NCBI GenBank assembly: GCA_028714815.1
Contig: JAQTLR010000003.1
Span: forward strand, 67,099-131,098
Source of the DNA: Candidatus Altimarinota bacterium
GTDB taxonomy: Bacteria > Patescibacteriota > Gracilibacteria > BD1-5 > UBA2023
Direction: 5' to 3'
Length of the DNA stretch: 64,000 nt
This document shows positions 1 to 64,000 of this stretch, one piece after another (position 1 is the stretch's first letter; every line of letters begins with the position of its first letter). Below the pieces are notes generated by a model. The model saw only the letters and a list, made by a program, of their open reading frames with translations. It ran no database searches and was not told the origin of the DNA. Made by a program: the position numbers and the translations under genes.

Positions 1-316
1 TTATTGTTCGAGCATTATCAATCGTTTTAATTATTTGTGTGTTTATGCCAATTGCTGCAACCGTTAAAAGTTTATCGGGATTCACCATCCCGACCCCAAC
101 CTTCCCTCCCGTAACGGTCAGTACTTCCGTCTCTTGTTTCACCGCTTTGTTCGCATAGTTCACGAGATTGTTCCAATTCGCGGAAGTGAGGGTGCTTCCG
201 GATGAGGCAGCCGGAAGATCTGTATAATAAGTGGTCGCTGCATAAACGAACGATAAAACCACTAAAGTCCCGAAGAAAACAAGAGCGGAGTAGAGAGGTT
301 TTTTGAAGGGGGACAT
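1..316 (-). CDS. Surface protein of the S74-associated family, N-terminal part (cut by window edge)
   Basis: The 105 visible codons begin at ATG (316) and run off the left edge without a stop. An N-terminal membrane or signal segment (LYSALVFFGTLVVLSFVYA) is followed by TTYYTDLP, then NWNNLVNYANKAV, then VTGGKVGVG. The same order occurs in the genes at 351-1193 and 30948-31988, so this is a paralogue. Those relatives end in a peptidase S74 intramolecular chaperone domain, so one is expected beyond the edge. It is likely an exported, trimeric fibre-like adhesin; the function is inferred only from that family. Confidence 0.7.
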   Translation of the reverse strand, partial: MSPFKKPLYSALVFFGTLVVLSFVYAATTYYTDLPAASSGSTLTSANWNNLVNYANKAVKQETEVLTVTGGKVGVGMVNPDKLLTVAAIGINTQIIKTIDNARTI

Positions 317-350
317 AAAAATAGAAGATTGGGAAATAATGATTATCGGA

Positions 351-1193
351 TTATTTGCAGATTTCTGCTGTCGGATGATCGAGGCAGAGGAGGGATCTGA
401 TTTCTTGGTTTTCTTTCTTGAGGGAATCGTTTTCTTTCTTAAGTTCCTTCACTGATTCGATAAGGGGTGCGACCAGATTTCCGTATGCAACGGATTTCAT
501 GCCTTTTTCATCAGTAGCCACTGCTTCCGGAAAGACTTTTTCCACGTCCTGGGCGATCACTCCGATCTGACGATTGAAACCCCTTGCAGAATCTTTCCAA
601 AAATAAGTGACTCCACTGAGTTTAGAAACCTTCTCCAAAGGACTTTCTATCGGAGCGATTCATTTCTTGAGACGGATATCGGAATTCTGGGTAAGGGTTC
701 CGGCAAGCGTTGCATTACCTACATTCGTAATACGGAAACGTTCTTGGTATCACCCGCCATAATAGGTATACATCTGAATGGTCTGAGCTGAACGTAATAC
801 TATAGAATTGGTGGCTCCTGCGGCAGTGATCGTCAAATCGCGGGAGGAAGGATCTCATCCCTGATTGGTGGTATTCAAGTATGTACCGCCGGCTGACGCT
901 CCAACGACAACGGTTGTCGCCCGTGCATTACCATTCACAGTAAATAACTGATCTGGACTCGTCGTCCCGATTCCGACATTCCCTCCCGTTACCGTCAGCA
1001 CCTCCGTCTCTTGTTTTACGGCTTTGTTCGCATAATTCACGAGACTGTTCCAATTCGCGGAAGTGAGAGTACTTCCGGATGAGGCAGTCGGAAGGTCCAT
1101 ATAGTAGGTAGTCGCTGCATAGACGAACGACAAGACCACTAAAGTGCTGAAAAATACGAGAGCAGAGTAGAAGGGTTTTTTGAAAGGAGTCAT
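351..1193 (-). CDS. Fibre-like surface protein with C-terminal S74 chaperone domain
   Basis: 280 codons from ATG (1193) to TAA. Three in-frame UGA codons (855-857, 750-752, 660-662) are read as Gly. Order: N-terminal hydrophobic export segment (residues about 8-26), NWNSLVNYANKAV linker, a GNVGIGTTSP repeat typical of tail-fibre-like stalks, a variable middle, then SDIRLK and QIGVIAQDVEKVFPEAV, the signature of the peptidase S74 intramolecular chaperone. The C-terminal KKENDSLKKENQEIRS stretch is a short coiled coil. In phage fibres this domain drives trimerisation and is then autocleaved. Here it sits on a secreted bacterial protein, probably a surface adhesin. A paralogue lies 35 bp downstream. 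Confidence 0.85.
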
Positions 1194-1226
1194 GAGAGGG
1201 GGCTGGGAAGTAAAATACTACTCCAT

Positions 1227-1254
1227 ATAATATCGTATTCTTCCATCAAAGCAA
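1227..1254 (-). promoter_or_regulatory. Candidate promoter for the S74 protein gene
   Basis: On the minus strand TTGCTT (1254-1249) and TATTAT (1232-1227) are spaced by 16 bp, about 35 bp upstream of the ATG at 1193. Sequence match only. Confidence 0.35.
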
Positions 1255-1372
1255 ATTTTTGTGAAACCCATGGCACGAATCGCTGCCATCTGTGATTTTT
1301 CTCTACTTTTTCTTTTTTTTCATGACGATATTCCGTATAGTCCAGGATATTACTTCATATCCCCCTAATATC

Positions 1373-2899
1373 ATGTTCTCAAAGGTTTTCTCCGTATCGG
1401 TCAATGGACTCTCATGAAGTAAGATAGACGTAGAGCTCGATGTCAGTAACGGGATGCCGGCCTTCAATATCGTCGGACTTCCCGATACAGCGATCCAAGA
1501 AAGCAAGGAACGGGTGCGGAGCGCTCTCAAGAATTCCGGATTCGCTTTTCCGTCGACCCGGATCACGGTCAATCTCGCCCCTGCGGATGTACGGAAAAAA
1601 GGACCGAGTTTCGATCTCCCGATCGCGATCGGGATACTCTGTCGTGAGCACGATTTCTTGGAAGAATACATGGAGAATAGCCTCTTTGTCGGCGAACTTG
1701 CACTTGATGGAAAACTCCGAGGGGTGAATGCGATCCTTCCATCCGTGATTTTCGCCAAAGAAAATGGCATAAAGCATATGTTCCTTCCCCTGGAAAATCT
1801 CGAGGAGGCCTCGCTCATCCCGGATGTGCATCTGATCGGGGTTGCGGATCTCGCTTCGCTCATCCGGATCCTCTCCGGAGAGGATCCGCTTCCCGCACAT
1901 ACGCCCATCGATCCGAAAACATATATGAAGAAGTACAGATCCGGAGTGAAGAATACTGGATTCGAGCACGTCATCGGACAAGAACACGCCAAGCGAGCCC
2001 TCGTGATCGCGGCCGCCGGTGGTCATAACATCCTCATGGAATGACCCCCCGGATCCGGGAAAACCATGCTTGCGAAAGCATTTTCCACTATCCTTCCCGA
2101 TATGGATTTCTCGGAAATCGTCGATGTATCCAGGATATATTCGGTGGCCGGACTCCTCTCGAAGGGACATCCGCTTATCTTCGCGCGACCGTTCCGCAAG
2201 GTCCATCATACGGCGAGCGATATCAGCATCATCGGGGGAGGTCGGGATAGTCGTCCAGGGGAGATCAGCCTTGCCCACAAAGGAGTACTCTTCCTCGATG
2301 AATTCCTGGAATTCGAGGGAAAACTCCTCGAGATGCTCCGACAACCGCTTGAGGATGGTGAGATCAGCATCAATCGGGTGAATGCGAGCTATACCTATCC
2401 GGCAAAATTCATCCTCATCGGAGCCCTGAATCCGTGTCCGTGCGGATTCCTTGGAGATAAGGAAAAGTCTTGTATCTGCAGCGAATCACAGATAGAACGG
2501 TACCGTTCCAAACTTTCCGGCCCCATTCTGGATCGTATCGATCTCTTTATCCGAGTTCCCCGTATAAAAATAGAGGATTTCGCGGAACACAAAAAAACAC
2601 CGAAAACATCCGAGGAATTGAAAAACCAAATCGAGCGAGCCCGAACTTTCGGAAAGAAGCGATTTGCCGGAACCAAAAAAACCTCCAATGCCGAGATGGC
2701 GAACGAGGATGTGGAGAAATACTGTATCCTCGCCAAAGAGGAAGACACATTCATCAAGAATGCTATGGAACGCCTCCATCTCTCGACCCGGATCTATTTC
2801 CGGATCCTGAAGCTCGCACGGACCATCGCCGATCTCGAAGGTTCGGCGGATATCAGGCTTCCGCACTTAGCGGAGGCTCTCAGTTACAGGAAAATATAA
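1373..2899 (+). CDS. comM: ComM/YifB-type AAA+ ATPase (Mg-chelatase-like)
   Basis: 508 aa from ATG 1373 to TAA. Two UGA codons, 1415-1417 (NGLS-Gly) and 2042-2044. The latter supplies the first glycine of the Walker A motif GPPGSGKT, a clear demonstration of UGA=Gly. The N-terminal ChlI domain (SVSVNGLS, GLPDTAIQESKERVRSA) precedes the AAA+ core with Walker B LFLDEF and the C-terminal Mg_chelatase_C region (NPCPCG, RYRSKLSGPILDRID). ComM is a hexameric helicase promoting branch migration during natural transformation in Proteobacteria. With comEC, comF and pilins elsewhere in the window it fits a DNA-uptake role. The start is set by the conserved N-terminus; no clear ribosome site. Confidence 0.95.
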
Positions 2900-2943
2900 T
2901 ATAAAAATCCCATTCACCGCGGTGAATGGGATTTTTATATTAT
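2896..2943. terminator. Bidirectional terminator shared by convergent genes
   Basis: A perfect palindrome with 24-bp arms around CACCGCGGTG, with A- and T-runs at both ends. It contains the TAA of comM (2897-2899) and the TAA of the opposite gene (2940-2942), so it can end both transcripts. Confidence 0.85.
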
Positions 2944-3992
2944 GCTTGTTTGAGCTGGTACATATTACGCCCAACCCGCTCGATCTGTTGTTTGTTCTGG
3001 AGGTTCATATAGATGGTGCTGGTCTTCACTTTCCGGGTTTTGAGCACCCGTGCGATGATCTCCTCGGTGGAAAGCGGAGTTTTTGCCTTAGCGAAAATAT
3101 CCATGATGACATCAAGAACTGTTCCTGGCTTATATCCCCACTCCTTGAGAACGTAGATACCGCGTCCGATGAGTACGAACTCATTATTCCGGATAAGCTC
3201 GTTATGGATGGTCGCCACCTTCACCGGTTCCCCGAAGTAATCGGAGATCTTATTGGCAAGCTCTACGAAATGGATAGGATTCTTCTCTTTCTTGAAAACA
3301 TAGATCGCTTTATCTTTGAGAGTGGAAGGATTCAATATCTTCCACTTCGTGAGGCCGATGTATTTCTCTTCCCCTTTCACAAGCTCATCGAAGATATCGA
3401 GAACCGCATCGATAAGGCAAATCTCTATTTTTCCGAAAGCAGATGCCAGATTCAGGCGGATCATCTCATAAAGAGCGGCTTTTTCCATGATATCGCCTTT
3501 CTTTTTGAGAATCGTCATCGCTTCTTTATGGATAGCCCCGATGAGTTTCTTTTGGATATTTGGAGTATAGAAATACGTCTGAGTCCCGATTTGCGGTTTG
3601 CTTTTCTGGATATTGAAATCCGATTGGACAATAACTTCCAGAATCCCTTCATTAAGGGTTTTCTCGATACCGATCCCTTCAATGAGAGCCATGACCAGCT
3701 TATCCTTCGTCATGAGTCCTCCGGAAACGGAAAGGATCTTTTCGGCAGTTTCCTGGATATATACCAGAGCACTCGATCGGACAATCCGTCCGATCTTCTT
3801 GATACCCACATCCTCGATCTGGCGAACACGCTCCCTGGTTATCCCGTAGGTATTCCCGATGGATTGGAGGGTTTCTTTTTCCCCGCCAAGCCCGATACGA
3901 CGAGTGATGACAGACTGTTCTTTGTCTGTCAATCCTCCAAGAATGGACAAAAAGCTCTCTTGGATCTGTTTGGTATTGAGGGTTGCTACCAT
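2940..3992 (-). CDS. Sigma-70 region 4-like regulator with HARE-HTH type domains
   Basis: 350 aa, ATG 3992 to TAA, no UGA. Residues about 20-72 form a sigma-70 region 4 helix-turn-helix (LQSIGNTYGITRERVRQIE). The rest carries winged-helix modules; the last (SAFGKIEICLIDAVLDIFDELV, then FVELANKISDYFG and LSTEEIIARVLKTRKV) resembles the HARE-HTH/RpoE delta fold. No region 2 is present, so this is not a full sigma factor. It may act on RNA polymerase or as a DNA-binding regulator. Similar region-4 plus HARE proteins are common in CPR genomes; the function there is inferred. Confidence 0.75.
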   Translation of the reverse strand: MVATLNTKQIQESFLSILGGLTDKEQSVITRRIGLGGEKETLQSIGNTYGITRERVRQIEDVGIKKIGRIVRSSALVYIQETAEKILSVSGGLMTKDKLVMALIEGIGIEKTLNEGILEVIVQSDFNIQKSKPQIGTQTYFYTPNIQKKLIGAIHKEAMTILKKKGDIMEKAALYEMIRLNLASAFGKIEICLIDAVLDIFDELVKGEEKYIGLTKWKILNPSTLKDKAIYVFKKEKNPIHFVELANKISDYFGEPVKVATIHNELIRNNEFVLIGRGIYVLKEWGYKPGTVLDVIMDIFAKAKTPLSTEEIIARVLKTRKVKTSTIYMNLQNKQQIERVGRNMYQLKQA

Positions 3993-4068
3993 ACTTTTTT
4001 GAAATAGTGAATAGAATTACTATCCTGTATAATTTTTTTTGGCAAAAAGTCAAGAAAAAATATGATTT

Positions 4069-4689
4069 TTACAGCGGAAGCGTCATGTTTTTCTTATCCG
4101 GATCATTTTTCCCGAGTATATCCTCATATTCTGCGAAAATAGAATCGTTCGCTCCGGTATTTTCGACATACATGGTACTCAGGAAATCCCGCTTCTTCTC
4201 GCGGTAGTAGAGAAGCCCTCCGATGGCGATGAAGATGGATCCGATAGACTGGAAAACGATACCATCCCCTATGACGATGTTTTGGTAAAAAAGGACGAAT
4301 CCCCGGATGGAATTGAAAATCACGAGTGTCAGGAGAAGGAGAGTGACTCCAGAAGCTATGATGATCGTATGATCGGAAAAGGTCATATGCGCCTTGGTTT
4401 TTATCTTTTCCTTTCCTGTTCCGGAAAGCAAGAGAAAACAGAGAATGCTGTTTATGAGAATGATGATATATCCGATATATCCCACATGGATGCTGAATGC
4501 GTTTCCGTTGAGCGAATTATCCGCAATAGAAAACCAGCTCAGGAAAAGCGAGAAGAAAGAAAGGGAAATACCGATGCTTATAACCCTTGAGCTGCTCGAA
4601 AGGTGGAGGAAATTGAAACTCATACGAGCAAGGAGCGTATGTATTTTATTTTTTAGTTTCCGATTTTTTGAATTTGTAATATAATCCAT
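4069..4689 (-). CDS. Predicted four-helix membrane protein, unknown function
   Basis: 206 aa from ATG 4689 to TAA. A basic N-terminus is followed by four hydrophobic segments (around residues 33-52, 66-90, 107-128 and 140-160), with a soluble acidic tail (IFAEYEDILGKNDPD). I do not recognise a family. It lies upstream of, and co-directional with, the sigma-4/HARE gene, about 75 bp away. Confidence 0.65.
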   Translation of the reverse strand: MDYITNSKNRKLKNKIHTLLARMSFNFLHLSSSSRVISIGISLSFFSLFLSWFSIADNSLNGNAFSIHVGYIGYIIILINSILCFLLLSGTGKEKIKTKAHMTFSDHTIIIASGVTLLLLTLVIFNSIRGFVLFYQNIVIGDGIVFQSIGSIFIAIGGLLYYREKKRDFLSTMYVENTGANDSIFAEYEDILGKNDPDKKNMTLPL

Positions 4690-4791
4690 AGGGTGAAAGT
4701 AGTTGATAGTGTAATGAGACTCGGGTTGATTATAGGAAAATATGGTTTTTGTAAAGGAAAAGATATCAAATCACTTATTTACTTTATTTTT

Positions 4792-5085
4792 ATGTGAAAA
4801 AAAACCCTGAAGGAAAACGTCTTTTTTATCCTCATACGCTTATTGAAAGACTTCTTTGTATCGCTCATCCAAAGCTTACGTCTCTTTATCGGGAATCTGG
4901 CAGGCAGCGACCAGAGGGCTCTGAAAGAAAACGCTTTTCTCGATGCGATGAATTTCTTTTTCCACACTGGCCCGAAATCTTTTTGGAAAGCCCCATCCGG
5001 GATAAAGATCGGGAGAAGCATCGGGACATTCCTCCATTATATCTTTAAAAAAGATCAGGCTTTTCTGGAAAAAAAGAACAAATAG
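4792..5085 (+). CDS. Small protein of unknown function preceding the prepilin genes
   Basis: 97 aa from ATG 4792 to TAG. UGA is the second codon (M-Gly-KKTLKEN), so the gene is hidden in the standard code. The amphipathic N-terminal half (ILIRLLKDFFVSLIQSLRLF) is followed by a basic region. It ends 26 bp before the prepilin at 5112 and may be co-transcribed. No family recognised. Confidence 0.6.
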
Positions 5086-5111
5086 TCTTTAATCTTTAGT
5101 ATGCCAAGAAT

Positions 5112-6224
5112 ATGAAGTTCATCATAAAAAACGATACCCCTGGATCTCTCGACCCCCGTGCGTTCACTCTCGTGGAAATGATCGTCTCCATCACCATTTT
5201 CGCCATCATTATCATCATGGCGTTCGATGCGATGGGAAATATCGGCATCCTCCGGACCCAGGTATCGAGCCGGCTCGACCTGAACAGCGAGCTCTATAGC
5301 GCCACGGAAAAATTCGTGGACCTCATAAAAACCGGAGGGGATATCGATTATGAGGAGTACTGGAATAGGCAGATAGTAGGGACGAGCACTTCATCCGGGC
5401 ACTATAGTGTATTTTCCGGGTTCGGGAATTTTGGAAGCGGAGGTTCCCTTCCGACAAGCTACGGAGACGGGCTCTATTATTGCGTCAGCGGAAGCGGAAC
5501 ATCGATGGGAACCGGCGGTTGTGCCGACAGTAGCGGAATTTTCCAAAGATATGGCGAATACCGTCAGCAATTCATCGATTATAATTCCAATGCGAATGGT
5601 GATGGGGGGGATGAGAATGGTGATGGGAATATCCGATGAGACGATGACGACGAGGATCTCGGGATGGGACCGAGCGCCTTTACTGGCGGAGTCGGGATAA
5701 AAGAGCTTTATTTGATAAAAAAGGGAATAAAAACGGAACGGACCTTTTTACGATGGGTGATCAAGCCGGATCCGGACGGTCCGTCCGGATCAGTTTGTGA
5801 AGTGTCCGGAGCAAACATGGGAAGCGGAAACTGTCTCTGAAATATCCAGATACTCAAGCTCATCGGGAAAGATCTCGGGATGGATCATTCAACAACTTAT
5901 TCGTCCGGCCAATATGACGGTATCATCGACACCTGGGCATGCCATCCTGATTATAATTGCGCGGGAGGGAATAATCTTCCTGTTGGTGCGGATACCGAGT
6001 GGGTGGACATCTTCCCGGAATGGGTAAATGTAAAAAATGTGGATTTTTACCCCTATCCGGAAAAGGATTTCCGTTATGCCTGGAAAGAATCCGACAATTC
6101 TCTGGTCCTCAACTCTTATGTCAGGATACATCTGACTCTTGGTCTCGCTTGGGAAAAACGGAAAAAAGTCAAAGGGCCACCGGCTGATATGACTCTCTCG
6201 ACAACTATCAATCTTTCGCGGTAG
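5112..6224 (+). CDS. Type IV prepilin-like protein with acidic Asn/Asp/Gly patch
   Basis: 370 aa, ATG 5112 to TAG, UGA=Gly at 5637-5639 and 5838-5840. The prepilin signal is DPRA-FTLVEMIVSIT: cleavage before Phe, Glu at +5, then a hydrophobic helix (residues about 18-40). The body is Gly/Ser-rich with several Cys (LYYCVSGSG, GGCADSSG, GNCLG). Around residues 158-185 an acidic run (NANGDGGDENGDGN, then DDDDED) resembles calcium-binding loops. It is probably a minor pilin or pseudopilin of a type IV pilus or uptake machine. The PilX-like gene follows after 51 bp. Confidence 0.85.
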
Positions 6225-6275
6225 ACATGGGGCGCTGCCCTATCTCTCCATCTCTATCATCTTCATAATACTGCC

Positions 6276-7154
6276 ATGAAAAAAAACCAGTCATGATCCG
6301 CCCTTATCATAGGGATATTCGTAACGACGATCATTATCATCATCGCTATCTATCTCCTCGAAAAGATCATTCCGTTTTCCCGGGATATCAAGGGGGTGGA
6401 GAATGGGAATATCTCCTACTACCGGGCCAATACCGCCCTCAACGAAGCGCTTCTCTCCATGTCTGGAAGCGATCCGAGCTACCAGACAGGGAGTTCTCCA
6501 TCATTGTATGCAAATGGTTCCGGGATGGTATATAGCGTATCAGCTATGGGGAAAACCCTTCCGCAACCGGGACTCTGAAATAGCGAGTACGATCCGGATT
6601 GGGCGATCCTCGCTCCAGGGAAACCGATCCAGCTGGTACTGAAAAGCGCTGCGATAGACTGGGGACCAACAGGAACCTACTTCACGTTTCGGATTCCGGA
6701 TCTGAACGGAGATGGAGTCTGGACAGACCAAACGCTCTCCGGGGGAACGACACCCCTTATCAATTGGACACTCTCGGCAAGTGGCGACTCGCTCCAATCG
6801 AGTGGAAGTCAAATCATAGTGAATGAGATAAACGGCAATCCTGTTTTTTTTAACACGAAGCAATGACTCATGCTTTCCGGTTCCAGCGATACTTTCAATA
6901 ATTTCTATACAAGCAACTGCACACCGAGTCCGAAGATCTGCACCCTCAAACTCTCTCTCATAAATCCTCTTACGCTCACAAACGGAGAAAGCGCTCCCTA
7001 TCTCGAATACCAGGCGCATTTCGATACACCGATCCCGCTCCAGACAGCGGTCATCGAAACAGAGGGGTATGCCGGAGGATTCCGGAAGAACATCACCCGG
7101 TTCATCCAGCAGATGACGACGAATGAGGCGCTTGATTTCACCGTATTTCAGTAA
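6276..7154 (+). CDS. PilX-like minor prepilin
   Basis: 292 aa, ATG 6276 to TAA, with three UGA codons. The first, codon 7, is the glycine directly before SALIIGIFVTTIIIIIA. This matches the Gly at -1 that prepilin peptidase requires, in the arrangement seen in PilX-type minor pilins (basic leader, Gly, small residue, hydrophobic helix). The C-terminal region is a beta-rich domain with one Cys pair (NCTPSPKICT). It probably works with the prepilin at 5112 in the same pilus. If UGA were a stop, the product would be six residues. Confidence 0.8.
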
Positions 7155-7163
7155 ATATTTTTC

Positions 7164-8129
7164 ATGAAACAATTCACCATTACCTCCAACGATGCCAATC
7201 AGCGATTAGATAAATTCCTGAAGAAACTCATGCCCCATGCAGCTCTCTCACTCATCTACAAGCTCAACCGGAAAAATGCCGTAAAAGTCAACCGGAAGCG
7301 GGAAGATAACGAATACAAGATCCAGGAAGGCGATGTCATCCAACTCTTCATCAAGGATGAGGAATATGCGATTCTCACGACCGTAGCAAAACCCCTTCTG
7401 CAGAAATCAAGCAGGGAAGGATTGGATCCGAAAGGTATCGTGTATGAAGACAAGGAACTTCTCATCGTCAACAAAAATCCGGGCGTTATCGTGCATCCGG
7501 GGGACTTCAAGACGACGGAGCTTTCGCTCATCGCCCAGGTCCAGGACTATCTCGGAGACAAACTCTCTTCTCTCACCTTCAAGCCGTCCCTCATCCACCG
7601 GATCGACAAGGATACTTCCGGAATTGTCATGATCGCCAAAACCAAGCCCTCGCTTGATGTTATGTTGGGAGCTCTCCAATCCAATAAGATAGAGAAAGTG
7701 TATCTGGCAGTCTGTCTCGGGGCTCCGCCGGAAACCCGTGGGACGATCCGCCGGAAACTCCGACGGCTCGAGCACGCTGAACGGGAAAATAAGATCGTCG
7801 TGGATGACGAAGGTGGACAGACCGCCATCACCCACTACCAGGTACTCGAAACCGGCATCCACGGAAAATACTCGCTCATAGAATGTACGCTCGAAACCGG
7901 ACGGATGCACCAGATCCGTGTCCACCTCGCCTCGATCGGATGCCCGGTCCTCGGAGACAATACCTACGGAGATAAGCAGGAAAATGCCTTCGCCAAACGG
8001 ATGCACGGAATCGGACGGCAACTCCTCCACGCGAGCCGGATCAGCTTCGTGCACCCGAGCAAGAAAGTACCGGTGACTTTTACCGCGAAACTAAAGGAAG
8101 ATATGGCGGGATTATTGGGGAGATCCTAA
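7164..8129 (+). CDS. RluA-family pseudouridine synthase (S4 + catalytic domain)
   Basis: 321 aa, ATG 7164 to TAA, no UGA. An N-terminal S4 RNA-binding domain (RLDKFLKKLMPHAALSLIY) is followed by the RluA catalytic core with HRIDKDTSG, whose Asp attacks the uridine, and the family motif LETGRMHQIRVHLA. RluC/RluD-type enzymes isomerise uridines in 23S rRNA; which position cannot be told here. It starts 9 bp after the PilX-like gene. Confidence 0.9.
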   Translation: MKQFTITSNDANQRLDKFLKKLMPHAALSLIYKLNRKNAVKVNRKREDNEYKIQEGDVIQLFIKDEEYAILTTVAKPLLQKSSREGLDPKGIVYEDKELLIVNKNPGVIVHPGDFKTTELSLIAQVQDYLGDKLSSLTFKPSLIHRIDKDTSGIVMIAKTKPSLDVMLGALQSNKIEKVYLAVCLGAPPETRGTIRRKLRRLEHAERENKIVVDDEGGQTAITHYQVLETGIHGKYSLIECTLETGRMHQIRVHLASIGCPVLGDNTYGDKQENAFAKRMHGIGRQLLHASRISFVHPSKKVPVTFTAKLKEDMAGLLGRS

Positions 8130-8142
8130 TCCGGGCTTTTTG

Positions 8143-8262
8143 AAACGTAAAAGAACGATGATATTCGTGCGAAAACCGCGTACCAGAGTGAGCCGTACGG
8201 ACTTGTACGGTGAACGAGGAAACGCAAGGTTTGAACGCGAAGATCGAAGTTATTTTACGTTT
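8143..8262. other. Structured intergenic element, 120 bp
   Basis: Bounded by a perfect 10-bp inverted repeat (AAACGTAAAA / TTTTACGTTT). Inside is a CCGTAC-GGACTT-GTACGG hairpin and a weaker helix (GCGAAAACC against GGTTTGAACGC). It fills the space between convergent genes and could be a terminator-like RNA or a palindromic repeat. No protein-coding signal. Confidence 0.45.
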
Positions 8263-8264
8263 CC

Positions 8265-9191
8265 TTATTTTGGGCTTTGTGCATTGGAAGCCTTGTATAT
8301 AACCTGCCCGATAGGATTCAGAAGCTTCTTGAGAGAATCCCTCAGGTCGAGATAATCCTGAAGGATGAGCTCCATGAGGATATGGGAAGCATAGGTTTTC
8401 TCGAATTCGGTAAAGGCGACCATTGCCTGAGGAAAAACTTCTTTGGTATGGGCGATTTCCTCTGTGATTCTATTCGCGGATAGGGCGATTTCCTGGACAG
8501 CAGAATCGGTGTTCGTCAAAAGACTGGAACCGCTTGCAGCAATCCCATTCGCCTTATAATAGGAAGCGAGAGAATTCTTCGAAGCATTGTCGAGATAATA
8601 GAGGTATTGCCGGTAATTGCAATACTGATAGGTAGTATTATCCAAAAGCGTTTTTTTAACGGAAAGTTCCGAAGTATCCTGTACTACCCGACACTTCTGT
8701 TTCGCGCTTTTTTGGAGAGAAGAAAGCTGGTTTTTAAGCTTCTGTTTCATGTTGGATTGCGTGGAAGGGATCTTTGTCACAAGGTCGTTGATGATCCGGA
8801 TTTTCGCATTCATGACCGCACAAGCATAGATGGTACCCATCGTTTCCTTGTATACATACGACGCTTTTTCGAGAAAAGTCGGCCCTGTACCGAGCGATAG
8901 GGCATCGATCCTGGATGGATCGGACTCGATGTCCTTCAAGTATCCCTTATAATTTCCATCTCCGATATTTTTAGTGATATCGGCATATGGGACCTGTTCT
9001 CTTTTTATGAGACTCTCCTTTTGCCAATCTATCCATAATTCTCCCTTATTCGGGACATTTCCCTCTAATTTACAAAATAGGTCCACATTGCTCTGATACC
9101 CTTCGTAGCTCATAGGTTCAGGAACTGTTCCGTCCGCAGCAAAAACACTCCCGAACGAGAGGAAGATGAGAATGAGAGAAAGGATTTTCAT
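8265..9191 (-). CDS. Secreted protein of unknown function
   Basis: 308 aa, ATG 9191 to TAA, no UGA. A classical signal peptide (MKILSLILIFLSFGSVFA, cleavage after AFA expected) is followed by a helical domain with several Cys (DLFCKL, IYACAV, KCRVV, YCNYR). No family recognised. It begins 31 bp after the VirD4-like ATPase stop on the same strand, so it may be co-transcribed with it. Confidence 0.75.
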   Translation of the reverse strand: MKILSLILIFLSFGSVFAADGTVPEPMSYEGYQSNVDLFCKLEGNVPNKGELWIDWQKESLIKREQVPYADITKNIGDGNYKGYLKDIESDPSRIDALSLGTGPTFLEKASYVYKETMGTIYACAVMNAKIRIINDLVTKIPSTQSNMKQKLKNQLSSLQKSAKQKCRVVQDTSELSVKKTLLDNTTYQYCNYRQYLYYLDNASKNSLASYYKANGIAASGSSLLTNTDSAVQEIALSANRITEEIAHTKEVFPQAMVAFTEFEKTYASHILMELILQDYLDLRDSLKKLLNPIGQVIYKASNAQSPK

Positions 9192-9222
9192 AAAACTGGC
9201 GTTAAAATATTTTTCAGAAGTT

Positions 9223-11625
9223 CTACGCTCCGATCCGGAAGATGATCTCTTTTTCGATAAATTCCCGGTCCCTCCCGTACTTGAGACGAGAGAGTTCCTT
9301 GTAGGCTCGGGCGAGCATCGGGTCGCCTTTCTCCGTATAGGGATTCACGGGCGTGAGACTGAAAGCGGAACTCGCCTGTCCATCGATACAGAGCCGCATG
9401 ACCGCCTTACGATTATCGATATTCACAAGGTCCTGATTGGAGAACACCGGAGCGAAGTCCTTGGAAATGAATTCCGCATCCTCCGGTCCGATCCGGTAGC
9501 AGATCTTATTCGCCACGTTACCGAAAATAGCATCTTTCAGATTGAGGCTCGATTTGGTCAGGGCATCGGATTTCTGGAGCTGTCCGAGATACTGGTGGGC
9601 GATCACGAGCCCGAGACGGTATTTCCGGGCTTCGGAAAGGATGGATTCGATGGAATCGGTGACATAGTTCTGGAACTCGTCGATATAGAGGAAGAAATCG
9701 CTTCGCTCTTCCTTGGCGACATTCTGGCGTCGCATCGCCGCCATCTGGATCTTGGAAACCATGATGAGCCCAAGAAGGGTGGAGTTGATGTCCCCGAGCG
9801 TCCCCTTAGAAAGATTGATGAAGAGGAGTTTTCTTTGTTGCATGACATCGAATACATCGAAAGAGCTCTTGGTCTGCCCGATGATATTCCGCATCATCGT
9901 ATTGGTGATGAATCCCCCAAATTTCGCCGCGAAATATGGGATGATCTCCCCTTTCTCCCGGTCTCCCATCTTGGCATAGGTAAAATCCCACCAAGCCTTA
10001 ACGATGGGATTTTTGAGCGTACGGCGACGCTCCTTCTGGAAATCCTCATCGGTAAAAAGCCGCATGATGTCCGTAAGAGCACATCCTCCTGGATAATCCA
10101 TGAGTGTCAGGACTCCATTCCGGAAATAATCCTGGATACGAGGACCGAAGATCTCGGGACCGAAAAGCTTGATCATGATATTCATGGCATCTTGCGCCAC
10201 CATCTGTTTCTCGTCATCGGTCGTCGCTTCGAGGATATTGACCCCCATGGGACGGGACATATCCGCCGGATCGAAATAGATCACATCGTCGGCCCGTTCG
10301 CGGGGAACGAAAGGAAGGAGATCAAGCGCGAGCTCTCCGTGCGGATCCATGATACAAGCCCCGTTTCCGAGCTTGAAATCCTGTCTCGCCATTACTTGGA
10401 GCTCTGTGGATTTACCCGTACCCGTCTGTCCGATGATATAGAAATGACGGAAACGGTCCTCGTTCTGGACACGAACCTCCTTTGTCACCCCTTTATAGGT
10501 ATTATATCCGAGGAGAAGCCCTTCATTCGGGAGATTCACCGGCGCTTTCACGATCTTGAAATTCTGCCAACGAATCTCGGGGGTTTTGTTGTATTTGGAA
10601 TGCGGGAAATGGAAAATAGAGGCAATTTCCTCGATATTGAGAACCGATTTTCTGCTGAACGAGAAGGGGAAATGCCGGAAAATGTACTCCCGCATGAACC
10701 CATCCGGATTCGTTTTTTTCTCCGGCTTGAAACCATTTCCCATAGCGATGCTGTATTGGGAAAAAGAGGAAGTGATATTCTTCATCTCCGACTCCACCAT
10801 GTACGCATCATCTCCCGTAGCGATGATGCGTATGACCACCTCGTATCCGGTTTTTTTCCGCTTCTCTTTCATCGTTCCATCTTCATCCTCGCTCTCATGG
10901 GAATCACCCCCCTTCTCCGTATCGTGAGAAGAAAAGAAGATACTTAAAAAAGCACCCAGCCAGGAAATAGGGTTCATGGAGAGCTTCCCTTTTTTGTGTT
11001 TTTCCGTTTTCTTCACCGACTTCTGCCACGTATCCGATATGGGAGAAAGGAGGATCTGGATCGAAGCTGCTTCTTTTTCTCCGAGCTTCCCGAGGGTTGA
11101 GAGAAGCGTATTCATCGGATCGCTCTCGAGTTTCTGGTACGTCTTGATAGGGTAGTGGAACGATTTGGAAAGAACCAACTCCACTCCCTTCACCACCTTT
11201 TTATCCTCAAAGATATCGATCTCTTCCGTCTCATCGATAACCGCATCGCTATAGAAGGCACTGATCTGTTTTTCAATCAGATTCTTGGCTTTTTTCGGAA
11301 CCACGACATAAAAATATATCTCCTGCTTATGTGCCACATATTCCAGAGAGATATAATCCTGACCGAAAAGCTTGGATCTAAGCCCGCCGGAATGGAGCGA
11401 TTTGAGGGAGGAAAGAAGCTGTTCCATGAGACTGATCTGTTCCTTGAAATCCCGAGTCGTCTCTTTCCGTTCATCCTGTTCGCCCTCTTTTTTCGGTATG
11501 AGCACGCGGAGGAATACCATATCGATGGAACGGCGAAAATCTACCCGCCTTTTCGTATAGAGAAATACGGAAAAAAGGCTGATAACAAGGACGATGGGGA
11601 TAATGATGATTTCGTTTAGGGACAT
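9223..11625 (-). CDS. VirD4/TraG-like type IV secretion ATPase
   Basis: 800 aa, ATG 11625 to TAG, no UGA in 800 codons. An N-terminal membrane segment (IIIIPIVLVISLFSVFLY) and a long variable region precede the motor. Walker A is IIGQTGTGKST (about residue 400), followed by MDPHGELALDLL, FINLSKG and Walker B FFLYIDEFQNY, then SEARKYRLGLVIAHQYLGQL. This is the coupling-protein/HerA-FtsK superfamily. Long homologues are widespread in CPR genomes. No relaxase or other T4SS gene is visible here, so the substrate is unknown; DNA or protein transfer at the envelope is a guess. Confidence 0.85.
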   Translation of the reverse strand: MSLNEIIIIPIVLVISLFSVFLYTKRRVDFRRSIDMVFLRVLIPKKEGEQDERKETTRDFKEQISLMEQLLSSLKSLHSGGLRSKLFGQDYISLEYVAHKQEIYFYVVVPKKAKNLIEKQISAFYSDAVIDETEEIDIFEDKKVVKGVELVLSKSFHYPIKTYQKLESDPMNTLLSTLGKLGEKEAASIQILLSPISDTWQKSVKKTEKHKKGKLSMNPISWLGAFLSIFFSSHDTEKGGDSHESEDEDGTMKEKRKKTGYEVVIRIIATGDDAYMVESEMKNITSSFSQYSIAMGNGFKPEKKTNPDGFMREYIFRHFPFSFSRKSVLNIEEIASIFHFPHSKYNKTPEIRWQNFKIVKAPVNLPNEGLLLGYNTYKGVTKEVRVQNEDRFRHFYIIGQTGTGKSTELQVMARQDFKLGNGACIMDPHGELALDLLPFVPRERADDVIYFDPADMSRPMGVNILEATTDDEKQMVAQDAMNIMIKLFGPEIFGPRIQDYFRNGVLTLMDYPGGCALTDIMRLFTDEDFQKERRRTLKNPIVKAWWDFTYAKMGDREKGEIIPYFAAKFGGFITNTMMRNIIGQTKSSFDVFDVMQQRKLLFINLSKGTLGDINSTLLGLIMVSKIQMAAMRRQNVAKEERSDFFLYIDEFQNYVTDSIESILSEARKYRLGLVIAHQYLGQLQKSDALTKSSLNLKDAIFGNVANKICYRIGPEDAEFISKDFAPVFSNQDLVNIDNRKAVMRLCIDGQASSAFSLTPVNPYTEKGDPMLARAYKELSRLKYGRDREFIEKEIIFRIGA

Positions 11626-11696
11626 GGGTTCTGATAAGAATTTTCTTCATTGTATCAGAAAAGCGGAAAAATTCAAAAAGAATTTGTGTTAGCTTC

Positions 11697-13514
11697 CTAG
11701 TTCTTGAGGCAACGAACAGAATAACCAGATGTCCGATTGCTGTCAAGTGTCGTGTATAGTGATGTATAATCGAATGATACGTAAAAGGCATTCATAACAG
11801 AAGGGGAAGACGACCAGTATTGACCATATGACCCCTGATTATAAAGTGCACTGTTTGAATAAAAACGATTCCCTGCCATAGGAATTTTCAGGGTGTTTAC
11901 AAAGGCATATCGATTACTTCCGAGGGTAGTATAGACGGTATTCCATTCTGTCTTGGTCGGCACATGGTAACCAACAGCACATGGTCCCCTGGTGTCAGTC
12001 GCACTCCAATCATACCAGCGAGCAACTCAATCAGATACCGTATCAGTAACAGTTGTCGGCCAAGCAGAGAGAGCAGATGCTCCGCAAGATTGTGTATCGC
12101 GGTTCCAGGTACAGTTATCTGTACTTGCAACTCCTCCGTTATAGTCCCATGCAACATTCTCTCCCCATTGAAAATATTTCCCAGCGGTCGATTCGATTGC
12201 AACAGGAGAGTCGTCTGCACCTGCTTTGGATCCAGTAAATACAATGCTCGCTCCGACATTGCACATAGCCCAGATCTGACCGATTCCTGCCCCCGAACAG
12301 ACGATAATATCCGGGGCAGTACAACCGCTATAGGTAGTGGTTGCTGTGAATGTCGTATTAGCCGTTATGCATGAAGCGAAGGGGTTTGGTGGGGTATATA
12401 TCTCACAATTCGTTCCGCTGTAGTTCGGTTTACAGGCATAGTAACAAGAGTTTCCTGAAATGGTTGTCTGATAGGCAGTATTTACGGAGAGCCCAGTTGT
12501 ATTGGATATGTTCGCATTAGCAGTGACAAGAGTTCCGGTACAAGAGTAGGTGGGAGTTATTAGCGGAGTACTTGTACCGGCACTTCCCCTTAATCAATTC
12601 ACTATCACACTTCCCCCAAGGCTTGCAAGGAGGGTTCCGGAGTTCACATCGGAAAGGGCACTGATAAAGGGTTGGATACTTGGATTCGTAGCGAGAGCGG
12701 TTCCGGAGTAGGCATTGGCTATGTTGGTAGCAAAGACTTGCTGTTCAGTTGCAATGGATGGAAGGGATCCGGAGCAGTACACGATGGGATTGTTCGTTTC
12801 GGTGAGGCTCGGTTTGAAAGGGGTTCCGGAAAGTTTTCCTTTGTGGATAAGGAGAGATCCGGAAAGAAGATTGTTTGTCTCAAGGGCGATGGTTTGGTTT
12901 GCCGATCCAGTATTGGTGATGATGGAGGGAAGAGCAAGGATGCAGGTAGTGGTACCAGTCTGCGTCTTGGCGACCACTCCGTTGTAGTTCCCTTTGATAT
13001 AGGAGAGGATAGGATTACCAGAAGCCGCATTGGCTTGGTCGATGATATCGTTCCGGTATGCTATACTATCTCCTTCCCAGTCAGTCTTGATCTGGTAGGC
13101 ATTTCCATAGGCGAGCTTGGAGTAGGTGTATTCTTTGGAAGCAATGAGAGGATCGGTGGGTTTCTTGTTCATCTTGGCTCCTACGGAAGAGAGGATGTTG
13201 ATGACGGAGTCCCCGATGGTTCCTTGGGTCCAGATGATCCCTCCGGAGTAGGTGATGGTGAAAGGGTTATCGGGAGTGGGGTAGGAACCGGTTTTGATGG
13301 AGGCGATATCGAGACCTTTGGAGAGATTGGTGAGATCGGATACCCGGGAAGAATCCCGGGCATTCCCGGAGTATCCGGAAAGACTCATGAAGGCGATAGT
13401 CCCGAGGATGACGAGGATAGTGATAACGACGATGAGTTCGACGAGGGTGAAGCCGTGAGAGCGAAGGGATTTTGGTTTAGGAAAAATTATATCAGTATTT
13501 TTTGTAAGCTTCAT
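11697..13514 (-). CDS. Type IV pilin-like protein with C-terminal FISUMP-like domain
   Basis: 605 aa, ATG 13514 to TAG, with two UGA codons (12591-12593 zone and 12027-12029). The prepilin signal is RSHG-FTLVELIVVITI: Gly at -1 and Glu at +5. The middle is a Ser/Thr/Gly-rich repeat-like region with EGF-like Cys spacing (CYYACKPNYSGTNCE). The C-terminus (GYHVPTKTEWN, then YWSSS, GYSVRCLKN) matches the Fibrobacter-type major paralogous (FISUMP) domain. Such pilin fusions display a binding domain on a pilus. Probably an adhesive pilin. Confidence 0.85.
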
Positions 13515-13681
13515 AATGAAGAAAGGGTAAGAGAAGGAAAAAGAATGAGAAGATTATATTAGAAAAAAAGGGGGATGCAAGAAATTTTTGTGCTCTCATA
13601 CAAGCCTATCTTCCTAAAAGCAGTTGATTTTTTATGTTTTATCCTATACTTACACGAAATATCTGTCAATAACCATGGAAA

Positions 13682-14431
13682 ATGAATAAAAATCTCATGC
13701 AAATCCTCTCCTCTCTCGCTCTTGCTGACATGAAAAACACAACGAAGGATATCCTCCGGAACTATGAACAGAAGGGGTATTGCATCGTGCATTTCTTGTA
13801 TTTTGCCAATATCATCCTCAACAAGCTCGATAGGGAGGATGTTAGATCCGAAAAGAAAGAAGCTCTCTCGGAAGCGCTTCTTTCTGGGGATTTTCTTCTC
13901 CCCGATGGGATCGCGCTCAGGCTTCTCTATAAGAAACATTTTAGGAAAGAACTCCCGAATCTGAATGGTACGGATTTCCTCCCCTATTTTCTCTCACATC
14001 TCCCGAAAGGGAAAAAAGCGGAGATACTGCTCTACGGAGCAACCGATGAAGCGGTCCGGAAATCTGCCGCATACATAGAAGAAACCTTTGGATATCCTGT
14101 CTTATACGCTCAGGATGGCTTCAAAGAACTCGATTGGAGCAGAGTACCACCAAGACAAGATGGTGTCATCCGGATACTTCTCGTCGGACGAGGAAGCCCC
14201 CTGCAGGAAATCTGGACCGAAAACAATAGAGAAAAGATCGAGACAATGAGGTGCCTGGTCTTCACGGTCGGCGGTCTCCTGGATTTCTGGTCAGGAACCG
14301 AGAAGCGTGCCCCGGTATGGATGCGGAAAATGAAAATAGAATGGCTCTATCGAGCACTTTCCAATCCGAAAAAGAATTTCAAAAAAACGCTCGTGAGCCT
14401 CCGCTTGATACAATTCTTGATAAAAAAATAA
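13682..14431 (+). CDS. WecG/TagA/CpsF-family glycosyltransferase (GT26)
   Basis: 249 aa, ATG 13682 to TAA, no UGA. Diagnostic stretches: LLPDGIALRLLYK, NGTDFLPYF, ILLYGATDEAVRKSA, ILLVGRGSPLQEIW, VGGLLDFWSGTEKRAPVWM and IEWLYRAL, all in family order. These enzymes add N-acetylmannosamine(uronate) or similar sugars to polyprenyl-linked precursors in wall teichoic acid or capsule synthesis. The product here would be an envelope glycan. Upstream, TTGATT (13624) and TATACT (13645) could be a promoter. Confidence 0.9.
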   Translation: MNKNLMQILSSLALADMKNTTKDILRNYEQKGYCIVHFLYFANIILNKLDREDVRSEKKEALSEALLSGDFLLPDGIALRLLYKKHFRKELPNLNGTDFLPYFLSHLPKGKKAEILLYGATDEAVRKSAAYIEETFGYPVLYAQDGFKELDWSRVPPRQDGVIRILLVGRGSPLQEIWTENNREKIETMRCLVFTVGGLLDFWSGTEKRAPVWMRKMKIEWLYRALSNPKKNFKKTLVSLRLIQFLIKK

Positions 14432-14449
14432 TCCCGCGGGATTATTTTT
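14424..14449. terminator. Bidirectional terminator
   Basis: Perfect palindrome AAAAATAATCCCG / CGGGATTATTTTT between the glycosyltransferase and rlmN stops, overlapping both. Confidence 0.8.
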
Positions 14450-15488
14450 CTTCCTGTTCTTTGAGGGCGAGTTGTCCGCAGGCTGCATCGATATCGTCCC
14501 CCATGGTGTGTCGGATGGTAGAAGGGACACCGGCCGCTTCGAGCGTATCTTGGAATTTCTTGATCATGATCTTCGAGGTCGGCAACATCTTCGAATCGGA
14601 GCTTCCCTCTCCCGGATTATAGGGGATGAAATTCACATGTGCCAGTCGTCCGCGAAGCAGGTCGGCAAGCGCTTTCGCATACTCCGGACGATCGGTGAGC
14701 CCATTGATCATGATGTACTCGTAGAATATCCGCTTATTGGTCTTGGCTACATACGCATCGAGCGCCTCCATGAGCTTATCCAATGGATAGGTCTGCTCGA
14801 CCGGCATGATGGCACGACGGGCCTCATCGGTCGGAGCATGAAGCGAGATAGCAAGGGAAACCTGAGGGAAATCCTCAGCGATTTTCTGTATCCCCGGGAC
14901 GATCCCGCAAGTGGAAACCGTGATGCGACGGCTCGAAAGATCGAGCTTTTTCTGGGCGGAAGCGATTTCTATCGAACGTTTCACATTTTCGTAGTTCAGG
15001 AACGGTTCTCCCATCCCCATATAGACGATATTCCGGAGCTTTTTATCCTCCTTCGCGAGATGGTGCACCGCAATCATTATCTGTTCGACGATCTCGGTAA
15101 AATCGAGATTCCTCGTAAGCCCGAGCTTCCCGGTCGCACAGAAGCTACATGCCATCGGGCACCCGACCTGGCAGGAGACGCAGAGGGTATTCCGCCCCGA
15201 ACGATGCCGCATGATAACCGCTTCGAGAAACTTGGAGTCATGGGTCTCGATCAGGAACTTGGTCGTCTGCCCATCGTCCGAAGTGACGGCGGACTTCACT
15301 TTCAGAGACGTGAAATAACAGGCGGTTTTGAGGAGGTCACGGAGTTCTTTCGGGATGGTCGTCATGGCGTCGAAATCGCACACGAGATCCTTGTAGATCG
15401 CGTGCTCTATCTGCGCATACCGGAAATTCTTATGTCCGTGCTCCAGAAGGAATGCCTTGAGTTTGGTTTCGTCGTAGATGGAAAACAT
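14442..15488 (-). CDS. rlmN: RlmN, dual-specificity 23S rRNA/tRNA adenine C2 methyltransferase
   Basis: 348 aa, ATG 15488 to TAA, no UGA. Radical SAM cluster motif CPMACSFCATG, the upstream CVSCQVGC, SLHAPTDEARRAIMP, YEYIMINGLTD and the C-terminal catalytic Cys (DAACGQL) are all present. RlmN methylates A2503 of 23S rRNA and A37 of some tRNAs. An in-frame TTG at 15518 would lie inside the upstream terminator, so the ATG is preferred. Confidence 0.95.
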   Translation of the reverse strand: MFSIYDETKLKAFLLEHGHKNFRYAQIEHAIYKDLVCDFDAMTTIPKELRDLLKTACYFTSLKVKSAVTSDDGQTTKFLIETHDSKFLEAVIMRHRSGRNTLCVSCQVGCPMACSFCATGKLGLTRNLDFTEIVEQIMIAVHHLAKEDKKLRNIVYMGMGEPFLNYENVKRSIEIASAQKKLDLSSRRITVSTCGIVPGIQKIAEDFPQVSLAISLHAPTDEARRAIMPVEQTYPLDKLMEALDAYVAKTNKRIFYEYIMINGLTDRPEYAKALADLLRGRLAHVNFIPYNPGEGSSDSKMLPTSKIMIKKFQDTLEAAGVPSTIRHTMGDDIDAACGQLALKEQEEK

Positions 15489-15515
15489 AGAAAGAAAATG
15501 ATAGACTAGAGAAAA

Positions 15516-15541
15516 CAAAAGTCGGAAGAGTCCGACTTTTG
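15516..15541 (-). terminator. Terminator downstream of the DUF212 gene
   Basis: CAAAAGTCGGA-agag-TCCGACTTTTG stem-loop with T-run, between the DUF212-family gene and rlmN. Confidence 0.75.
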
Positions 15542-15558
15542 TAAAGTAGAGAAAAAAA

Positions 15559-15984
15559 TTAGATATTCATCAACACTATGGCAACAATTATTCCGATGAT
15601 ACTTCCCGCAAAGGCCTCTTCCGGAAGATGCCCGATAGATTCATTGAAATTGTAGTCTCTTGATGTCTCCTTATTGCATTTGAGTTGGTTGAGCGCTTTC
15701 GCATGGAGACCCGCCTCGAATCGAACATTGATCGCATCGTAGATGATGATCATAGAGAATACGAGAGCGATGGTGAAAATGTCGGAAAAAACCCCATACT
15801 TGATCCCGAGAGCGGTCGTGATGCTCGTAACCAGAGCGCTATGCACGCTTGGCATCCCACCGGAACCAAGCGTCTGTCTGACAGAGAAGCTCCTGGTATG
15901 GAGTCCGTAAACCCCCTTGAGGGTTACCGCAGTAACCCAAGAGAGGATAGGGATAAGTATAATATAATGAGCAAAAAAGTTCAT
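15559..15984 (-). CDS. Divergent PAP2 (DUF212) family membrane protein
   Basis: 141 aa, ATG 15984 to TAA. Family motifs: GGMPSVHSALVTSITTALG, YDAINVRFEAGLHAKALN and SIGHLPEEAFAGSIIGI, with four membrane segments. The divergent PAP2 family resembles acid phosphatase/vanadium peroxidase folds and may dephosphorylate polyprenyl phosphates; activity is unproven. It lies 12 bp downstream of greA. Confidence 0.9.
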   Translation of the reverse strand: MNFFAHYIILIPILSWVTAVTLKGVYGLHTRSFSVRQTLGSGGMPSVHSALVTSITTALGIKYGVFSDIFTIALVFSMIIIYDAINVRFEAGLHAKALNQLKCNKETSRDYNFNESIGHLPEEAFAGSIIGIIVAIVLMNI

Positions 15985-15996
15985 GGTTTGGAAGGA

Positions 15997-16473
15997 TTAT
16001 TTTATTTCTACGATTTTGTACTCGAAGGCACCGGATCCCGCTTGCCCTTTTGCTATATCTCCCGCCTGTTTTCCGATAAGGGCTCTTCCGATAGGAGATT
16101 CATTAGAAAGCTTGTTTTCAAAAATATCGGACTCCGTAGAACCGACGATGCGGAAAGTTTCTTTTTTATTCCCTTCCATAGAAACGATGGTTACAAGACT
16201 TCCGACATTTACCCCCGCCACTTTCTTGCTTGCTTTCTTGGTATCGATAATCTCATGATTCTTCATGATTTCTTCAAGTTCGAGAATACGGATCTCGAGT
16301 TGTGCCTGTTCACTCCGAGCATCTTCATATTCGGAGTTTTCGGAAAGATCCCCATAAGATATCGCCTCTTTGAGTTTCGCAGCAACTTCTACACGGCGAA
16401 CTTCTTTCAGATTCTTCAGTTCTTCTTGGAATTCGAGAAGTCCTTCTTTGGTAAGGAGTGTTACTTTTGACAT
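15997..16473 (-). CDS. greA: Transcription elongation factor GreA
   Basis: 158 aa, ATG 16473 to TAA, the usual GreA length, no UGA. The N-terminal coiled coil holds the acidic tip motif SYGDLSENSEYEDA. The C-terminal FKBP-like domain contains SPIGRALIGKQAGD. GreA rescues backtracked RNA polymerase by stimulating transcript cleavage. Confidence 0.97.
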   Translation of the reverse strand: MSKVTLLTKEGLLEFQEELKNLKEVRRVEVAAKLKEAISYGDLSENSEYEDARSEQAQLEIRILELEEIMKNHEIIDTKKASKKVAGVNVGSLVTIVSMEGNKKETFRIVGSTESDIFENKLSNESPIGRALIGKQAGDIAKGQAGSGAFEYKIVEIK

Positions 16474-16511
16474 AAAAACAAGGGTAAAAATAATAAAATG
16501 TAAGTAAATTT

Positions 16512-16607
16512 GTCGTTACGAGGAACGAAGCAATCCAGATCAATTATTCCATATTTTTTAGAAGAGGCATATTTTAATCTGGATCGCCACGCTACGCTCG
16601 CGATGAC
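16512..16607. repeat. REP/MITE-like palindromic element
   Basis: Ends are GTCGTTACGAG and CTCGCGATGAC, with inner arms AATCCAGAT and ATCTGGAT around an AT-rich core. The pattern GAGGAACGAAGCAATCC...GGATCGCCACG...CGCTCGCGATGAC is the widespread short palindromic repeat found between genes in many bacteria. It ends 4 bp before the stop of the next gene. Confidence 0.75.
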
Positions 16608-16611
16608 GGTG

Positions 16612-17352
16612 CTATTTGTTCTTCAAGAGCATTTTCTTGAAGATCGGGTAATAACTCTTCGGCACTTCGACACCAATAGCCCGACCCTCGAGGGCAGTTA
16701 CGAACCGTATAGTCGTGTCTTTCGGATCTTTTTTTGTAGGATTCAGGAAGAAAGTATATCAAAAGAATTGGTCTGTTTCATTGAGGGTGTACACACTGCT
16801 TGCAAGCTTCATATTCAGCAAGATATCATCATATGTATCATTGAAAGCATAGATTCTTATTTTCTTTTTCTCGTCGGAGTAGGTGTTATATAGTATCTTC
16901 CCCATGATCCGTATCCCGAAAAATCAGGGATTCTCAATTTTCTTCACTATCACTTCCGGCATGATCTTCGCGAGAAAGAGTCAAGAAAGAGGGATGTCCG
17001 GATCTTTTGGGATCTCCTCCTCCTTTGGAGCGATGGTCCCGGAAGTGGAGCCTATGGAACCGGTTCCCGCATCTGTTGTTCCGCTCATGCTCACGGAACC
17101 CGAACCGACGCTCTTCATTTCGCTCAGCGATTCTATATGTTTATCGATGCGATCCAGCGATTCCGCCAAACGCGCGCTTTCTGTTTTTTTCTCCTCTATC
17201 CGCTGAACATCCAAAGTCTTTTCTCCGACAGGAAAGATATCGGCCCGTATCTTTACCAAAGCGCTTCTGTATACAGGAAGCGAAAAAGAAAGAGCGATAT
17301 TGAGAACAAAAATCGTAACGAGAGCGGTAAGGATATACGAAAAAACACGCAT
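16612..17352 (-). CDS. Membrane-anchored protein of unknown function
   Basis: 246 aa, ATG 17352 to TAG. Three UGA codons are read as Gly (after DIPLS, after KIENP, after DQFF). One N-terminal transmembrane segment (ILTALVTIFVLNIALSF), a coiled-coil-like stretch (VQRIEEKKTESARLAESLDRIDKHIESL), a Ser/Thr/Gly linker, then a globular C-terminal domain. No family recognised. It is 49 bp downstream of nusG, where rplK often sits. Confidence 0.7.
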
Positions 17353-17401
17353 ATGGAAACGAACGGATTACTATACCAAAAACAAAAACATCCGAAGTTT
17401 T

Positions 17402-17956
17402 TTATTTCTTCGGTTTCACTCCCGTAAAATCGATCTCTACCGGAGTATCACGACCGAGGATGTTGATCTCCACTTTCACGAGACCTTTTTCTTCATTGAT
17501 TTCCATGATCTTCCCTTCGCTTCCCTCGAACGCACCGCTCTTAATGATGACGAATTCTCCGACCTGGAGTTTGATGGTGAAAGCGGCATTCTTTTCTGTA
17601 AGCGCTCCTTTCAGTTGATCAAGCTCCGCACCGCTCACAGGGACTGGGATAGTACCCGCTCCGAGAAACCCGGTGACATTCGGGGTATTCCGGACGATAT
17701 ACCAACTCTCGTTGGTAACCACCATCTTTACGAGGATATATCCAGGGAAGATATTTTTCTGTTTCGTAACCTTTTCCCCGTTAGCACGGACCGTGATGGT
17801 ATCATGGGTGGGAACGAAAACTTCGAGGATATGGTTTTCGAGATTGAATGCCTCCCGACGTTGCATGAGCGACGATCGGACATTTTCTTCCGTTCCGGAA
17901 ATAACACGGATAACATACCATTCGCCTTTGGGGGCGGTATTCATACTATCAAACAT
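17402..17956 (-). CDS. nusG: Transcription termination/antitermination factor NusG
   Basis: 184 aa, ATG 17956 to TAA (an internal ATG five codons later is possible), no UGA. NGN domain: EWYVIRVISGTEENV, FPGYILVKMVVTNESWYIVRNTPNVTGFLG. KOW domain: GEFVIIKSGAFEGSEGKI. NusG binds RNA polymerase and couples transcription to translation or Rho. It follows secE directly, the conserved secE-nusG order. Confidence 0.96.
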   Translation of the reverse strand: MFDSMNTAPKGEWYVIRVISGTEENVRSSLMQRREAFNLENHILEVFVPTHDTITVRANGEKVTKQKNIFPGYILVKMVVTNESWYIVRNTPNVTGFLGAGTIPVPVSGAELDQLKGALTEKNAAFTIKLQVGEFVIIKSGAFEGSEGKIMEINEEKGLVKVEINILGRDTPVEIDFTGVKPKK

Positions 17957-17983
17957 ACACGTAAAATGCGAGAGGGGATAAAA

Positions 17984-18283
17984 TTATTTTGCCGGAGTTA
18001 CGGGAGTTTTCACCGGAGTTACAGGAGCAGTGGTTGTCTTGACATTGTCCAACTTCAGATCTCCGGCTGGAGCTGCGGTTGTTGTGGGATTGCTCGAAGT
18101 GGACGGAGCGAGTTTTTCCTTAGCAGTAAAAAGCCCAGTGGAAAAAATGGTTCCAACGATAAAGAGGAATACAGTCAGAATGGTGATCATAGAGACCACT
18201 GTGACGAAGTATTTCTTGGTTTCTTCTGGAGTCGGCCAAACGATGTGGTCGAATTCCTTCATGGATTCTTTTATAAAAGACAT
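17984..18283 (-). CDS. secE: Preprotein translocase subunit SecE
   Basis: 99 aa, ATG 18283 to TAA. The amphipathic cytoplasmic helix and conserved WPTPEETKKYFVTV are followed by one membrane segment (ILTVFLFIVGTIFSTGLF). An unusual Thr/Pro/Ala-rich tail of about 45 residues extends past the typical bacterial C-terminus. It stabilises SecY in the membrane. First gene of the secE-nusG pair. Confidence 0.92.
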   Translation of the reverse strand: MSFIKESMKEFDHIVWPTPEETKKYFVTVVSMITILTVFLFIVGTIFSTGLFTAKEKLAPSTSSNPTTTAAPAGDLKLDNVKTTTAPVTPVKTPVTPAK

Positions 18284-18375
18284 AAAGACACGTTACAATA
18301 TAGGATACGACGCGCGTATGCGGGGGATTATATGAAAAAGCGGACATTAGTCAAAAGAAAAAGACCTCACATATA

Positions 18376-19026
18376 TTAGGTATGTTCTGAGGTCGCGAGA
18401 AACAGCCCGAATACCCGCTTGGCGCCGTTTTTTCTCAAAAGTCCGGCACATTCGTTGGCGGTGGAACCGGTGGAAATGACATCATCGACGAGGATGATAT
18501 CTTTCCCTTTGATGGTTGTCAGGTATTTCTTACGGAAAGAAAAGCTGTTCCGGACATTCCGGAGACGCTCCGATCTACCGAGCTTCGCCTGGTGCTTCGT
18601 GAGACGGGATTTCCGGAGAAGATCCTTGAAGGTATTCCCTCCCTGCTTCGCGATCCCCTTCGCGAGAAGTTCCGAATGGTTGTACCCGCGTTTCAGGCGC
18701 GAAAAGAAATGGAGCGGCACCGTCGTGATGATAGCATCCCTGTCCACATTTTCCAGACAAAAAAGCTCGAAACATTCCAGGAGTTTCGGGAGAAGGATAT
18801 TCTTTTTTTCCTGCTTGGAATAATATTTGTATGCCTCGAGCTCGGTTTTCAGCTCGTCCGTGTATTCCAAAGCCACGAATGCCCCATCGAGGTGCCAGTA
18901 GTCTCACAAACCCTCTTTGTAGTTGGGATTCTTGTCGACGAAAAGTTCCTGGAATATGATGGGCTCCTCAGGGAGAAGGAAGATGTGGGAGAGGAACTGT
19001 TGTATCCGAGAGAAGGGATGTATCAT
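18376..19026 (-). CDS. comF: ComF-family phosphoribosyltransferase-like protein
   Basis: 216 aa from ATG 19026 to TAA. UGA at 18904-18906 is Gly (KEGL-Gly-DYWH). The PRTase signature DIILVDDVISTGSTANECA is preceded by VPLHFFSRLKRGYNHSELLA and LTKHQAKLGRSERLRNV. The N-terminal Cys4 zinc finger of Firmicutes ComFC is absent. ComF helps natural transformation; the exact reaction is unknown. A TTG start at 19089 is possible but less likely. Confidence 0.88.
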
Positions 19027-19112
19027 AGGAGATAGAAAGTGAGACGAATCATATTTTTGCAAGTATACGGATTTTCCCGAATACTTCAAACAAGAGTGTC
19101 CACCCTTTTTTG

Positions 19113-19140
19113 TTGCAATATCCCAAAAAAGCGGTAGAAT
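19113..19140 (+). promoter_or_regulatory. Candidate promoter for the lectin-like surface protein
   Basis: TTGCAA (19113-19118) and TAGAAT (19135-19140), 16-bp spacer, about 47 bp before the ATG at 19187. Sequence match only. Confidence 0.45.
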
Positions 19141-19186
19141 TTCAACATCAAGGTATTATTTTTATGAGCTCATCCTCTTGTTTTTT

Positions 19187-20113
19187 ATGAAAACCCTTTC
19201 TTTCTGGAAAAAATCCCTCTACTCCGCCATAGTGTTCTTCGGAACGCTTCTCGTGCTTTCGATCGGATACGGTCTCGTAGGAAACCTCTCGAGCGCCGAT
19301 AAAGTCGGAAGTGGTTCAGGGCTTACCGCAACTTCCTGGAATCGCATTGTGGACGGAATTTTAGATCTAGACTCAAGACTTTCAAATTTTTCATTCTCTG
19401 GGGGAAATGTGGGGATCGGAACAGTAAGCCCTGCGGAAGCTTTGGTTGTTGCGGGCGCAATAAATTCTAACAATCAATCCAATAATTTTGCCATTGGTGG
19501 ACAAAGGGTTATGATGGACATGGTTAATGCCAGTAAAATTGCAAGAATTGGTACGGTAAATGGTGGAAGTGCACCGACCGGAACACAAGGTGAATTATCT
19601 TTTTATGTAAACTCAACAGAATATATACGTATCAATTCTTCTGGTAATGTCGGAATCGGAACCACTACTCCGAAAGCCAAGCTGGAAGTCAATGGAGATT
19701 TCATACGGACCATCGCCCGTGCTCAAGGATATGGTCAACCCGATGGTACCGATAATGGCGCTATCGCTACCCGCACCCTCACTTTCGTGAAAAAACAGAG
19801 CGATACGGGCATACGAGTGACCTATTCCGATGGAAGAAGGGTAATTGGAGTATCTGGAAATGGGGGTAGGTGGGAAGCAAAGTTCAATGCGGCATCTTGT
19901 GCCAATCCCGGACCATTGGCTTGGGATATGTACGATAATCTCAATGGTAGCGATCATCATAGAACCGACACGACCATTGGAACCTGTTTCGGCCTTGCGG
20001 CAGGAACCTACACCATCCAAATCTATGTCGGTCCGGCACCTGGATACGCAGTATCCGACCTGTACACGGGATGGCAATGAGCATGGTCATTGGAGGCAGA
20101 GGAAGTGAGATAA
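19187..20113 (+). CDS. Fibre-like surface protein with a distinct C-terminal domain
   Basis: 308 aa, ATG 19187 to TAA. One UGA (20078-20080) near the end gives YTGWQ-Gly-AWSLEAEEVR. The N-terminus (WKKSLYSAIVFFGTLLVLSIGYG) and the stalk repeats GNVGIGTVSP and GNVGIGTTTP match the S74 family in this window. The C-terminus has no S74 chaperone; it is a beta-rich Cys-containing domain with a terminal GWQGAW-type motif that recalls C1q/lectin-like heads. A TTG nine bases upstream is in frame but less likely than the ATG. Confidence 0.8.
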
Positions 20114-20149
20114 ATAAAAGTCCCGAATGATCATTCGGGACTTTTATTT
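20112..20149. terminator. Bidirectional terminator
   Basis: Perfect 19-bp-arm palindrome (AAATAAAAGTCCCGAATGA and its complement) between the convergent surface-protein gene and pepA. Confidence 0.85.
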
Positions 20150-20158
20150 TCAACCCTT

Positions 20159-21580
20159 CTATCCTTTCAAAAACTCTACCAGCGTCATCACTCCGAATCC
20201 CGTCGCTGCCTTTGGGAAGTAGCTGTATGAGGAAGTCCGGTATGCAGGACCGGCGATATCGAGATGGACGAGCTTGGAATCTTTTACGAAGTGGGTCAGG
20301 AATGCGGCCCCCATACTGGAACCGGCCTTGTATCCGGAAGTGACGTTCTTCACATCGGAGATCTCACCCTTGGTCTTGTCGATCATGTCCGCATCGAGGG
20401 GGAGTTGCCAGAATCGCTCCTCGCCTACGGGATTGGCGAGGATTTCCTCGATTATCTCCTGATTATTTCAGATGATACCCGCATAGTTCTGCCCGAGCGC
20501 ATGGATGACCGCCCCGGTAAGAGTCGCGACCGAGACGATCGTCTCTGGAGCATAAGTAGTTTCCAGATACCCGAGAAGGTCCGCGAGAACGAGACGTCCT
20601 TCCGCATCCGTATGCCCGATCTCGACGGTTTTCCCGTTATAGGAACGGAGGATATCGAGTGGTTTCATCGCATTTCCGCCGAGCATATTCTCGGTAAGCC
20701 CGATCGCAGCGACCACATTGGCCCGGAGATTCTCCCTACTATCGAGTGCCAAGAGCGTCCCGACCACCGTCGCCGCCCCCGCCATATCGGATTTCATATC
20801 GAGCATCGCATCGCCCGGTTTGATCTGGAGTCCCCCAGAATCGAAGGTCACTCATTTCCCCGCAAGAGCAAGAGTCGGAAGGCTCTTGTCGATCATACGC
20901 TCGAAAACAAGCACGCAAGAATCCTTATCGCTTCCGGCACCTACGCCGAGCAGGAGATTGAATCCCTTGGTTTCGAGCTCTTTCTTCTCCATAAGCATCA
21001 CCTTCGTATTGCGGAACGGGAGCTTCATGATCTGATCAGCAAGGCGACGCGGGTACTTGAGGGAAGCGGGGGTATTCACCATATCCCGGATCAGATAGAT
21101 ACAAGAGAGAAGTTCTATCCGATCCGCGATCTCGATCTGAAGCGCCTCACCAGGATTCTCGACGATGAGCGCAAGCTTTCGGGGAGTTTTCTTGGAGAGG
21201 AATGTTTCGAAGGAATAGGTCGTCAGGACGAGGCTATCCAGAATGGATATGATCTGTTCTTTTCTGCTTGTATAAAAAGCGATATCACCCTTCAATTTCC
21301 CAAGCATATCGGAAAGCTCTTTCGTATAGGATTTTTTGTCGTGAATATAGAGGATATGAAGACGCTTCGCGTGGAAAAAAGGGTGGTAGGTCGAGATGAT
21401 GAAGCTTGATTTCTCCGCCTCCTGACTTTTCGATTCTATTTCCGCCATAATATTCTCAGGAATATGGATACGCTTGAAGAAATCGAGATTGCTGAGTTCC
21501 TCCACTTCCAGAACGAAATTCTCGAGAGTATTATCTTCCGGATTCGAGAGGATATCGAGCATAAACGAAGATGGGATCAT
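20159..21580 (-). CDS. pepA: Leucyl aminopeptidase (M17 family)
   Basis: 473 aa, ATG 21580 to TAG. UGA at 20852-20854 is the second Gly of the invariant GKGVTFDSGG metal-site motif, and UGA at 20468-20470 is another Gly (YAGII-Gly-NNQE). Zinc ligands: Lys and Asp of that motif, DMAGAA, and DAEGRL; NTPASLKYP and VATLTGAV also match M17. Cytosolic hexameric exopeptidase for peptide turnover. Upstream mtaB ends 50 bp before the start, same strand. Confidence 0.95.
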
Positions 21581-21630
21581 AGGATGGTGATAGAAAATAA
21601 ATGTGGCGATTATAGGAAAAAAGAAGGGAT

Positions 21631-22962
21631 TTACAAGCAAAATCTATACACCCCCTCCACAATCGCTCTTTTCTCGAAAACAAAGCCGGGGGCTAACTCG
21701 AAGTTCTCCGGCGTGCACTCGATGTAATTTTGTGTCCATCCGATTCCTTTCCCTTCCACCAGAACCCGGAAACCCTTCCCGTCGTTCGCCGCAAGAAACG
21801 ATCGTCTCACCCGCTCCCCCTCTGCCATGAGGGTATCGAGACGCTCTGTTTTTACCCGTTCCTCCACCTGGTTGGGGAATTTCCCGGCAGGCACCGAATA
21901 GTGCTCCTTATGTGCGGAAAAGGGGAACGCGTGGAGCTGGGTGATCCCATATGTCGCAATGAGCCCGAGGGTATCTTGGAAATCCGAATCGGTTTCGCCC
22001 GGGAACCCGACGATCAAATCCGCTCCGATATTGATTTGCACACCATCTTCCCGTTTCAGGGAACGCAGACCTCCGAGAACCTGCAAAAGCTTTGCCCGGT
22101 CATAGTGGCGATTCATGGATTTGAGAATACTATCTGAACCGGACTGGATCGACAGATGGATATAAGCGCTCAATCGAGGGTTTCTGAAGAGTTCCAAGAG
22201 CCTATTATCGACAAACTCGACACCCAAACTCGACACACGGAGTCTCGGGAGGGTAGTTTTACCCATGATCTCCTCTATAAGTTCAGGAAAATGGGTGTCG
22301 GAGACATCCTCCGAACTCTTCGCCCCCCAAGCCCCGAGATTGGTTCCCGTGAGGACTACCTCTTTTCATCCGCTCGCCACGAAATCATCGATTTCCGCGA
22401 TGATATCTTCGGCGGATCTCGACTTGTGCCGTCCGCGTGCCTGGACCGTCAAACAGAATGTGCAGAAATTATCACACCCCGTCTGGATGACGATGAATTT
22501 CTTGGTATGAAGTCCGGTCCCTGTTATGGCTGCTTTTTGAAGGCGGAATTTGAGGTCTTTTCACCTCACCCCTAACCCCTCTCCTAGAAGGAGAGGGGAA
22601 TATCCATTATCATCTTTTACTCTCTCTCCTCATAGGAGAGAGTTGGAGAGAGGTGGGTCCTCCGGATCCTCCGGCAAGAGCTCGATCTTATCCCGGAAAG
22701 GCAGGAGTTCCGGGTAGATGGCGTAGAAATCCCCATCGATATCGCCTTCTTTCAGTGATCCGCACCCGGAAAGATAGAGCTTTTCGCCTTCTTTCAAGGT
22801 CTTCAGTCTTTGTTTCGCGAAACGTACCCACTTGGATTTCGCTTTATCGGTCACCACGCAGGAGCTCACAAAAACCCCTTCTTTTCCAGCAAGAAGGGGG
22901 CTTTCCGCCCAGCGGTCGGTGAAGTATTTATTGGTTTTGCAACCGAAGATCTTATATTCCAT
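21631..22962 (-). CDS. mtaB: MtaB-type tRNA methylthiotransferase with in-frame repeat insertion
   Basis: 443 aa, ATG 22962 to TAA. UGA codons at 22630-22632, 22561-22563 and 22366-22368. N-terminal UPF0004 domain with three Cys (FGCKTN, SSCVVT, SGCGS), the radical SAM motif CDNFCTFC, GADLIVGFPGET and a C-terminal TRAM-like domain. MtaB adds a methylthio group to t6A37 of tRNAs reading ANN codons. Between the two domains about 31 residues are encoded by a palindromic repeat (22562-22655) that keeps frame. The family has no such insertion. Confidence 0.92.
22562..22655 (-). repeat. Palindromic repeat inserted in frame in mtaB
   Basis: 94 bp with 6-bp terminal inverted repeats (CACCTC / GAGGTG) and two hairpins, each a CTCTCCT-type arm facing its AGGAGAG complement. 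It is clearly related to the 83-bp element at 27341-27423 in mnmA. On the coding strand it begins in the same reading frame in both genes, encoding PLxxxLLGGE. Confidence 0.85.
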
Positions 22963-23050
22963 AAAAAAACTTCCCTAAAGTACTAAAAACTGGGGGAAGT
23001 ATATAAATCTTTCTCATTTCTCCTAAATTTTTCTTCAAAAAAACACAAAG

Positions 23051-23224
23051 TAAAAATGCCCAGCTTGGTAGCGGGCATTTTTGAGTGTCTGGTCTCCGAT
23101 GAGTCCATTCCGTGAAAGGCGCTAGAGGCCTAAAAATGTGGAAGGATCATGGTAGAAGGGTTGTCCTAATCGAGGACGACATACTCACAGGTTTTGTGTG
23201 AATACGACTTACCCTCCTTGGGGA
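23051..23224 (-). ncRNA. Candidate structured non-coding RNA
   Basis: On the minus strand a TATAAT box (23235-23230) precedes about 170 nt without a good reading frame. It ends in a strong rho-independent terminator (23051-23081, AAAAATGCCC / GGGCATTTTT). Internal helices: ATTCACA/TGTGAGT, GTCCT/AGGAC, AGGC/GCCT, and closing TCTCC/GGAGA. The rod-like closing helix is reminiscent of 6S RNA, but I see no decisive 6S, SRP, tmRNA or RNase P signature. No good -35 box. Confidence 0.45.
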
Positions 23225-23279
23225 GATTTATTATAGAGGCATTTTCGCCTTTCCTCTTTGTTTTTTATTGGTATAAAAA

Positions 23280-23343
23280 GAGAGAGGAGTACAATCATAA
23301 CACAAAGCATTTCTGTTTCGGATCATGATTGTATTCCTCTCTC
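23280..23343. repeat. Long hairpin (inverted repeat)
   Basis: Arms GAGAGAGGAGTACAATCAT and ATGATTGTATTCCTCTCTC pair over 19 bp with one G-T wobble around a 26-nt loop; CCTAGTTTTT follows on the plus strand. Possible terminator or palindromic element. Confidence 0.5.
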
Positions 23344-23393
23344 CCTAGTTTTTGCGAGCTTCTGGGCGCAAGGCTTTCGAAGCGTTTGTATTT

Positions 23394-23720
23394 TTATTTG
23401 AAAAAGTTTTTGTTGGAGGCGCTTGGGGTGATTGGATCCAAGGCCATTCTAGGAGAGTAAGATTTGTTAATGAGCACAAGTGAGAGAGAAGTATTCGTCT
23501 CTGTCTTGAGTACATAACTATCATATCCGAAAACGGAATTTAATGCGAAAGAAGAGATATTGCTATTTTTCACATTTATGTTTTTAAATAAAAGATATAC
23601 TATTTGTCCCTTTTGTAGAGCCAAAACTTTTTTTTCTGAAAATTTTTCCACTTTTCTGGAAAAACAGGCTTTTACACAAGTTTTGCACAACGATGAACAA
23701 AAAAATAATTCTATTTTCAT
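23394..23720 (-). CDS. Hypothetical protein
   Basis: 108 aa, ATG 23720 to TAA, AT-rich, no UGA. Four Cys near the N-terminus (FFCSSLCKTCVKACF) and a mixed body. No family recognised. It could be spurious: it stands alone between an RNA-like region and argS with no clear promoter. Confidence 0.4.
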   Translation of the reverse strand: MKIELFFCSSLCKTCVKACFSRKVEKFSEKKVLALQKGQIVYLLFKNINVKNSNISSFALNSVFGYDSYVLKTETNTSLSLVLINKSYSPRMALDPITPSASNKNFFK

Positions 23721-23783
23721 TTGATTAAATAGAGGAAATCTATATATTAAACCGCATATTTACGCCTAAAAATTATTTAACAT

Positions 23784-25514
23784 ATGTCTGTTATCGAACA
23801 AATCCTACTAGATGTTGTGGTTGGAGCCTTTCCGGAGGTATCCGAACCCAACATCTCTCTCGATACTCCTCCCAAAAAAGAGCTCGGGGACTTCGCCTTC
23901 AATGTATTTCCCTATGCAAAAATAACTAAACTCGCTCCCCATGCGATCGCCGAAAAAGTCGCAGAAGGTCTCCGAAATCATCCCGAACATTTCAAAGATG
24001 TCTCCATTATGGGCGGGTACGTGAACTTCTTCCTGACCAACGCCTCATGGATAGACTTGTTCGGTTCGTTCTCTACGGAGGGGAAACCTGCGAATAATGA
24101 AACGGTGGTCGTGGACTATATCGGACTCAATATCGGAAAGCCCTTCCATATCGGACACCTCTGCACTCCTTCCATCGGACAGACGATCGTGAATCTTCAT
24201 CGGCATCTCGGATATCGGGTCATCGGGGACAATCACCTCGGAGATTGGGGTGGGCTCTTCGGAAAACTCATTGCCGGGTACAAAAAATACGGAAATCCTG
24301 AGAGGCTAAAGGAGAATGCGATTGAGCATCTTCTGGAGGTATATATCAAAATCACTGCCGATGCAGAAGCGGATCCGGTCATAGAAGAACTCTGCCGAAA
24401 CGAATTCAAGCGCCTTTCAGAAGCGGATCCGGAAAATATCGAGCTCTGGAAAGAATTTACCGCTTACTCGGTAGAACAATCCAACGATATCATGAAAATG
24501 ATCGGAGCGAAAACGGACTATGCTATCGGAGAGAGTTTTTACGAAGGATTGCCCCTTCCGAAGCTCGGGACTCATCCGGATCTCCAGTATAACATGAAAT
24601 ACATAGTGAACGAACTCCTCGAAAAAGATATAGCGACGAAAAATGAGGACGGTTCTGTCGGAATCGTATTTCCTCCTGAAACGAAAATACCTTCCTGCAT
24701 CCTCGCGAAACGCGATGGAACCCATGGATACCTCGCATCGGATCTCGCGGCCACAAAGTACCGCATGACCAATGGGTGGAACCCGACAAAGATTTTCATC
24801 TGTACCGATATCCGACAGCAGCTCCATATAAAACAAGTTTTTACCACTGCCCGGATGGCCTGGCCGGATCTCCTCAAAAATACCGGACTTTTCAATGTCA
24901 CGAATGGATTCATCAAGCTCAAAGAAGGGGCAATGTCGACCAGAAAAGGGATTATTGTCCGTCTCCAGGATCTCATAGAAGAGGGATTCAACCGAACCGA
25001 AACGATCCTTACGGAAAAAGGGCAATCACTTTCCAATGAGGATATCCAGGCGATCGCCATCGGTGCCATCAAATATTCCTATCTGGCGGTGGACCGAGAA
25101 AAGGATATCGTATTCGACTGGGACAAAGCCCTTTCGTTCGAAGGGAACTCCGGACCGTACATCCAGTACTCGTACGTGCGAGCAAAAAATATCGTCGAGA
25201 AAGCGGGGAAAATCGGGGCATTCCAGCCTGAGAATCTGAGCCTGTCAGAATACGACCGGACATGTCTTAGACATCTTTCTTTTTTCGACAAAGCAGTTTT
25301 GGATAGTGCCACGAAATACAAACCACATATCCTTGCGACCTACTGCTACGAACTCGCCTCCGAGTTCAACGCATTCTACGTGCATACTCCGAAGATCCTC
25401 GAAGAGAGCGATGAAAACTTGAGGAACTTCCGATTGAAGCTCATCGGGAAGGTGAGCGAAACCCTCCGGAAAGGGTTCGAACTCCTGGCGATCGAGATGC
25501 CAGGGAAGATGTAA
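23784..25514 (+). CDS. argS: Arginyl-tRNA synthetase
   Basis: 576 aa, ATG 23784 to TAA, no UGA. Class I signatures: HIGH in GKPFHIGHLC, and MSTRKG in the KMSKS position. The N-terminal Arg-tRNA recognition domain and the C-terminal anticodon-binding DALR domain (SEFNAFYVHTPKILEE) are present. It charges tRNA-Arg in the cytosol. It has a normal length for the family. Confidence 0.97.
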   Translation: MSVIEQILLDVVVGAFPEVSEPNISLDTPPKKELGDFAFNVFPYAKITKLAPHAIAEKVAEGLRNHPEHFKDVSIMGGYVNFFLTNASWIDLFGSFSTEGKPANNETVVVDYIGLNIGKPFHIGHLCTPSIGQTIVNLHRHLGYRVIGDNHLGDWGGLFGKLIAGYKKYGNPERLKENAIEHLLEVYIKITADAEADPVIEELCRNEFKRLSEADPENIELWKEFTAYSVEQSNDIMKMIGAKTDYAIGESFYEGLPLPKLGTHPDLQYNMKYIVNELLEKDIATKNEDGSVGIVFPPETKIPSCILAKRDGTHGYLASDLAATKYRMTNGWNPTKIFICTDIRQQLHIKQVFTTARMAWPDLLKNTGLFNVTNGFIKLKEGAMSTRKGIIVRLQDLIEEGFNRTETILTEKGQSLSNEDIQAIAIGAIKYSYLAVDREKDIVFDWDKALSFEGNSGPYIQYSYVRAKNIVEKAGKIGAFQPENLSLSEYDRTCLRHLSFFDKAVLDSATKYKPHILATYCYELASEFNAFYVHTPKILEESDENLRNFRLKLIGKVSETLRKGFELLAIEMPGKM

Positions 25515-25540
25515 TTTATTCCCATTCTATTCTTATTTTC

Positions 25541-26686
25541 ATGTCAAAAAATCTGCATTTTCTTATTCTTGGTGGTCTTTTCTTCTTTCCCTTTACCCTC
25601 CACTCCACCGATATATATGTATCATCCCTTGGAGAAGTGCAGATCCATGCGAATCTGAATCCGCACATTATCCCCGGGGATCTGAAACTCGGAAATACGG
25701 TTCTGATCGTGAGCGCTCCTAGGGATCAAAAGGACATCCATATCGTAACGAAGTGTGAACATCGAGAATCTATCCTCTATAAAGAACCGAAAGGGGAGGA
25801 AAAAATGGTATATATCATGCAGGTGACTTTCCCTTCATCCTGTGAAACAACGGATATTTCCATCGGGAATCAGGAGAATATCTTTACCGATACCACCTTT
25901 CCGCTCCCGATAGAATCTCTTTCACAAATAGAGAGTAATCTCATAAACACCAATAGCACCGAACTTCTCTCTGTTATGCGGGGACAAGGAATACAAACAA
26001 GTACTGGAGCCACTCTTGCAGAGAAACTCCAACATCTTCAGATTCTTTATAAAAACATCGATAGAGCATTGGAAAGCGATATGGCCCAAGCTATCCTTCA
26101 GGATCGGGAAAATACGACATATCTCTCACCGGTTGCGGGATATGGGATTCCATACAAGGACAATATCATCCCTTGAGCCGGTCGCCCCTACAGGCGCGAT
26201 ACCACCGATGGGATCCATCATGGATGGGATATCCTCGCTCCGATCGGGACCCCGGTGCAAGCCCTCGCAAAAGGGAAGATCGTCCGCATTATTAATAACT
26301 GGACTTGGGCTGATTTCAATAATATCAAAAGAGGAAATCTCACCAAAGACGACGAACTCACGAATCTGGATATCTTCCGTGGAAATCAGGTGTGGCTAGA
26401 GACCATGGATGGAAATGTGACGTTCTATTCCCATCTCTCGAAAATATCGCCAAATATTGCGGTCGGATCGGTCGTGGATGCCGGGACCTATCTGGGGAAT
26501 ATCGGAACGACCGGGGTTCCGGATAAGCACTATAAGAATACCCACCTCCATTTCGAGATCCAGCAAAACCCCTTCCGTGAGGATATGAAAAATCCCACCT
26601 ATCTTGAAATCATGCGATGGGATTATATAGGAGAACATATGAAAAGATCGGATATCTATGCGAAGATGCGGAAGATATTCGGATAA
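25541..26686 (+). CDS. Secreted M23 (LytM) metallopeptidase
   Basis: 381 aa, ATG 25541 to TAA. UGA at 26174-26176 (NIIP-Gly-AGRP) lies just before the catalytic domain. Signal peptide FLILGGLFFFPFTLHS. The zinc site is HHGWDILAPIGTPV (HxxxD) and HLHFE. M23 enzymes cut peptidoglycan cross-links, so a role in wall remodelling is likely. Co-directional with argS (26 bp). Confidence 0.9.
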
Positions 26687-26689
26687 TCT

Positions 26690-27796
26690 TTATTCGATAA
26701 TTCCACTTCCTACCACCTCATCCCCGTCATACACCACGACCACCTGTCCGCTCGTTATAGCCCTCTGCGGAGCGCTGAACCGGACCCTGACACGGTTTTC
26801 GCCATCTTGGACACACTCAATGTCCTGGTCGTCCTGACGGTAGCGGATCTTGGCTTGCGCCCGGAACGGAAACTCCCGAGTCTCACCTACCCAATGCCAA
26901 TCGATAGCAGTGAGTTCGGATGAATACAGTTCCAATTCCGCCTCGGTCCCGACCGTAATGGTATTGCTCACGATATCCTTCGCCACGACGAAGAGCGCCG
27001 GACCCCCTCCGACTTGTATCCCTTTCCGCTGCCCGATCGTGTAACTGAAGGCCCCTTCGTGCGTCCCGAGAATCTTTCCGCTTGTATCGATGATGTCCCC
27101 TGGCTTTTTCGGAAGGCGTTTTTCCAGGAACTCCTTCATGCTCACCTTCCCGATGAAACAGAGCCCCTGACTGTCCTTACGCTCCGCGTTCGGGAGCCCT
27201 GCCTTGCGGGCGATCTCCCGGACTTCCGATTTCTCTAGGTGTCCGATGGGGAAAAGCGCGTGCGCGAGCTGGAACTGGTTGAGTCGAGACAGGAAATAGG
27301 TCTGGTCCTTGTTGGGATCCACTCACTTCAGGAGGTGATACACCTCATCCCCGACCCTTCTCCTAGAAGGAGAAGGGGGTTTTATTATTCCCTCTCCTCC
27401 TAGGAGAGGTTTAGGGAGAGGTGTAATCCTCGCATAGTGTCCGGTGGCGATCTTGTCGAACCCGTACTCGAGCGCCTCCTCCAGAAAACAATCGAACTTC
27501 ACGAGATTGTTGCAGAGAATGTCCGGATTTGGGGTGAGCCCTTTCCGGTATCCCTCATAGATATAGTTCACGATGCGTTTTTCGTACTCTTCCCGGAAAT
27601 CGAACGTATGGAACGGGAGTCCCAAGTACTCGGCCACTTTCCGGGCCTCTTCCATATCCGCAAGCGTCGGGCAGTCATCGGTATCGGAGATATAGTTGAT
27701 CATAAACCCGCACGACACCTCATGCCCCGCTTCAGAGAGAAGATAGGCGACGACAGCGGAATCCACTCCGCCCGAGAGTCCTACGAGAATGCGCAT
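26690..27796 (-). CDS. mnmA: tRNA-specific 2-thiouridylase MnmA with in-frame repeat insertion
   Basis: 368 aa, ATG 27796 to TAA. UGA at 27323-27325 is the Gly of LLK-Gly-VDPNKDQTYFL. PP-loop SGGVDSAV, catalytic Cys in NPDILCNN and GLCFIG, and IGQRKG are present. MnmA thiolates U34 of Glu, Gln and Lys tRNAs. After GHYARI about 28 residues come from a palindromic repeat (27341-27423) inserted in frame; normal MnmA goes from this motif almost directly to the LLKG block. Convergent with the M23 gene, 3 bp between stops. Confidence 0.94.
27341..27423 (-). repeat. Palindromic repeat inserted in frame in mnmA
   Basis: 83 bp, ends CACCTC / GAGGTG, with two hairpins (CTCTCCTAGGAGGAGAG-type and CTTCTCCTTCTAGGAGAAG). 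Clearly homologous to 22562-22655 in mtaB; the centre differs and is 11 bp shorter. Translated as TPLPKPLLGGEG and onward without frameshift or stop. Confidence 0.85.
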
Positions 27797-27803
27797 TATG
27801 GTT

Positions 27804-28637
27804 TTATCGATTATCTGATCCCCTCTCCCAAAGCGAGAACCATATATTATATACTTCCTTGAATTTTTCATTATTCTCCTGGTTCTCATCGATGAATCCC
27901 GAAGATACGACATACAGGAATAATCCGTCGATATCGCATCGGTGAGCATCTATGAATGCGACGATACTTGGAATATCCTGTGAGTACCACTGTATAAGGG
28001 GTGTTATCTGATTTTTAAGAACATTATGCATCAAAGGAGCAGGATGGGCGATCCGTGCTTTGCTATTTGTAGCCCGCATAGCATAAATAGCCCCGGAGAT
28101 ATAGGAGAGTTTCTCATACATCTTGAACATCTTATAGAGACGATGCTGTTCATTGAAATCGATCGTATAGCAATCCACTGCGAATCGATGGAGATCGGGA
28201 TGTTTCACGACGGAACCGATAACGGATGTCCCTGCCTCGAATTCCTCCTCTTTCGTATGTTTCACCAGATGTTTCTTATCATAACAGGTATCGCCGATGT
28301 CGGGATGGGTTTCTCCGAGATCATGGACCAGTCCGGTAACGCGGAGCTGGAAATGTTCCGATGGGGAAAGCGGGGATCATTCGAGAATTCATGATTCCAC
28401 TAATGAAGGATGGTTGATATCGAACCGTCCGTAGTTCCGGATGAGTCGGGCCTGATGTCGCTGATGATCATAGACATTTCCATCACCCGGAACCTGCCCG
28501 AGAACTTGCATCACCCTTCCCGAAACCGGACCGACAGGAAGCGGGAGCTCTCCCGTAAAATCCCCCCATCGATATGCACCGACCCCGGCATTCCTGTATC
28601 CTTCGGTATCCGTAAGATTGAGTATGGATGTTTTCAT
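27804..28637 (-). CDS. HD-domain phosphohydrolase
   Basis: 277 aa, ATG 28637 to TAA. Two adjacent UGA codons (VES-Gly-ILE-Gly-SPL). HD-type metal ligands are likely in YDHQRHQARL, LVHDLGETHPDIGD and the later VVKHPDLHRFAVD. It probably hydrolyses a nucleotide or phosphoester; the substrate is unknown. It ends 7 bp before mnmA starts, same strand. Confidence 0.8.
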
Positions 28638-28723
28638 TATGGAAAAAATGAAAAATAAGGTATAACGAATGTATGGAATCGGAATGATTTGTCAAAGATA
28701 TTTTTTTATTTCTCCATTATGTT

Positions 28724-29254
28724 CTATCCCCCGACGGATTGGAAAATCCTATGAACCCGTTCATCGATAGTCCCGGTAATCGGTGTATAAGAAATATTGA
28801 ACTTCCTGAGGTAATGGAGGAATTCCGATTCTATGAATCGTTGATATTCCTCGTCTTCCTTTCGCACACCATCGGATTCCAAAGGAAATTCCCGAGGGAT
28901 GAAGAAAATATGATCGTAGGGATTATTCCGGAGACGAAGAGTTACTGCCTTTTCAAGAACCAACAGATGAGCCGTCCCGTGCGCATAAACAAGCGCATCA
29001 AGCACACTCCGATCCGATATGAAAGAATCCAATATATCTTCATGGACAGTCTGACGATCAAATATCGTCTGTTGGAATATGAAACGCTCGGAATCATCCA
29101 TATCGTGGGGGAGTTTATTCTTTTCCATAATAACCGTACGCGCCATCTCTTCGATAACCGGTATCTTGAAAAGATCCCCCAGTTTTTCGACGAGTGTTGT
29201 TTTCCCGGTCCCGTGCGATCCGATTATGGCTATACGAAGATTCTTTCTGTTCAT
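28724..29254 (-). CDS. P-loop ATPase/kinase, NadR/thymidylate-kinase-like (AAA_28)
   Basis: 176 aa, ATG 29254 to TAG. Walker A IIGSHGTGKTTL, then IEEMARTVI, SFISDRSVLDALVYA and FIPREFPLESDGVRKED. The pattern fits the AAA_28 group (NadR C-terminal kinase-like). Possibly a nucleoside or ribosyl-nicotinamide kinase; the substrate is unknown. Lies between the ABC ATPase and the HD gene on one strand. Confidence 0.8.
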   Translation of the reverse strand: MNRKNLRIAIIGSHGTGKTTLVEKLGDLFKIPVIEEMARTVIMEKNKLPHDMDDSERFIFQQTIFDRQTVHEDILDSFISDRSVLDALVYAHGTAHLLVLEKAVTLRLRNNPYDHIFFIPREFPLESDGVRKEDEEYQRFIESEFLHYLRKFNISYTPITGTIDERVHRIFQSVGG

Positions 29255-29264
29255 GGATCATAGG

Positions 29265-30014
29265 TTAGCGTACTTCAAGCTTCCCCTCCGTATTCTCCTC
29301 TATCTTCTCGATGAAGTATTCCTCGAGCGGTTTATCAAGATTCTTTACACAATCGCTCGCGATAAGGTGTCCTTGGTGGATGATAGCGAAAGAATCGCAG
29401 ATAGATTCCACGTCGGAGAGGATGTGGGTATTGAAAAATACCGTCGTTCCTTTGCTCTTCAGTTCGAGAATGAGATCTTTCACCATCTTGCGACCGATCG
29501 GGTCGAGTCCGCTCATCGGCTCATCGAGGAATACGATGGACGGATCATTGATGATGGCCTGCCCGAGTCCGATGCGTTGGAGCATCCCTTTCGAATATTT
29601 CGCGAGGAGCTTGTCTCCCGCGGTATCGAGTCCGACTTTGTGGAGGATCTCCTCGATCCTTGCTTCCAGCTCCTCATCGGAGATATGGAAAAACTTCCCG
29701 TTAAATCGGAGGAATTCCCGTCCGGTGAGATACTTATAAAGATAGGTGTTTTCCGGCATGAACCCGATTTTTTCCTTGGTTTCGTTGGAAAGGGATGTAT
29801 CGCCGAAGATACTTACCGTTCCACCGTCCGGTCGGATGAGTCCAAGGATCGCTTTCATGGTCGTTGTTTTCCCGGCCCCGTTCGGTCCGAGGAATCCGAA
29901 TACCTCACCCGCTCCGATCGAGAGACCGATGTCGAAAAGCACCTGCTTCCCGTCCAGGTATTTATCGAGATTTTCTATAAGCACTGCTGGTGCTTGTATT
30001 TCTGTCTTGCTCAT
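29265..30014 (-). CDS. ABC transporter ATP-binding protein
   Basis: 249 aa, ATG 30014 to TAA, no UGA. Walker A GPNGAGKTTT, signature YSKGMLQRIGLGQA, Walker B IVFLDEPMSGLDP and H-loop FFNTHIL. It matches the CcmA/NatA-like group of export ATPases. No permease gene lies beside it, so the partner is elsewhere. It ends 10 bp before the AAA_28 gene. Confidence 0.93.
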   Translation of the reverse strand: MSKTEIQAPAVLIENLDKYLDGKQVLFDIGLSIGAGEVFGFLGPNGAGKTTTMKAILGLIRPDGGTVSIFGDTSLSNETKEKIGFMPENTYLYKYLTGREFLRFNGKFFHISDEELEARIEEILHKVGLDTAGDKLLAKYSKGMLQRIGLGQAIINDPSIVFLDEPMSGLDPIGRKMVKDLILELKSKGTTVFFNTHILSDVESICDSFAIIHQGHLIASDCVKNLDKPLEEYFIEKIEENTEGKLEVR

Positions 30015-30079
30015 AAATGGACTTTGCTATGAAAAATATTTACGCCATTATAGAAAAATGTTCCGTTTTTCAAAATTTC

Positions 30080-30107
30080 TTGCAAAAATTCCAAAAATTC
30101 TTATGAT
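30080..30107 (+). promoter_or_regulatory. Candidate promoter for the peroxiredoxin transcript
   Basis: TTGCAA (30080-30085) and TATGAT (30102-30107), 16-bp spacer. It would give a roughly 155-nt leader containing the hairpin at 30132-30233. Confidence 0.45.
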
Positions 30108-30131
30108 ACTCTGTCCTTGTTTTACCGAATC

Positions 30132-30233
30132 GGAGTGGAAAAGGATTTTTGTTTCGATGTCGAGACGGCCTTGGAAAACTATAAAATATTTACTGGCTTC
30201 GTCTCGACAAGAAATAATATTCCTTTCCACTCC
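30132..30233 (+). other. Long leader hairpin before the peroxiredoxin gene
   Basis: Outer arms GGAGTGGAAAAGGA and TTCCTTTCCACTCC and inner arms GTCGAGACG and CGTCTCGAC fold into one rod of about 100 nt. It could be an RNA regulatory structure or a palindromic repeat. Confidence 0.5.
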
Positions 30234-30271
30234 AAGAGCAGGACTTTCTATTCTTTCATTTTTTTTCAATT

Positions 30272-30889
30272 ATGTCACATTCATGCGATTTCGAAGATAT
30301 CATGTCAGTGAAGATTGATGAACCGGCTCCCGGTTTCGATCTTCCAGCATATTCCCCAGCAAAAGACGATGAAACTCAGGTTTCTCTCGAATCTCTTGCA
30401 GGAAAATGGGTGGTTCTCTTCTACTACCCAGCCGATTTTACCTTCGTATGCCCGACGGAACTCAAAGATATGGCGGATATGAAATCTCGATTCGACGAAC
30501 TCGGAGTTACGGTTCTCGCTGCTTCCACCGACACCCATTTCTCCCACCGGGCTTGGGTGAAGCACGAGAAGCTCATGGAGGGCTTCCCATATACGATGCT
30601 CGCCGACCACAACGGGGAAGTCGCTTCCATGTACAATATCCTCGATTTCAATACTGGTATCGCGGGACGAGGAACTTTCGTCATCGATCCAGATGGAATT
30701 ACTCGTGCCATCGAAGTTACTTCCGGACCACTCGGACGAAACTCTGCGGAACTCATCCGAAAGATCGAAGCGCTCCAGTTCATGCGTGAACATCCGGGAA
30801 CCGCTTGCCCAGCCAAGTGGGCGATCGGAGCCAAAACCCTCACGCCTTCCATGAAGATTTCCGGAGAAGTATTTGAAGCGCTGAAGTAA
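30272..30889 (+). CDS. Typical 2-Cys peroxiredoxin (AhpC/Prx1 type)
   Basis: 205 aa, ATG 30272 to TAA; an in-frame ATG at 30302 gives the more usual N-terminus (MSVKIDEPAPGF). Peroxidatic Cys in FTFVCPTEL, resolving Cys in GTACPAKW, Arg in HFSHRAW and NSAELIRKI region. Reduces hydroperoxides using thioredoxin or AhpF; trxA is at 61923. No UGA. Confidence 0.95.
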   Translation: MSHSCDFEDIMSVKIDEPAPGFDLPAYSPAKDDETQVSLESLAGKWVVLFYYPADFTFVCPTELKDMADMKSRFDELGVTVLAASTDTHFSHRAWVKHEKLMEGFPYTMLADHNGEVASMYNILDFNTGIAGRGTFVIDPDGITRAIEVTSGPLGRNSAELIRKIEALQFMREHPGTACPAKWAIGAKTLTPSMKISGEVFEALK

Positions 30890-30899
30890 AAAGAAAAGG

Positions 30900-30935
30900 A
30901 AAAATCCCGGACCATTCAAATGGTCCGGGATTTTT
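30900..30935. terminator. Terminator after the peroxiredoxin gene
   Basis: AAAAATCCCGGACCAT-TCAA-ATGGTCCGGGATTTTT, a 16-bp stem with tetraloop; also usable by the convergent S74 gene. Confidence 0.9.
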
Positions 30936-30947
30936 CTTAAACACTTT

Positions 30948-31988
30948 TTATCGCCCGTTCTTCAATATCTGGACTTCCGCCTGAAGTACAGTAATTTGTT
31001 TCTGCTGTTCCTTCATCGCCTCAATAAGAGGAGCAACAAGATTCCCATATGCGACAGATTTCATCCCTTTCTCATCAGTAACTACAGCTTCTGGAAAGAT
31101 CTTTTCCACATTCTGAGCAATGACCCCGATCTGACGCTTGGAATCTCTCATGGAATCTTTCCAGTAATAGGTCACTCAATTTAATTGAGAAATCTTTTCT
31201 AAAGAGTTTTCTATCGGAGTAATTTCTTTTTTTAGGCGGATATCGGATGCTTGAGTAAGGGTTCCGATAAGTGTTGCGTTACCAGAAGGAAACCAGCTCA
31301 TAATATTGGTTAAACTACTACCAAGTATTATTGTCGCCCCACTTGGTGTCCATGCCATTCCGCCCATATAAGTCGATGCATTATTTTGGAAAGTCAAAGG
31401 TGCCCATGCAAAATTGTCTGAAGCCCTACCTATAGCTCTGAAAGCCTGACCACCTGCATCAGGATGGGCAGTAATACCTCCGTTCACATCCAGAGTAGAT
31501 TGTGGACTTATAGTTCCAATGCCGACGTTACCAGCAAAATAATTTACCGCTGAACTGGTATTTTGTTTTATCGATCAATCCTTCAATACTTGAAAAGGAT
31601 ATGCTGACCAGGCTGTATTTCCTACTGTAATAGCTGCATAGCTTGGATTCAGATCATCTCCAGGTCGAATTGCAATCAAGTCTGTACCTATGCTTCCAAT
31701 TGAAGCAAGCTGGGTTCGTGCTTTAATGACTCAAGCCACATCAAGAGTAGCTCCCGGAATCGTCGTCCCGATCCCCACCTTCCCTCCCGTCACGGTCAGG
31801 ATCTCCGAATCCTGTTTTACCGCCTTGTTTGCATAGTTCACGAGATCATTCCACTTCGTAGAGGTGAGAGGAGAGCCGGAGGTAGTTTGTGGAAGATCCG
31901 AGTAATAGGTAGTTGCTGCATAGACAATAAAGTACCCTACTAGTAAGGTAATCGAGGTCATAAGAGAGAGGCGAGAATAGAGTTTCAT
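30948..31988 (-). CDS. Fibre-like surface protein with S74 chaperone domain
   Basis: 346 aa, ATG 31988 to TAA. UGA=Gly at 31731-31733, 31575-31577 and 31176-31178. The N-terminal membrane segment (LLVGYFIVYA) and TTYYSDLP, KWNDLVNYANKAV and GKVGIGTT motifs match the other family members. The middle is variable (two GxVGIGT stalk repeats), and the C-terminus is the S74 domain (SDIRLKKEITPIENS, QIGVIAQNVEKIFPEAV), ending in a short coiled coil. Likely a trimeric surface adhesin. Confidence 0.85.
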
Positions 31989-32162
31989 AAAAAAGAAGTG
32001 ATAAGATAAAGCAACAAAAAATATGATGTTTTCTGTAAAACAGACTTATTTGACACGAAAAGTATATGTACTTTCTCAGAAAAACAAACAAAAATTTGGA
32101 AACTGACGTGCAAAACCCTTTACTTTTTTCCGCTTTTCCATATACTCACTCGCAGATTTGGA

Positions 32163-32197
32163 AAATAAACCGAATATTCCCTTCGGTTTATTTTTTT
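32163..32197 (+). terminator. Terminator-like hairpin upstream of typA
   Basis: AAATAAACCGAA-tattccc-TTCGGTTTATTT followed by TTTT, 34 bp before typA. With no gene upstream on this strand it may act as an attenuator in the typA leader or end a short RNA. Confidence 0.6.
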
Positions 32198-32230
32198 AAC
32201 AGTTTTACTTTTTATTATTTTTCATTTTTT

Positions 32231-34030
32231 ATGCAATACAGAAATATAGCGATCATCGCCCATGTAGATCACGGAAAAACGACTCTCGTGGATGCACTTT
32301 TGAAACAAGGTGGGGCCTTCAGTAGCCACGAACAGGTGGAAGTCTGTGTCATGGACTCGAATGATCAGGAAAAAGAACGCGGGATCACCATCTATGCGAA
32401 GAATACCGCCATCGAATACAAGGGGACCAAGATCAATATCGTAGATACCCCGGGTCATGCCGATTTCGGATCGGAAGTAGAACGTGTTCTCCGGATGGTG
32501 GACAGTGTTCTCCTCGTTGTCGATGCCTACGAAGGACCGATGCCTCAGACGAAATTCGTACTCAAAAAAGCCCTAGAACATGGTCTCAAACCGATCGTTG
32601 TCATCAATAAGATCGACAAACCGACGGCTCAACCGGCTGCGGTCATCGACATGCTCTTCGACCTCTTCGTACAGCTCGGAGCAACCGACGAACAACTCGA
32701 TTTCAATATCGTCTATGCCATCGCTCGTGATGGAGTGGCTATCCTCGACATGAATGATGAGCGGAAAGACATCACTCCGCTTTTCGATATGGTGCTCGAC
32801 AAGGTTCCAGCAGCAGCCAATGATACCGAAAAACCATTCAAGATGCAGATCGCGAACCTTGCCTACGACAATTACCTTGGACGTATGGGTATCGGACGTG
32901 TGTATGAAGGGAAGGCAAAAGTGGGACAGACGGTTACGATTGTCGGAAACGATGGAGTACGACGGACCGGAAAGATCAGTAAGGTCTTCACGACGCTCGG
33001 TCTCCGTAAAGTAGAAGTTGCCGAAGCGGAGGCAGGAGATATTATTACCCTCGCCGGTATCCCTGATATCTACGTTGGAGAAACTATTTCTTCTGTACCA
33101 GATGCTGAACCAATGGCACCGATCACGATCGATGAACCGACTCTGAAGATGGAATTCATGGTAAACAGCTCTCCATTTGCTGGACGGGAAGGGAAATACG
33201 TAACAAGCCGAAATATCCGAGATCGTCTGGAAAAGGAACTCGAGATGAACGTGGGACTCAAAGTAGACCTCGATAGTGATGGAAACGGGTATGTTGTATC
33301 CGGACGTGGAGAACTCCACCTCTCGGTATTGATCGAAACCATGCGCCGTGAAGGATTCGAGCTTCAGGTTGGAGCGCCACAGGTAATCTTCCACGAAGAA
33401 GCAGGAAAGAAGATGGAACCAATGGAAAATGTAGTAATCTGGGTACCAGAGGAATGCTCTGGAACTATTATCGAACACCTCGGAAAACGGAAGGGGCTCA
33501 TGACCGACATGAAAACGGAGAATGGGATCACTTCCATGGAATTTGAAGTTCCGACTCGAGGGCTTCTCGGATTCCGATCCATATTCACGGTAGACACAAA
33601 AGGAGAAGGAATCATGTACAGCTCATTCTCCAAGTATGACGAATACAAGGGACCGATCGAGAAACGTGAAGTCGGATCCATGATCTCCGGATTCCCGGGA
33701 ACCGCCATGGCATACTCCCTCTGGAAGCTCGAAGAACGAGGACCAATCCTTATCGAACCAGCAACCGAGGTATACGAGGGAATGGTTATCGGAGAACACC
33801 TCAAAGGAGGTGATCTGATTGTCAACTCAACCAAGAACAAGCAACTCACGAATATGCGTGCTTCTGGAACCGATGAAGCGGTCCGTCTGACTCCGATCCG
33901 AAAGATGACGCTCGAGGATTGTCTCGACTATATCGGAGCGGATGAATACGTGGAAGTCACTCCATCCAGCCTCCGTATCCGGAAGAAGTTCCTCACGGAA
34001 AATGAGCGGAAACGAGGAGGAAAGGCATAA
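32231..34030 (+). CDS. typA: GTPase TypA/BipA
   Basis: 599 aa, ATG 32231 to TAA, no UGA. G motifs: [27 protein letters not shown]. Domains II-III and the unique C-terminal domain ([36 protein letters not shown]) identify TypA rather than EF-G or LepA. A ribosome-associated translational GTPase involved in 50S assembly and stress. Confidence 0.97.
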
Positions 34031-34049
34031 TCGATATCCTGAAAACTGA

Positions 34050-34103
34050 AATCAACATATAAAAACCCTCTTCGGATCCGAAGAGGGTTTTTATATGTTG
34101 ATT
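34050..34103. terminator. Long palindromic terminator after typA
   Basis: 27-bp perfect arms centred on GGATCC, with ACCCTCTTC / GAAGAGGGT and A/T-runs. Also faces the tRNA cluster on the other strand. Confidence 0.9.
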
Positions 34104-34112
34104 ATACCATAA

Positions 34113-34188
34113 TGGTGGGCCCACCTGGGATTGAACCAGGGACCAATCGGTTATGAGCCGACTGCTCTAACCACTGAGCTATAGGCCC
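34113..34188 (-). tRNA. tRNA-Ile2 (anticodon CAU)
   Basis: Cloverleaf with acceptor GGGCCTA/TGGGCCC, D-loop AGCTCAGTGGTTAGAGCAG, anticodon loop CTCATAA (CAT) and T-arm GGTTCAATCC; CCA is encoded. The acceptor and D-arm resemble E. coli tRNA-Ile2, which is modified to lysidine by TilS to read AUA, so Ile is favoured over Met. Confidence 0.85.
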
Positions 34189-34204
34189 AAATTCTAAAAA
34201 AAAA

Positions 34205-34297
34205 TGGTGGTGGGTGAGAGATTCGAACTCTCGCGACACCTTACGGCGTCCTACAGGTTTAGCAAACCCGCCTCTTCAGCCACTTGAGTAACCCACC
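34205..34297 (-). tRNA. tRNA-Ser (anticodon GCU)
   Basis: 93 nt with a long variable arm, acceptor GGTGGGT/ACCCACC, anticodon loop TTGCTAA (GCT), T-loop GTTCGAATC and encoded CCA. Reads AGU/AGC. Confidence 0.92.
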
Positions 34298-34366
34298 AGA
34301 AAAAAAGAAAAACTCAGTTCTTAGGATTATTTCTAAGCACTAAGTTCTAAAAAACATATTATAATA

Positions 34367-34454
34367 TGGCGGAGGAACAGAGATTCGAACTCTGGAGAAC
34401 TTTCGTCCTGCCGGTTTTCAAGACCGGTGCAATCGACCACTCTGCCATCCCTCC
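34367..34454 (-). tRNA. tRNA-Ser (anticodon UGA)
   Basis: 88 nt, long variable arm, acceptor GGAGGGA/TTCCTCC, anticodon loop CTTGAAA (TGA), discriminator G, encoded CCA. It reads UCA/UCN; its anticodon UGA must not be confused with decoding of UGA codons. Confidence 0.93.
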
Positions 34455-34588
34455 GCAAAGCTTTTTTATCGAAGCGGGAGCATTGTATAGAAAAAGAGGA
34501 CATTGTCAAAAAATTTTTGGAAAGAAGCCCCTTGCTTTTAGACTCTTTTTTCATATTATCTCCCATATATTTTCAATTATCAAAAACA

Positions 34589-35314
34589 ATGGGTCAAACG
34601 AATGAAACAGGAGAGGTCATGCGTCTCCAGAAATACATGAGCCAGGCCGGAATATGCTCTCGAAGAAAAGCCGAAGAGTATATCACTCGTGGTCTTGTTC
34701 TGGTGAATGGAGAAAAGGCCACGCTCGGACAATCGGTAAATCCTGAAGAAGATGAGATCGTCATCAACGACAAAGTCGTCGAGGAGCGAAGCGAGCTCGT
34801 ATATTACAAACTCAATAAGCCTCGCGACATCATCACGACCTGCAAGCAGGATGGAGAATCTTCCATCCTCGATGTCGTGGATATCCCGGAGCGGGTCTTC
34901 CCCATCGGACGGCTCGATAAAGAAACCACCGGACTCATCCTCCTGACCAATGATGGTCGTCTCTCGAACTATTTGATGCATCCGCGTTACGAGCATGAAA
35001 AAGAATATGCGGTCGAGGTCTACGGACGTATCGAGGATGAAGCACTGGAAGATATGCGGCGGGGGGTCATGGTGCTCGGGAAGATGACGAAACCCGCAAC
35101 CATCCATCGCCTGAGTTCCGGTAAGTTCGCTATCGTCCTCACCGAAGGGCGGAATCGTCAGATCCGTCGTATGGTCGAGGCGGTCGGACACACAGTAAAG
35201 CGATTGAAACGGATCCGTATAGAGAATATCCTTCTTGGAGATCTTGCAGAAGGGGAATACAAAGCCCTCAACACTACCGAATTGCAGGGGCTTTTCAAAA
35301 AACTGGGAATTTAA
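34589..35314 (+). CDS. RsuA/RluB/RluE/RluF-family rRNA pseudouridine synthase
   Basis: 241 aa, ATG 34589 to TAA. The conserved family start MRLQKYMSQAGICSRRKAE begins at an internal ATG (34619) preceded by AGGAGAGG, so translation may begin there. S4 domain, YYKLNKPRDIITTC, catalytic GRLDKETTGLILLTNDG and EGRNRQIRRM are all present. Modifies a uridine in 16S or 23S rRNA. Confidence 0.93.
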   Translation: MGQTNETGEVMRLQKYMSQAGICSRRKAEEYITRGLVLVNGEKATLGQSVNPEEDEIVINDKVVEERSELVYYKLNKPRDIITTCKQDGESSILDVVDIPERVFPIGRLDKETTGLILLTNDGRLSNYLMHPRYEHEKEYAVEVYGRIEDEALEDMRRGVMVLGKMTKPATIHRLSSGKFAIVLTEGRNRQIRRMVEAVGHTVKRLKRIRIENILLGDLAEGEYKALNTTELQGLFKKLGI

Positions 35315-35333
35315 ACCAGAAAAGACATCTATG

Positions 35334-35431
35334 ATTTTCAGAATATATTTTTCGGGCGCGACCGAGGACTGTTTGAGTCATTGTTAAGAAACGAGTTCCG
35401 CAGGAAGCGAGAAAAGATATATTCTGAAAAT
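35334..35431. other. Structured intergenic palindromic element
   Basis: Outer arms ATTTTCAGAATATAT and ATATATTCTGAAAAT enclose about 60 bp containing GGGCGCGACCGAGG and ACGAGTTCCGCAGG. It resembles the element at 8143-8262 in size, position and architecture, but not clearly in sequence. Confidence 0.5.
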
Positions 35432-35459
35432 ATTACACACATAAAACCACATTGTTCTC

Positions 35460-35837
35460 ATGAAAAAAAACATCTACCTTCTCACGATTTTCATCATATT
35501 CCTTTCCAGCATCACCTCTGCGTTGCTCCTTTTTTTCTATATGAATCTGGAAAATAATATGACTGTGGGACTGACCATCATGAGCATTGCCTGTTTTCTT
35601 GCAGGAAGCTCCTTTTTTGCGCTCTTCATATACCTCTTCAAGAAACTGTATTATCGTGGAGAAGTATATATCTATACCATCCATTCTTCTGTAAGGCAGG
35701 GAGTATTGCTCACCTTGGGGCTCATGGGAATGGTGACGTTTTTTTCCCTCGGGGTCCTCAATATCAAGACCGGATGATTGCTTTTTACCATAACCATCCT
35801 CTTTGAACTCATGATACAGAGCGTGAGCGAGAATTAA
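35460..35837 (+). CDS. Small membrane protein, unknown function
   Basis: 125 aa, ATG 35460 to TAA. UGA at 35775-35777 (NIKTG-Gly-LLFT); reading through adds a C-terminal segment. Four hydrophobic segments (around residues 5-27, 35-57, 82-102 and 104-120). No family recognised. Co-directional with the zinc-ribbon gene 66 bp downstream. Confidence 0.65.
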
Positions 35838-35903
35838 GGGACAAATTCATTTGAATTTAGTGAAAAATCCGTATTATACCCTTATATATCCTATCTTTCT
35901 CCT

Positions 35904-36524
35904 ATGGACAACCTTCTTTCTCTCCTCGAAACAGTTCGTGCTTTTTTTATCGGGACATTTACCGGGATATCCTCCAATATGAGCCTCGACCTCGGCATCA
36001 AGCTGGTTCTCGGATATTTTTTCATCATCTGGGGAGCTTTCATCATCTGGGTCATCAAGGATATTACGAACCGCACGACCAATATCCTCGTCCAAACGCT
36101 CTCGATCTTCATCATCCTCTTTTTCACCCCTATTTTCGGACTTCCTGTCTATCTTTTGATCCGCCCCCGAACCACTCTTTTCGAACAATACTACGAAGAG
36201 GAGGAGGTAGAAGAATCGGTCGATGATGTAGAGGAAATCTATCATTGCCCCGGTTGCAACCACAAAGTATCGAGAGATTTCAGATTCTGTCCGAAATGCG
36301 CATTCGAACTCACCACCTCCTGTCCATCTTGTAAAAAAAGGATACATACCGACTGGACCCTCTGTCCGTATTGCGGAGAAAAGGATATCATCCCGAAAAA
36401 GGCCGAAATAGCCGAAACGAAAGGGAAGAAAGAGAAGAAGATACCTATAAAAGAGAAAGATGTCTCAGAATCGGAAGAAAATATCGATCAAAAAAATGCC
36501 CACTTGAAAGAAAAAGAATCTTAA
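35904..36524 (+). CDS. Membrane protein with double zinc ribbon
   Basis: 206 aa, ATG 35904 to TAA. Two membrane helices (IKLVLGYFFIIWGAFIIWVI, ILVQTLSIFIILFFTPIFG) precede an acidic linker and two zinc ribbons (HCPGCNHK..FCPKCAF and SCPSCKK..LCPYCGE), then a Lys/Glu-rich tail. The double zinc ribbon suggests protein or nucleic acid binding at the membrane; function unknown. Confidence 0.75.
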   Translation: MDNLLSLLETVRAFFIGTFTGISSNMSLDLGIKLVLGYFFIIWGAFIIWVIKDITNRTTNILVQTLSIFIILFFTPIFGLPVYLLIRPRTTLFEQYYEEEEVEESVDDVEEIYHCPGCNHKVSRDFRFCPKCAFELTTSCPSCKKRIHTDWTLCPYCGEKDIIPKKAEIAETKGKKEKKIPIKEKDVSESEENIDQKNAHLKEKES

Positions 36525-36525
36525 A

Positions 36526-36564
36526 AAAACAAATACTCTCCGGAATCCGGAGAGTATTTGTTTT
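36526..36564. terminator. Bidirectional terminator
   Basis: AAAACAAATACTCTCCGG-AAT-CCGGAGAGTATTTGTTTT, 18-bp stem, overlapping the stop of the convergent gene. Confidence 0.88.
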
Positions 36565-37084
36565 AGAATGTCGTCGTGATATTCTTCAGAAGTACCCTTC
36601 TATCTTCCGGGAATTTGATATTCTCCGTATAGGCGACCACCTTCTGGAAGATGCAATACGGGCTATCCGAGTCCCAAAAGAATCCGTTCCCTTCGAATTT
36701 CATCGGATTGAACTCGCGAAGCATTCCGGAAAAGACATTTTTTTCCGGCATGATGGGAGCGATCCCCGCTTTCATGTACTGCATGACATCCACCCCGTCG
36801 TGTTCGTTATCGAAAACGAAGAAATCGAAGCCCACGAGATCGTTTTGGGAAACCTTTTCCACTGCGATGATATTCGATATATCAGAGTCATTCCCTCCGA
36901 TCACCAAAGCCCCGAGTCCGATGGCTGCGACCCCTTCCAAAACAAACTTCCGTTTCTCCGGATCCTTGATAGCGATGATTCAGAGAGAACCCAGTGTTTT
37001 CGGAAAAGAATACGTGGACTGGAGATTCTTTTTCGCCATCTGTTTAATTTCCCGAAGCGAGGTTTTTGGAGCTGTCATTTCCAT
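36563..37084 (-). CDS. Hypothetical protein, possibly related to a GT-B C-terminal half
   Basis: 173 aa, ATG 37084 to TAA. UGA at 36980-36982 region (LGSL-Gly-IIAIKDPEKR). The segment DGVDVMQYMKAGIAPIMPEKN followed by EGNGFFW resembles the sugar-nucleotide pocket of starch-synthase-type glycosyltransferases, but the length is far too short and the first domain is absent. Function uncertain. Confidence 0.6.
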
Positions 37085-37248
37085 AGTATAACCATATTTA
37101 TTTAATAAGAGGGGTTGAGTTTTTCCCCGATATCTATATACTACCACACCTATGCGGAAATCTCCAAATATTTACGATCATTTCCCCTTGACGAAAAGAG
37201 TCCCTCATTTCAAATCCTATATTCCTACGTTTCTAAAATCCCTCACCC

Positions 37249-38268
37249 ATGTCCAAAGACTTCTGGAAAAACCTCGCTTCGAACGGCCCCATATCTATCC
37301 TTGCCCCGATGGATGGGTATACGGACAGTCCTTATCGCCAAATAGTGAAGAAGGTGGCCCCGAATACGGTATGTTTTTCCGAGTTCTATAGTGCCGATGG
37401 CTTGGTCCACTCGAAACAGCTCCAACAGACCGCTCTCGCGCACAATCCGAGCGAAAAGCCGCTCATTATCCAGATATTCGGAAAGGATCCTGAGATGTTC
37501 CGGAAAGCGGCTATCTTAATCGAACAATCCGGAGCTGCCGGAGTGGATGTCAATATGGGATGTCCGGCGAAAAAGGTGGTCAAGAGCGGACACGGATCGA
37601 GCCTCATGATCCATACCGACACCGCTTTCCGGATCATCGAAGAGATGAGCAAGGCAGTCAGTATCCCCGTATCCGTCAAAACCCGTCTCGGATGGAACAA
37701 TTGGGAAGATCACTTGATCCCTTTCGTGCAAGGACTCGAGAATGCCGGAGCGAACCTCATCAGCGTCCACGGACGGACCTACCAGCAGGCCTTCAATGGG
37801 AAAGCGGATTGGACCGGAATCTATGAACTCAAAAAACACCTCTCGATTCCGGTTATCGGGAACGGGGATGTGCTTGATTATGACGATGGAATGAAGAAAC
37901 TCGGAAATCTCGATGGATTTATGATCGGAAGAGCGAGTTTCGGTAACCCTTGGTGCTTCCTTCCGGGAGGATATATCCCCACTCTTGCGGAAATCCTCGC
38001 CATCATGCACGAGCACGGACGGCTCCTCTTGGAAAACAAGGGTCGGAAAGGGATGCTCGAGAGCCGCAAACACCTCGTCCAATACCTCCACGGATTTGCC
38101 GGAGTCAAGGAGTACCGGAAATCGCTCGTATCCGTCGAGAATCTGGAAGATATAGACAATGTGCTCTCTCGCATCCGAAATGAGCATGCGGGGCTTCTCA
38201 ATACCAAACTCGAACGAGGGAAAGAAGCGATGGTGGAGGTTTGGGAAGGAGAAGGGTGTGGATTGTAA
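37249..38268 (+). CDS. dusB: tRNA-dihydrouridine synthase (DusB-like)
   Basis: 339 aa, ATG 37249 to TAA, no UGA. FMN-barrel motifs: APMDGYTDSPYR, QIFGKDPEMF, VDVNMGCPAKKVV with catalytic Cys, VKTRLGW, VHGRTYQQAF, VIGNGDV and MIGRASFGNPW. It reduces uridines in tRNA D-loops. The DusB subtype is a best guess. Confidence 0.95.
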   Translation: MSKDFWKNLASNGPISILAPMDGYTDSPYRQIVKKVAPNTVCFSEFYSADGLVHSKQLQQTALAHNPSEKPLIIQIFGKDPEMFRKAAILIEQSGAAGVDVNMGCPAKKVVKSGHGSSLMIHTDTAFRIIEEMSKAVSIPVSVKTRLGWNNWEDHLIPFVQGLENAGANLISVHGRTYQQAFNGKADWTGIYELKKHLSIPVIGNGDVLDYDDGMKKLGNLDGFMIGRASFGNPWCFLPGGYIPTLAEILAIMHEHGRLLLENKGRKGMLESRKHLVQYLHGFAGVKEYRKSLVSVENLEDIDNVLSRIRNEHAGLLNTKLERGKEAMVEVWEGEGCGL

Positions 38269-38281
38269 AATTATTATCTAC

Positions 38282-38318
38282 AAGCAATGATTTGTATTTG
38301 ACAAGTCATTGCTTTTTT
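38282..38318 (+). terminator. Terminator after dus, interleaved with the next promoter
   Basis: AAGCAATGA / TCATTGCTT stem with 15-nt loop and a T-run. The loop contains the -35 box TTGACA of the downstream gene. Confidence 0.65.
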
Positions 38319-38325
38319 GTATATT
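38298..38325 (+). promoter_or_regulatory. Promoter for the UGA-rich gene
   Basis: TTGACA (38298-38303) and TATATT (38320-38325), 16-bp spacer, 32 bp before the ATG at 38358. Confidence 0.55.
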
Positions 38326-38357
38326 TTATCCAATTGAATTTATATGAAACTAAAACC

Positions 38358-39449
38358 ATGAAAAATAAAACATCACCAACAATTTCGGTATGCCAAGAGT
38401 TTTGAGACTCTGGGGTCTTAGCTTCTATTTGCAAAAAAAAAGAAGAAGATTCTGAAAAAATACTATGAGCACAGCAAGATATAATTCATAATGAAGTGCT
38501 TTTATTACGTTACAAAATCGATGAGGCCTTTCGTCAAATCCAAATCGATCAAGGGCGTAATTTTTTAGATCCATCTCAAAAAAAAGGACACTATATGTCA
38601 ATGGATCATTATCCATTATGATTTTGTCGTGAAATAGCAGTGGTTACAAAAGATATTTTAGCATATTCGTCATCTCCATGCATAAGAATTCCGGTGAAAA
38701 CGGATTCTAGCAAAGATCCTATCAGCAGGGCTATTATACAAAATTTAGTAGCCAAAGAATGAAAACGAGTATGAGAAAAACTATGAAATATCTTAAAGCC
38801 TGCCAGATATAATCAATTGCCCATCAAAAAGACTTTTGGAACGATAAGAGATGATTATTTTCATAATGTAATCCAGATTTGATGATATATATTGGATGTT
38901 GGACTAGATACTATTGAATGAGTCGATAATAAAGTATTATTTACAAAAATCAGTGAGTCTCCATTTAAGGAGATCGCTTCCTATGAACAATATGCCTATG
39001 TGGCAGAAAAATATTGGGGAGTACGTATAATTCCAAATACAGTTTTCCCGAGCATTAGTCCCATGTATCCATTATTAATGGTCGATCATGATGGGAAGAT
39101 CAAAATTTGAGATCCGAATTTACGATTTTTAGACATAATTAATGGATGTCGATTATCTGAAAAATATTTAAAAGAGCATATACAAGAACTTTCAAATATT
39201 CCGGAGGAATGGATGCATGTGCTTTTTTCCGCTATCTCAACAAATGAAACATTGGACATACAGATCCCAACGATACCATCCCAATGGGATTCTCTAGAAA
39301 AACAACTAAAAATTTGGAGAAGAGCCCATAAGAAAGCATTACAATGAGATGATACCGATTTTCATAAAATTATCACAGAAGCTATGCAAATGGTATCCAA
39401 GATTAACACTCTCGATATCAAAGTATCTATTCCTATCAACACTGTATAA
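38358..39449 (+). CDS. Unknown protein, gene saturated with UGA-glycine codons
   Basis: 363 aa, ATG 38358 to TAA. Eleven in-frame UGA codons, including a tandem pair (QI-Gly-Gly-YILDVG), provide about 11 of 19 glycines; the standard code leaves only fragments. The frame is otherwise open, with aspartate/tyrosine-rich globular composition (FREIAVVTKDILAYSSSP, YVAEKYWGVRIIP, LLMVDHDGKIKIGDPN). No signal peptide, membrane segment or family recognised. AT-rich compared with dus and glyS on either side, which suggests later acquisition or relaxed codon selection. Confidence 0.8.
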
Positions 39450-39457
39450 AATCTATT

Positions 39458-39487
39458 TTCTTGCCTTTTTTATTTTTTCCCTATAAT
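39458..39487 (+). promoter_or_regulatory. Promoter of the glyS leader
   Basis: TATAAT at 39482-39487. The -35 is weak: TTCTTG (39458) at 18 bp or TTGCCT (39461) at 15 bp. Confidence 0.45.
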
Positions 39488-39493
39488 ACACTC

Positions 39494-39656
39494 ATACGAT
39501 CTCTTTCGGAAAAGTGCACAGAGTTGGAATCCTGTAGCACCGAATATGCGATCAGAAAGTGTCGTGATAATAATCACGGAATTTGGGTGGAACCGCCGGT
39601 GAAAATTTCAAACTGGTCCCGAAATCTCTTTATAACAGAGGTTTTGGGATTTTTTA
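39494..39656 (+). promoter_or_regulatory. T-box-like leader controlling glycyl-tRNA synthetase
   Basis: The T-box signature GGGTGGAACCGCC is at 39585-39597; its UGGA would pair with a tRNA ending in UCCA, as bacterial tRNA-Gly does. A stem III-like hairpin CGTGATAATAATCACG lies at 39563-39578. A terminator (39618-39655, CCCGAAATCTCT / AGAGGTTTTGGG plus T-run) can be replaced by an antiterminator pairing TTTGGG with CCCGAAA. Stem I is very short, with a hairpin GTGCACAG-loop-CTGTAGCAC whose loop carries GGA (39526-39528), a plausible Gly specifier. T-boxes sense uncharged tRNA. Confidence 0.8.
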
Positions 39657-39676
39657 TTCGTTTACTTTTAGTGTTT

Positions 39677-41089
39677 ATGTCAAATGTGGAAATGAAGGAA
39701 CTTGTCTCCTTCGCAAGTACTCGCGGATTCGTGTATCAGGGATCAGAGATCTATGGAGGGCTTGCGAACGCGTGGGACTATGGACCTATCGGATCTCAAC
39801 TGAAAGAGAATCTGAAAAATATCTGGATCAAGAATTTCGTTCAGGAACGCCCGGATATGACCTTGCTCGATGCGGCGATCTTGATGAATTCCCAAACTTG
39901 GATCACTTCCGGGCATGTCGGAGGTTTCTCTGATCCGCTTATGGATTGCAAGGCTTGCAAACAGCGCCTCCGAGCTGATAAGCTCATCGAGGAATATATG
40001 GAAAAATCTGGAGATACAGAAGTACCTGCAGAATGGGCAGGAGAATCCACTCCAGCAGCGAATCTCACTGCCTATATCGCAAAAAAAGAAATCAAATGCC
40101 CGTATTGCGGGAAAGTAGATTTCAGCGATATCAAAAAATTCAACCTGATGTTCCGGACATTCCAGGGGGTAACGGAAGATTCTTCCGCAACTGTCTATCT
40201 CCGTCCGGAAACCGCTCAAGGGATATTCGTCAATTTTGCGAATATCGTCCGTACATCACGCAAGAAAGTTCCATTCGGAGTAGCGCAGGTCGGGAAAGCA
40301 TTCCGTAATGAGATCACTCCAGGGAATTTCATATTCCGTACCCGGGAATTCGAACAGATGGAAATAGAATTCTTCTGCGAACCGGAATCAGTCGCTCCGG
40401 GAAAACATCTGGAACTTCATGCAAAATGGAAGAGCGATTGTATGGATTTCCTTACTAATACCATCGGTCTTCGTCCGGAACTTCTCCGTTTCCGGGATCA
40501 TGGAGCTGATGAACTCTCTTTTTATAGTGCAGCGACCACCGATATCGAATTCAGATTCCCGTTCGGATGGGGAGAACTCTGGGGAATCGCCGATCGAACG
40601 GATTATGATCTCAATGCTCATATGAAAGAATCGAAACAGGATCTCTCCTATTTCGACCCCTTCACTAATACGAAGTATGTTCCCTATGTTATCGAGCCAT
40701 CACTCGGACTCAATCGGCTCTTCCTTGTGACGCTTCTCAATGCTTACACACAAGTGGAGACAGAGGAGGGTTCCCGGATCATCATGAAATTCAAGCCGTC
40801 CATCGCTCCGATCAAGGTCGCAATCCTCCCGCTCGTGAAGAAACTCGGTGCTGAAGCTATGGAAATATACAAATTCCTCTCTCCGCACTTCATGTGCGAA
40901 TATGATGAAGCAGGGGCTATCGGAAAACGTTATTACCGCATGGATGAGATCGGAGTTCCTTTCTCCATCTGTATAGATAGCGAGAATTACAATCAAGGGC
41001 AACTCACGGTCCGCGACCGTGATACCGGAATCCAGGAGATCGTGAAGATCGAGAATCTGGTTGAATATTTCCGAGACAAAGGATGTTAA
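39677..41089 (+). CDS. glyS: Glycyl-tRNA synthetase (single-chain, class II)
   Basis: 470 aa, ATG 39677 to TAA, no UGA in its own gene. Class II motifs: FRNEITPGNFIFRTREFEQME, LRPETAQGIFVNF and IEPSLGLNR. The insertion has a zinc-like Cys set (CKACKQ, CPYCGK), and an HGTP-type anticodon domain ends the protein. In this organism it must charge both normal tRNA-Gly and the UCA-anticodon tRNA-Gly that reads UGA. The AT-rich segment upstream of the ATG is the T-box leader, not coding. Confidence 0.96.
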   Translation: MSNVEMKELVSFASTRGFVYQGSEIYGGLANAWDYGPIGSQLKENLKNIWIKNFVQERPDMTLLDAAILMNSQTWITSGHVGGFSDPLMDCKACKQRLRADKLIEEYMEKSGDTEVPAEWAGESTPAANLTAYIAKKEIKCPYCGKVDFSDIKKFNLMFRTFQGVTEDSSATVYLRPETAQGIFVNFANIVRTSRKKVPFGVAQVGKAFRNEITPGNFIFRTREFEQMEIEFFCEPESVAPGKHLELHAKWKSDCMDFLTNTIGLRPELLRFRDHGADELSFYSAATTDIEFRFPFGWGELWGIADRTDYDLNAHMKESKQDLSYFDPFTNTKYVPYVIEPSLGLNRLFLVTLLNAYTQVETEEGSRIIMKFKPSIAPIKVAILPLVKKLGAEAMEIYKFLSPHFMCEYDEAGAIGKRYYRMDEIGVPFSICIDSENYNQGQLTVRDRDTGIQEIVKIENLVEYFRDKGC

Positions 41090-41096
41090 GAAATGA

Positions 41097-41141
41097 TCTC
41101 ACAAAAAAATCCATCGCAATGCGATGGATTTTTTTGTGAGA
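41097..41141. terminator. Terminator after glyS
   Basis: 21-bp perfect stem (TCTCACAAAAAAATCCATCGC and complement) with AAT triloop, shared with the convergent LysM gene. Confidence 0.9.
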
Positions 41142-41148
41142 GATTTTT

Positions 41149-42207
41149 TTAATCGGTATAAATATATCCCTTGATAGACGGATCATTCTTTGATACCCTT
41201 CGGATCGTCACTTCATTGAGCCGTCGGTAATTCATATCTTTTATCACTACATCGTCTCCATCTACGTCCACTACGAGCCCTACATGACCATAGTAGGGAT
41301 TATATCCGGAACCTGCAAAGGAAATGATAGCGCCCGGCGCTGGATTATTCCCGGTCGGAACTCCCGCTGCAGCGGCATTCCGAAGCCAAGCATTCGCATT
41401 CCCACGCCAAGTGACGTTCTTATGGTTCGCGACGAAATAGGTACAATTCCCCCAAGCGAATTTATTCCCCTTTCCGGTATACCCCGTTGCATAGGTACGA
41501 GTCGTTTTTATAGCTGGTGCTGCGACTATAGCTTTTTTTATAACCTTTTTCGTGATTACCGGTACTACCTTTGGAGGAGCGATCTTTACCCCCCCAGGGA
41601 TAAGTATCTCCTGTCCGATAAGAAGTTCCTGTTTCAGAGCAAGTTTATTCTGATCGGTGATTTTATTTATATCGACTTTGTATTTCTGGGCAATGCTCTG
41701 TATGGTATCCCCTGCAGCAACGACATAAACGAGTCCTGTCACGGGTGGGATCTGGATAGTATCATTCGGATGAAGGATCGTATCCGCAGTAAAATTATTG
41801 GCCCAAATAATGGAGTTTACGCTCACATTGAATTTTGAGGCGATCCCTCCAAGAGAATCCCCATCCTGAACCGTATAGGAAAGAAGTTTGCTGGTTCCGC
41901 TCACATCACGGGTATCATCCAATGTACTATTGGATTTTATGAACCCCGATTCTTTCGAAAATATGGAAGAATCCTCACTATCGCCTTCATAGGCGGTAAT
42001 GATGGTCGTTTCATCATAATTCCCTACCGCCGTCTCTTCGTTGAGACCGAAAGCTCAAAAAGAGGGGTATATTGGGAGAATGATTACAATAAAAAATGAA
42101 AAAAATTTGAATTTTTTTAAAAGAGAGAAAACTCGTTTCTTATTTAAAGATGGGCTATTACGAGCATGCCTCTTAAGACGGGCTTGAATATTGATTTTAA
42201 GTTTCAT
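41149..42207 (-). CDS. Secreted LysM-CHAP peptidoglycan hydrolase
   Basis: 352 aa, ATG 42207 to TAA. One UGA (PSF-Gly-AFGLNEE) sits at the end of the signal region. The long basic N-region and hydrophobic core (FFSFFIVIILPIYPSFGAFG) form a signal peptide or anchor. Two LysM modules (SYTVQDGDSLGGIASKFN, VYVVAAGDTIQSIAQKYK) precede a CHAP domain with catalytic Cys in FAWGNCTYFVA and His in YYGHVGLVV. It likely cuts cell-wall peptides. Confidence 0.9.
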
Positions 42208-42230
42208 CCAGATATTTTAGGAATAAAAGC

Positions 42231-42270
42231 TCTTTTCCATAGAGAAATGAATATTCCTGTATGGAAAAGA
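42231..42270 (-). terminator. Terminator after rplU
   Basis: TCTTTTCCATA / TATGGAAAAGA stem with an 18-nt loop on the minus strand, followed by a T-rich stretch. Confidence 0.55.
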
Positions 42271-42278
42271 AATTCTCC

Positions 42279-42590
42279 TTATGCAATGGCGGTAACTTCG
42301 AGTTTGGTCTGTTCTGGTCGGAAACCGAAAGTCCGTGCGTAACGTTTCTTTGATTTCATCTTGAAAACACGGATTTTTTCTCCTCGGAAGTCTTCGAGGA
42401 CCTTAAGAGAAACTTTCGCTCCGTCTACCACAGGAGTCCCTATTTTTACAATAGCTCCGTCTTCACTGGAAACAAGAAGTGGCTGCACTTCCATAGTGGA
42501 TCCTATCTCTGTATTCTGATTATCTACCTCGATAATATCTCCTACCTTTACAGTAAATTGGTTTCCACCGATTTCTACGATCGCAAACAT
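42279..42590 (-). CDS. rplU: 50S ribosomal protein L21
   Basis: 103 aa, ATG 42590 to TAA, no UGA. MFAIVEIGGNQFTVKVGD, then KVSLKVLEDFRGEKIRVFKMKSKKRY and GFRPEQTKLEV are diagnostic. L21 binds 23S rRNA. rpmA usually follows in bacteria but is not here. Confidence 0.95.
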   Translation of the reverse strand: MFAIVEIGGNQFTVKVGDIIEVDNQNTEIGSTMEVQPLLVSSEDGAIVKIGTPVVDGAKVSLKVLEDFRGEKIRVFKMKSKKRYARTFGFRPEQTKLEVTAIA

Positions 42591-42695
42591 GAAATGAAAA
42601 ATGAAAAAATAATTATTAAATTTGTGCAACTATACGAATTCCCCGAGAAAAATCAATTTTATTTACCTACTCGAATTCCTTATTTTCTATCATTA

Positions 42696-42770
42696 TGGTT
42701 GGGGATGAGGGATTCGAACCCCCGAGTGGCGGAGTCAAAGTCCGCTGCCTTACCACTTGGCGAATCCCCA
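42696..42770 (-). tRNA. tRNA-Gln (anticodon UUG)
   Basis: 75 nt, acceptor TGGGGAT/ATCCCCA, anticodon stem-loop GCGGA-CTTTGAC-TCCGC (TTG), T-loop GTTCGAATC, encoded CCA. Confidence 0.93.
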
Positions 42771-42890
42771 AAGTAATCAGGTTCCAAAGAGAATAAACCA
42801 GTATATTTCCTATAGCCTTCTATATTTTTAGCCCGTGTATTATATGTTTTATTTAAAAATGTCAAAAAAATGTATAATTATACTAATAAT

Positions 42891-42919
42891 TTGCTTTATT
42901 TACGAGTTATTGTTATAAT
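42891..42919 (+). promoter_or_regulatory. Promoter of the small HD hydrolase gene
   Basis: TTGCTT (42891-42896) and TATAAT (42914-42919) with an ideal 17-bp spacer, 29 bp before the ATG. Confidence 0.65.
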
Positions 42920-42948
42920 GAACAACAATTATCTTTTATAAAAAAATA

Positions 42949-43545
42949 ATGGATGAACAAAAAATAATCAATAATGTCCTCCGATATGTTCTTGATCTTC
43001 TGGAACCTATCAATCATTATCCATACCACAATATCAATCATACCCTTGATGTCTATACTCGGGTAGGTCACCTCACCGATAAGGAATGAATATACAAGGA
43101 AGATAAAACCGATCTTCTTATCGCCGCCCTTTTCCATGACACCGGCTTCACTGTCCAGTATATGGACAACGAAAAGATCGGTATGGCTATAGCGCGTGCC
43201 TATCTGGAGAAAATCAATTATAAGGAATCCCGTATACAAAAAATAGAACGCCTCATTCTCTCGACCGTCCTTTTTTCCGAGGCACATGATATTCTCGAGG
43301 GAATCATCCAAGATGCTGATCTGGATAATCTCGGACGGAAAGATTGTTTCATTAAAACCCTTCTCGTAAGAAAAGAGCTCAATACTGTGGCTCATATGAA
43401 TATACCAAAAAACAAGTGGATGGAGACAAGCTATAACCTGATACGGACTTTTCAATACAGAACAAGTACCGCAAAATGAGAACGGGATGATATCAAGGCT
43501 GTTAATATATTGAAACTCAAAGAGAAGATCGCACTTAAAAAATAA
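42949..43545 (+). CDS. HD-domain phosphohydrolase
   Basis: 198 aa, ATG 42949 to TAA. UGA=Gly at 43087-43089 (TDKE-Gly-IYKED) and 43477-43479. HD metal ligands are HNINHTLDV, ALFHDTGF and IIQDADLDNLG, arranged as in predicted metal-dependent phosphohydrolases. Substrate unknown, probably a nucleotide. Transcribed alone from a strong promoter, ending in a palindromic terminator. Confidence 0.85.
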
Positions 43546-43569
43546 TCCCGATCGGGATTATTTTTTAAG
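43534..43569. terminator. Bidirectional terminator
   Basis: Perfect 36-bp palindrome around CCCGATCGGG that includes both convergent stop codons (43543-43545 and 43558-43560). Confidence 0.9.
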
Positions 43570-44796
43570 TCGCACATAACTCGTGAATAAAAGTATGGAT
43601 TCAAAGAATAAGATGGTTGATAGTGGTAAAATATCGCTTATGGACCCTATTTGGATGAAATAGTATATGATGGAAAGGATATTGAAGCCTATTCCGATAA
43701 TATGGAGCATATAGAGACTTTTAGTATATTTTATATACCATACATAACTTACCCCGATAAATAAATACGGGAGGAGAAAGATGAAAATAAGATCGTGGAT
43801 AAAAGAGAAATTTCACAAAAGAAAGAATATCTTTGTATACAGAAATAGGATAGTCAAGAGAAAAACAGTATATGAGATGTAATTCTTGAAAAATCTATAC
43901 ACCGCATAATGATAGAGTAGGGATATGCCGAGCACAAGACTATAGAATAAAGGAAGGGAGGATTCAAATAGGATGGTTGCGGTAATAGAAAAAGAAAGAG
44001 TATATCCCATGTATATACCGATGGTTTGAGATATATATCTGAATGGTTTAAAATAAGAGAGCGATGGAAAAATAAAGGTATAGACGATCATGAAAAATGA
44101 TGTCATTATCATGAATATATGCCAAAGAGGGATGATCGGAAAGAGTATTGATGTATAATATCCCGTTACAAGGAAACTATAAAAAAGGAAGATACCGTAC
44201 ATATATTTCTTTTTTTTTCTAAAAAATGGATCAAACAATAAAACACTTAGGAGCGTAATGATGGGGAATATGCTATTTATAACAAAAAACGTGCTAGGAA
44301 TGGTATGTTTACCAATAAAAAAGAGAAGGAAAAAACCATAGATTACAGTAAAAATACTACAGTTTGATCGGAAAATAAGGAAAACGGTTTCATTCCTCTT
44401 CTGGAGAAAGAAGAAAAATATACCGGTGATGACACAGGAAATAAAAAAAGTGATATAATGGAATATTTCAGAAAAATCCGTGAAATCATAGATAAGATTT
44501 ATACTATAGATAAATCCATAGAGGGATATATAAAAAAATAGAAAGGATGCATAATACGATCATTTTTTTAAAAATTCTACGATGTTTTTTATAGGAATCC
44601 TTTTTTCTTTTTTATCATCAGCACTATGATCCCCTTCTTCAATACTCTCTTTTCCGATAAAAAAAGAGAGTATTCTACTGAAATATATAATGAATAGTAT
44701 CGATATTATTCAAAATAGAACACTTTCTATATACTGTCAAAATAGAAAAAAAAAGAGCGTGAAACTTATATTGATAAGAGAAAATAAAAAAACCAT
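43558..44796 (-). CDS. Polytopic membrane protein, last gene of unknown operon
   Basis: 412 aa, ATG 44796 to TAA. Four UGA=Gly codons, so it is invisible as one gene in the standard code. About ten to twelve hydrophobic helices (for example VLFGIISILFIIYF, IFHYITFFISCVITGIFFFFL, LPYLFIGVSYVWYI) with a charged loop (EEGDHSADDKKEKR). It starts 3 bp after the stop of the upstream gene. No transporter motif recognised. Confidence 0.7.
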
Positions 44797-44799
44797 CCC

Positions 44800-46146
44800 T
44801 TAGAAGTTAAGTTGTAGAAAGATACAGAAGAATGCAAAAATTCCTACATATCCTAAAAGATAGGAATTATTTTTTATGATTCTTGTAAGGAAAGAAAAAA
44901 ATGAAAGGATGACGAGAAGGAATAATACAGAATAATTAAAAGAATGGAATCACCCGAGAGAAAAGTATATGAAAAATAGCGAATATACGAATATATTGTA
45001 TATCATATAATCTCCTGATGTTTTTAATAGAAAAATACCTATATCAGTATAATATTGCAATCACTTGACTATGCTCGTATAAGAAAATTTCACGTTTTTG
45101 ATACGTTTTTCTATGAGTTGTATATTTTGGATAATAAGTCTTTTCCGTATAGAAAGACGTACTATCCTATCTTTTTGAAAGAAGATAGTAGCTAAAAAAA
45201 GGTCTTTTTGTACAATCCGAAGTTTTTCCTTATAAAGATTGAGCTCCCGGAGATTTTTATAAAAAATAAATGATTGTGTATCGATCTTCTTTTCTTCTGA
45301 TGGAGCTTCTTTTTTTGTGAAAAAATTACGGATCATATCCTTGATGACACGCTGTATTTTTAATGATACGTCTGTTTCCGGATTACGAATCTTCACTCAT
45401 GAACCGAACCTCTTTAAAAGATCATTGGTTTCTTTGAGAAATTCTTGTTTCTCCCCGATTTTATTCGATTGGATAAGCTCCAATTCCAATTCTCCGATTT
45501 TTATAAGAGCATTTTCTGAAACAATCCGAAGTTTATCGATATTAGTGGTATTCTTTAATTGTTTCAGGGTTGCCAAGAAATCATGAAGCCGCATCTTCCT
45601 TTCGGAATCTATATATTGACCATAGGTATTCAATATCGTTTCTATTTTCTGAAGGATCTTATCTATGAGAAGGTAATATCTCTGTATTTCTTTACCAACA
45701 AACGTATCGGAAATATCGGAATAGGCTGCTTGAACTTGTGTGGTTTGCTCTATCTTTTCTTCTTTTTTCACCTCTTTTTTCGTATTTTGTTCCAAATACA
45801 GAAGATATCCGGAGTGGATTTTCGAAGTGGTGAATCTTTTTTCCTCTTCTGTCGCATTCTTATCCTCATAAATAGCTACCACCTGATAATGGAGATCATT
45901 CACGAGTTTAATGTACGCCTTGAAAATATCAGTCGATTGAATCTGTCCGCTTTTCTTATTCCCATCGAGGATTATATCGAAATAGAATATATTCCCTTGA
46001 TTCTCTTTCCCTTCCACCTGTTTGATCTCGATGATAGAATATCCCTGTCTATGAAGCGCTTGTCGGGCTTCTTCCAGGGAATTGTATTGTACAATCATCT
46101 CTACCTTCTGATTGTTTTTCGCACAGATAGCTTGAAAGCTTTGCAT
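44800..46146 (-). CDS. Coiled-coil protein with C-terminal membrane domain
   Basis: 448 aa, ATG 46146 to TAA. UGA=Gly at 45397-45399, 45061-45063 and 44941-44960 region (FSLG-Gly-FHS). The N-terminal domain (IVQYNSLEEARQALHRQGYSIIEIKQVE) resembles a short N-domain of GspF/PilC-like proteins. Then come a middle of mixed and helical segments (IQRYYLLIDKILQKIETIL, IKIGELELELIQ), a Lys/Arg-rich helical region and two or three membrane helices. The PilC similarity is weak and hydrophobic segments are few, so this is only suggestive. Confidence 0.65.
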
Positions 46147-46153
46147 ATTATAT

Positions 46154-46375
46154 TTAAGAGATAGTATTTTTAAGATCTTGTAATCATCACTTTGCTGTTT
46201 TTATGGTTTCTTGTATCTTTTTTTGACGAGCAAGTCATGGAAGTCACTCAAAAAGTTTTGCAACCACCTGTTGATTTTCCGGATTCTTTTCAAAAAAATC
46301 AGAAAATCATTCTTTCACCTTCCGAAGAGAAAATTGAAAATTTTCCTGAAGGGAATTAATGATATCTTTACTCAT
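46154..46375 (-). CDS. Small protein, gene invisible without UGA=Gly
   Basis: 73 aa, ATG 46375 to TAA, with five UGA codons, including a tandem pair near the end (TAK-Gly-Gly-LQDLKNTIS). Amphipathic, highly charged helices (SLRKVKEGFSDFFEKN) are typical of a small partner protein. It fits exactly between its neighbours with 6- and 7-bp gaps, which supports reality. Confidence 0.65.
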
Positions 46376-46381
46376 GATAGA

Positions 46382-46693
46382 TTAGATATTATCGAATAAT
46401 ATATTGAACTCCGTATTATATATTTCCTCTTTTTTTTCCTTTTCCTGTATTTCCCGTATTTTCTCCGTCTGTTTCGCTTGTAAAGCTATTACATCTTTTT
46501 CTTCGAGGATATCTATGAGAGCAGTGAGCTTCTTATAAAAAAGATCCAAGTATTCATCATCGAGTATATCGAGCGACTCAAAATAGAGTTGTTCCTGTTT
46601 CTTATCCAATGCAAGACGAAAAATAACCTCACGGATAACCTGACGTTTTTCATTGTTTTTCGAGAATTTCTTCAAAAGATTTCAGAGAAACAT
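46382..46693 (-). CDS. Small charged protein, first gene of the operon
   Basis: 103 aa, ATG 46693 to TAA. UGA is codon 4 (MFL-Gly-NLLKKF). The protein is helical throughout (REVIFRLALDKKQEQLYFES, KIREIQEKEKKEEIYN), with a probable coiled coil. No family recognised. A good promoter (46731-46758) lies just upstream, so this is the operon head. Confidence 0.65.
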
Positions 46694-46730
46694 TTTTTTT
46701 ATTCCGATTTAAAATAAATCATACGTGTCC

Positions 46731-46758
46731 AGTATATCATTTTTATACGAAATAACAA
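46731..46758 (-). promoter_or_regulatory. Promoter of the four-gene operon
   Basis: On the minus strand TTGTTA (46758-46753) and TATACT (46736-46731), 16-bp spacer, 38 bp before the first ATG. The 370-bp divergent region 46694-47064 is AT-rich and holds this and the opposite promoter; I see nothing else in it. Confidence 0.6.
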
Positions 46759-46982
46759 AATATTTCAATATTTATTTATCCATGATTTATAATAGTATTA
46801 ATTTAATATTTAATAGATAGTAATATATAATATCGATATTCATAAAAAAACCGTTCTCTTTATAAACAACTATCTTATAAAAAGTTTTAAACATTTTTTT
46901 ATGGATAAAACCATAGTGATATCCTATCTAAAAGAAATAAAATACTTTTGAACATTATTTTTATTTAAAAGAAATAAATCAT

Positions 46983-47017
46983 TTGACTTGTTTTTTTAGA
47001 GAAATTCGTACTATAAA
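46983..47017 (+). promoter_or_regulatory. Candidate promoter of the S41 protease gene
   Basis: TATAAA (47012-47017) with TTGTTT 18 bp upstream (46988); a TTGACT at 46983 is also near. 48 bp before the ATG. Confidence 0.45.
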
Positions 47018-47064
47018 ACTTGTGAAGAATGTTTTGTCCTATTTTATCATTTCTTAATAAGATC

Positions 47065-48417
47065 ATGTCGATTTCCCGTAAAAACGTATTCATATATCTC
47101 GTATGTTTCCTTTCTTTCCTTTTCTGAATAATAATAAATACCCTTTTTCCTCTTCGGATATTCGAAGAGCGGGCACAATATTTCATGGATTCGAAATTTT
47201 GAATAAAAACTCCCATTGTTACTCAAAAAAATCAGGATCTAAAAAAAACAACCCCACTAAATCTCGATCTTTTTTATGAAGCATATAAACAGGCATCGGA
47301 AAATTATTATGGATTTGATACCCTCTCTGAAAAAGATCTTGTTTCCGGTATGATAAAAGGGTTCGTTGATTCTTTCTGAGATAAACATAGCGAATATTTC
47401 AATATCGATGAGACAAAGAAATTCAATGAAGTGCTTTCCGGTGATTTCGAGGGAATTGGAGCGGTAATAGAAAAAAACGATTTTTGAGTGGTGATCGAGC
47501 GGATTATCGCAGGATCTCCGGCAAAGGAAGCAGGACTTATCTCAGGGGATATCATCACGAAGGCGAATAATGAAGAACTCAAGGATCTGAGTCTGACGGA
47601 TGCAGTTTCGAAAATACGGGGGAAGGCCGATACGACGGTTAGTTTAGAGGTGATTCGGGCGGGGCAGAAAGAAATCATGACAAAAGTGGTGACACGGAAG
47701 AAGATTGATATCCCCTCCGTGGATGGGAAAATGATCGATGGGACGAGTATCGGGTATATCGCTCTTTCTATTTTCGGGGAGAAAACGGCAGATGATTTCA
47801 ATAAAACCCTTACCGATCTAGAGAATCAGAAAGCGACCGGACTCATCATCGATCTCCGTGATAATGGGGGAGGATATTTGGAAACCGCGGTTTCCATCCT
47901 TTCTAATTTCGTGGAGAAAGATAAGGTTCTTGTGACAACTAAAGAGAAAAATCCATTTCTCAATAGATCTTATTTCTCGTATGGGAATACAGGAAAATCT
48001 CTTCCGATCGTGGTTCTTATAAATGAAAATTCCGCATCTGCATCGGAGATCACTGCCGGAGCCTTAAAAGACTATAATCTCGCGATCCTTGTCGGACAGA
48101 AGAGTTATGGAAAAGGTTCCGTTCAACAACCATTCAATCTTTCTGATGGAAGTGAGATGAAGATAACGGTGGCGAAATGGTATACGCCGAAAGATTATGG
48201 AATCGATAAGATCGGGATCAATCCGGATATCGAAGTGAAATTTGAACCGGAAGATTATGATAAGAAATACGATAGGCAATTGGAAGAAGCAAAAAAAATA
48301 CTCTTTCAATTCATCAAAACCGGAGATAAACAAAAAACCGTGGATGGATACTTGAAGAATAAGGAAGTGCTTCTGAAAAAATCATCGGAAACCGCTTCAG
48401 GATCTCTAGGAAAATAA
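47065..48417 (+). CDS. ctpA: C-terminal processing protease (S41, PDZ)
   Basis: 450 aa, ATG 47065 to TAA. Four UGA=Gly codons, all before position 47490. N-terminal membrane helix (IYLVCFLSFLFGIII), a PDZ domain (GVVIERIIAGSPAKEAGLISGD), and the S41 catalytic Ser in ENSASASEITAGAL with Lys in GQKSYGKGSVQQ. Acts outside the membrane on exported proteins. Usual length for CtpA. Confidence 0.93.
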
Positions 48418-48427
48418 CCTGTAATGG

Positions 48428-48461
48428 AAAAAAAATAATCCCTGTAGGGATTATTTTTTTT
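48428..48461. terminator. Bidirectional terminator
   Basis: AAAAAAAATAATCCCT-gt-AGGGATTATTTTTTTT, 16-bp arms, covering the stop of the convergent gene. Confidence 0.88.
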
Positions 48462-48684
48462 TGAGTCTTTCGAGGTAGAGATTGCTCGCTTTGATGGGAT
48501 CCATCCTGTCGGAAATGACAGTATCCATCACGATGACCGGTCAGGTTTTGCAGCTTCATTGGCAACCGCACTCTTCGATAACGGTTTTGTCCGAGGTATC
48601 GTATTTCGCTTTTTCTGCGAGGAGACGTTTGAGGATATAGGGAGAAAAACGGTTTGCGCAGGATTTTCCGGTACAGACTTTCAT
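48451..48684 (-). CDS. Thioredoxin-like [2Fe-2S] protein
   Basis: 77 aa, ATG 48684 to TAA, two UGA=Gly codons (GCQ-Gly-SCKT-Gly-PV). The four cluster Cys are in MKVCTGKSC and ECGCQGSC, the spacing of the NuoE-like (2Fe-2S) ferredoxin family (CxGxxC...CxGxC). Recoding restores the glycine that follows the third Cys set. Likely electron carrier; partner unknown. Confidence 0.8.
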
Positions 48685-48762
48685 GATCATAAAAATAGAT
48701 GAATTGATATATAAGATTACATTGAAATAAAAATCTTCTTCGATCGGATAGATTTTTTTAGA

Positions 48763-49218
48763 TTATACTTTCACTCCCCTCCAGACCCCATGGATATTGC
48801 AACTCAATCGAACTTCGTATTCGTCGGTTCCGGGATTTTCGAAAATGACGATATCCTCCTCCGGTTGGAGCTTGAGCTCGATAATCTCCCCATCTGTCTC
48901 GAAAAGTCCGATATATTCGATAAAATGGTTTTCCTCTATCTCGTGAGGATTATCCGTGGTTCCTATCTGGATGATGATACGATCCCCTTGCTCTTTATAG
49001 AAAGGAATATGGCTCGATTCCTGCTCGCTGATCCCTCCTATACGAGAGAGCTCTTGGATATTCACAGGGGTTTCTATGAAGCCATCCTTGGGTTCTCCGC
49101 AATGCGGGCATATCCAGGATTCGTCGAGATATTCGAAAGCGGTTCATGGTGATATATCCTCCTCTCAAAGGAAAGGATTATATATATAGGAACAAGCGGT
49201 GCAGGTGAATTTTTGCAT
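48763..49218 (-). CDS. Desulfoferrodoxin-like superoxide reductase with rubredoxin domain
   Basis: 151 aa, ATG 49218 to TAA, two UGA=Gly codons in the N-terminal domain. N-terminal rubredoxin-like module (FTCTACSYIYNP...WICPHCGEP). C-terminal superoxide reductase core with Fe ligands: His in SSHIPFY, NPHEIEENHFIEYI and CNIHG (Cys plus His). It reduces superoxide without making oxygen, a trait of anaerobes and microaerophiles. Confidence 0.87.
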
Positions 49219-49434
49219 AAAATCATAGGGATATTAGAGGGAGCTTCCGGTATGAAAATTGACTTTTTCTATTTTTTCTTATAGTACTACACAAGGAAAA
49301 GATTATTTTCCTTTCAAAATCTGATCAAAATTTTTTAGACATCTCTCTTGTAAAAAGAGTATTCCTATAAAAGAGTATAGGGAAAAACTTGTTTTATGCA
49401 ATGTTCTATTTTATCTATCAATCAATAATCGTTT

Positions 49435-50967
49435 ATGCAAAACATAGTGATAGGTGTCGTATTCGGCGCCATTGTTTCGGGTGTTCTCGTATATTTCCTC
49501 CTTGCTTTTTTTTCGAAGAAACAGGAATCGAATGATCAGGAACGCCTCAATAAACTCCTCCAATCCGGACAAGAGGAAGTAAAGACTCTCATAACGGAAG
49601 CGAAAAACCAGGCAGCGGAAGAGAGGAAGAGAATCGAGGAAGAGAAGATGGAAATCCGGGAAAAAACGAAGAAAGCGGAGGAAATCGAGGCGAAAATCAT
49701 CCAAAAAGAGGAGAGGATCGAGCAGAAACTCGAAGAAATCGATAAAAAACAGACCGGACTCCGAGAAAAAGAGGATGAGCTCGAGAAAACCCGGGCAGGT
49801 ATGGAACAGATAAAGAAGGAATTACAATGAAAGCTTTCGGAAATCGCAAAACTCAGTGTAGAGGAAGCGAAGGAACTTCTTCTGAAAAGAACCGAAGAGC
49901 TCTATGAAAAAGATATCCTTGCGGTCATCGAGAAGAAAAAAGTGGAGCTTCGTGTGAAGGAAAAAGAGCTTTCCCGTGAGATCCTCATCAAATCCATCCA
50001 GCAGTACTCCGGAGATGTCACTGCTGAGATGACCCAGACGCTCATCCATCTTGAAAATGACGATATAAAAGGGAAACTTATCGGAAAAGAAGGACGGAAT
50101 ATCATCGCGTTCGAACGGGCGACCGGAGTCTCTCTTATCATCGATGACAGTCCGGATACCGTATTCATCTCGAGTTTTGATCTCTTTAGACGATATATCG
50201 CCAAGAAATCTTTGGAGCAACTCATCGAAGACAAGCGTATCCAGCCAGCCCGTATCGAGGAGATCGTAGAACAGAACCAGCAAGATGCGGAGAAGGTCAT
50301 CTATGACCTCGGAGAGAAAGCATTGAACGAGATGGGGATCACCGGAATCCCGGACGAGATCATTCCACTTATCGGGAAACTCCGGTTCCGGACGAGTTAC
50401 GGACAGAATATCCTCATCCACTCCAAGGAGGTTGCGTATATCGCCGAGGCGATCGCCAAACAGATCGGAGCAGATTCGCAATTGGCCCTGAAAGGAGGAT
50501 TGCTCCATGATCTCGGAAAAGCGCTCGATCACGATATCGAGGGGACCCATCCGGAGATTGGAGGGAAGATCGCCCGGAAGTACGGACTTTCCGAGAATCT
50601 CATCAATATCATAGAAGGGCACCATGATGCAGTTCCGCAGATCTGCATCGAGACGAAGATCATTCAGATTGCGGATGCTATCAGTGCGGTACGTCCTGGT
50701 GCTCGCCGAATGAACGCGGAAGAATACATCAAGCGTATCCAGGAAATGGAGAATGTTGCTATGAGCTTCTCCGGTGTTTCCAAGGCTTACGCGCTTTCTG
50801 CCGGACGGGAAGTCCGGGTATTTGTCGATGCAGCAACGGTTTCCGATTACGAGGCAGAGCAACTCGCTCAGCAGATAGCTGGATCCATCGAAGCGAATCT
50901 CTCGTACCCGGGAGAAGTGAAAGTGAATCTGATTCGAGAGAAACGGGTGATAGAATACGCAAGATAA
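49435..50967 (+). CDS. rny: Ribonuclease Y
   Basis: 510 aa, ATG 49435 to TAA. UGA=Gly at 49828-49830 (KKELQ-Gly-KLSEIA) inside the coiled coil. N-terminal membrane anchor (VIGVVFGAIVSGVLVYFLLAF), long coiled coil, KH domain (GKLIGKEGRNIIAFERATGV) and HD domain (LLHDLGKALDHD). It initiates mRNA decay at the membrane. Lgt follows 32 bp downstream. Confidence 0.96.
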
Positions 50968-50999
50968 AAATATAGAATTTTATTTTTAAATACAAGATT

Positions 51000-51767
51000 A
51001 TGTACCCCCAAATAGAAATACTCGGTGTAACGATCTATACCTTCGGACTCGCTCTCTCTGTCTCGTTCATTCTTTTTTTCTTCATGCTGTATAGGCTCTC
51101 GGAAAAATTCGGGATCAATGCGAATTTTTTCCTCGGAAATGTTCTGTGGTTTTTTCTCTCCATGTTTTTTTTCTCCAGACTTTTCTATATCATCGCCGAA
51201 TGGCGTGATTTCCAGTTTCTCTGGAGCCAAGGGATATTGAAATTCCTTCTCATGTCCGATTACAACTTCTCTCTTATGGGAGGGATTCTCGGTTTCATGG
51301 TCGTGCTCCTTTTCCAACTCAAACGGTTCAAGATATCTTCCAGGAAGTATATCGATGCTATTGTCCTTTCTTTCCTTTTCGCATCCATCATCGGGTTCAT
51401 CGGAGCGTTCTTCGGAGGACAGATATACGGGCGACCTACGGATTCTTTCATGGGAATAGCCGCAACCAGCGATGCGAGTAATACTCCGTACACCTCTCCG
51501 ATGTTTCCGCTCGCGCTCCTCTATTCTTTTGTCTCATTCATCCTTTTCTTTTGTCTCTATCTGGTCCGTAAGTTTACGAAGATCGAGGGGCTGGTCGGGT
51601 ATGTGGGAATCCTCCTTTTCTCCATCATCCTTTTCAGTGCCGAGTTCTATAGTGGGGGGACCGATATATTCCGAGCGTATGTTTTCTTCAATCTGAACCA
51701 GATCGGAGCGTCGCTTCTTTTTGCTCTCGGGGCGCACGGGCTCTATAAGATATACAAAGAGGTATAA
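51000..51767 (+). CDS. lgt: Prolipoprotein diacylglyceryl transferase
   Basis: 255 aa, ATG 51000 to TAA, no UGA. Multi-helix membrane protein with motif MGGILGFMVVLLFQL (Lgt GG-x-G area), FFGGQIYGRPTD and SRLFYIIAEW. Lgt transfers a diacylglyceryl group to the Cys of lipoprotein precursors. Ends 11 bp before comEC. Confidence 0.87.
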   Translation: MYPQIEILGVTIYTFGLALSVSFILFFFMLYRLSEKFGINANFFLGNVLWFFLSMFFFSRLFYIIAEWRDFQFLWSQGILKFLLMSDYNFSLMGGILGFMVVLLFQLKRFKISSRKYIDAIVLSFLFASIIGFIGAFFGGQIYGRPTDSFMGIAATSDASNTPYTSPMFPLALLYSFVSFILFFCLYLVRKFTKIEGLVGYVGILLFSIILFSAEFYSGGTDIFRAYVFFNLNQIGASLLFALGAHGLYKIYKEV

Positions 51768-51778
51768 ACTTTTCCCCA

Positions 51779-53272
51779 ATGGTTAAAAATCTCCGTATCC
51801 ACGACCAGATCCTCTTTTTTCTCGGATCAACCGGCGTTGTATCGGGGATTTTTCTGACCAATATATTTCGGGAAAATACTCTTTTCCTTCTCCTTTTTGT
51901 CTGAATATTGTCTATTCAGATAGTATTCTTTTTCCGGACATTTTTCGTATATATCCTGGTATTCATCGTTTTTTCCTATCTTGGCGGGTATCTGAGTCTG
52001 GAGAGGTTGCATGAAATCGACAGGATAACGGGATCTTTCCAAAAAGAGACCGTGTTTTTCACAGAGGATATCGCCATCCGGGGAACCCTCCGGGAGAAGG
52101 TCTCCGAAAGCGATAAGAATGCCCGATACATCCTCCGTGATATCACCCTCGGGACACAGAGGCTTCCGGAAAAAGCCGGAATTCTCGTGAGTTTTCCGGA
52201 TAGCCGGCACAAGAGCATCGATGATATCCTCTCGTTCACCGGAAAACTTTCGCTCCCGACGAGCAATGAGGTTTTCGATTACCGCACCTACCTGCTCCTC
52301 AGTGACGTATATGCGACCGCTTCCGTGGCTTTCCCTGATAAGACGGGAACGAATCCTTCCAGTGCTCTGAGTGTTGTTATCCGGGAGATCCGGGAGAAAC
52401 TCCTTCATGTCATAGAGGATATCTATCCGGGAGAGAGTGCGAAGCTCTTGGAAGGGATCCTGATCGGCGAGCGGGCGAATCTGTCGAGCGAAACGAAAAA
52501 GAGCTTCAATAATTCCGGACTCACGCACATCATCGCGGTGAGTGGGTTCAATATCACGATCATCCTCATATTTCTCTCGTTCCTCTTCCGTTCATTTCCT
52601 ATCTGGATCCGATTGTTTTTGGCACTCGTCTGTGTAGGGTTCTTCACTCTCCTGGTCGGTCCGCAGGTATCGGTCCTCCGGGCGAGCGTATTCGGGCTTA
52701 TCGCTTATACCATTCTCTTGTCCGGAAGGAGAATGCGGGCATTTTCTCTCCTCCTTGCTGTCGCGGTCGGATTTACCGTGCTCGACCCTCTTATTCTGAA
52801 TTATGATGTGAGCTTCCATCTCTCCTTCCTCGCGGTGTTCGGACTCCTGTTCTTCGGGGATTTTTTCACCCGGATATTCTCCTTTCTTCCGAAATGGTTC
52901 GGGCTCCGGGAAGCGCTTACTATGTGCCTTGCCGCGATGGTGTTCACTCTCCCGATCATTATGGTGAATTTCGGGCAGGTTTCCCTCATCTCTCCGCTCG
53001 CCAACATCGCCATCGTCCCGATCATCCCGCTCGTCATGCTCGGGGGATTCTTGAGTATGGTCACCACTTTCTTCTCCTCATATCTTGGTATACTGATCGG
53101 CTTTCCGACCTGGCTCGGACTCTCTTATATCCTCCAAGCGACCGCGTGGTTCGGTGGACTCCCCTTTGCCACCATCCCTGTCGATCTTGGCGAGTATGTC
53201 GGAGTTTTTGAAATCGCGTATTTTCTGGTGGTAGGATTTCTAGTGGTGTATTTGAGGGGGGAGGAAGAGTAA
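51779..53272 (+). CDS. comEC: ComEC/Rec2 family competence channel
   Basis: 497 aa, ATG 51779 to TAA. UGA=Gly at 51902-51904 (LLFV-Gly-ILSIQ). N-terminal membrane helices, OB-like soluble segment (RGTLREKVSESDKNARYIL), then the Competence domain (LLEGILIGERANLS, THIIAVSGFNITII). The C-terminal metallo-hydrolase domain of full ComEC is absent, as in many bacteria. Transports single-stranded DNA in natural transformation. Confidence 0.93.
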
Positions 53273-53281
53273 GGATTTTAA

Positions 53282-53761
53282 TTATCCTTGGAGTTTCCCC
53301 TTTTCTTCTGATAGATAATTCTCCTTGGAAACAATCCGCTTTCCAGTCTCTACTTCGAGCTTCTTTCGAGCATCGCCAGCGATTTTCCCTCACTTTTTGC
53401 TCGCAACCTCCGGATCATCAATTTCCTGTATCCGTTCATATCCTATTTTCGCAAGCCATCTCTTGAAAGGCTCGGCCTTGGGTGATGGGATAGACTGGAT
53501 AATACGGAGAATCCCCTCAGTATCGGCACAATTGACTTTCTGTTTTCATCATCGAGTCGGTACCGAAAGGGGGGTGGCAATTTGCCCCCACCCATCAGAA
53601 AGAAAAAGATCGCGACGACGCATATCCTTGATATATCATGCTGGATCCACTGAATTCGTAAGAGCAGCGATAACATCAATGATACAGAAGAACCACCGTT
53701 CATCGTGCCAGATCCTGCGAATCTCTTTTTGTTGGAAAAGTGCTATCGCGTTTGTTTTCAT
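53282..53761 (-). CDS. BRO-N domain protein (phage antirepressor-like)
   Basis: 159 aa, ATG 53761 to TAA, with four UGA=Gly codons, including a tandem pair (PTR-Gly-Gly-KQKVN). Motifs: IRRIWHDERWFFCIIDVIAAL, NSVDPAGYIKDM, RDLFLSDGWGQIATPL, KPKAEPFKRWLAK-type block (PSPKAEPFKRWLAKIGYERIQEI). BRO-N proteins occur in phages and mobile elements. Convergent with comEC, 9 bp apart. Confidence 0.85.
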
Positions 53762-53772
53762 AGATTTAGTAG

Positions 53773-54033
53773 TTACGGATTACAGATACAAGTTTCCCTC
53801 TCACTCACGATTGGTTTGCTGACCTCAGCAAAGTGATCGGAAGCTCTATTTCATGCGGTTTTGCATGAATCGATAGCTTTTCAGACAACGTTCTCGAAAT
53901 TCCGCCATTGTTTATATCAGAGCACTGGCGCGAGTTCACGAGCCGACCAATATTCTTGTCTGTGTTCATTGGTGTGTTTGATGGATTCGAAGATGGATGG
54001 AGGCATAGATAATGGATTACAAGTAATTTTCAT
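53773..54033 (-). pseudogene. DinD-like fragment (truncated)
   Basis: 86 codons from ATG 54033 to TAA; an ATG at 54006 is also possible. Three UGA=Gly codons. SIFESIKHTNEHRQEYWSARELAPVLGYKQW and ASDHFAEVSKPIVS match the start of DNA-damage-inducible protein D, whose usual length is about 270 aa. The C-terminal two thirds are missing. It ends 11 bp before the BRO-N gene. Could still be expressed as a short protein. Confidence 0.7.
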
Positions 54034-54152
54034 TCATTATACAGAAAAAGAAAGAATAGCAAAACTATTTACGTGAATTGTTATTTTTTGTAAAAGATTG
54101 ATAGAAAATAATTTTCTTTTGATTTCCTCCTATTTTCCCATATAGTATTCAG

Positions 54153-54309
54153 GCTTACAACCGAGGTTTTCAGAAAATTTTTCTGTGAATATTTTATATC
54201 CAAGTCGGGTGATTTTATCACCGCCCGTTTTGTCGTAAGATATTCACGGAAATCTCGTTGTAAGCAAACTTGACCAGGTCGATAGAGTCACCCGTTTTTG
54301 TTTGCTTAC
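54153..54309 (+). other. Nested, mutually exclusive hairpins upstream of the type III system
   Basis: GCTTACAAC (54153-54161) pairs with GTTGTAAGC (54257-54265), flanking an inner rod (CTGTGAATAT / ATATTCACGG, and GGGTGAT / ATCACC). The 3-prime arm also overlaps GTAAGCAAAC (54260-54269), which pairs with GTTTGCTTAC (54300-54309). TCACC-type modules recur. Only one pairing can form at once, which resembles an attenuator. 54034-54359 holds nothing else. Confidence 0.5.
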
Positions 54310-54359
54310 ACGCCTAATCTTGAAAATTTCGGGAATCTATCTATTGATTCCCCTTTTTT

Positions 54360-56234
54360 ATGTCCGAAACCAAAATCGCAGACTCGACGTATGAGATACA
54401 ATCCCATACTGTCGCCGAGATGAAAGATCTCCTCATCGAGATGAAAGGAAAAAACGAAGATAAAAAGTGGCAGGAAAAAGCTCAGGAACTCGAAAAAGAA
54501 CTCAAATCGCTCAAAAAGAACAAAAACTACGGACTTTTCTGGAAAGAAAAACCGGAGGAGTTTGAGAAGAAAACCAAAGATTCTTTCCCGGTATTGGAAG
54601 AACTTTCCGAACTTGCCATCAAGCAAGATGAAACTCCCTCGAATATCATAATCGAGGGCGACAACTATCACACACTCTCCGTTCTTTCCTATACGCATAG
54701 CGGACAAGTGGATGTAATCTATATAGACCCGCCCTATAATAAATGAAATGAAGATTTTATCTATAATGACCGATACGTCGACAAGGAGGATGATTTTCGC
54801 CACTCGAAATGGCTCTCTTTTATGGAGAAGCGACTTAGACTCGCTCGAAACCTCCTCAATGATACATGAGTAATATTTATCTCAATAGATGATAATGAAC
54901 AAGCACAATTGAAGTTATTATGCGATGAGATTTTTGGTGAAGAAAATTTTATAGGGAATTTTAGTGTTGAAAATAATCCAAAAGGACGAAAAAATTCAAA
55001 GTTTATATCTATTAGTAATGAATATTGTTTGGTTTTTGCAAAAGATACGAACGAAGCAGAATTTGAAAATGTTATTCCAAAAGATGCAAGCGATATGGTA
55101 GAAGATGAAAATGGGGATTATATAAGAAGTAGTGGAAAAAGGGTATTGGTATGAGAAAATTTTCTTAACTCTCCAATTAATGAATTTTCTTCAGATAAAC
55201 ACTACTCTGTATATTACAATCAAGATAAAAATGATATTATTACAACCAAAGAGCATTCATTAAATGAAGTAGATAAGAACTTAATTTTCTCTGGTTATAA
55301 TAGATACATAACATTTAGAGATAATTACTTTGTTGAAAATACATATAGCGAAAAAAAGTTCTTGGAGCTATTTAAAGATGGTCGATTAAGTATCAGAAGT
55401 GATAAAATCTATGAGAAACATTTTAGCAATCTTATTCAGATTAAGAGTATGCTAACGAATAAAAAATATGAAGCAATAGTAGATAATTCCCCCACTACAT
55501 TTGAGCTTGATATTAAAACCACCTCAGCAAAGAATAATTTATTTAATTTATTTTGAGAAAATATATTTGATTACCCAAAGAATGTAAGCTTTATCAAGAT
55601 CTTATTAAAACTAAATGTTTTATCTAAACATAACTCTCTAATTCTCGACTTCTTCGCTGGATCTGGTACTACCGGACATGCAGTACTCGAACTCAACAAA
55701 GAGGATGGTGGAAATAGGAAATTCATTCTCTGTTCCAATCGCGAGAGTACGAACGAATTTCCTGACCGGAACATTTGTCGCGATATCACTTATGAACGCG
55801 TGAAACGAGTGGCGACGGGGTATACGAACATGAAAGGAGAGCAAGTGGAATGACTCGGTGGGAATATCCGCTATCTTCGGACCGATTTCATCCCGAAACA
55901 CAAGGGAACGGACAACATCCGGAATCGTATGGTGGAGCGGTGCAGCGAGATGCTCTGTCTCCGCGAGAATGTCTGGGAGCCGATGAAAAATCTCAATACT
56001 CCGGAAATGCGATTTTACAAGCGAGGAGACAAATACCTTGCCATTCTCTTCGGACTCTTCCGATTCGAGGAATTCTGCCAAGTGCTCCGGACATTCGACA
56101 ACCCCGTCGCTATCTACGTGTTTTCTCGCGGTCAGATGACGCGGGACGATTTTGAGGGAATGATCGTTCCATACATGGTTGAAGAAATACCCGATCCGAT
56201 ACTCGCAGTATACAAAACGATTTTCTGACTCTAA
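54360..56234 (+). CDS. mod: Type III restriction-modification methyltransferase (Mod)
   Basis: 624 aa, ATG 54360 to TAA. Six UGA=Gly codons, including the Gly of IDPPYNKGN (UGA 54744-54746). Catalytic motif DPPYN comes before the SAM-binding FAGSGTTGHAV, the beta-class order of N6-adenine methyltransferases. The centre (about 54880-55650) is much more AT-rich than both ends, which fits a swapped target-recognition domain. It works with the Res subunit directly downstream. Confidence 0.92.
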
Positions 56235-56251
56235 TATCTCACTTTTCTTTT

Positions 56252-58498
56252 ATGAAAGTTGCACTCAAGCCCTACCAGACGGAAACGGTGGAAAAACTCG
56301 TCTGACTCACGGAAACCCTTCTCTCTATCTGAGGAGAACAGGAAATCGTCTTCAAGGCTCCAACTGGGAGTGGAAAAACAGTTATGATGACCGCATTTCT
56401 GGAACGCTTGCGGGAGGAAGAGCTCGGGGATTTCGCTTTCGTTTGGGTGAGTGTAAATAATCTCCATATGCAGAGCAAGAAGAGCTTGGAGCGAAATTTC
56501 TCTGAGTGACATTTTCGGCTCTATGAGCTCGCGGATGTTCGCGATAAACTCCGAAAAAATGACATTCTCTTTTTTAACTGGCAGAGTGTCACGAAAAAAG
56601 CACGAGTGGCAAATGCTGATAAAGATCGGGAATCCGGAGACTATACCAATATCTTCATGCGGGAAAATGAATCCGATAGGAATCTCCCGATTTTCATCAC
56701 CAATACTCTGGAAGAAGGACGGAAAATCATCCTCATCATCGACGAGAGCCAACTTTATTTGAGTGATGAAACAGAACGATTAATCGCGAGCGTTATCAAA
56801 CCTGCACTACGGATAGAAGTTTCGGCAACTCCGAAGAAGAATGCTCAGATAAAAGTGGAACTCAAGGATCCCATCGATGCGGAGATGATCAAAAAAGATG
56901 TAGTGATCAATGAGGGTTTCGGAGAACTAAATCTCCTTTCTTCGACGGGAGACGAGATAGTTATAGAGCAGGGTCTTGCGAAACGAGCTGAGCTTGTAGA
57001 AGCCTACAGAAGCGAGGGGATTGCTATAAATCCGCTCGTGCTCATCCAGATACCGGGAGAAAATGCGAAAACGAATGCATTGGAGGAAAGAGAGATAGAG
57101 AAGGTGGAGCGGATTCTTCGTGAAAAGTATGGAATAACCCGTGAGAATAAACGCCTCGCCGTCTGGCTTTCCGAGGATAAAACTACGGATGTCCTCGAGT
57201 ATATTCAAGCGTTCGACAGTCCGGTGGACGTACTCATATTTAAGCAAGCTATTGCGACGGGGTGGGATTGTCCGCGAGCTTCCATACTCCTTATGTTCCG
57301 TGAGATAAAATCCATCACTTTCGAGATACAGACAGTCGGTCGTATTATGCGGATGCCAGAGCTTCGGCACTACTCAAACGAAGTACTGAATCGAGGGTAT
57401 GTGTACACGAATTTTGGAGAGATCAATATAGAACGGTGAGAAGCGAAAGAGTATATAAAAGCCCATTTTGCGGACCGAAAAACTCAATTCAAAAATATCA
57501 CTCTCCCAAACAGTGTGTACCGAAAAAGAATTGATCAAAACGATCTTTCCCCAAAAGAGGTGTACCGCCAGACATTTTATGATGCCATCCTTAGAGAAAT
57601 TGGAGGAACAAGAGAAGAGATGGTACATTCTCTCAAAGAGAAGCTCCTCGAGAGGGGTGTACGATTCGATAAACAATTCAAAGTGGAGATTCTTCTAGAA
57701 AAAACCATTATCGGAGCGGACGAGTGGGATGGGATGATACAAAAAGGGCAAACAAAAGTGAATGAAGATATTCTCCAGGGGTGTTTTGACCGTTACATAA
57801 AGAAACTTGTCTCAGGGTACAACAAATCCCGTTCTTGGGAAACATTGGTCGATGCGCTCTATGCGGCATTCTATAACTTCTTCTGAATTATGGAAGCAGG
57901 AGAGATTCAGAAAATCGTTTTGACAAATACCGATATTTTCGACTACATCATCCAAAAAAGTTTTGAAGCATTTGAAGCGAAAAGAGTTGCGAACATCGAG
58001 GCGAAAGAAGACCGGAAAGTCTATGATTTCCATATCCCGGAATACGATTCCTATTCTGATAAATATGAGATTCGTCCATATGAAAAATGTGTGATGAATC
58101 CGTGCTATTTTCGCGATGAGTCGAAAGGAGAGACACGATTCGCAACGGAATATCTTGAAAAGAACCCCGAAATAGAATGGTGGTATAAAAATGGAGTGTC
58201 CAAGGTAACATATTTCGGTATAGAATACGATTATGAATGACGGAAACGGGTATTTTACCCGGATTTCATTGTGCAATTCAAAAACGGAAAGATCGGAATA
58301 TACGATCCAAAGGATGGAAATACCGCGAGCAGTCTCGAGACTCGATTCAAAGCCGAAGCACTTCAGAGGTACATTTCTGAAAACAAGAAATTGAATCTAT
58401 TGGGTGGGATTGTAATCCATCAAGGACAAGGATTTCTCCTGAATTCAAATGAGGAATACAGCTTGACAGAGTCTCTGAGCGGATGGATAAAACTTTAA
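56252..58498 (+). CDS. res: Type III restriction endonuclease subunit (Res)
   Basis: 748 aa, ATG 56252 to TAA, 17 bp after mod. Six UGA=Gly codons. Helicase core: APTGSGKTVMMT (Walker A), IIDESQLYLSD (Walker B variant DESQ), SATPKK, and QTVGRIMRMPE (motif VI-like). C-terminal PD-(D/E)xK-type nuclease (FYPDFIVQFKNGKIGIYDPK). Res cleaves DNA between unmethylated sites after translocation. Its stop overlaps the opposite gene by 4 bp. Confidence 0.92.
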
Positions 58499-59208
58499 AT
58501 CCCCTCCAGCTTCAACTCTTTCAACTTCTTCTCCACTTCTTTCAATATAAACTCCGTATAGAGCGAGGCTTTATCTCCGGAGATATGGACATTGACCCGG
58601 AGGAGAAAGAAAATGAGAACTCAGGAGAGGAGTTTCACGACGTCATTTTTCTCTTTGGAACCGAGAATATAGAGGAACCGTTCGGTCATGATTACGGAAG
58701 GATCGAAACTCACGACCGTGAATATATCCTCGACCCACTCGTTGATGCGTTTCCGGATGGCGGGATCGATGGTCTGGTCGTCGAACTCCACCGGACTCGC
58801 GAATGGCGTGACGGCGAAAGTTCTATGGGGGTACTTTTTATCTGAAGACGAAGGGTTCGTAAGAGCGAGACTATTGGTATCGGATATGTAGTGGTCCCGG
58901 ATGATGTCCGAGGCACGCTGGTGCACGAGGGAAAAGGCTCCGATGATGATATGGGAAGGGATTCCCGCCTCGAAAAGAGGGAAGATATACGGGATGAGTA
59001 CGTCGTACTTTTCCGATACGATAATCTCCCGGAGACACTCATGGAGATAGTCGTTGTCGCGTTTCGCCTTTCCTTCATCTTTCTGGGTCCGTTTGATTCC
59101 CGCGAGGGATTTCGCGGCTTTCGCTTTGGAGGCTTCGGATTGTTGTTCCGCTCCTCATTCAGAGCCACCTTCGTCACCTTCGAGATTATCAAGACCATCG
59201 AGTCACAT
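58495..59208 (-). CDS. Hypothetical protein next to the restriction system
   Basis: 237 aa, ATG 59208 to TAA. UGA is the second codon (M-Gly-LDGLDNL); two more UGA occur. A low-complexity acidic/Gly start, a Lys/Ala-rich helix (SEASKAKAAKSLAGIKRTQKD), then a globular region (YLHECLREIIVSEKYDVLIP, IIGAFSLVHQRASDI). No family recognised. The stop codon overlaps res (58495-58498). Confidence 0.6.
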
Positions 59209-59352
59209 ATTGGAAAATATTAATTAAGGAGTTATTCAGATTTCTCTTCGCTTATAGGATATTCATTTCTTGTCCATATAAAGCCAGGCATATACTGAAT
59301 TTTTCCAAGGCTATATGAACTTTGAAATAAAAATCCTATTCGCTTCGAAGAT

Positions 59353-60600
59353 TTAATTTTTATACAACGGGAACTTCACACAGAGCTCTTTCACCTCCTG
59401 CTTGATTTTCTCAAGCTCATCTGCATTTTCCCTATTTTTGAGCGTTCGTATCATGATGTTTCCGAGTACCTCCATCTCGGCGGCCCCCATCCCACGGGTG
59501 GTGATAGCAGGGGTTCCGATGCGGATCCCGGATGGATCCAATGGTTTTCGCGGATCGAACGGGATCATATTCTTATTCGTGCTGATCCCGACTGTTTCGA
59601 GCGCTTTTTCCGCCTCTTTCCCGGTAATCCCGAAACTTCCGAAAACATCGAGGAGCATCAGGTGATTATCGGTTCCTCCGGAAACAACCCGGAGTCCTTG
59701 AGAAGAGAGGTTTTTTGCGAGCGTTTGCGCATTCTGCACCACTTGTTTCGCATATATCCCGAAGGATGGGAGAAGGGCTTCCCGGAAAGCGACCGCCTTT
59801 GCGGCGATGAGGTTCTCGTGAGGGCCTCACTGAACTCCCGGGAATACCGCACGGGCAAGAGCTGGACCGAGATTCTCCCGGGACATGATGATCGCTCCTC
59901 GTGGTCATCGGAGCGTCTTATGTGTCGTAGTGGTTACGACATCGCAGTATGGAACCGGATTTACGAGAACTTTTCCGGCGACGAGCCCGGCGATATGGGA
60001 GATATCTGCCATGAGGTATGCACCGACCTTGTCGGCGATGTCTCGAAAGCGTTTCCAATCCAAATCCCTGGAGTATGCGGAAAACCCGGCGATGATCATC
60101 CGTGGTTTTGACTCGAGGGCGATTCTTTCGACTTCGTCCATGTCGATGGTTTCGGTTTCCTTATCTACCCCGTAGGAGACGATTGTATAGAGGAGTCCGG
60201 AGAAATTCAGCGGGTGCCCGTGAGACAGGTGTCCACCTTGGTCGAGACTCATTCCGAGGACTGTGTCTCCCGGTTGCAAGAGACCGAGATAGACCGCGAG
60301 ATTCGCCGGAGAACCGGAGAGTGGTTGGACATTCACGTATTCCGCCCCGAAGAGCTCTTTCGCCCGGTCGATGGCAAGATTTTCCACTATATCGATGTTG
60401 GTTTGTCCTGCATAGTAGCGCTTCCCGGGATACCCCTCGGAATACTTGTTCATGAGCACGCTTCCCGCTGCTTCCATGACGGCCATTGACGTATAGTTTT
60501 CGGAGGCGATGAGCTCGAGCTCATATTCTTGACGGGTCGTTTCTGCTTCTATGGATGCGAAAATCTCTGGGTCTTCTTTTCGGAGGATGGATCAGGACAT
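59353..60600 (-). CDS. glyA: Serine hydroxymethyltransferase
   Basis: 415 aa, ATG 60600 to TAA. Three UGA=Gly codons: codon 3 (MS-Gly-SIL), the Gly of THKTLRGPRG (59905-59907) next to the PLP lysine, and the first Gly of FPGVQGGPHEN (59827-59829). Further motifs: [20 protein letters not shown] and [13 protein letters not shown]. Makes glycine and 5,10-methylene-THF from serine. FolD is the next co-directional large gene upstream. Confidence 0.97.
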
Positions 60601-60674
60601 GGAAAATAGGGGTGATGAAATAATGTATGCCTTGAAGTATAGGGAAAGCAAGGCTTTTTACAAGTAAAAATTTT

Positions 60675-60914
60675 CTATTTTTTCAGCTCCACACTTCCAG
60701 TCCCGGAAAGGATTTTTCCATCGATCACCACCCGTATATCGGAGCGGGATTTTTCGATATCGAGAGTATTTCCATGGAGATGGAGCGAGACCTGCAGCGA
60801 GCGTTTCATATCCTCTATTTCTTGTGATGAGAGGCTTTTTCCGAAATAGTATCCGACGAAAAAACTGCAAGCGATGCAGAAGAGGGTGACGAGCAGGAGG
60901 GAAAATTTGTTCAT
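60675..60914 (-). CDS. Small membrane-anchored protein
   Basis: 79 aa, ATG 60914 to TAG. One N-terminal hydrophobic helix (FSLLLVTLFCIACSFFVGYYFG), then a beta-like tail (LQVSLHLHGNTLDIEK). Located between folD and glyA on the same strand, 15 bp after folD's stop. No family recognised. Confidence 0.6.
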   Translation of the reverse strand: MNKFSLLLVTLFCIACSFFVGYYFGKSLSSQEIEDMKRSLQVSLHLHGNTLDIEKSRSDIRVVIDGKILSGTGSVELKK

Positions 60915-60929
60915 GGAAGAAAGTTACAT

Positions 60930-61754
60930 TTACATCTGATTTTTTGCTGCGATATGGGTATTTTCCATGAGCATCGCCACCGTCATGGGCCCGACTCCGC
61001 CTGGAACGGGAGTTATGCGACAGAGGGGTTCTATCTCCTGGAAATCCGTGTCTCACAGAAACTTTCCATCGACTGGAGTACACCCGACATCGATGACGGT
61101 CGTACCGGGGCGGACCATAGCCTTTTTCAGAAGCCCGGGACTTCCAGCAGCGACGACGATGATATCCGCACTCTGTGTGAATATTCCGATATCCTTCGTG
61201 TCCTTATTACAGACGGTTACCGTCCCTCCAGCATTCATGAGGAGGAGGGAGAGGGGTTTCCCGACGATATTGCTTTTCCCGATCACGACGATATTTTCTC
61301 CCTGTATTTTGGTTTTCTGCGTCTCGAGGAGGCGCATGATCCCTTTGGGAGTGCAGGAGATGAGATCGGCAGTACCGAGAAAGAGTTTTCCGATATTCTG
61401 GCTCGTGAAGCCATCGACATCTTTTCTCGGATCGATCGCTTCGATGATCGTATTGGTGTCGATATGACGAGGAAGGGGGAGTTGGACGATGAGCCCATCT
61501 ATGAAGCGGTTTCCATTCACTTCATGGATTATGTCCATAAGTGCATTTTCCGTTGTATCGACACTTAATTGACGAAGTTCGAAATCGATCCCTGCGATCC
61601 CGGCGAAGCGTTCTTTTTGTCTGATGTAGGAGAGGCTTGCGGGATTTTCTCCGACAAGGATCACGGAGAGTTTCGGTTTTCTTGGAAGCGTTTTCCCCTC
61701 TTCTCAGAGTTTTGCGCATATGCTCTGTGCGATACTGCGACCGTCGATAATCAT
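60930..61754 (-). CDS. folD: Bifunctional methylene-THF dehydrogenase/cyclohydrolase FolD
   Basis: 274 aa, ATG 61754 to TAA. UGA=Gly at 61704-61706 (AKL-Gly-EEGK) and 61053-61055 (KFL-Gly-DTDF). Motifs: [49 protein letters not shown] and [10 protein letters not shown]. Interconverts one-carbon THF forms downstream of GlyA. Same operon direction as glyA. Confidence 0.96.
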
Positions 61755-61922
61755 GGCGCTTTTTGTAATCGGATAAAACGCCCGTATAGTATGGATTTTT
61801 CCATAAATACCAAGTTTTGTTGTTGATTTTTTTCGATTTTCCGTACAATTGGTTTCGAGAAGAAAAGGGTTATCCTCTCGTAGAGTAGCATTCAATATTA
61901 TTCCTTAAATTTTTTTTAAATT

Positions 61923-62243
61923 ATGGCAGCCAATGTATTTATCACCAGTGATGCGAATTTTGAACGGGACATCTCTTCTGGAGTGGTTCTCGTGGATTTC
62001 TGGGCAGAATGGTGCGGACCTTGTCAGGTGATGATCCCACGTCTCGGAGAACTCGCGACCGCGATGGGAGAAACCGCAAAGATCATGAAGATGAATGTGG
62101 ACGAAAACCCCGGGACTCCTCAGAAGTTCCGTATCATGAGCATCCCGACCATGATCGTTTTCAAGGATGGGAAACCGGTGGAGCAGCTTGTCGGAGTGAA
62201 AAGCGTGGACGATCTCCAAACGACACTTAAAAAGTATTTATAA
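61923..62243 (+). CDS. trxA: Thioredoxin
   Basis: 106 aa, ATG 61923 to TAA, no UGA. Active site WAEWCGPCQ, cis-Pro loop SIPTMIVFKDGK, normal length. Its stop overlaps the ATG of mfd by one base (TAATG), so the two are translationally coupled. Confidence 0.96.
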   Translation: MAANVFITSDANFERDISSGVVLVDFWAEWCGPCQVMIPRLGELATAMGETAKIMKMNVDENPGTPQKFRIMSIPTMIVFKDGKPVEQLVGVKSVDDLQTTLKKYL

Positions 62244-64000
62244 TGCTTTTCGAACTTACCAACAAGACGGTTTATATCAACTCGGGAAATTCTTTTTCCC
62301 GAGCTTTTTTGCTCGGAGAGAATTTCAAGGATGGTAAGAACCTCCTCGTTTTCGATAATAGAAAAGAAGCGGAAGCTTTTTCGAAAATCCTCTCGTTTAC
62401 GACGAAAGAAAATATCTCTCCTCTTTTCGACCTGCCGCATATCGTTGATTTTTTCGGTCGGGAGAATGGATGGTTCGTAACAACGAAAGAACTCTTCGAA
62501 GCGTCGGTCAGTTGGAAATACCATACGAAAAAAAACACGCTCGTTTTCGAAAGGAATGGCGAAGTATCACCGGAAAAATGCATCACGACGCTCATCGATT
62601 CCGGGTATATCCATTCCCCCTATCTCTCCAAGCCGGGAAGCTATAAGAAGGATGGGGATACCCTGTCTATTCGGCTTCCGTTCGAGGAAAAGGTCGTGGC
62701 TTTGAGTTTTTTCGATACGGTCATCGACGAGATCCTTATCTTCGATACACATGGGCAATTCCTTACAAAAAAGGACAGTATCCAGCTCTCGTCCATACTG
62801 GACAAAAGAACCGTCGAAGAAGTCGAAACACGGGAGATTTCCAAAAATTCCGAGATATATTTTTTTCTCGGGAACACCCCGGTTATTTTTATGGATCTCG
62901 ACTTTTGGGAACCGCTTGCAGAAGTGGCGAAAATGTGTCAAAAGTCCATTGTATTTGCGGGAAGCACCACGGAAAAATATACAGATATAGGCATGAGGGA
63001 GCTAAAAGTTCCATCTCTTCAGGAATTGGAGGTCCTTGTCAAAAATTATGGCAACAATGTCCATTTCTATACCAAACACGGGAAAGTCCTCCGGAATTTT
63101 CTCGAATACAACAATCTGATGTCCGGGGTGGTGGAAGAGGTGAATATCGCTTGATTGGAGAGTTTTGTCATAGGAGACAGATATGTTGTCGCAGATGATA
63201 TCCTCGGAGATATTTTCATCCGGAACCGCACGAAAAAAAGTATCGTAAAAAACCTTGATCTGCTTTTGGAGATCCGGCCGAATGATTATGTCGTACATCG
63301 GGATCATGGGGTCGGGATATTCCGTGAGATTGTCGAAAAGGACGTCGGAGGAAACAAACGGGAATATATGCTCATCGAATACCGGGCGGACGATAGGCTT
63401 TTCGTTCCATTGACGGAGATCCATCGGGTCAGCAAATACATTGGAAACGAAGAACCGATCCTCACGAGACTTTCTGGAAACGAATGGAAAAAAACGCTCG
63501 AGAAAACGAACAGCGATGTGGAAAAGATCGCTCGCGAACTCCTCGAAACCTATGCGAAGCGGCGCATTTCCGAAGGATTTTCATTTACCCGGTTTCCGGA
63601 ACAGGAACGGCGGTTCCAGGAAGATTTCCCGTATGAATATACGATCGATCAGCAAACGGCTATCGCAGAAATCCTTGCGGACATGGAATCCTCGAATCCG
63701 ATGGATCGGCTCCTTTCGGGGGATGTGGGATTCGGAAAGACCGAAGTGGCGATGAATGCCATATACCGCGCATTCCTCAATGGAAAACAATCCATTCTCA
63801 TCTCGCCGCTCGTCGTCCTTGCCTATGAGCATATGGAATCGCTCCAGAAACGTCTCACGTATTTCTGAGTCCGTCTCGGGGTTTTGACCCGGTTCAGTAC
63901 CCAGAAGGAAGCAGCGGGCATTCTTGCGGGCCTGGAAAACGGAACGATCGATTGTGTCGTGGCGACGCACCGGATCCTCGGAGAAGGGGTGGTTTTCAAG
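62243..64000 (+). CDS. mfd: Transcription-repair coupling factor Mfd (cut by window edge)
   Basis: 586 codons visible, ATG 62243, no stop before the edge. UGA=Gly at 63152-63154 (NIA-Gly-LESF) and 63866-63868 (TYF-Gly-VRL). UvrB-like N-terminal region, the CarD-like RNA-polymerase interacting domain (RPNDYVVHRDHGVGIFREIV), then the RecG-like motor with Walker A GDVGFGKTEVAM and ATHRILG. Removes stalled RNA polymerase at lesions. Confidence 0.93.

Follow-up and report, generated by a model that had tools for sequence, protein, structure and literature searches.

Within a gene for a methylthiotransferase of the MiaB/RimO family in a Candidatus Altimarinota bacterium, a palindromic segment of 94 bp separates the parts encoding the UPF0004 and radical SAM domains, which raises the questions of what this segment is, how the gene remains readable and by what means such a sequence could have entered it. 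In the window (the whole stretch of 64,000 nucleotides analysed here) the element consists of two inverted units, each composed of a tail and a hairpin, with the ends CACCTC/GAGGTG (Table 1). The two hairpins were located at 22576-22598 and 22622-22642 by an inverted-repeat search. As an RNA the element is predicted to fold with -47.3 kcal/mol (z = -4.1), and none of 200 shuffled sequences folded equally well. Sequence, repeats and RNA fold thus agree with the ends and the two hairpins that the original prediction had described. Solo copies of unit 1 were found elsewhere in the genome (BLAST, query positions 1-37 to 1-42). The window also contains two perfect palindromes that lack a loop (2 x 27 bp at 34050-34103 and 2 x 24 bp at 2896-2943) and a stretch with a GC content of 32% compared with ~45% elsewhere (44001-48000), which is possibly acquired DNA.

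Table 1. Features of the element, its host genes and copies outside genes (positions refer to the window)
Feature	Position	Strand	Description
mtaB-like gene (MiaB/RimO-family radical SAM methylthiotransferase)	21634..22962	-	443 aa, UGA read as Gly
94-bp palindromic element	22562..22655	-	translated as residues 103-134 PPLSNSLLGGERVKDDNGYSPLLLGEGLGVRG of the MtaB-like protein
Outer hairpin unit 1	22562..22598	+	C-rich tail CACCTCACCCCTAA and hairpin CCCCTCTCCTAGAAGGAGAGGGG; inverted repeat I3, 10/10 complementary
A/T-rich spacer	22599..22621	.	separates units 1 and 2; assigned from the sequence
Inverted hairpin unit 2	22622..22655	-	hairpin CTCTCTCCTCATAGGAGAGAG and tail with end GAGAGAGGTG; inverted repeats I1, I2
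mnmA (tRNA 2-thiouridine synthase)	26693..27949	-	open frame from upstream stop; NF001138 MnmA 410 bits, above cut-off 284
Second element copy	27341..27423	-	in frame inside mnmA TPLPKPLLGGEGIIKPPSPSRRRVGDEV
Example peptide across insert-host junction			LLPEDPEDPPLSNSLL
Extragenic copy L285			directly 3' of def stop codon
Extragenic copy L293			upstream of cNMP-binding ORF
Extragenic match L030			weak, terminator-like
Hairpin match	C6:52621		end of ORF without Pfam match

The host ORF is uninterrupted over its 443 aa once UGA is taken as a sense codon. Its product matches Radical_SAM (PF04055) at 1.6e-20 and has MtaB (TIGR01579) as its best family; since the score of 249 bits lies below the model cut-off of 357, as does that of an orthologue with an empty site (265 bits), 'MtaB-like' is the safe name. 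UGA has been reported as a glycine codon in Candidatus Gracilibacteria (PMC4032931), the group in which MtaB matches place the organism. Two UGA codons belong to the element: the loop of the first hairpin contains one, and the other is formed by the final TG of the element together with the flanking A. A third UGA of the gene coincides with a conserved Gly-Gly-Lys-Glu position, which fits the reading of UGA as Gly. Although the length of 94 bp is not a multiple of 3, the inserted in-frame segment comprises 32 codons, which preserves the frame; a small flanking change therefore accompanied the insertion. Both the two UGA codons and the translation without frameshift, in a single ORF with a 32-codon insert, had been read from the sequence beforehand and were borne out. 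The accompanying statement that the segment is open only under the altered code holds for the mtaB copy and fails as a general rule: judged from the translations, only ~7 of 18 inserts with an empty site for comparison contain UGA. The altered code helps, is not needed for most inserts and hence is no general explanation.

In the AlphaFold model of the MtaB-like protein, pLDDT is below 50 over residues 103-135 (27-37 over most of them, ~30), and mostly 80-95 in the domains on either side. We infer that the insert is translated in the cell and, from this model and the variable linkers of relatives, that it would be a tolerated disordered loop of ~32 residues linking the UPF0004 and the radical SAM domain. 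Alignments show the insert sequences of this genome (G000) and the congener G004 to be far more diverged than their flanks; no selection is therefore evident on the insert peptide itself. Throughout the order, the linker between the two domains of MtaB-like relatives varies in length and sequence, a variability shared by all of them that would also fit a fast-evolving native linker, repetitive by chance, or an assembly artefact. The distribution of the element makes the probability of this negligible. BLAST searches with the element yielded no fewer than eight complete or almost complete copies, together with many half copies, in the genome; the full-length copies of ~90 bp lie in unrelated genes, are up to 87% identical and reach E-values down to 1e-25. 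The hairpin pattern CTCTCCN{3,8}GGAGAG has 33 exact cores in the 1.2 Mb genome compared with 0 for the reversed control. Furthermore, the site in the congener G006 lacks the element, and such elements recur at the same sites in independently assembled genomes of relatives. A native linker or artefact is thus refuted by the copies elsewhere in the genome.

Using the UGA-as-sense reading and a Pfam scan, we assigned the in-gene copies to 21 in-frame sites in 18 conserved genes; the census was compiled from BLAST and pattern searches, from which diverged copies may escape. The genes encode the MtaB-like protein, MnmA, DnaX, an Elp3-like protein, RNase R (two sites), a PBP1A-type protein (two sites), a DHH phosphoesterase, a ClpB-type ATPase, UvrD (two sites), a VWA/BatA protein, an AcrB-type pump, a GT4 glycosyltransferase, a Pol I 5'-exonuclease, an RsmF-type methyltransferase, UPF0489, UvrC, HflX and a PriA-domain protein. 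All 21 inserts keep the frame and are free of in-frame stops. After de-duplication, the in-gene hairpins are read as LLxGE (n = 17), as PSPxRR (n = 4) or in the third frame (n = 2), which contains UAG if the loop is CTAG. Five hairpin matches (C1:242204, C3:31604, C3:103634, C4:70568 and C8:27970) were left out of the count, element tails being judged absent there. Only two or three copies lie outside genes, so that the balance of in-gene and intergenic copies, which the original prediction had proposed to establish, is clearly on the side of the genes.

Orthologous sites without insert were found in congeners for 18 of the 21 insertion sites, both with chimeric flank queries from which the inserts were left out and by direct alignment. 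In G006 (81% identical) the mtaB site is empty, with a short linker of unrelated sequence in its place, inserts are present in G002 and G004, and most relatives have other short linkers; the empty site sought in close relatives thus exists, and the segment is absent from most mtaB orthologues. Most of the sites are filled in G004 too, often by different sequences. The MnmA site is empty in G006, is occupied by a DUF559 element in both G001 and G036, and in G004 (L354, C65) holds another palindrome family with the insert VIPAEAGIQ...LDPRIREDD, which we take to resemble a repeat peptide of other bacteria. With three different kinds of element at this one site across genomes, the same loops are used repeatedly. 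Also, short elements of a CCCCCT type lie in frame in G001 at the same PBP1A and UPF0489 sites as the element of G000. Most of the genomes compared are metagenome assemblies. By eye, no obvious target-site duplication was seen in comparison with empty sites from genomes ~80% alike in protein; because the genomes are only that similar and their linkers differ, an exact insertion joint is not definable.

The longer elements connect these palindromes with a protein domain. In the RsmF gene of G000 (L290), two half-elements bracket an in-frame DUF559 domain, and the DUF559 gene occupies the position of the spacer between the units, both here and in an element on contig C1 of G004. Across the order, DUF559 matches directly adjoin element matches. 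In G004, each of the three DUF559 genes forms part of the reading frame of a core gene (RsmF, RecG or MiaB); in total, DUF559 elements were found in frame in RsmF, RecG, MiaB and MnmA, and some of these sites hold short elements elsewhere. Many other DUF559 genes (f2 genomes) seem to be free-standing, with short open frames. At the MiaB site, DUF559 is present in G004, G017, G024 and G028; in G004 (L243, C83) four tandem in-frame copies of SVNQSPNPLSQGGT, with the hairpin CCCCCTTGAGAAAGGGGG, adjoin the domain. The same site in G019 (L269) and G012 (L270) carries an in-frame domain that resembles, by eye, a HAD-type 5'-nucleotidase.

We aligned the left flank of each DUF559 gene with the reverse complement of its right flank. 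Matching inverted flanks were obtained for 49 of 68 DUF559 loci in Gracilibacteria compared with 4.9% of mismatched pairs, and for 13 of 30 loci in other Patescibacteria compared with 3.1%; the DUF559 frames listed in the latter are almost without internal stop codons. In an earlier run with a looser threshold, 3 of 31 control genes had matched flanks. The nearest DUF559 relatives in different genomes share their flank type (score 18.6 vs. 8.2 +/- 0.6 for the null), and overall the correlation of DUF559 protein distance with flank similarity is weak but significant (Spearman -0.22). About one quarter of the DUF559 loci are without matching flanks, which counts against reading DUF559 as part of the element. 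Matched flanks also occur on some plasmids of Deinococcus, Azospirillum, Pseudanabaena and Sphingomonas. On plasmid pPg_02 of Pseudanabaena galeata (L303) the flank-matched DUF559 lies within one long annotated gene (record 151946-156811), which suggests in-frame DUF559 insertion in cyanobacteria too. One match from a DNA-level plasmid search, on plasmid Cal7716_p4 of Calothrix sp. PCC 7716 (L306), is a complete, very similar element of ~90 bp located between genes (~1200-1290).

The hairpin family of the short elements agrees with the resident DUF559 in the genomes compared: G001, with the DUF559 flank CCCCCTGACAAGGGGG, has 22 hairpins of the CCCCCT and 4 of the CTCTCC type, G000 has 7 and 33, and G006, where DUF559 is absent, has 0 and 2, respectively. 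Other genomes count against this agreement. G004 has 22 CCCCCT hairpins beside its CTCTCC family, its MiaB DUF559 being CCCCCT-flanked as well; G003 has one DUF559 and few hairpins of either type; and G005 contains elements and no DUF559, which speaks against DUF559 as the mobiliser.

Alignment of ~73 DUF559 sequences, host-embedded ones included, shows little or no variation at the nuclease residues (E, D, E, D, H, D and others). DUF559 matches the homing endonuclease I-Bth0305I (PDB 3R3P) by sequence (8e-5) and by fold (5e-4), 3HRL likewise by sequence and fold, and Vsr by fold. A DUF559 gene of Thermosynechococcus has already been assigned to the EDxHD homing family (PMC9403480); for Caulobacter, a DUF559 protein was described as a Vsr-like repair enzyme (PMC12907096). 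Among the papers covered that mention DUF559, mainly by title and in part by text, no title on flanking palindromes was found.

Taken with the element copies, these results lead us to regard it as probable that the 94-bp segment derives from a DUF559 mobile element as a MITE-like form that is translated. A non-autonomous short element would have inserted into the flexible UPF0004-radical SAM linker of the MtaB-like enzyme and would simply be translated as a disordered loop, with no splicing involved. The surviving copies would be those that are in frame, stop-free and situated in loops or linkers of conserved proteins. In the autonomous full-length form, the same two units would enclose a gene for a DUF559 (EDxHD/Vsr-type) endonuclease, which most likely cuts or nicks DNA when the long and the short forms move.

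The reading frame would be irrelevant if the element were removed from RNA or protein in the manner of an intron or intein. Group I introns are a known setting of EDxHD nucleases, one paper on cyanobacteria discusses a DUF559 gene along with inteins, and the strong RNA fold of the element would suit removal. However, with 21 of 21 in-gene inserts in frame and stop-free, no intein domain matched by the Pfam scan in any host protein and no Rfam family at threshold, we consider removal extremely improbable. Seven sub-threshold Rfam matches, mostly to animal microRNAs and snoRNAs, were taken as chance, and a known RNA was rejected.

The palindromes might instead be moved by other machinery, such as template switching at single-stranded DNA hairpins or another transposase, with DUF559 as a homing passenger. 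The short elements of G005, which has no resident DUF559, and the tandem hairpins in MiaB of G004 are in line with this, and since DUF559 folds like a homing endonuclease, the palindrome could serve as its target. In contrast, hairpin family and DUF559 lineage travel together, the short elements of each genome tend to match the flanks of its own DUF559, and the element-bearing genomes are without RAYT. We therefore judge such machinery rather unlikely and favour DUF559 as the mobiliser over a passenger homing into palindromes. It is far less probable still that the element is an ordinary REP/BIME-type repeat moved by a RAYT (Y1) transposase. Like REPs and BIMEs it has a hairpin plus tail as its unit, single or in inverted pairs, and intragenic REPs are known, many of them in DNA repair genes (PMC3733652). 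However, its ends are neither GTAG nor CGTC, its copies are mostly intragenic rather than intergenic, and a DUF559 nuclease stands in place of the Y1 transposase. Y1_Tnp (PF01797) gave 0 matches in the four element-bearing genomes of the genus (G000, G002, G004 and G005), whereas 14 were obtained in G003, where such hairpins are few. On this distribution across genomes, we reject a RAYT/Y1 transposase as the mobiliser.

Protein-coding palindromes have reportedly been known since 2000. In the original prediction the element was likened to the Rickettsia palindromic elements (RPE; Ogata et al. 2000/2002), which are described in the later literature as dispersed hairpin elements of ~100-150 bp that lie in frame in unrelated conserved genes and are translated (PMC10969869, PMC2229807). 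A terminal CGTC tag has been reported for RPE, and the CGTC class, of which they are part, has no known transposase (PMC3733652). The likeness holds for the mode: hairpin-forming sequences, multiple in-frame copies in unrelated conserved genes and empty sites. The 94-bp element ends in CACCTC/GAGGTG where RPE end in CGTC, its host is a Patescibacterium with UGA = Gly and it has a DUF559-bearing long form; judged by sequence, it works like RPE, yet it is not assigned to them because the CGTC tag is absent. A repeat described in Gracilibacteria (PMC6851277) is a PTD tripeptide repeat and a different phenomenon.

A further parallel is offered by miniature elements whose ends recur in a longer form. 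Bacterial MITEs include Correia/NEMIS, ERIC and RUP. Like these, the 94-bp element is short and gene-free, has terminal inverted repeats and hairpins and shares its ends with a longer gene-bearing form, here the DUF559 elements in RsmF of G000 and G004. In contrast to MITEs, this long form encodes an EDxHD/Vsr-type nuclease and not a DDE transposase, and most copies are intragenic; no obvious target-site duplication was seen between genomes that are only ~80% alike in protein. DUF559 resembles EDxHD homing endonucleases (I-Bth0305I, 3R3P) and Vsr (1CW0) in catalytic fold and residues and, like these, is embedded in conserved genes. However, its place is within the reading frame of the host protein, with translated palindromes on both sides, and not in an intron or intein, and with ~100 aa it has no extra DNA-binding region.

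For the wider family, we see an even chance that the DUF559 nucleases of many bacteria represent an undescribed class of mobile element, a single EDxHD nuclease gene flanked by inverted tail-plus-hairpin units and able to enter core genes in frame and unspliced. Its nuclease-free derivatives would be the translated palindromes of this genome and perhaps other orphan protein-coding palindromes, for example RPE. The case provides a concrete candidate enzyme as well as paired long and short forms for protein-coding palindromes, and several element families re-use the same permissive loops. It suggests a role for DUF559, a widespread 'domain of unknown function', and the inserts explain extra loops that confuse the annotation of core genes in Patescibacteria.
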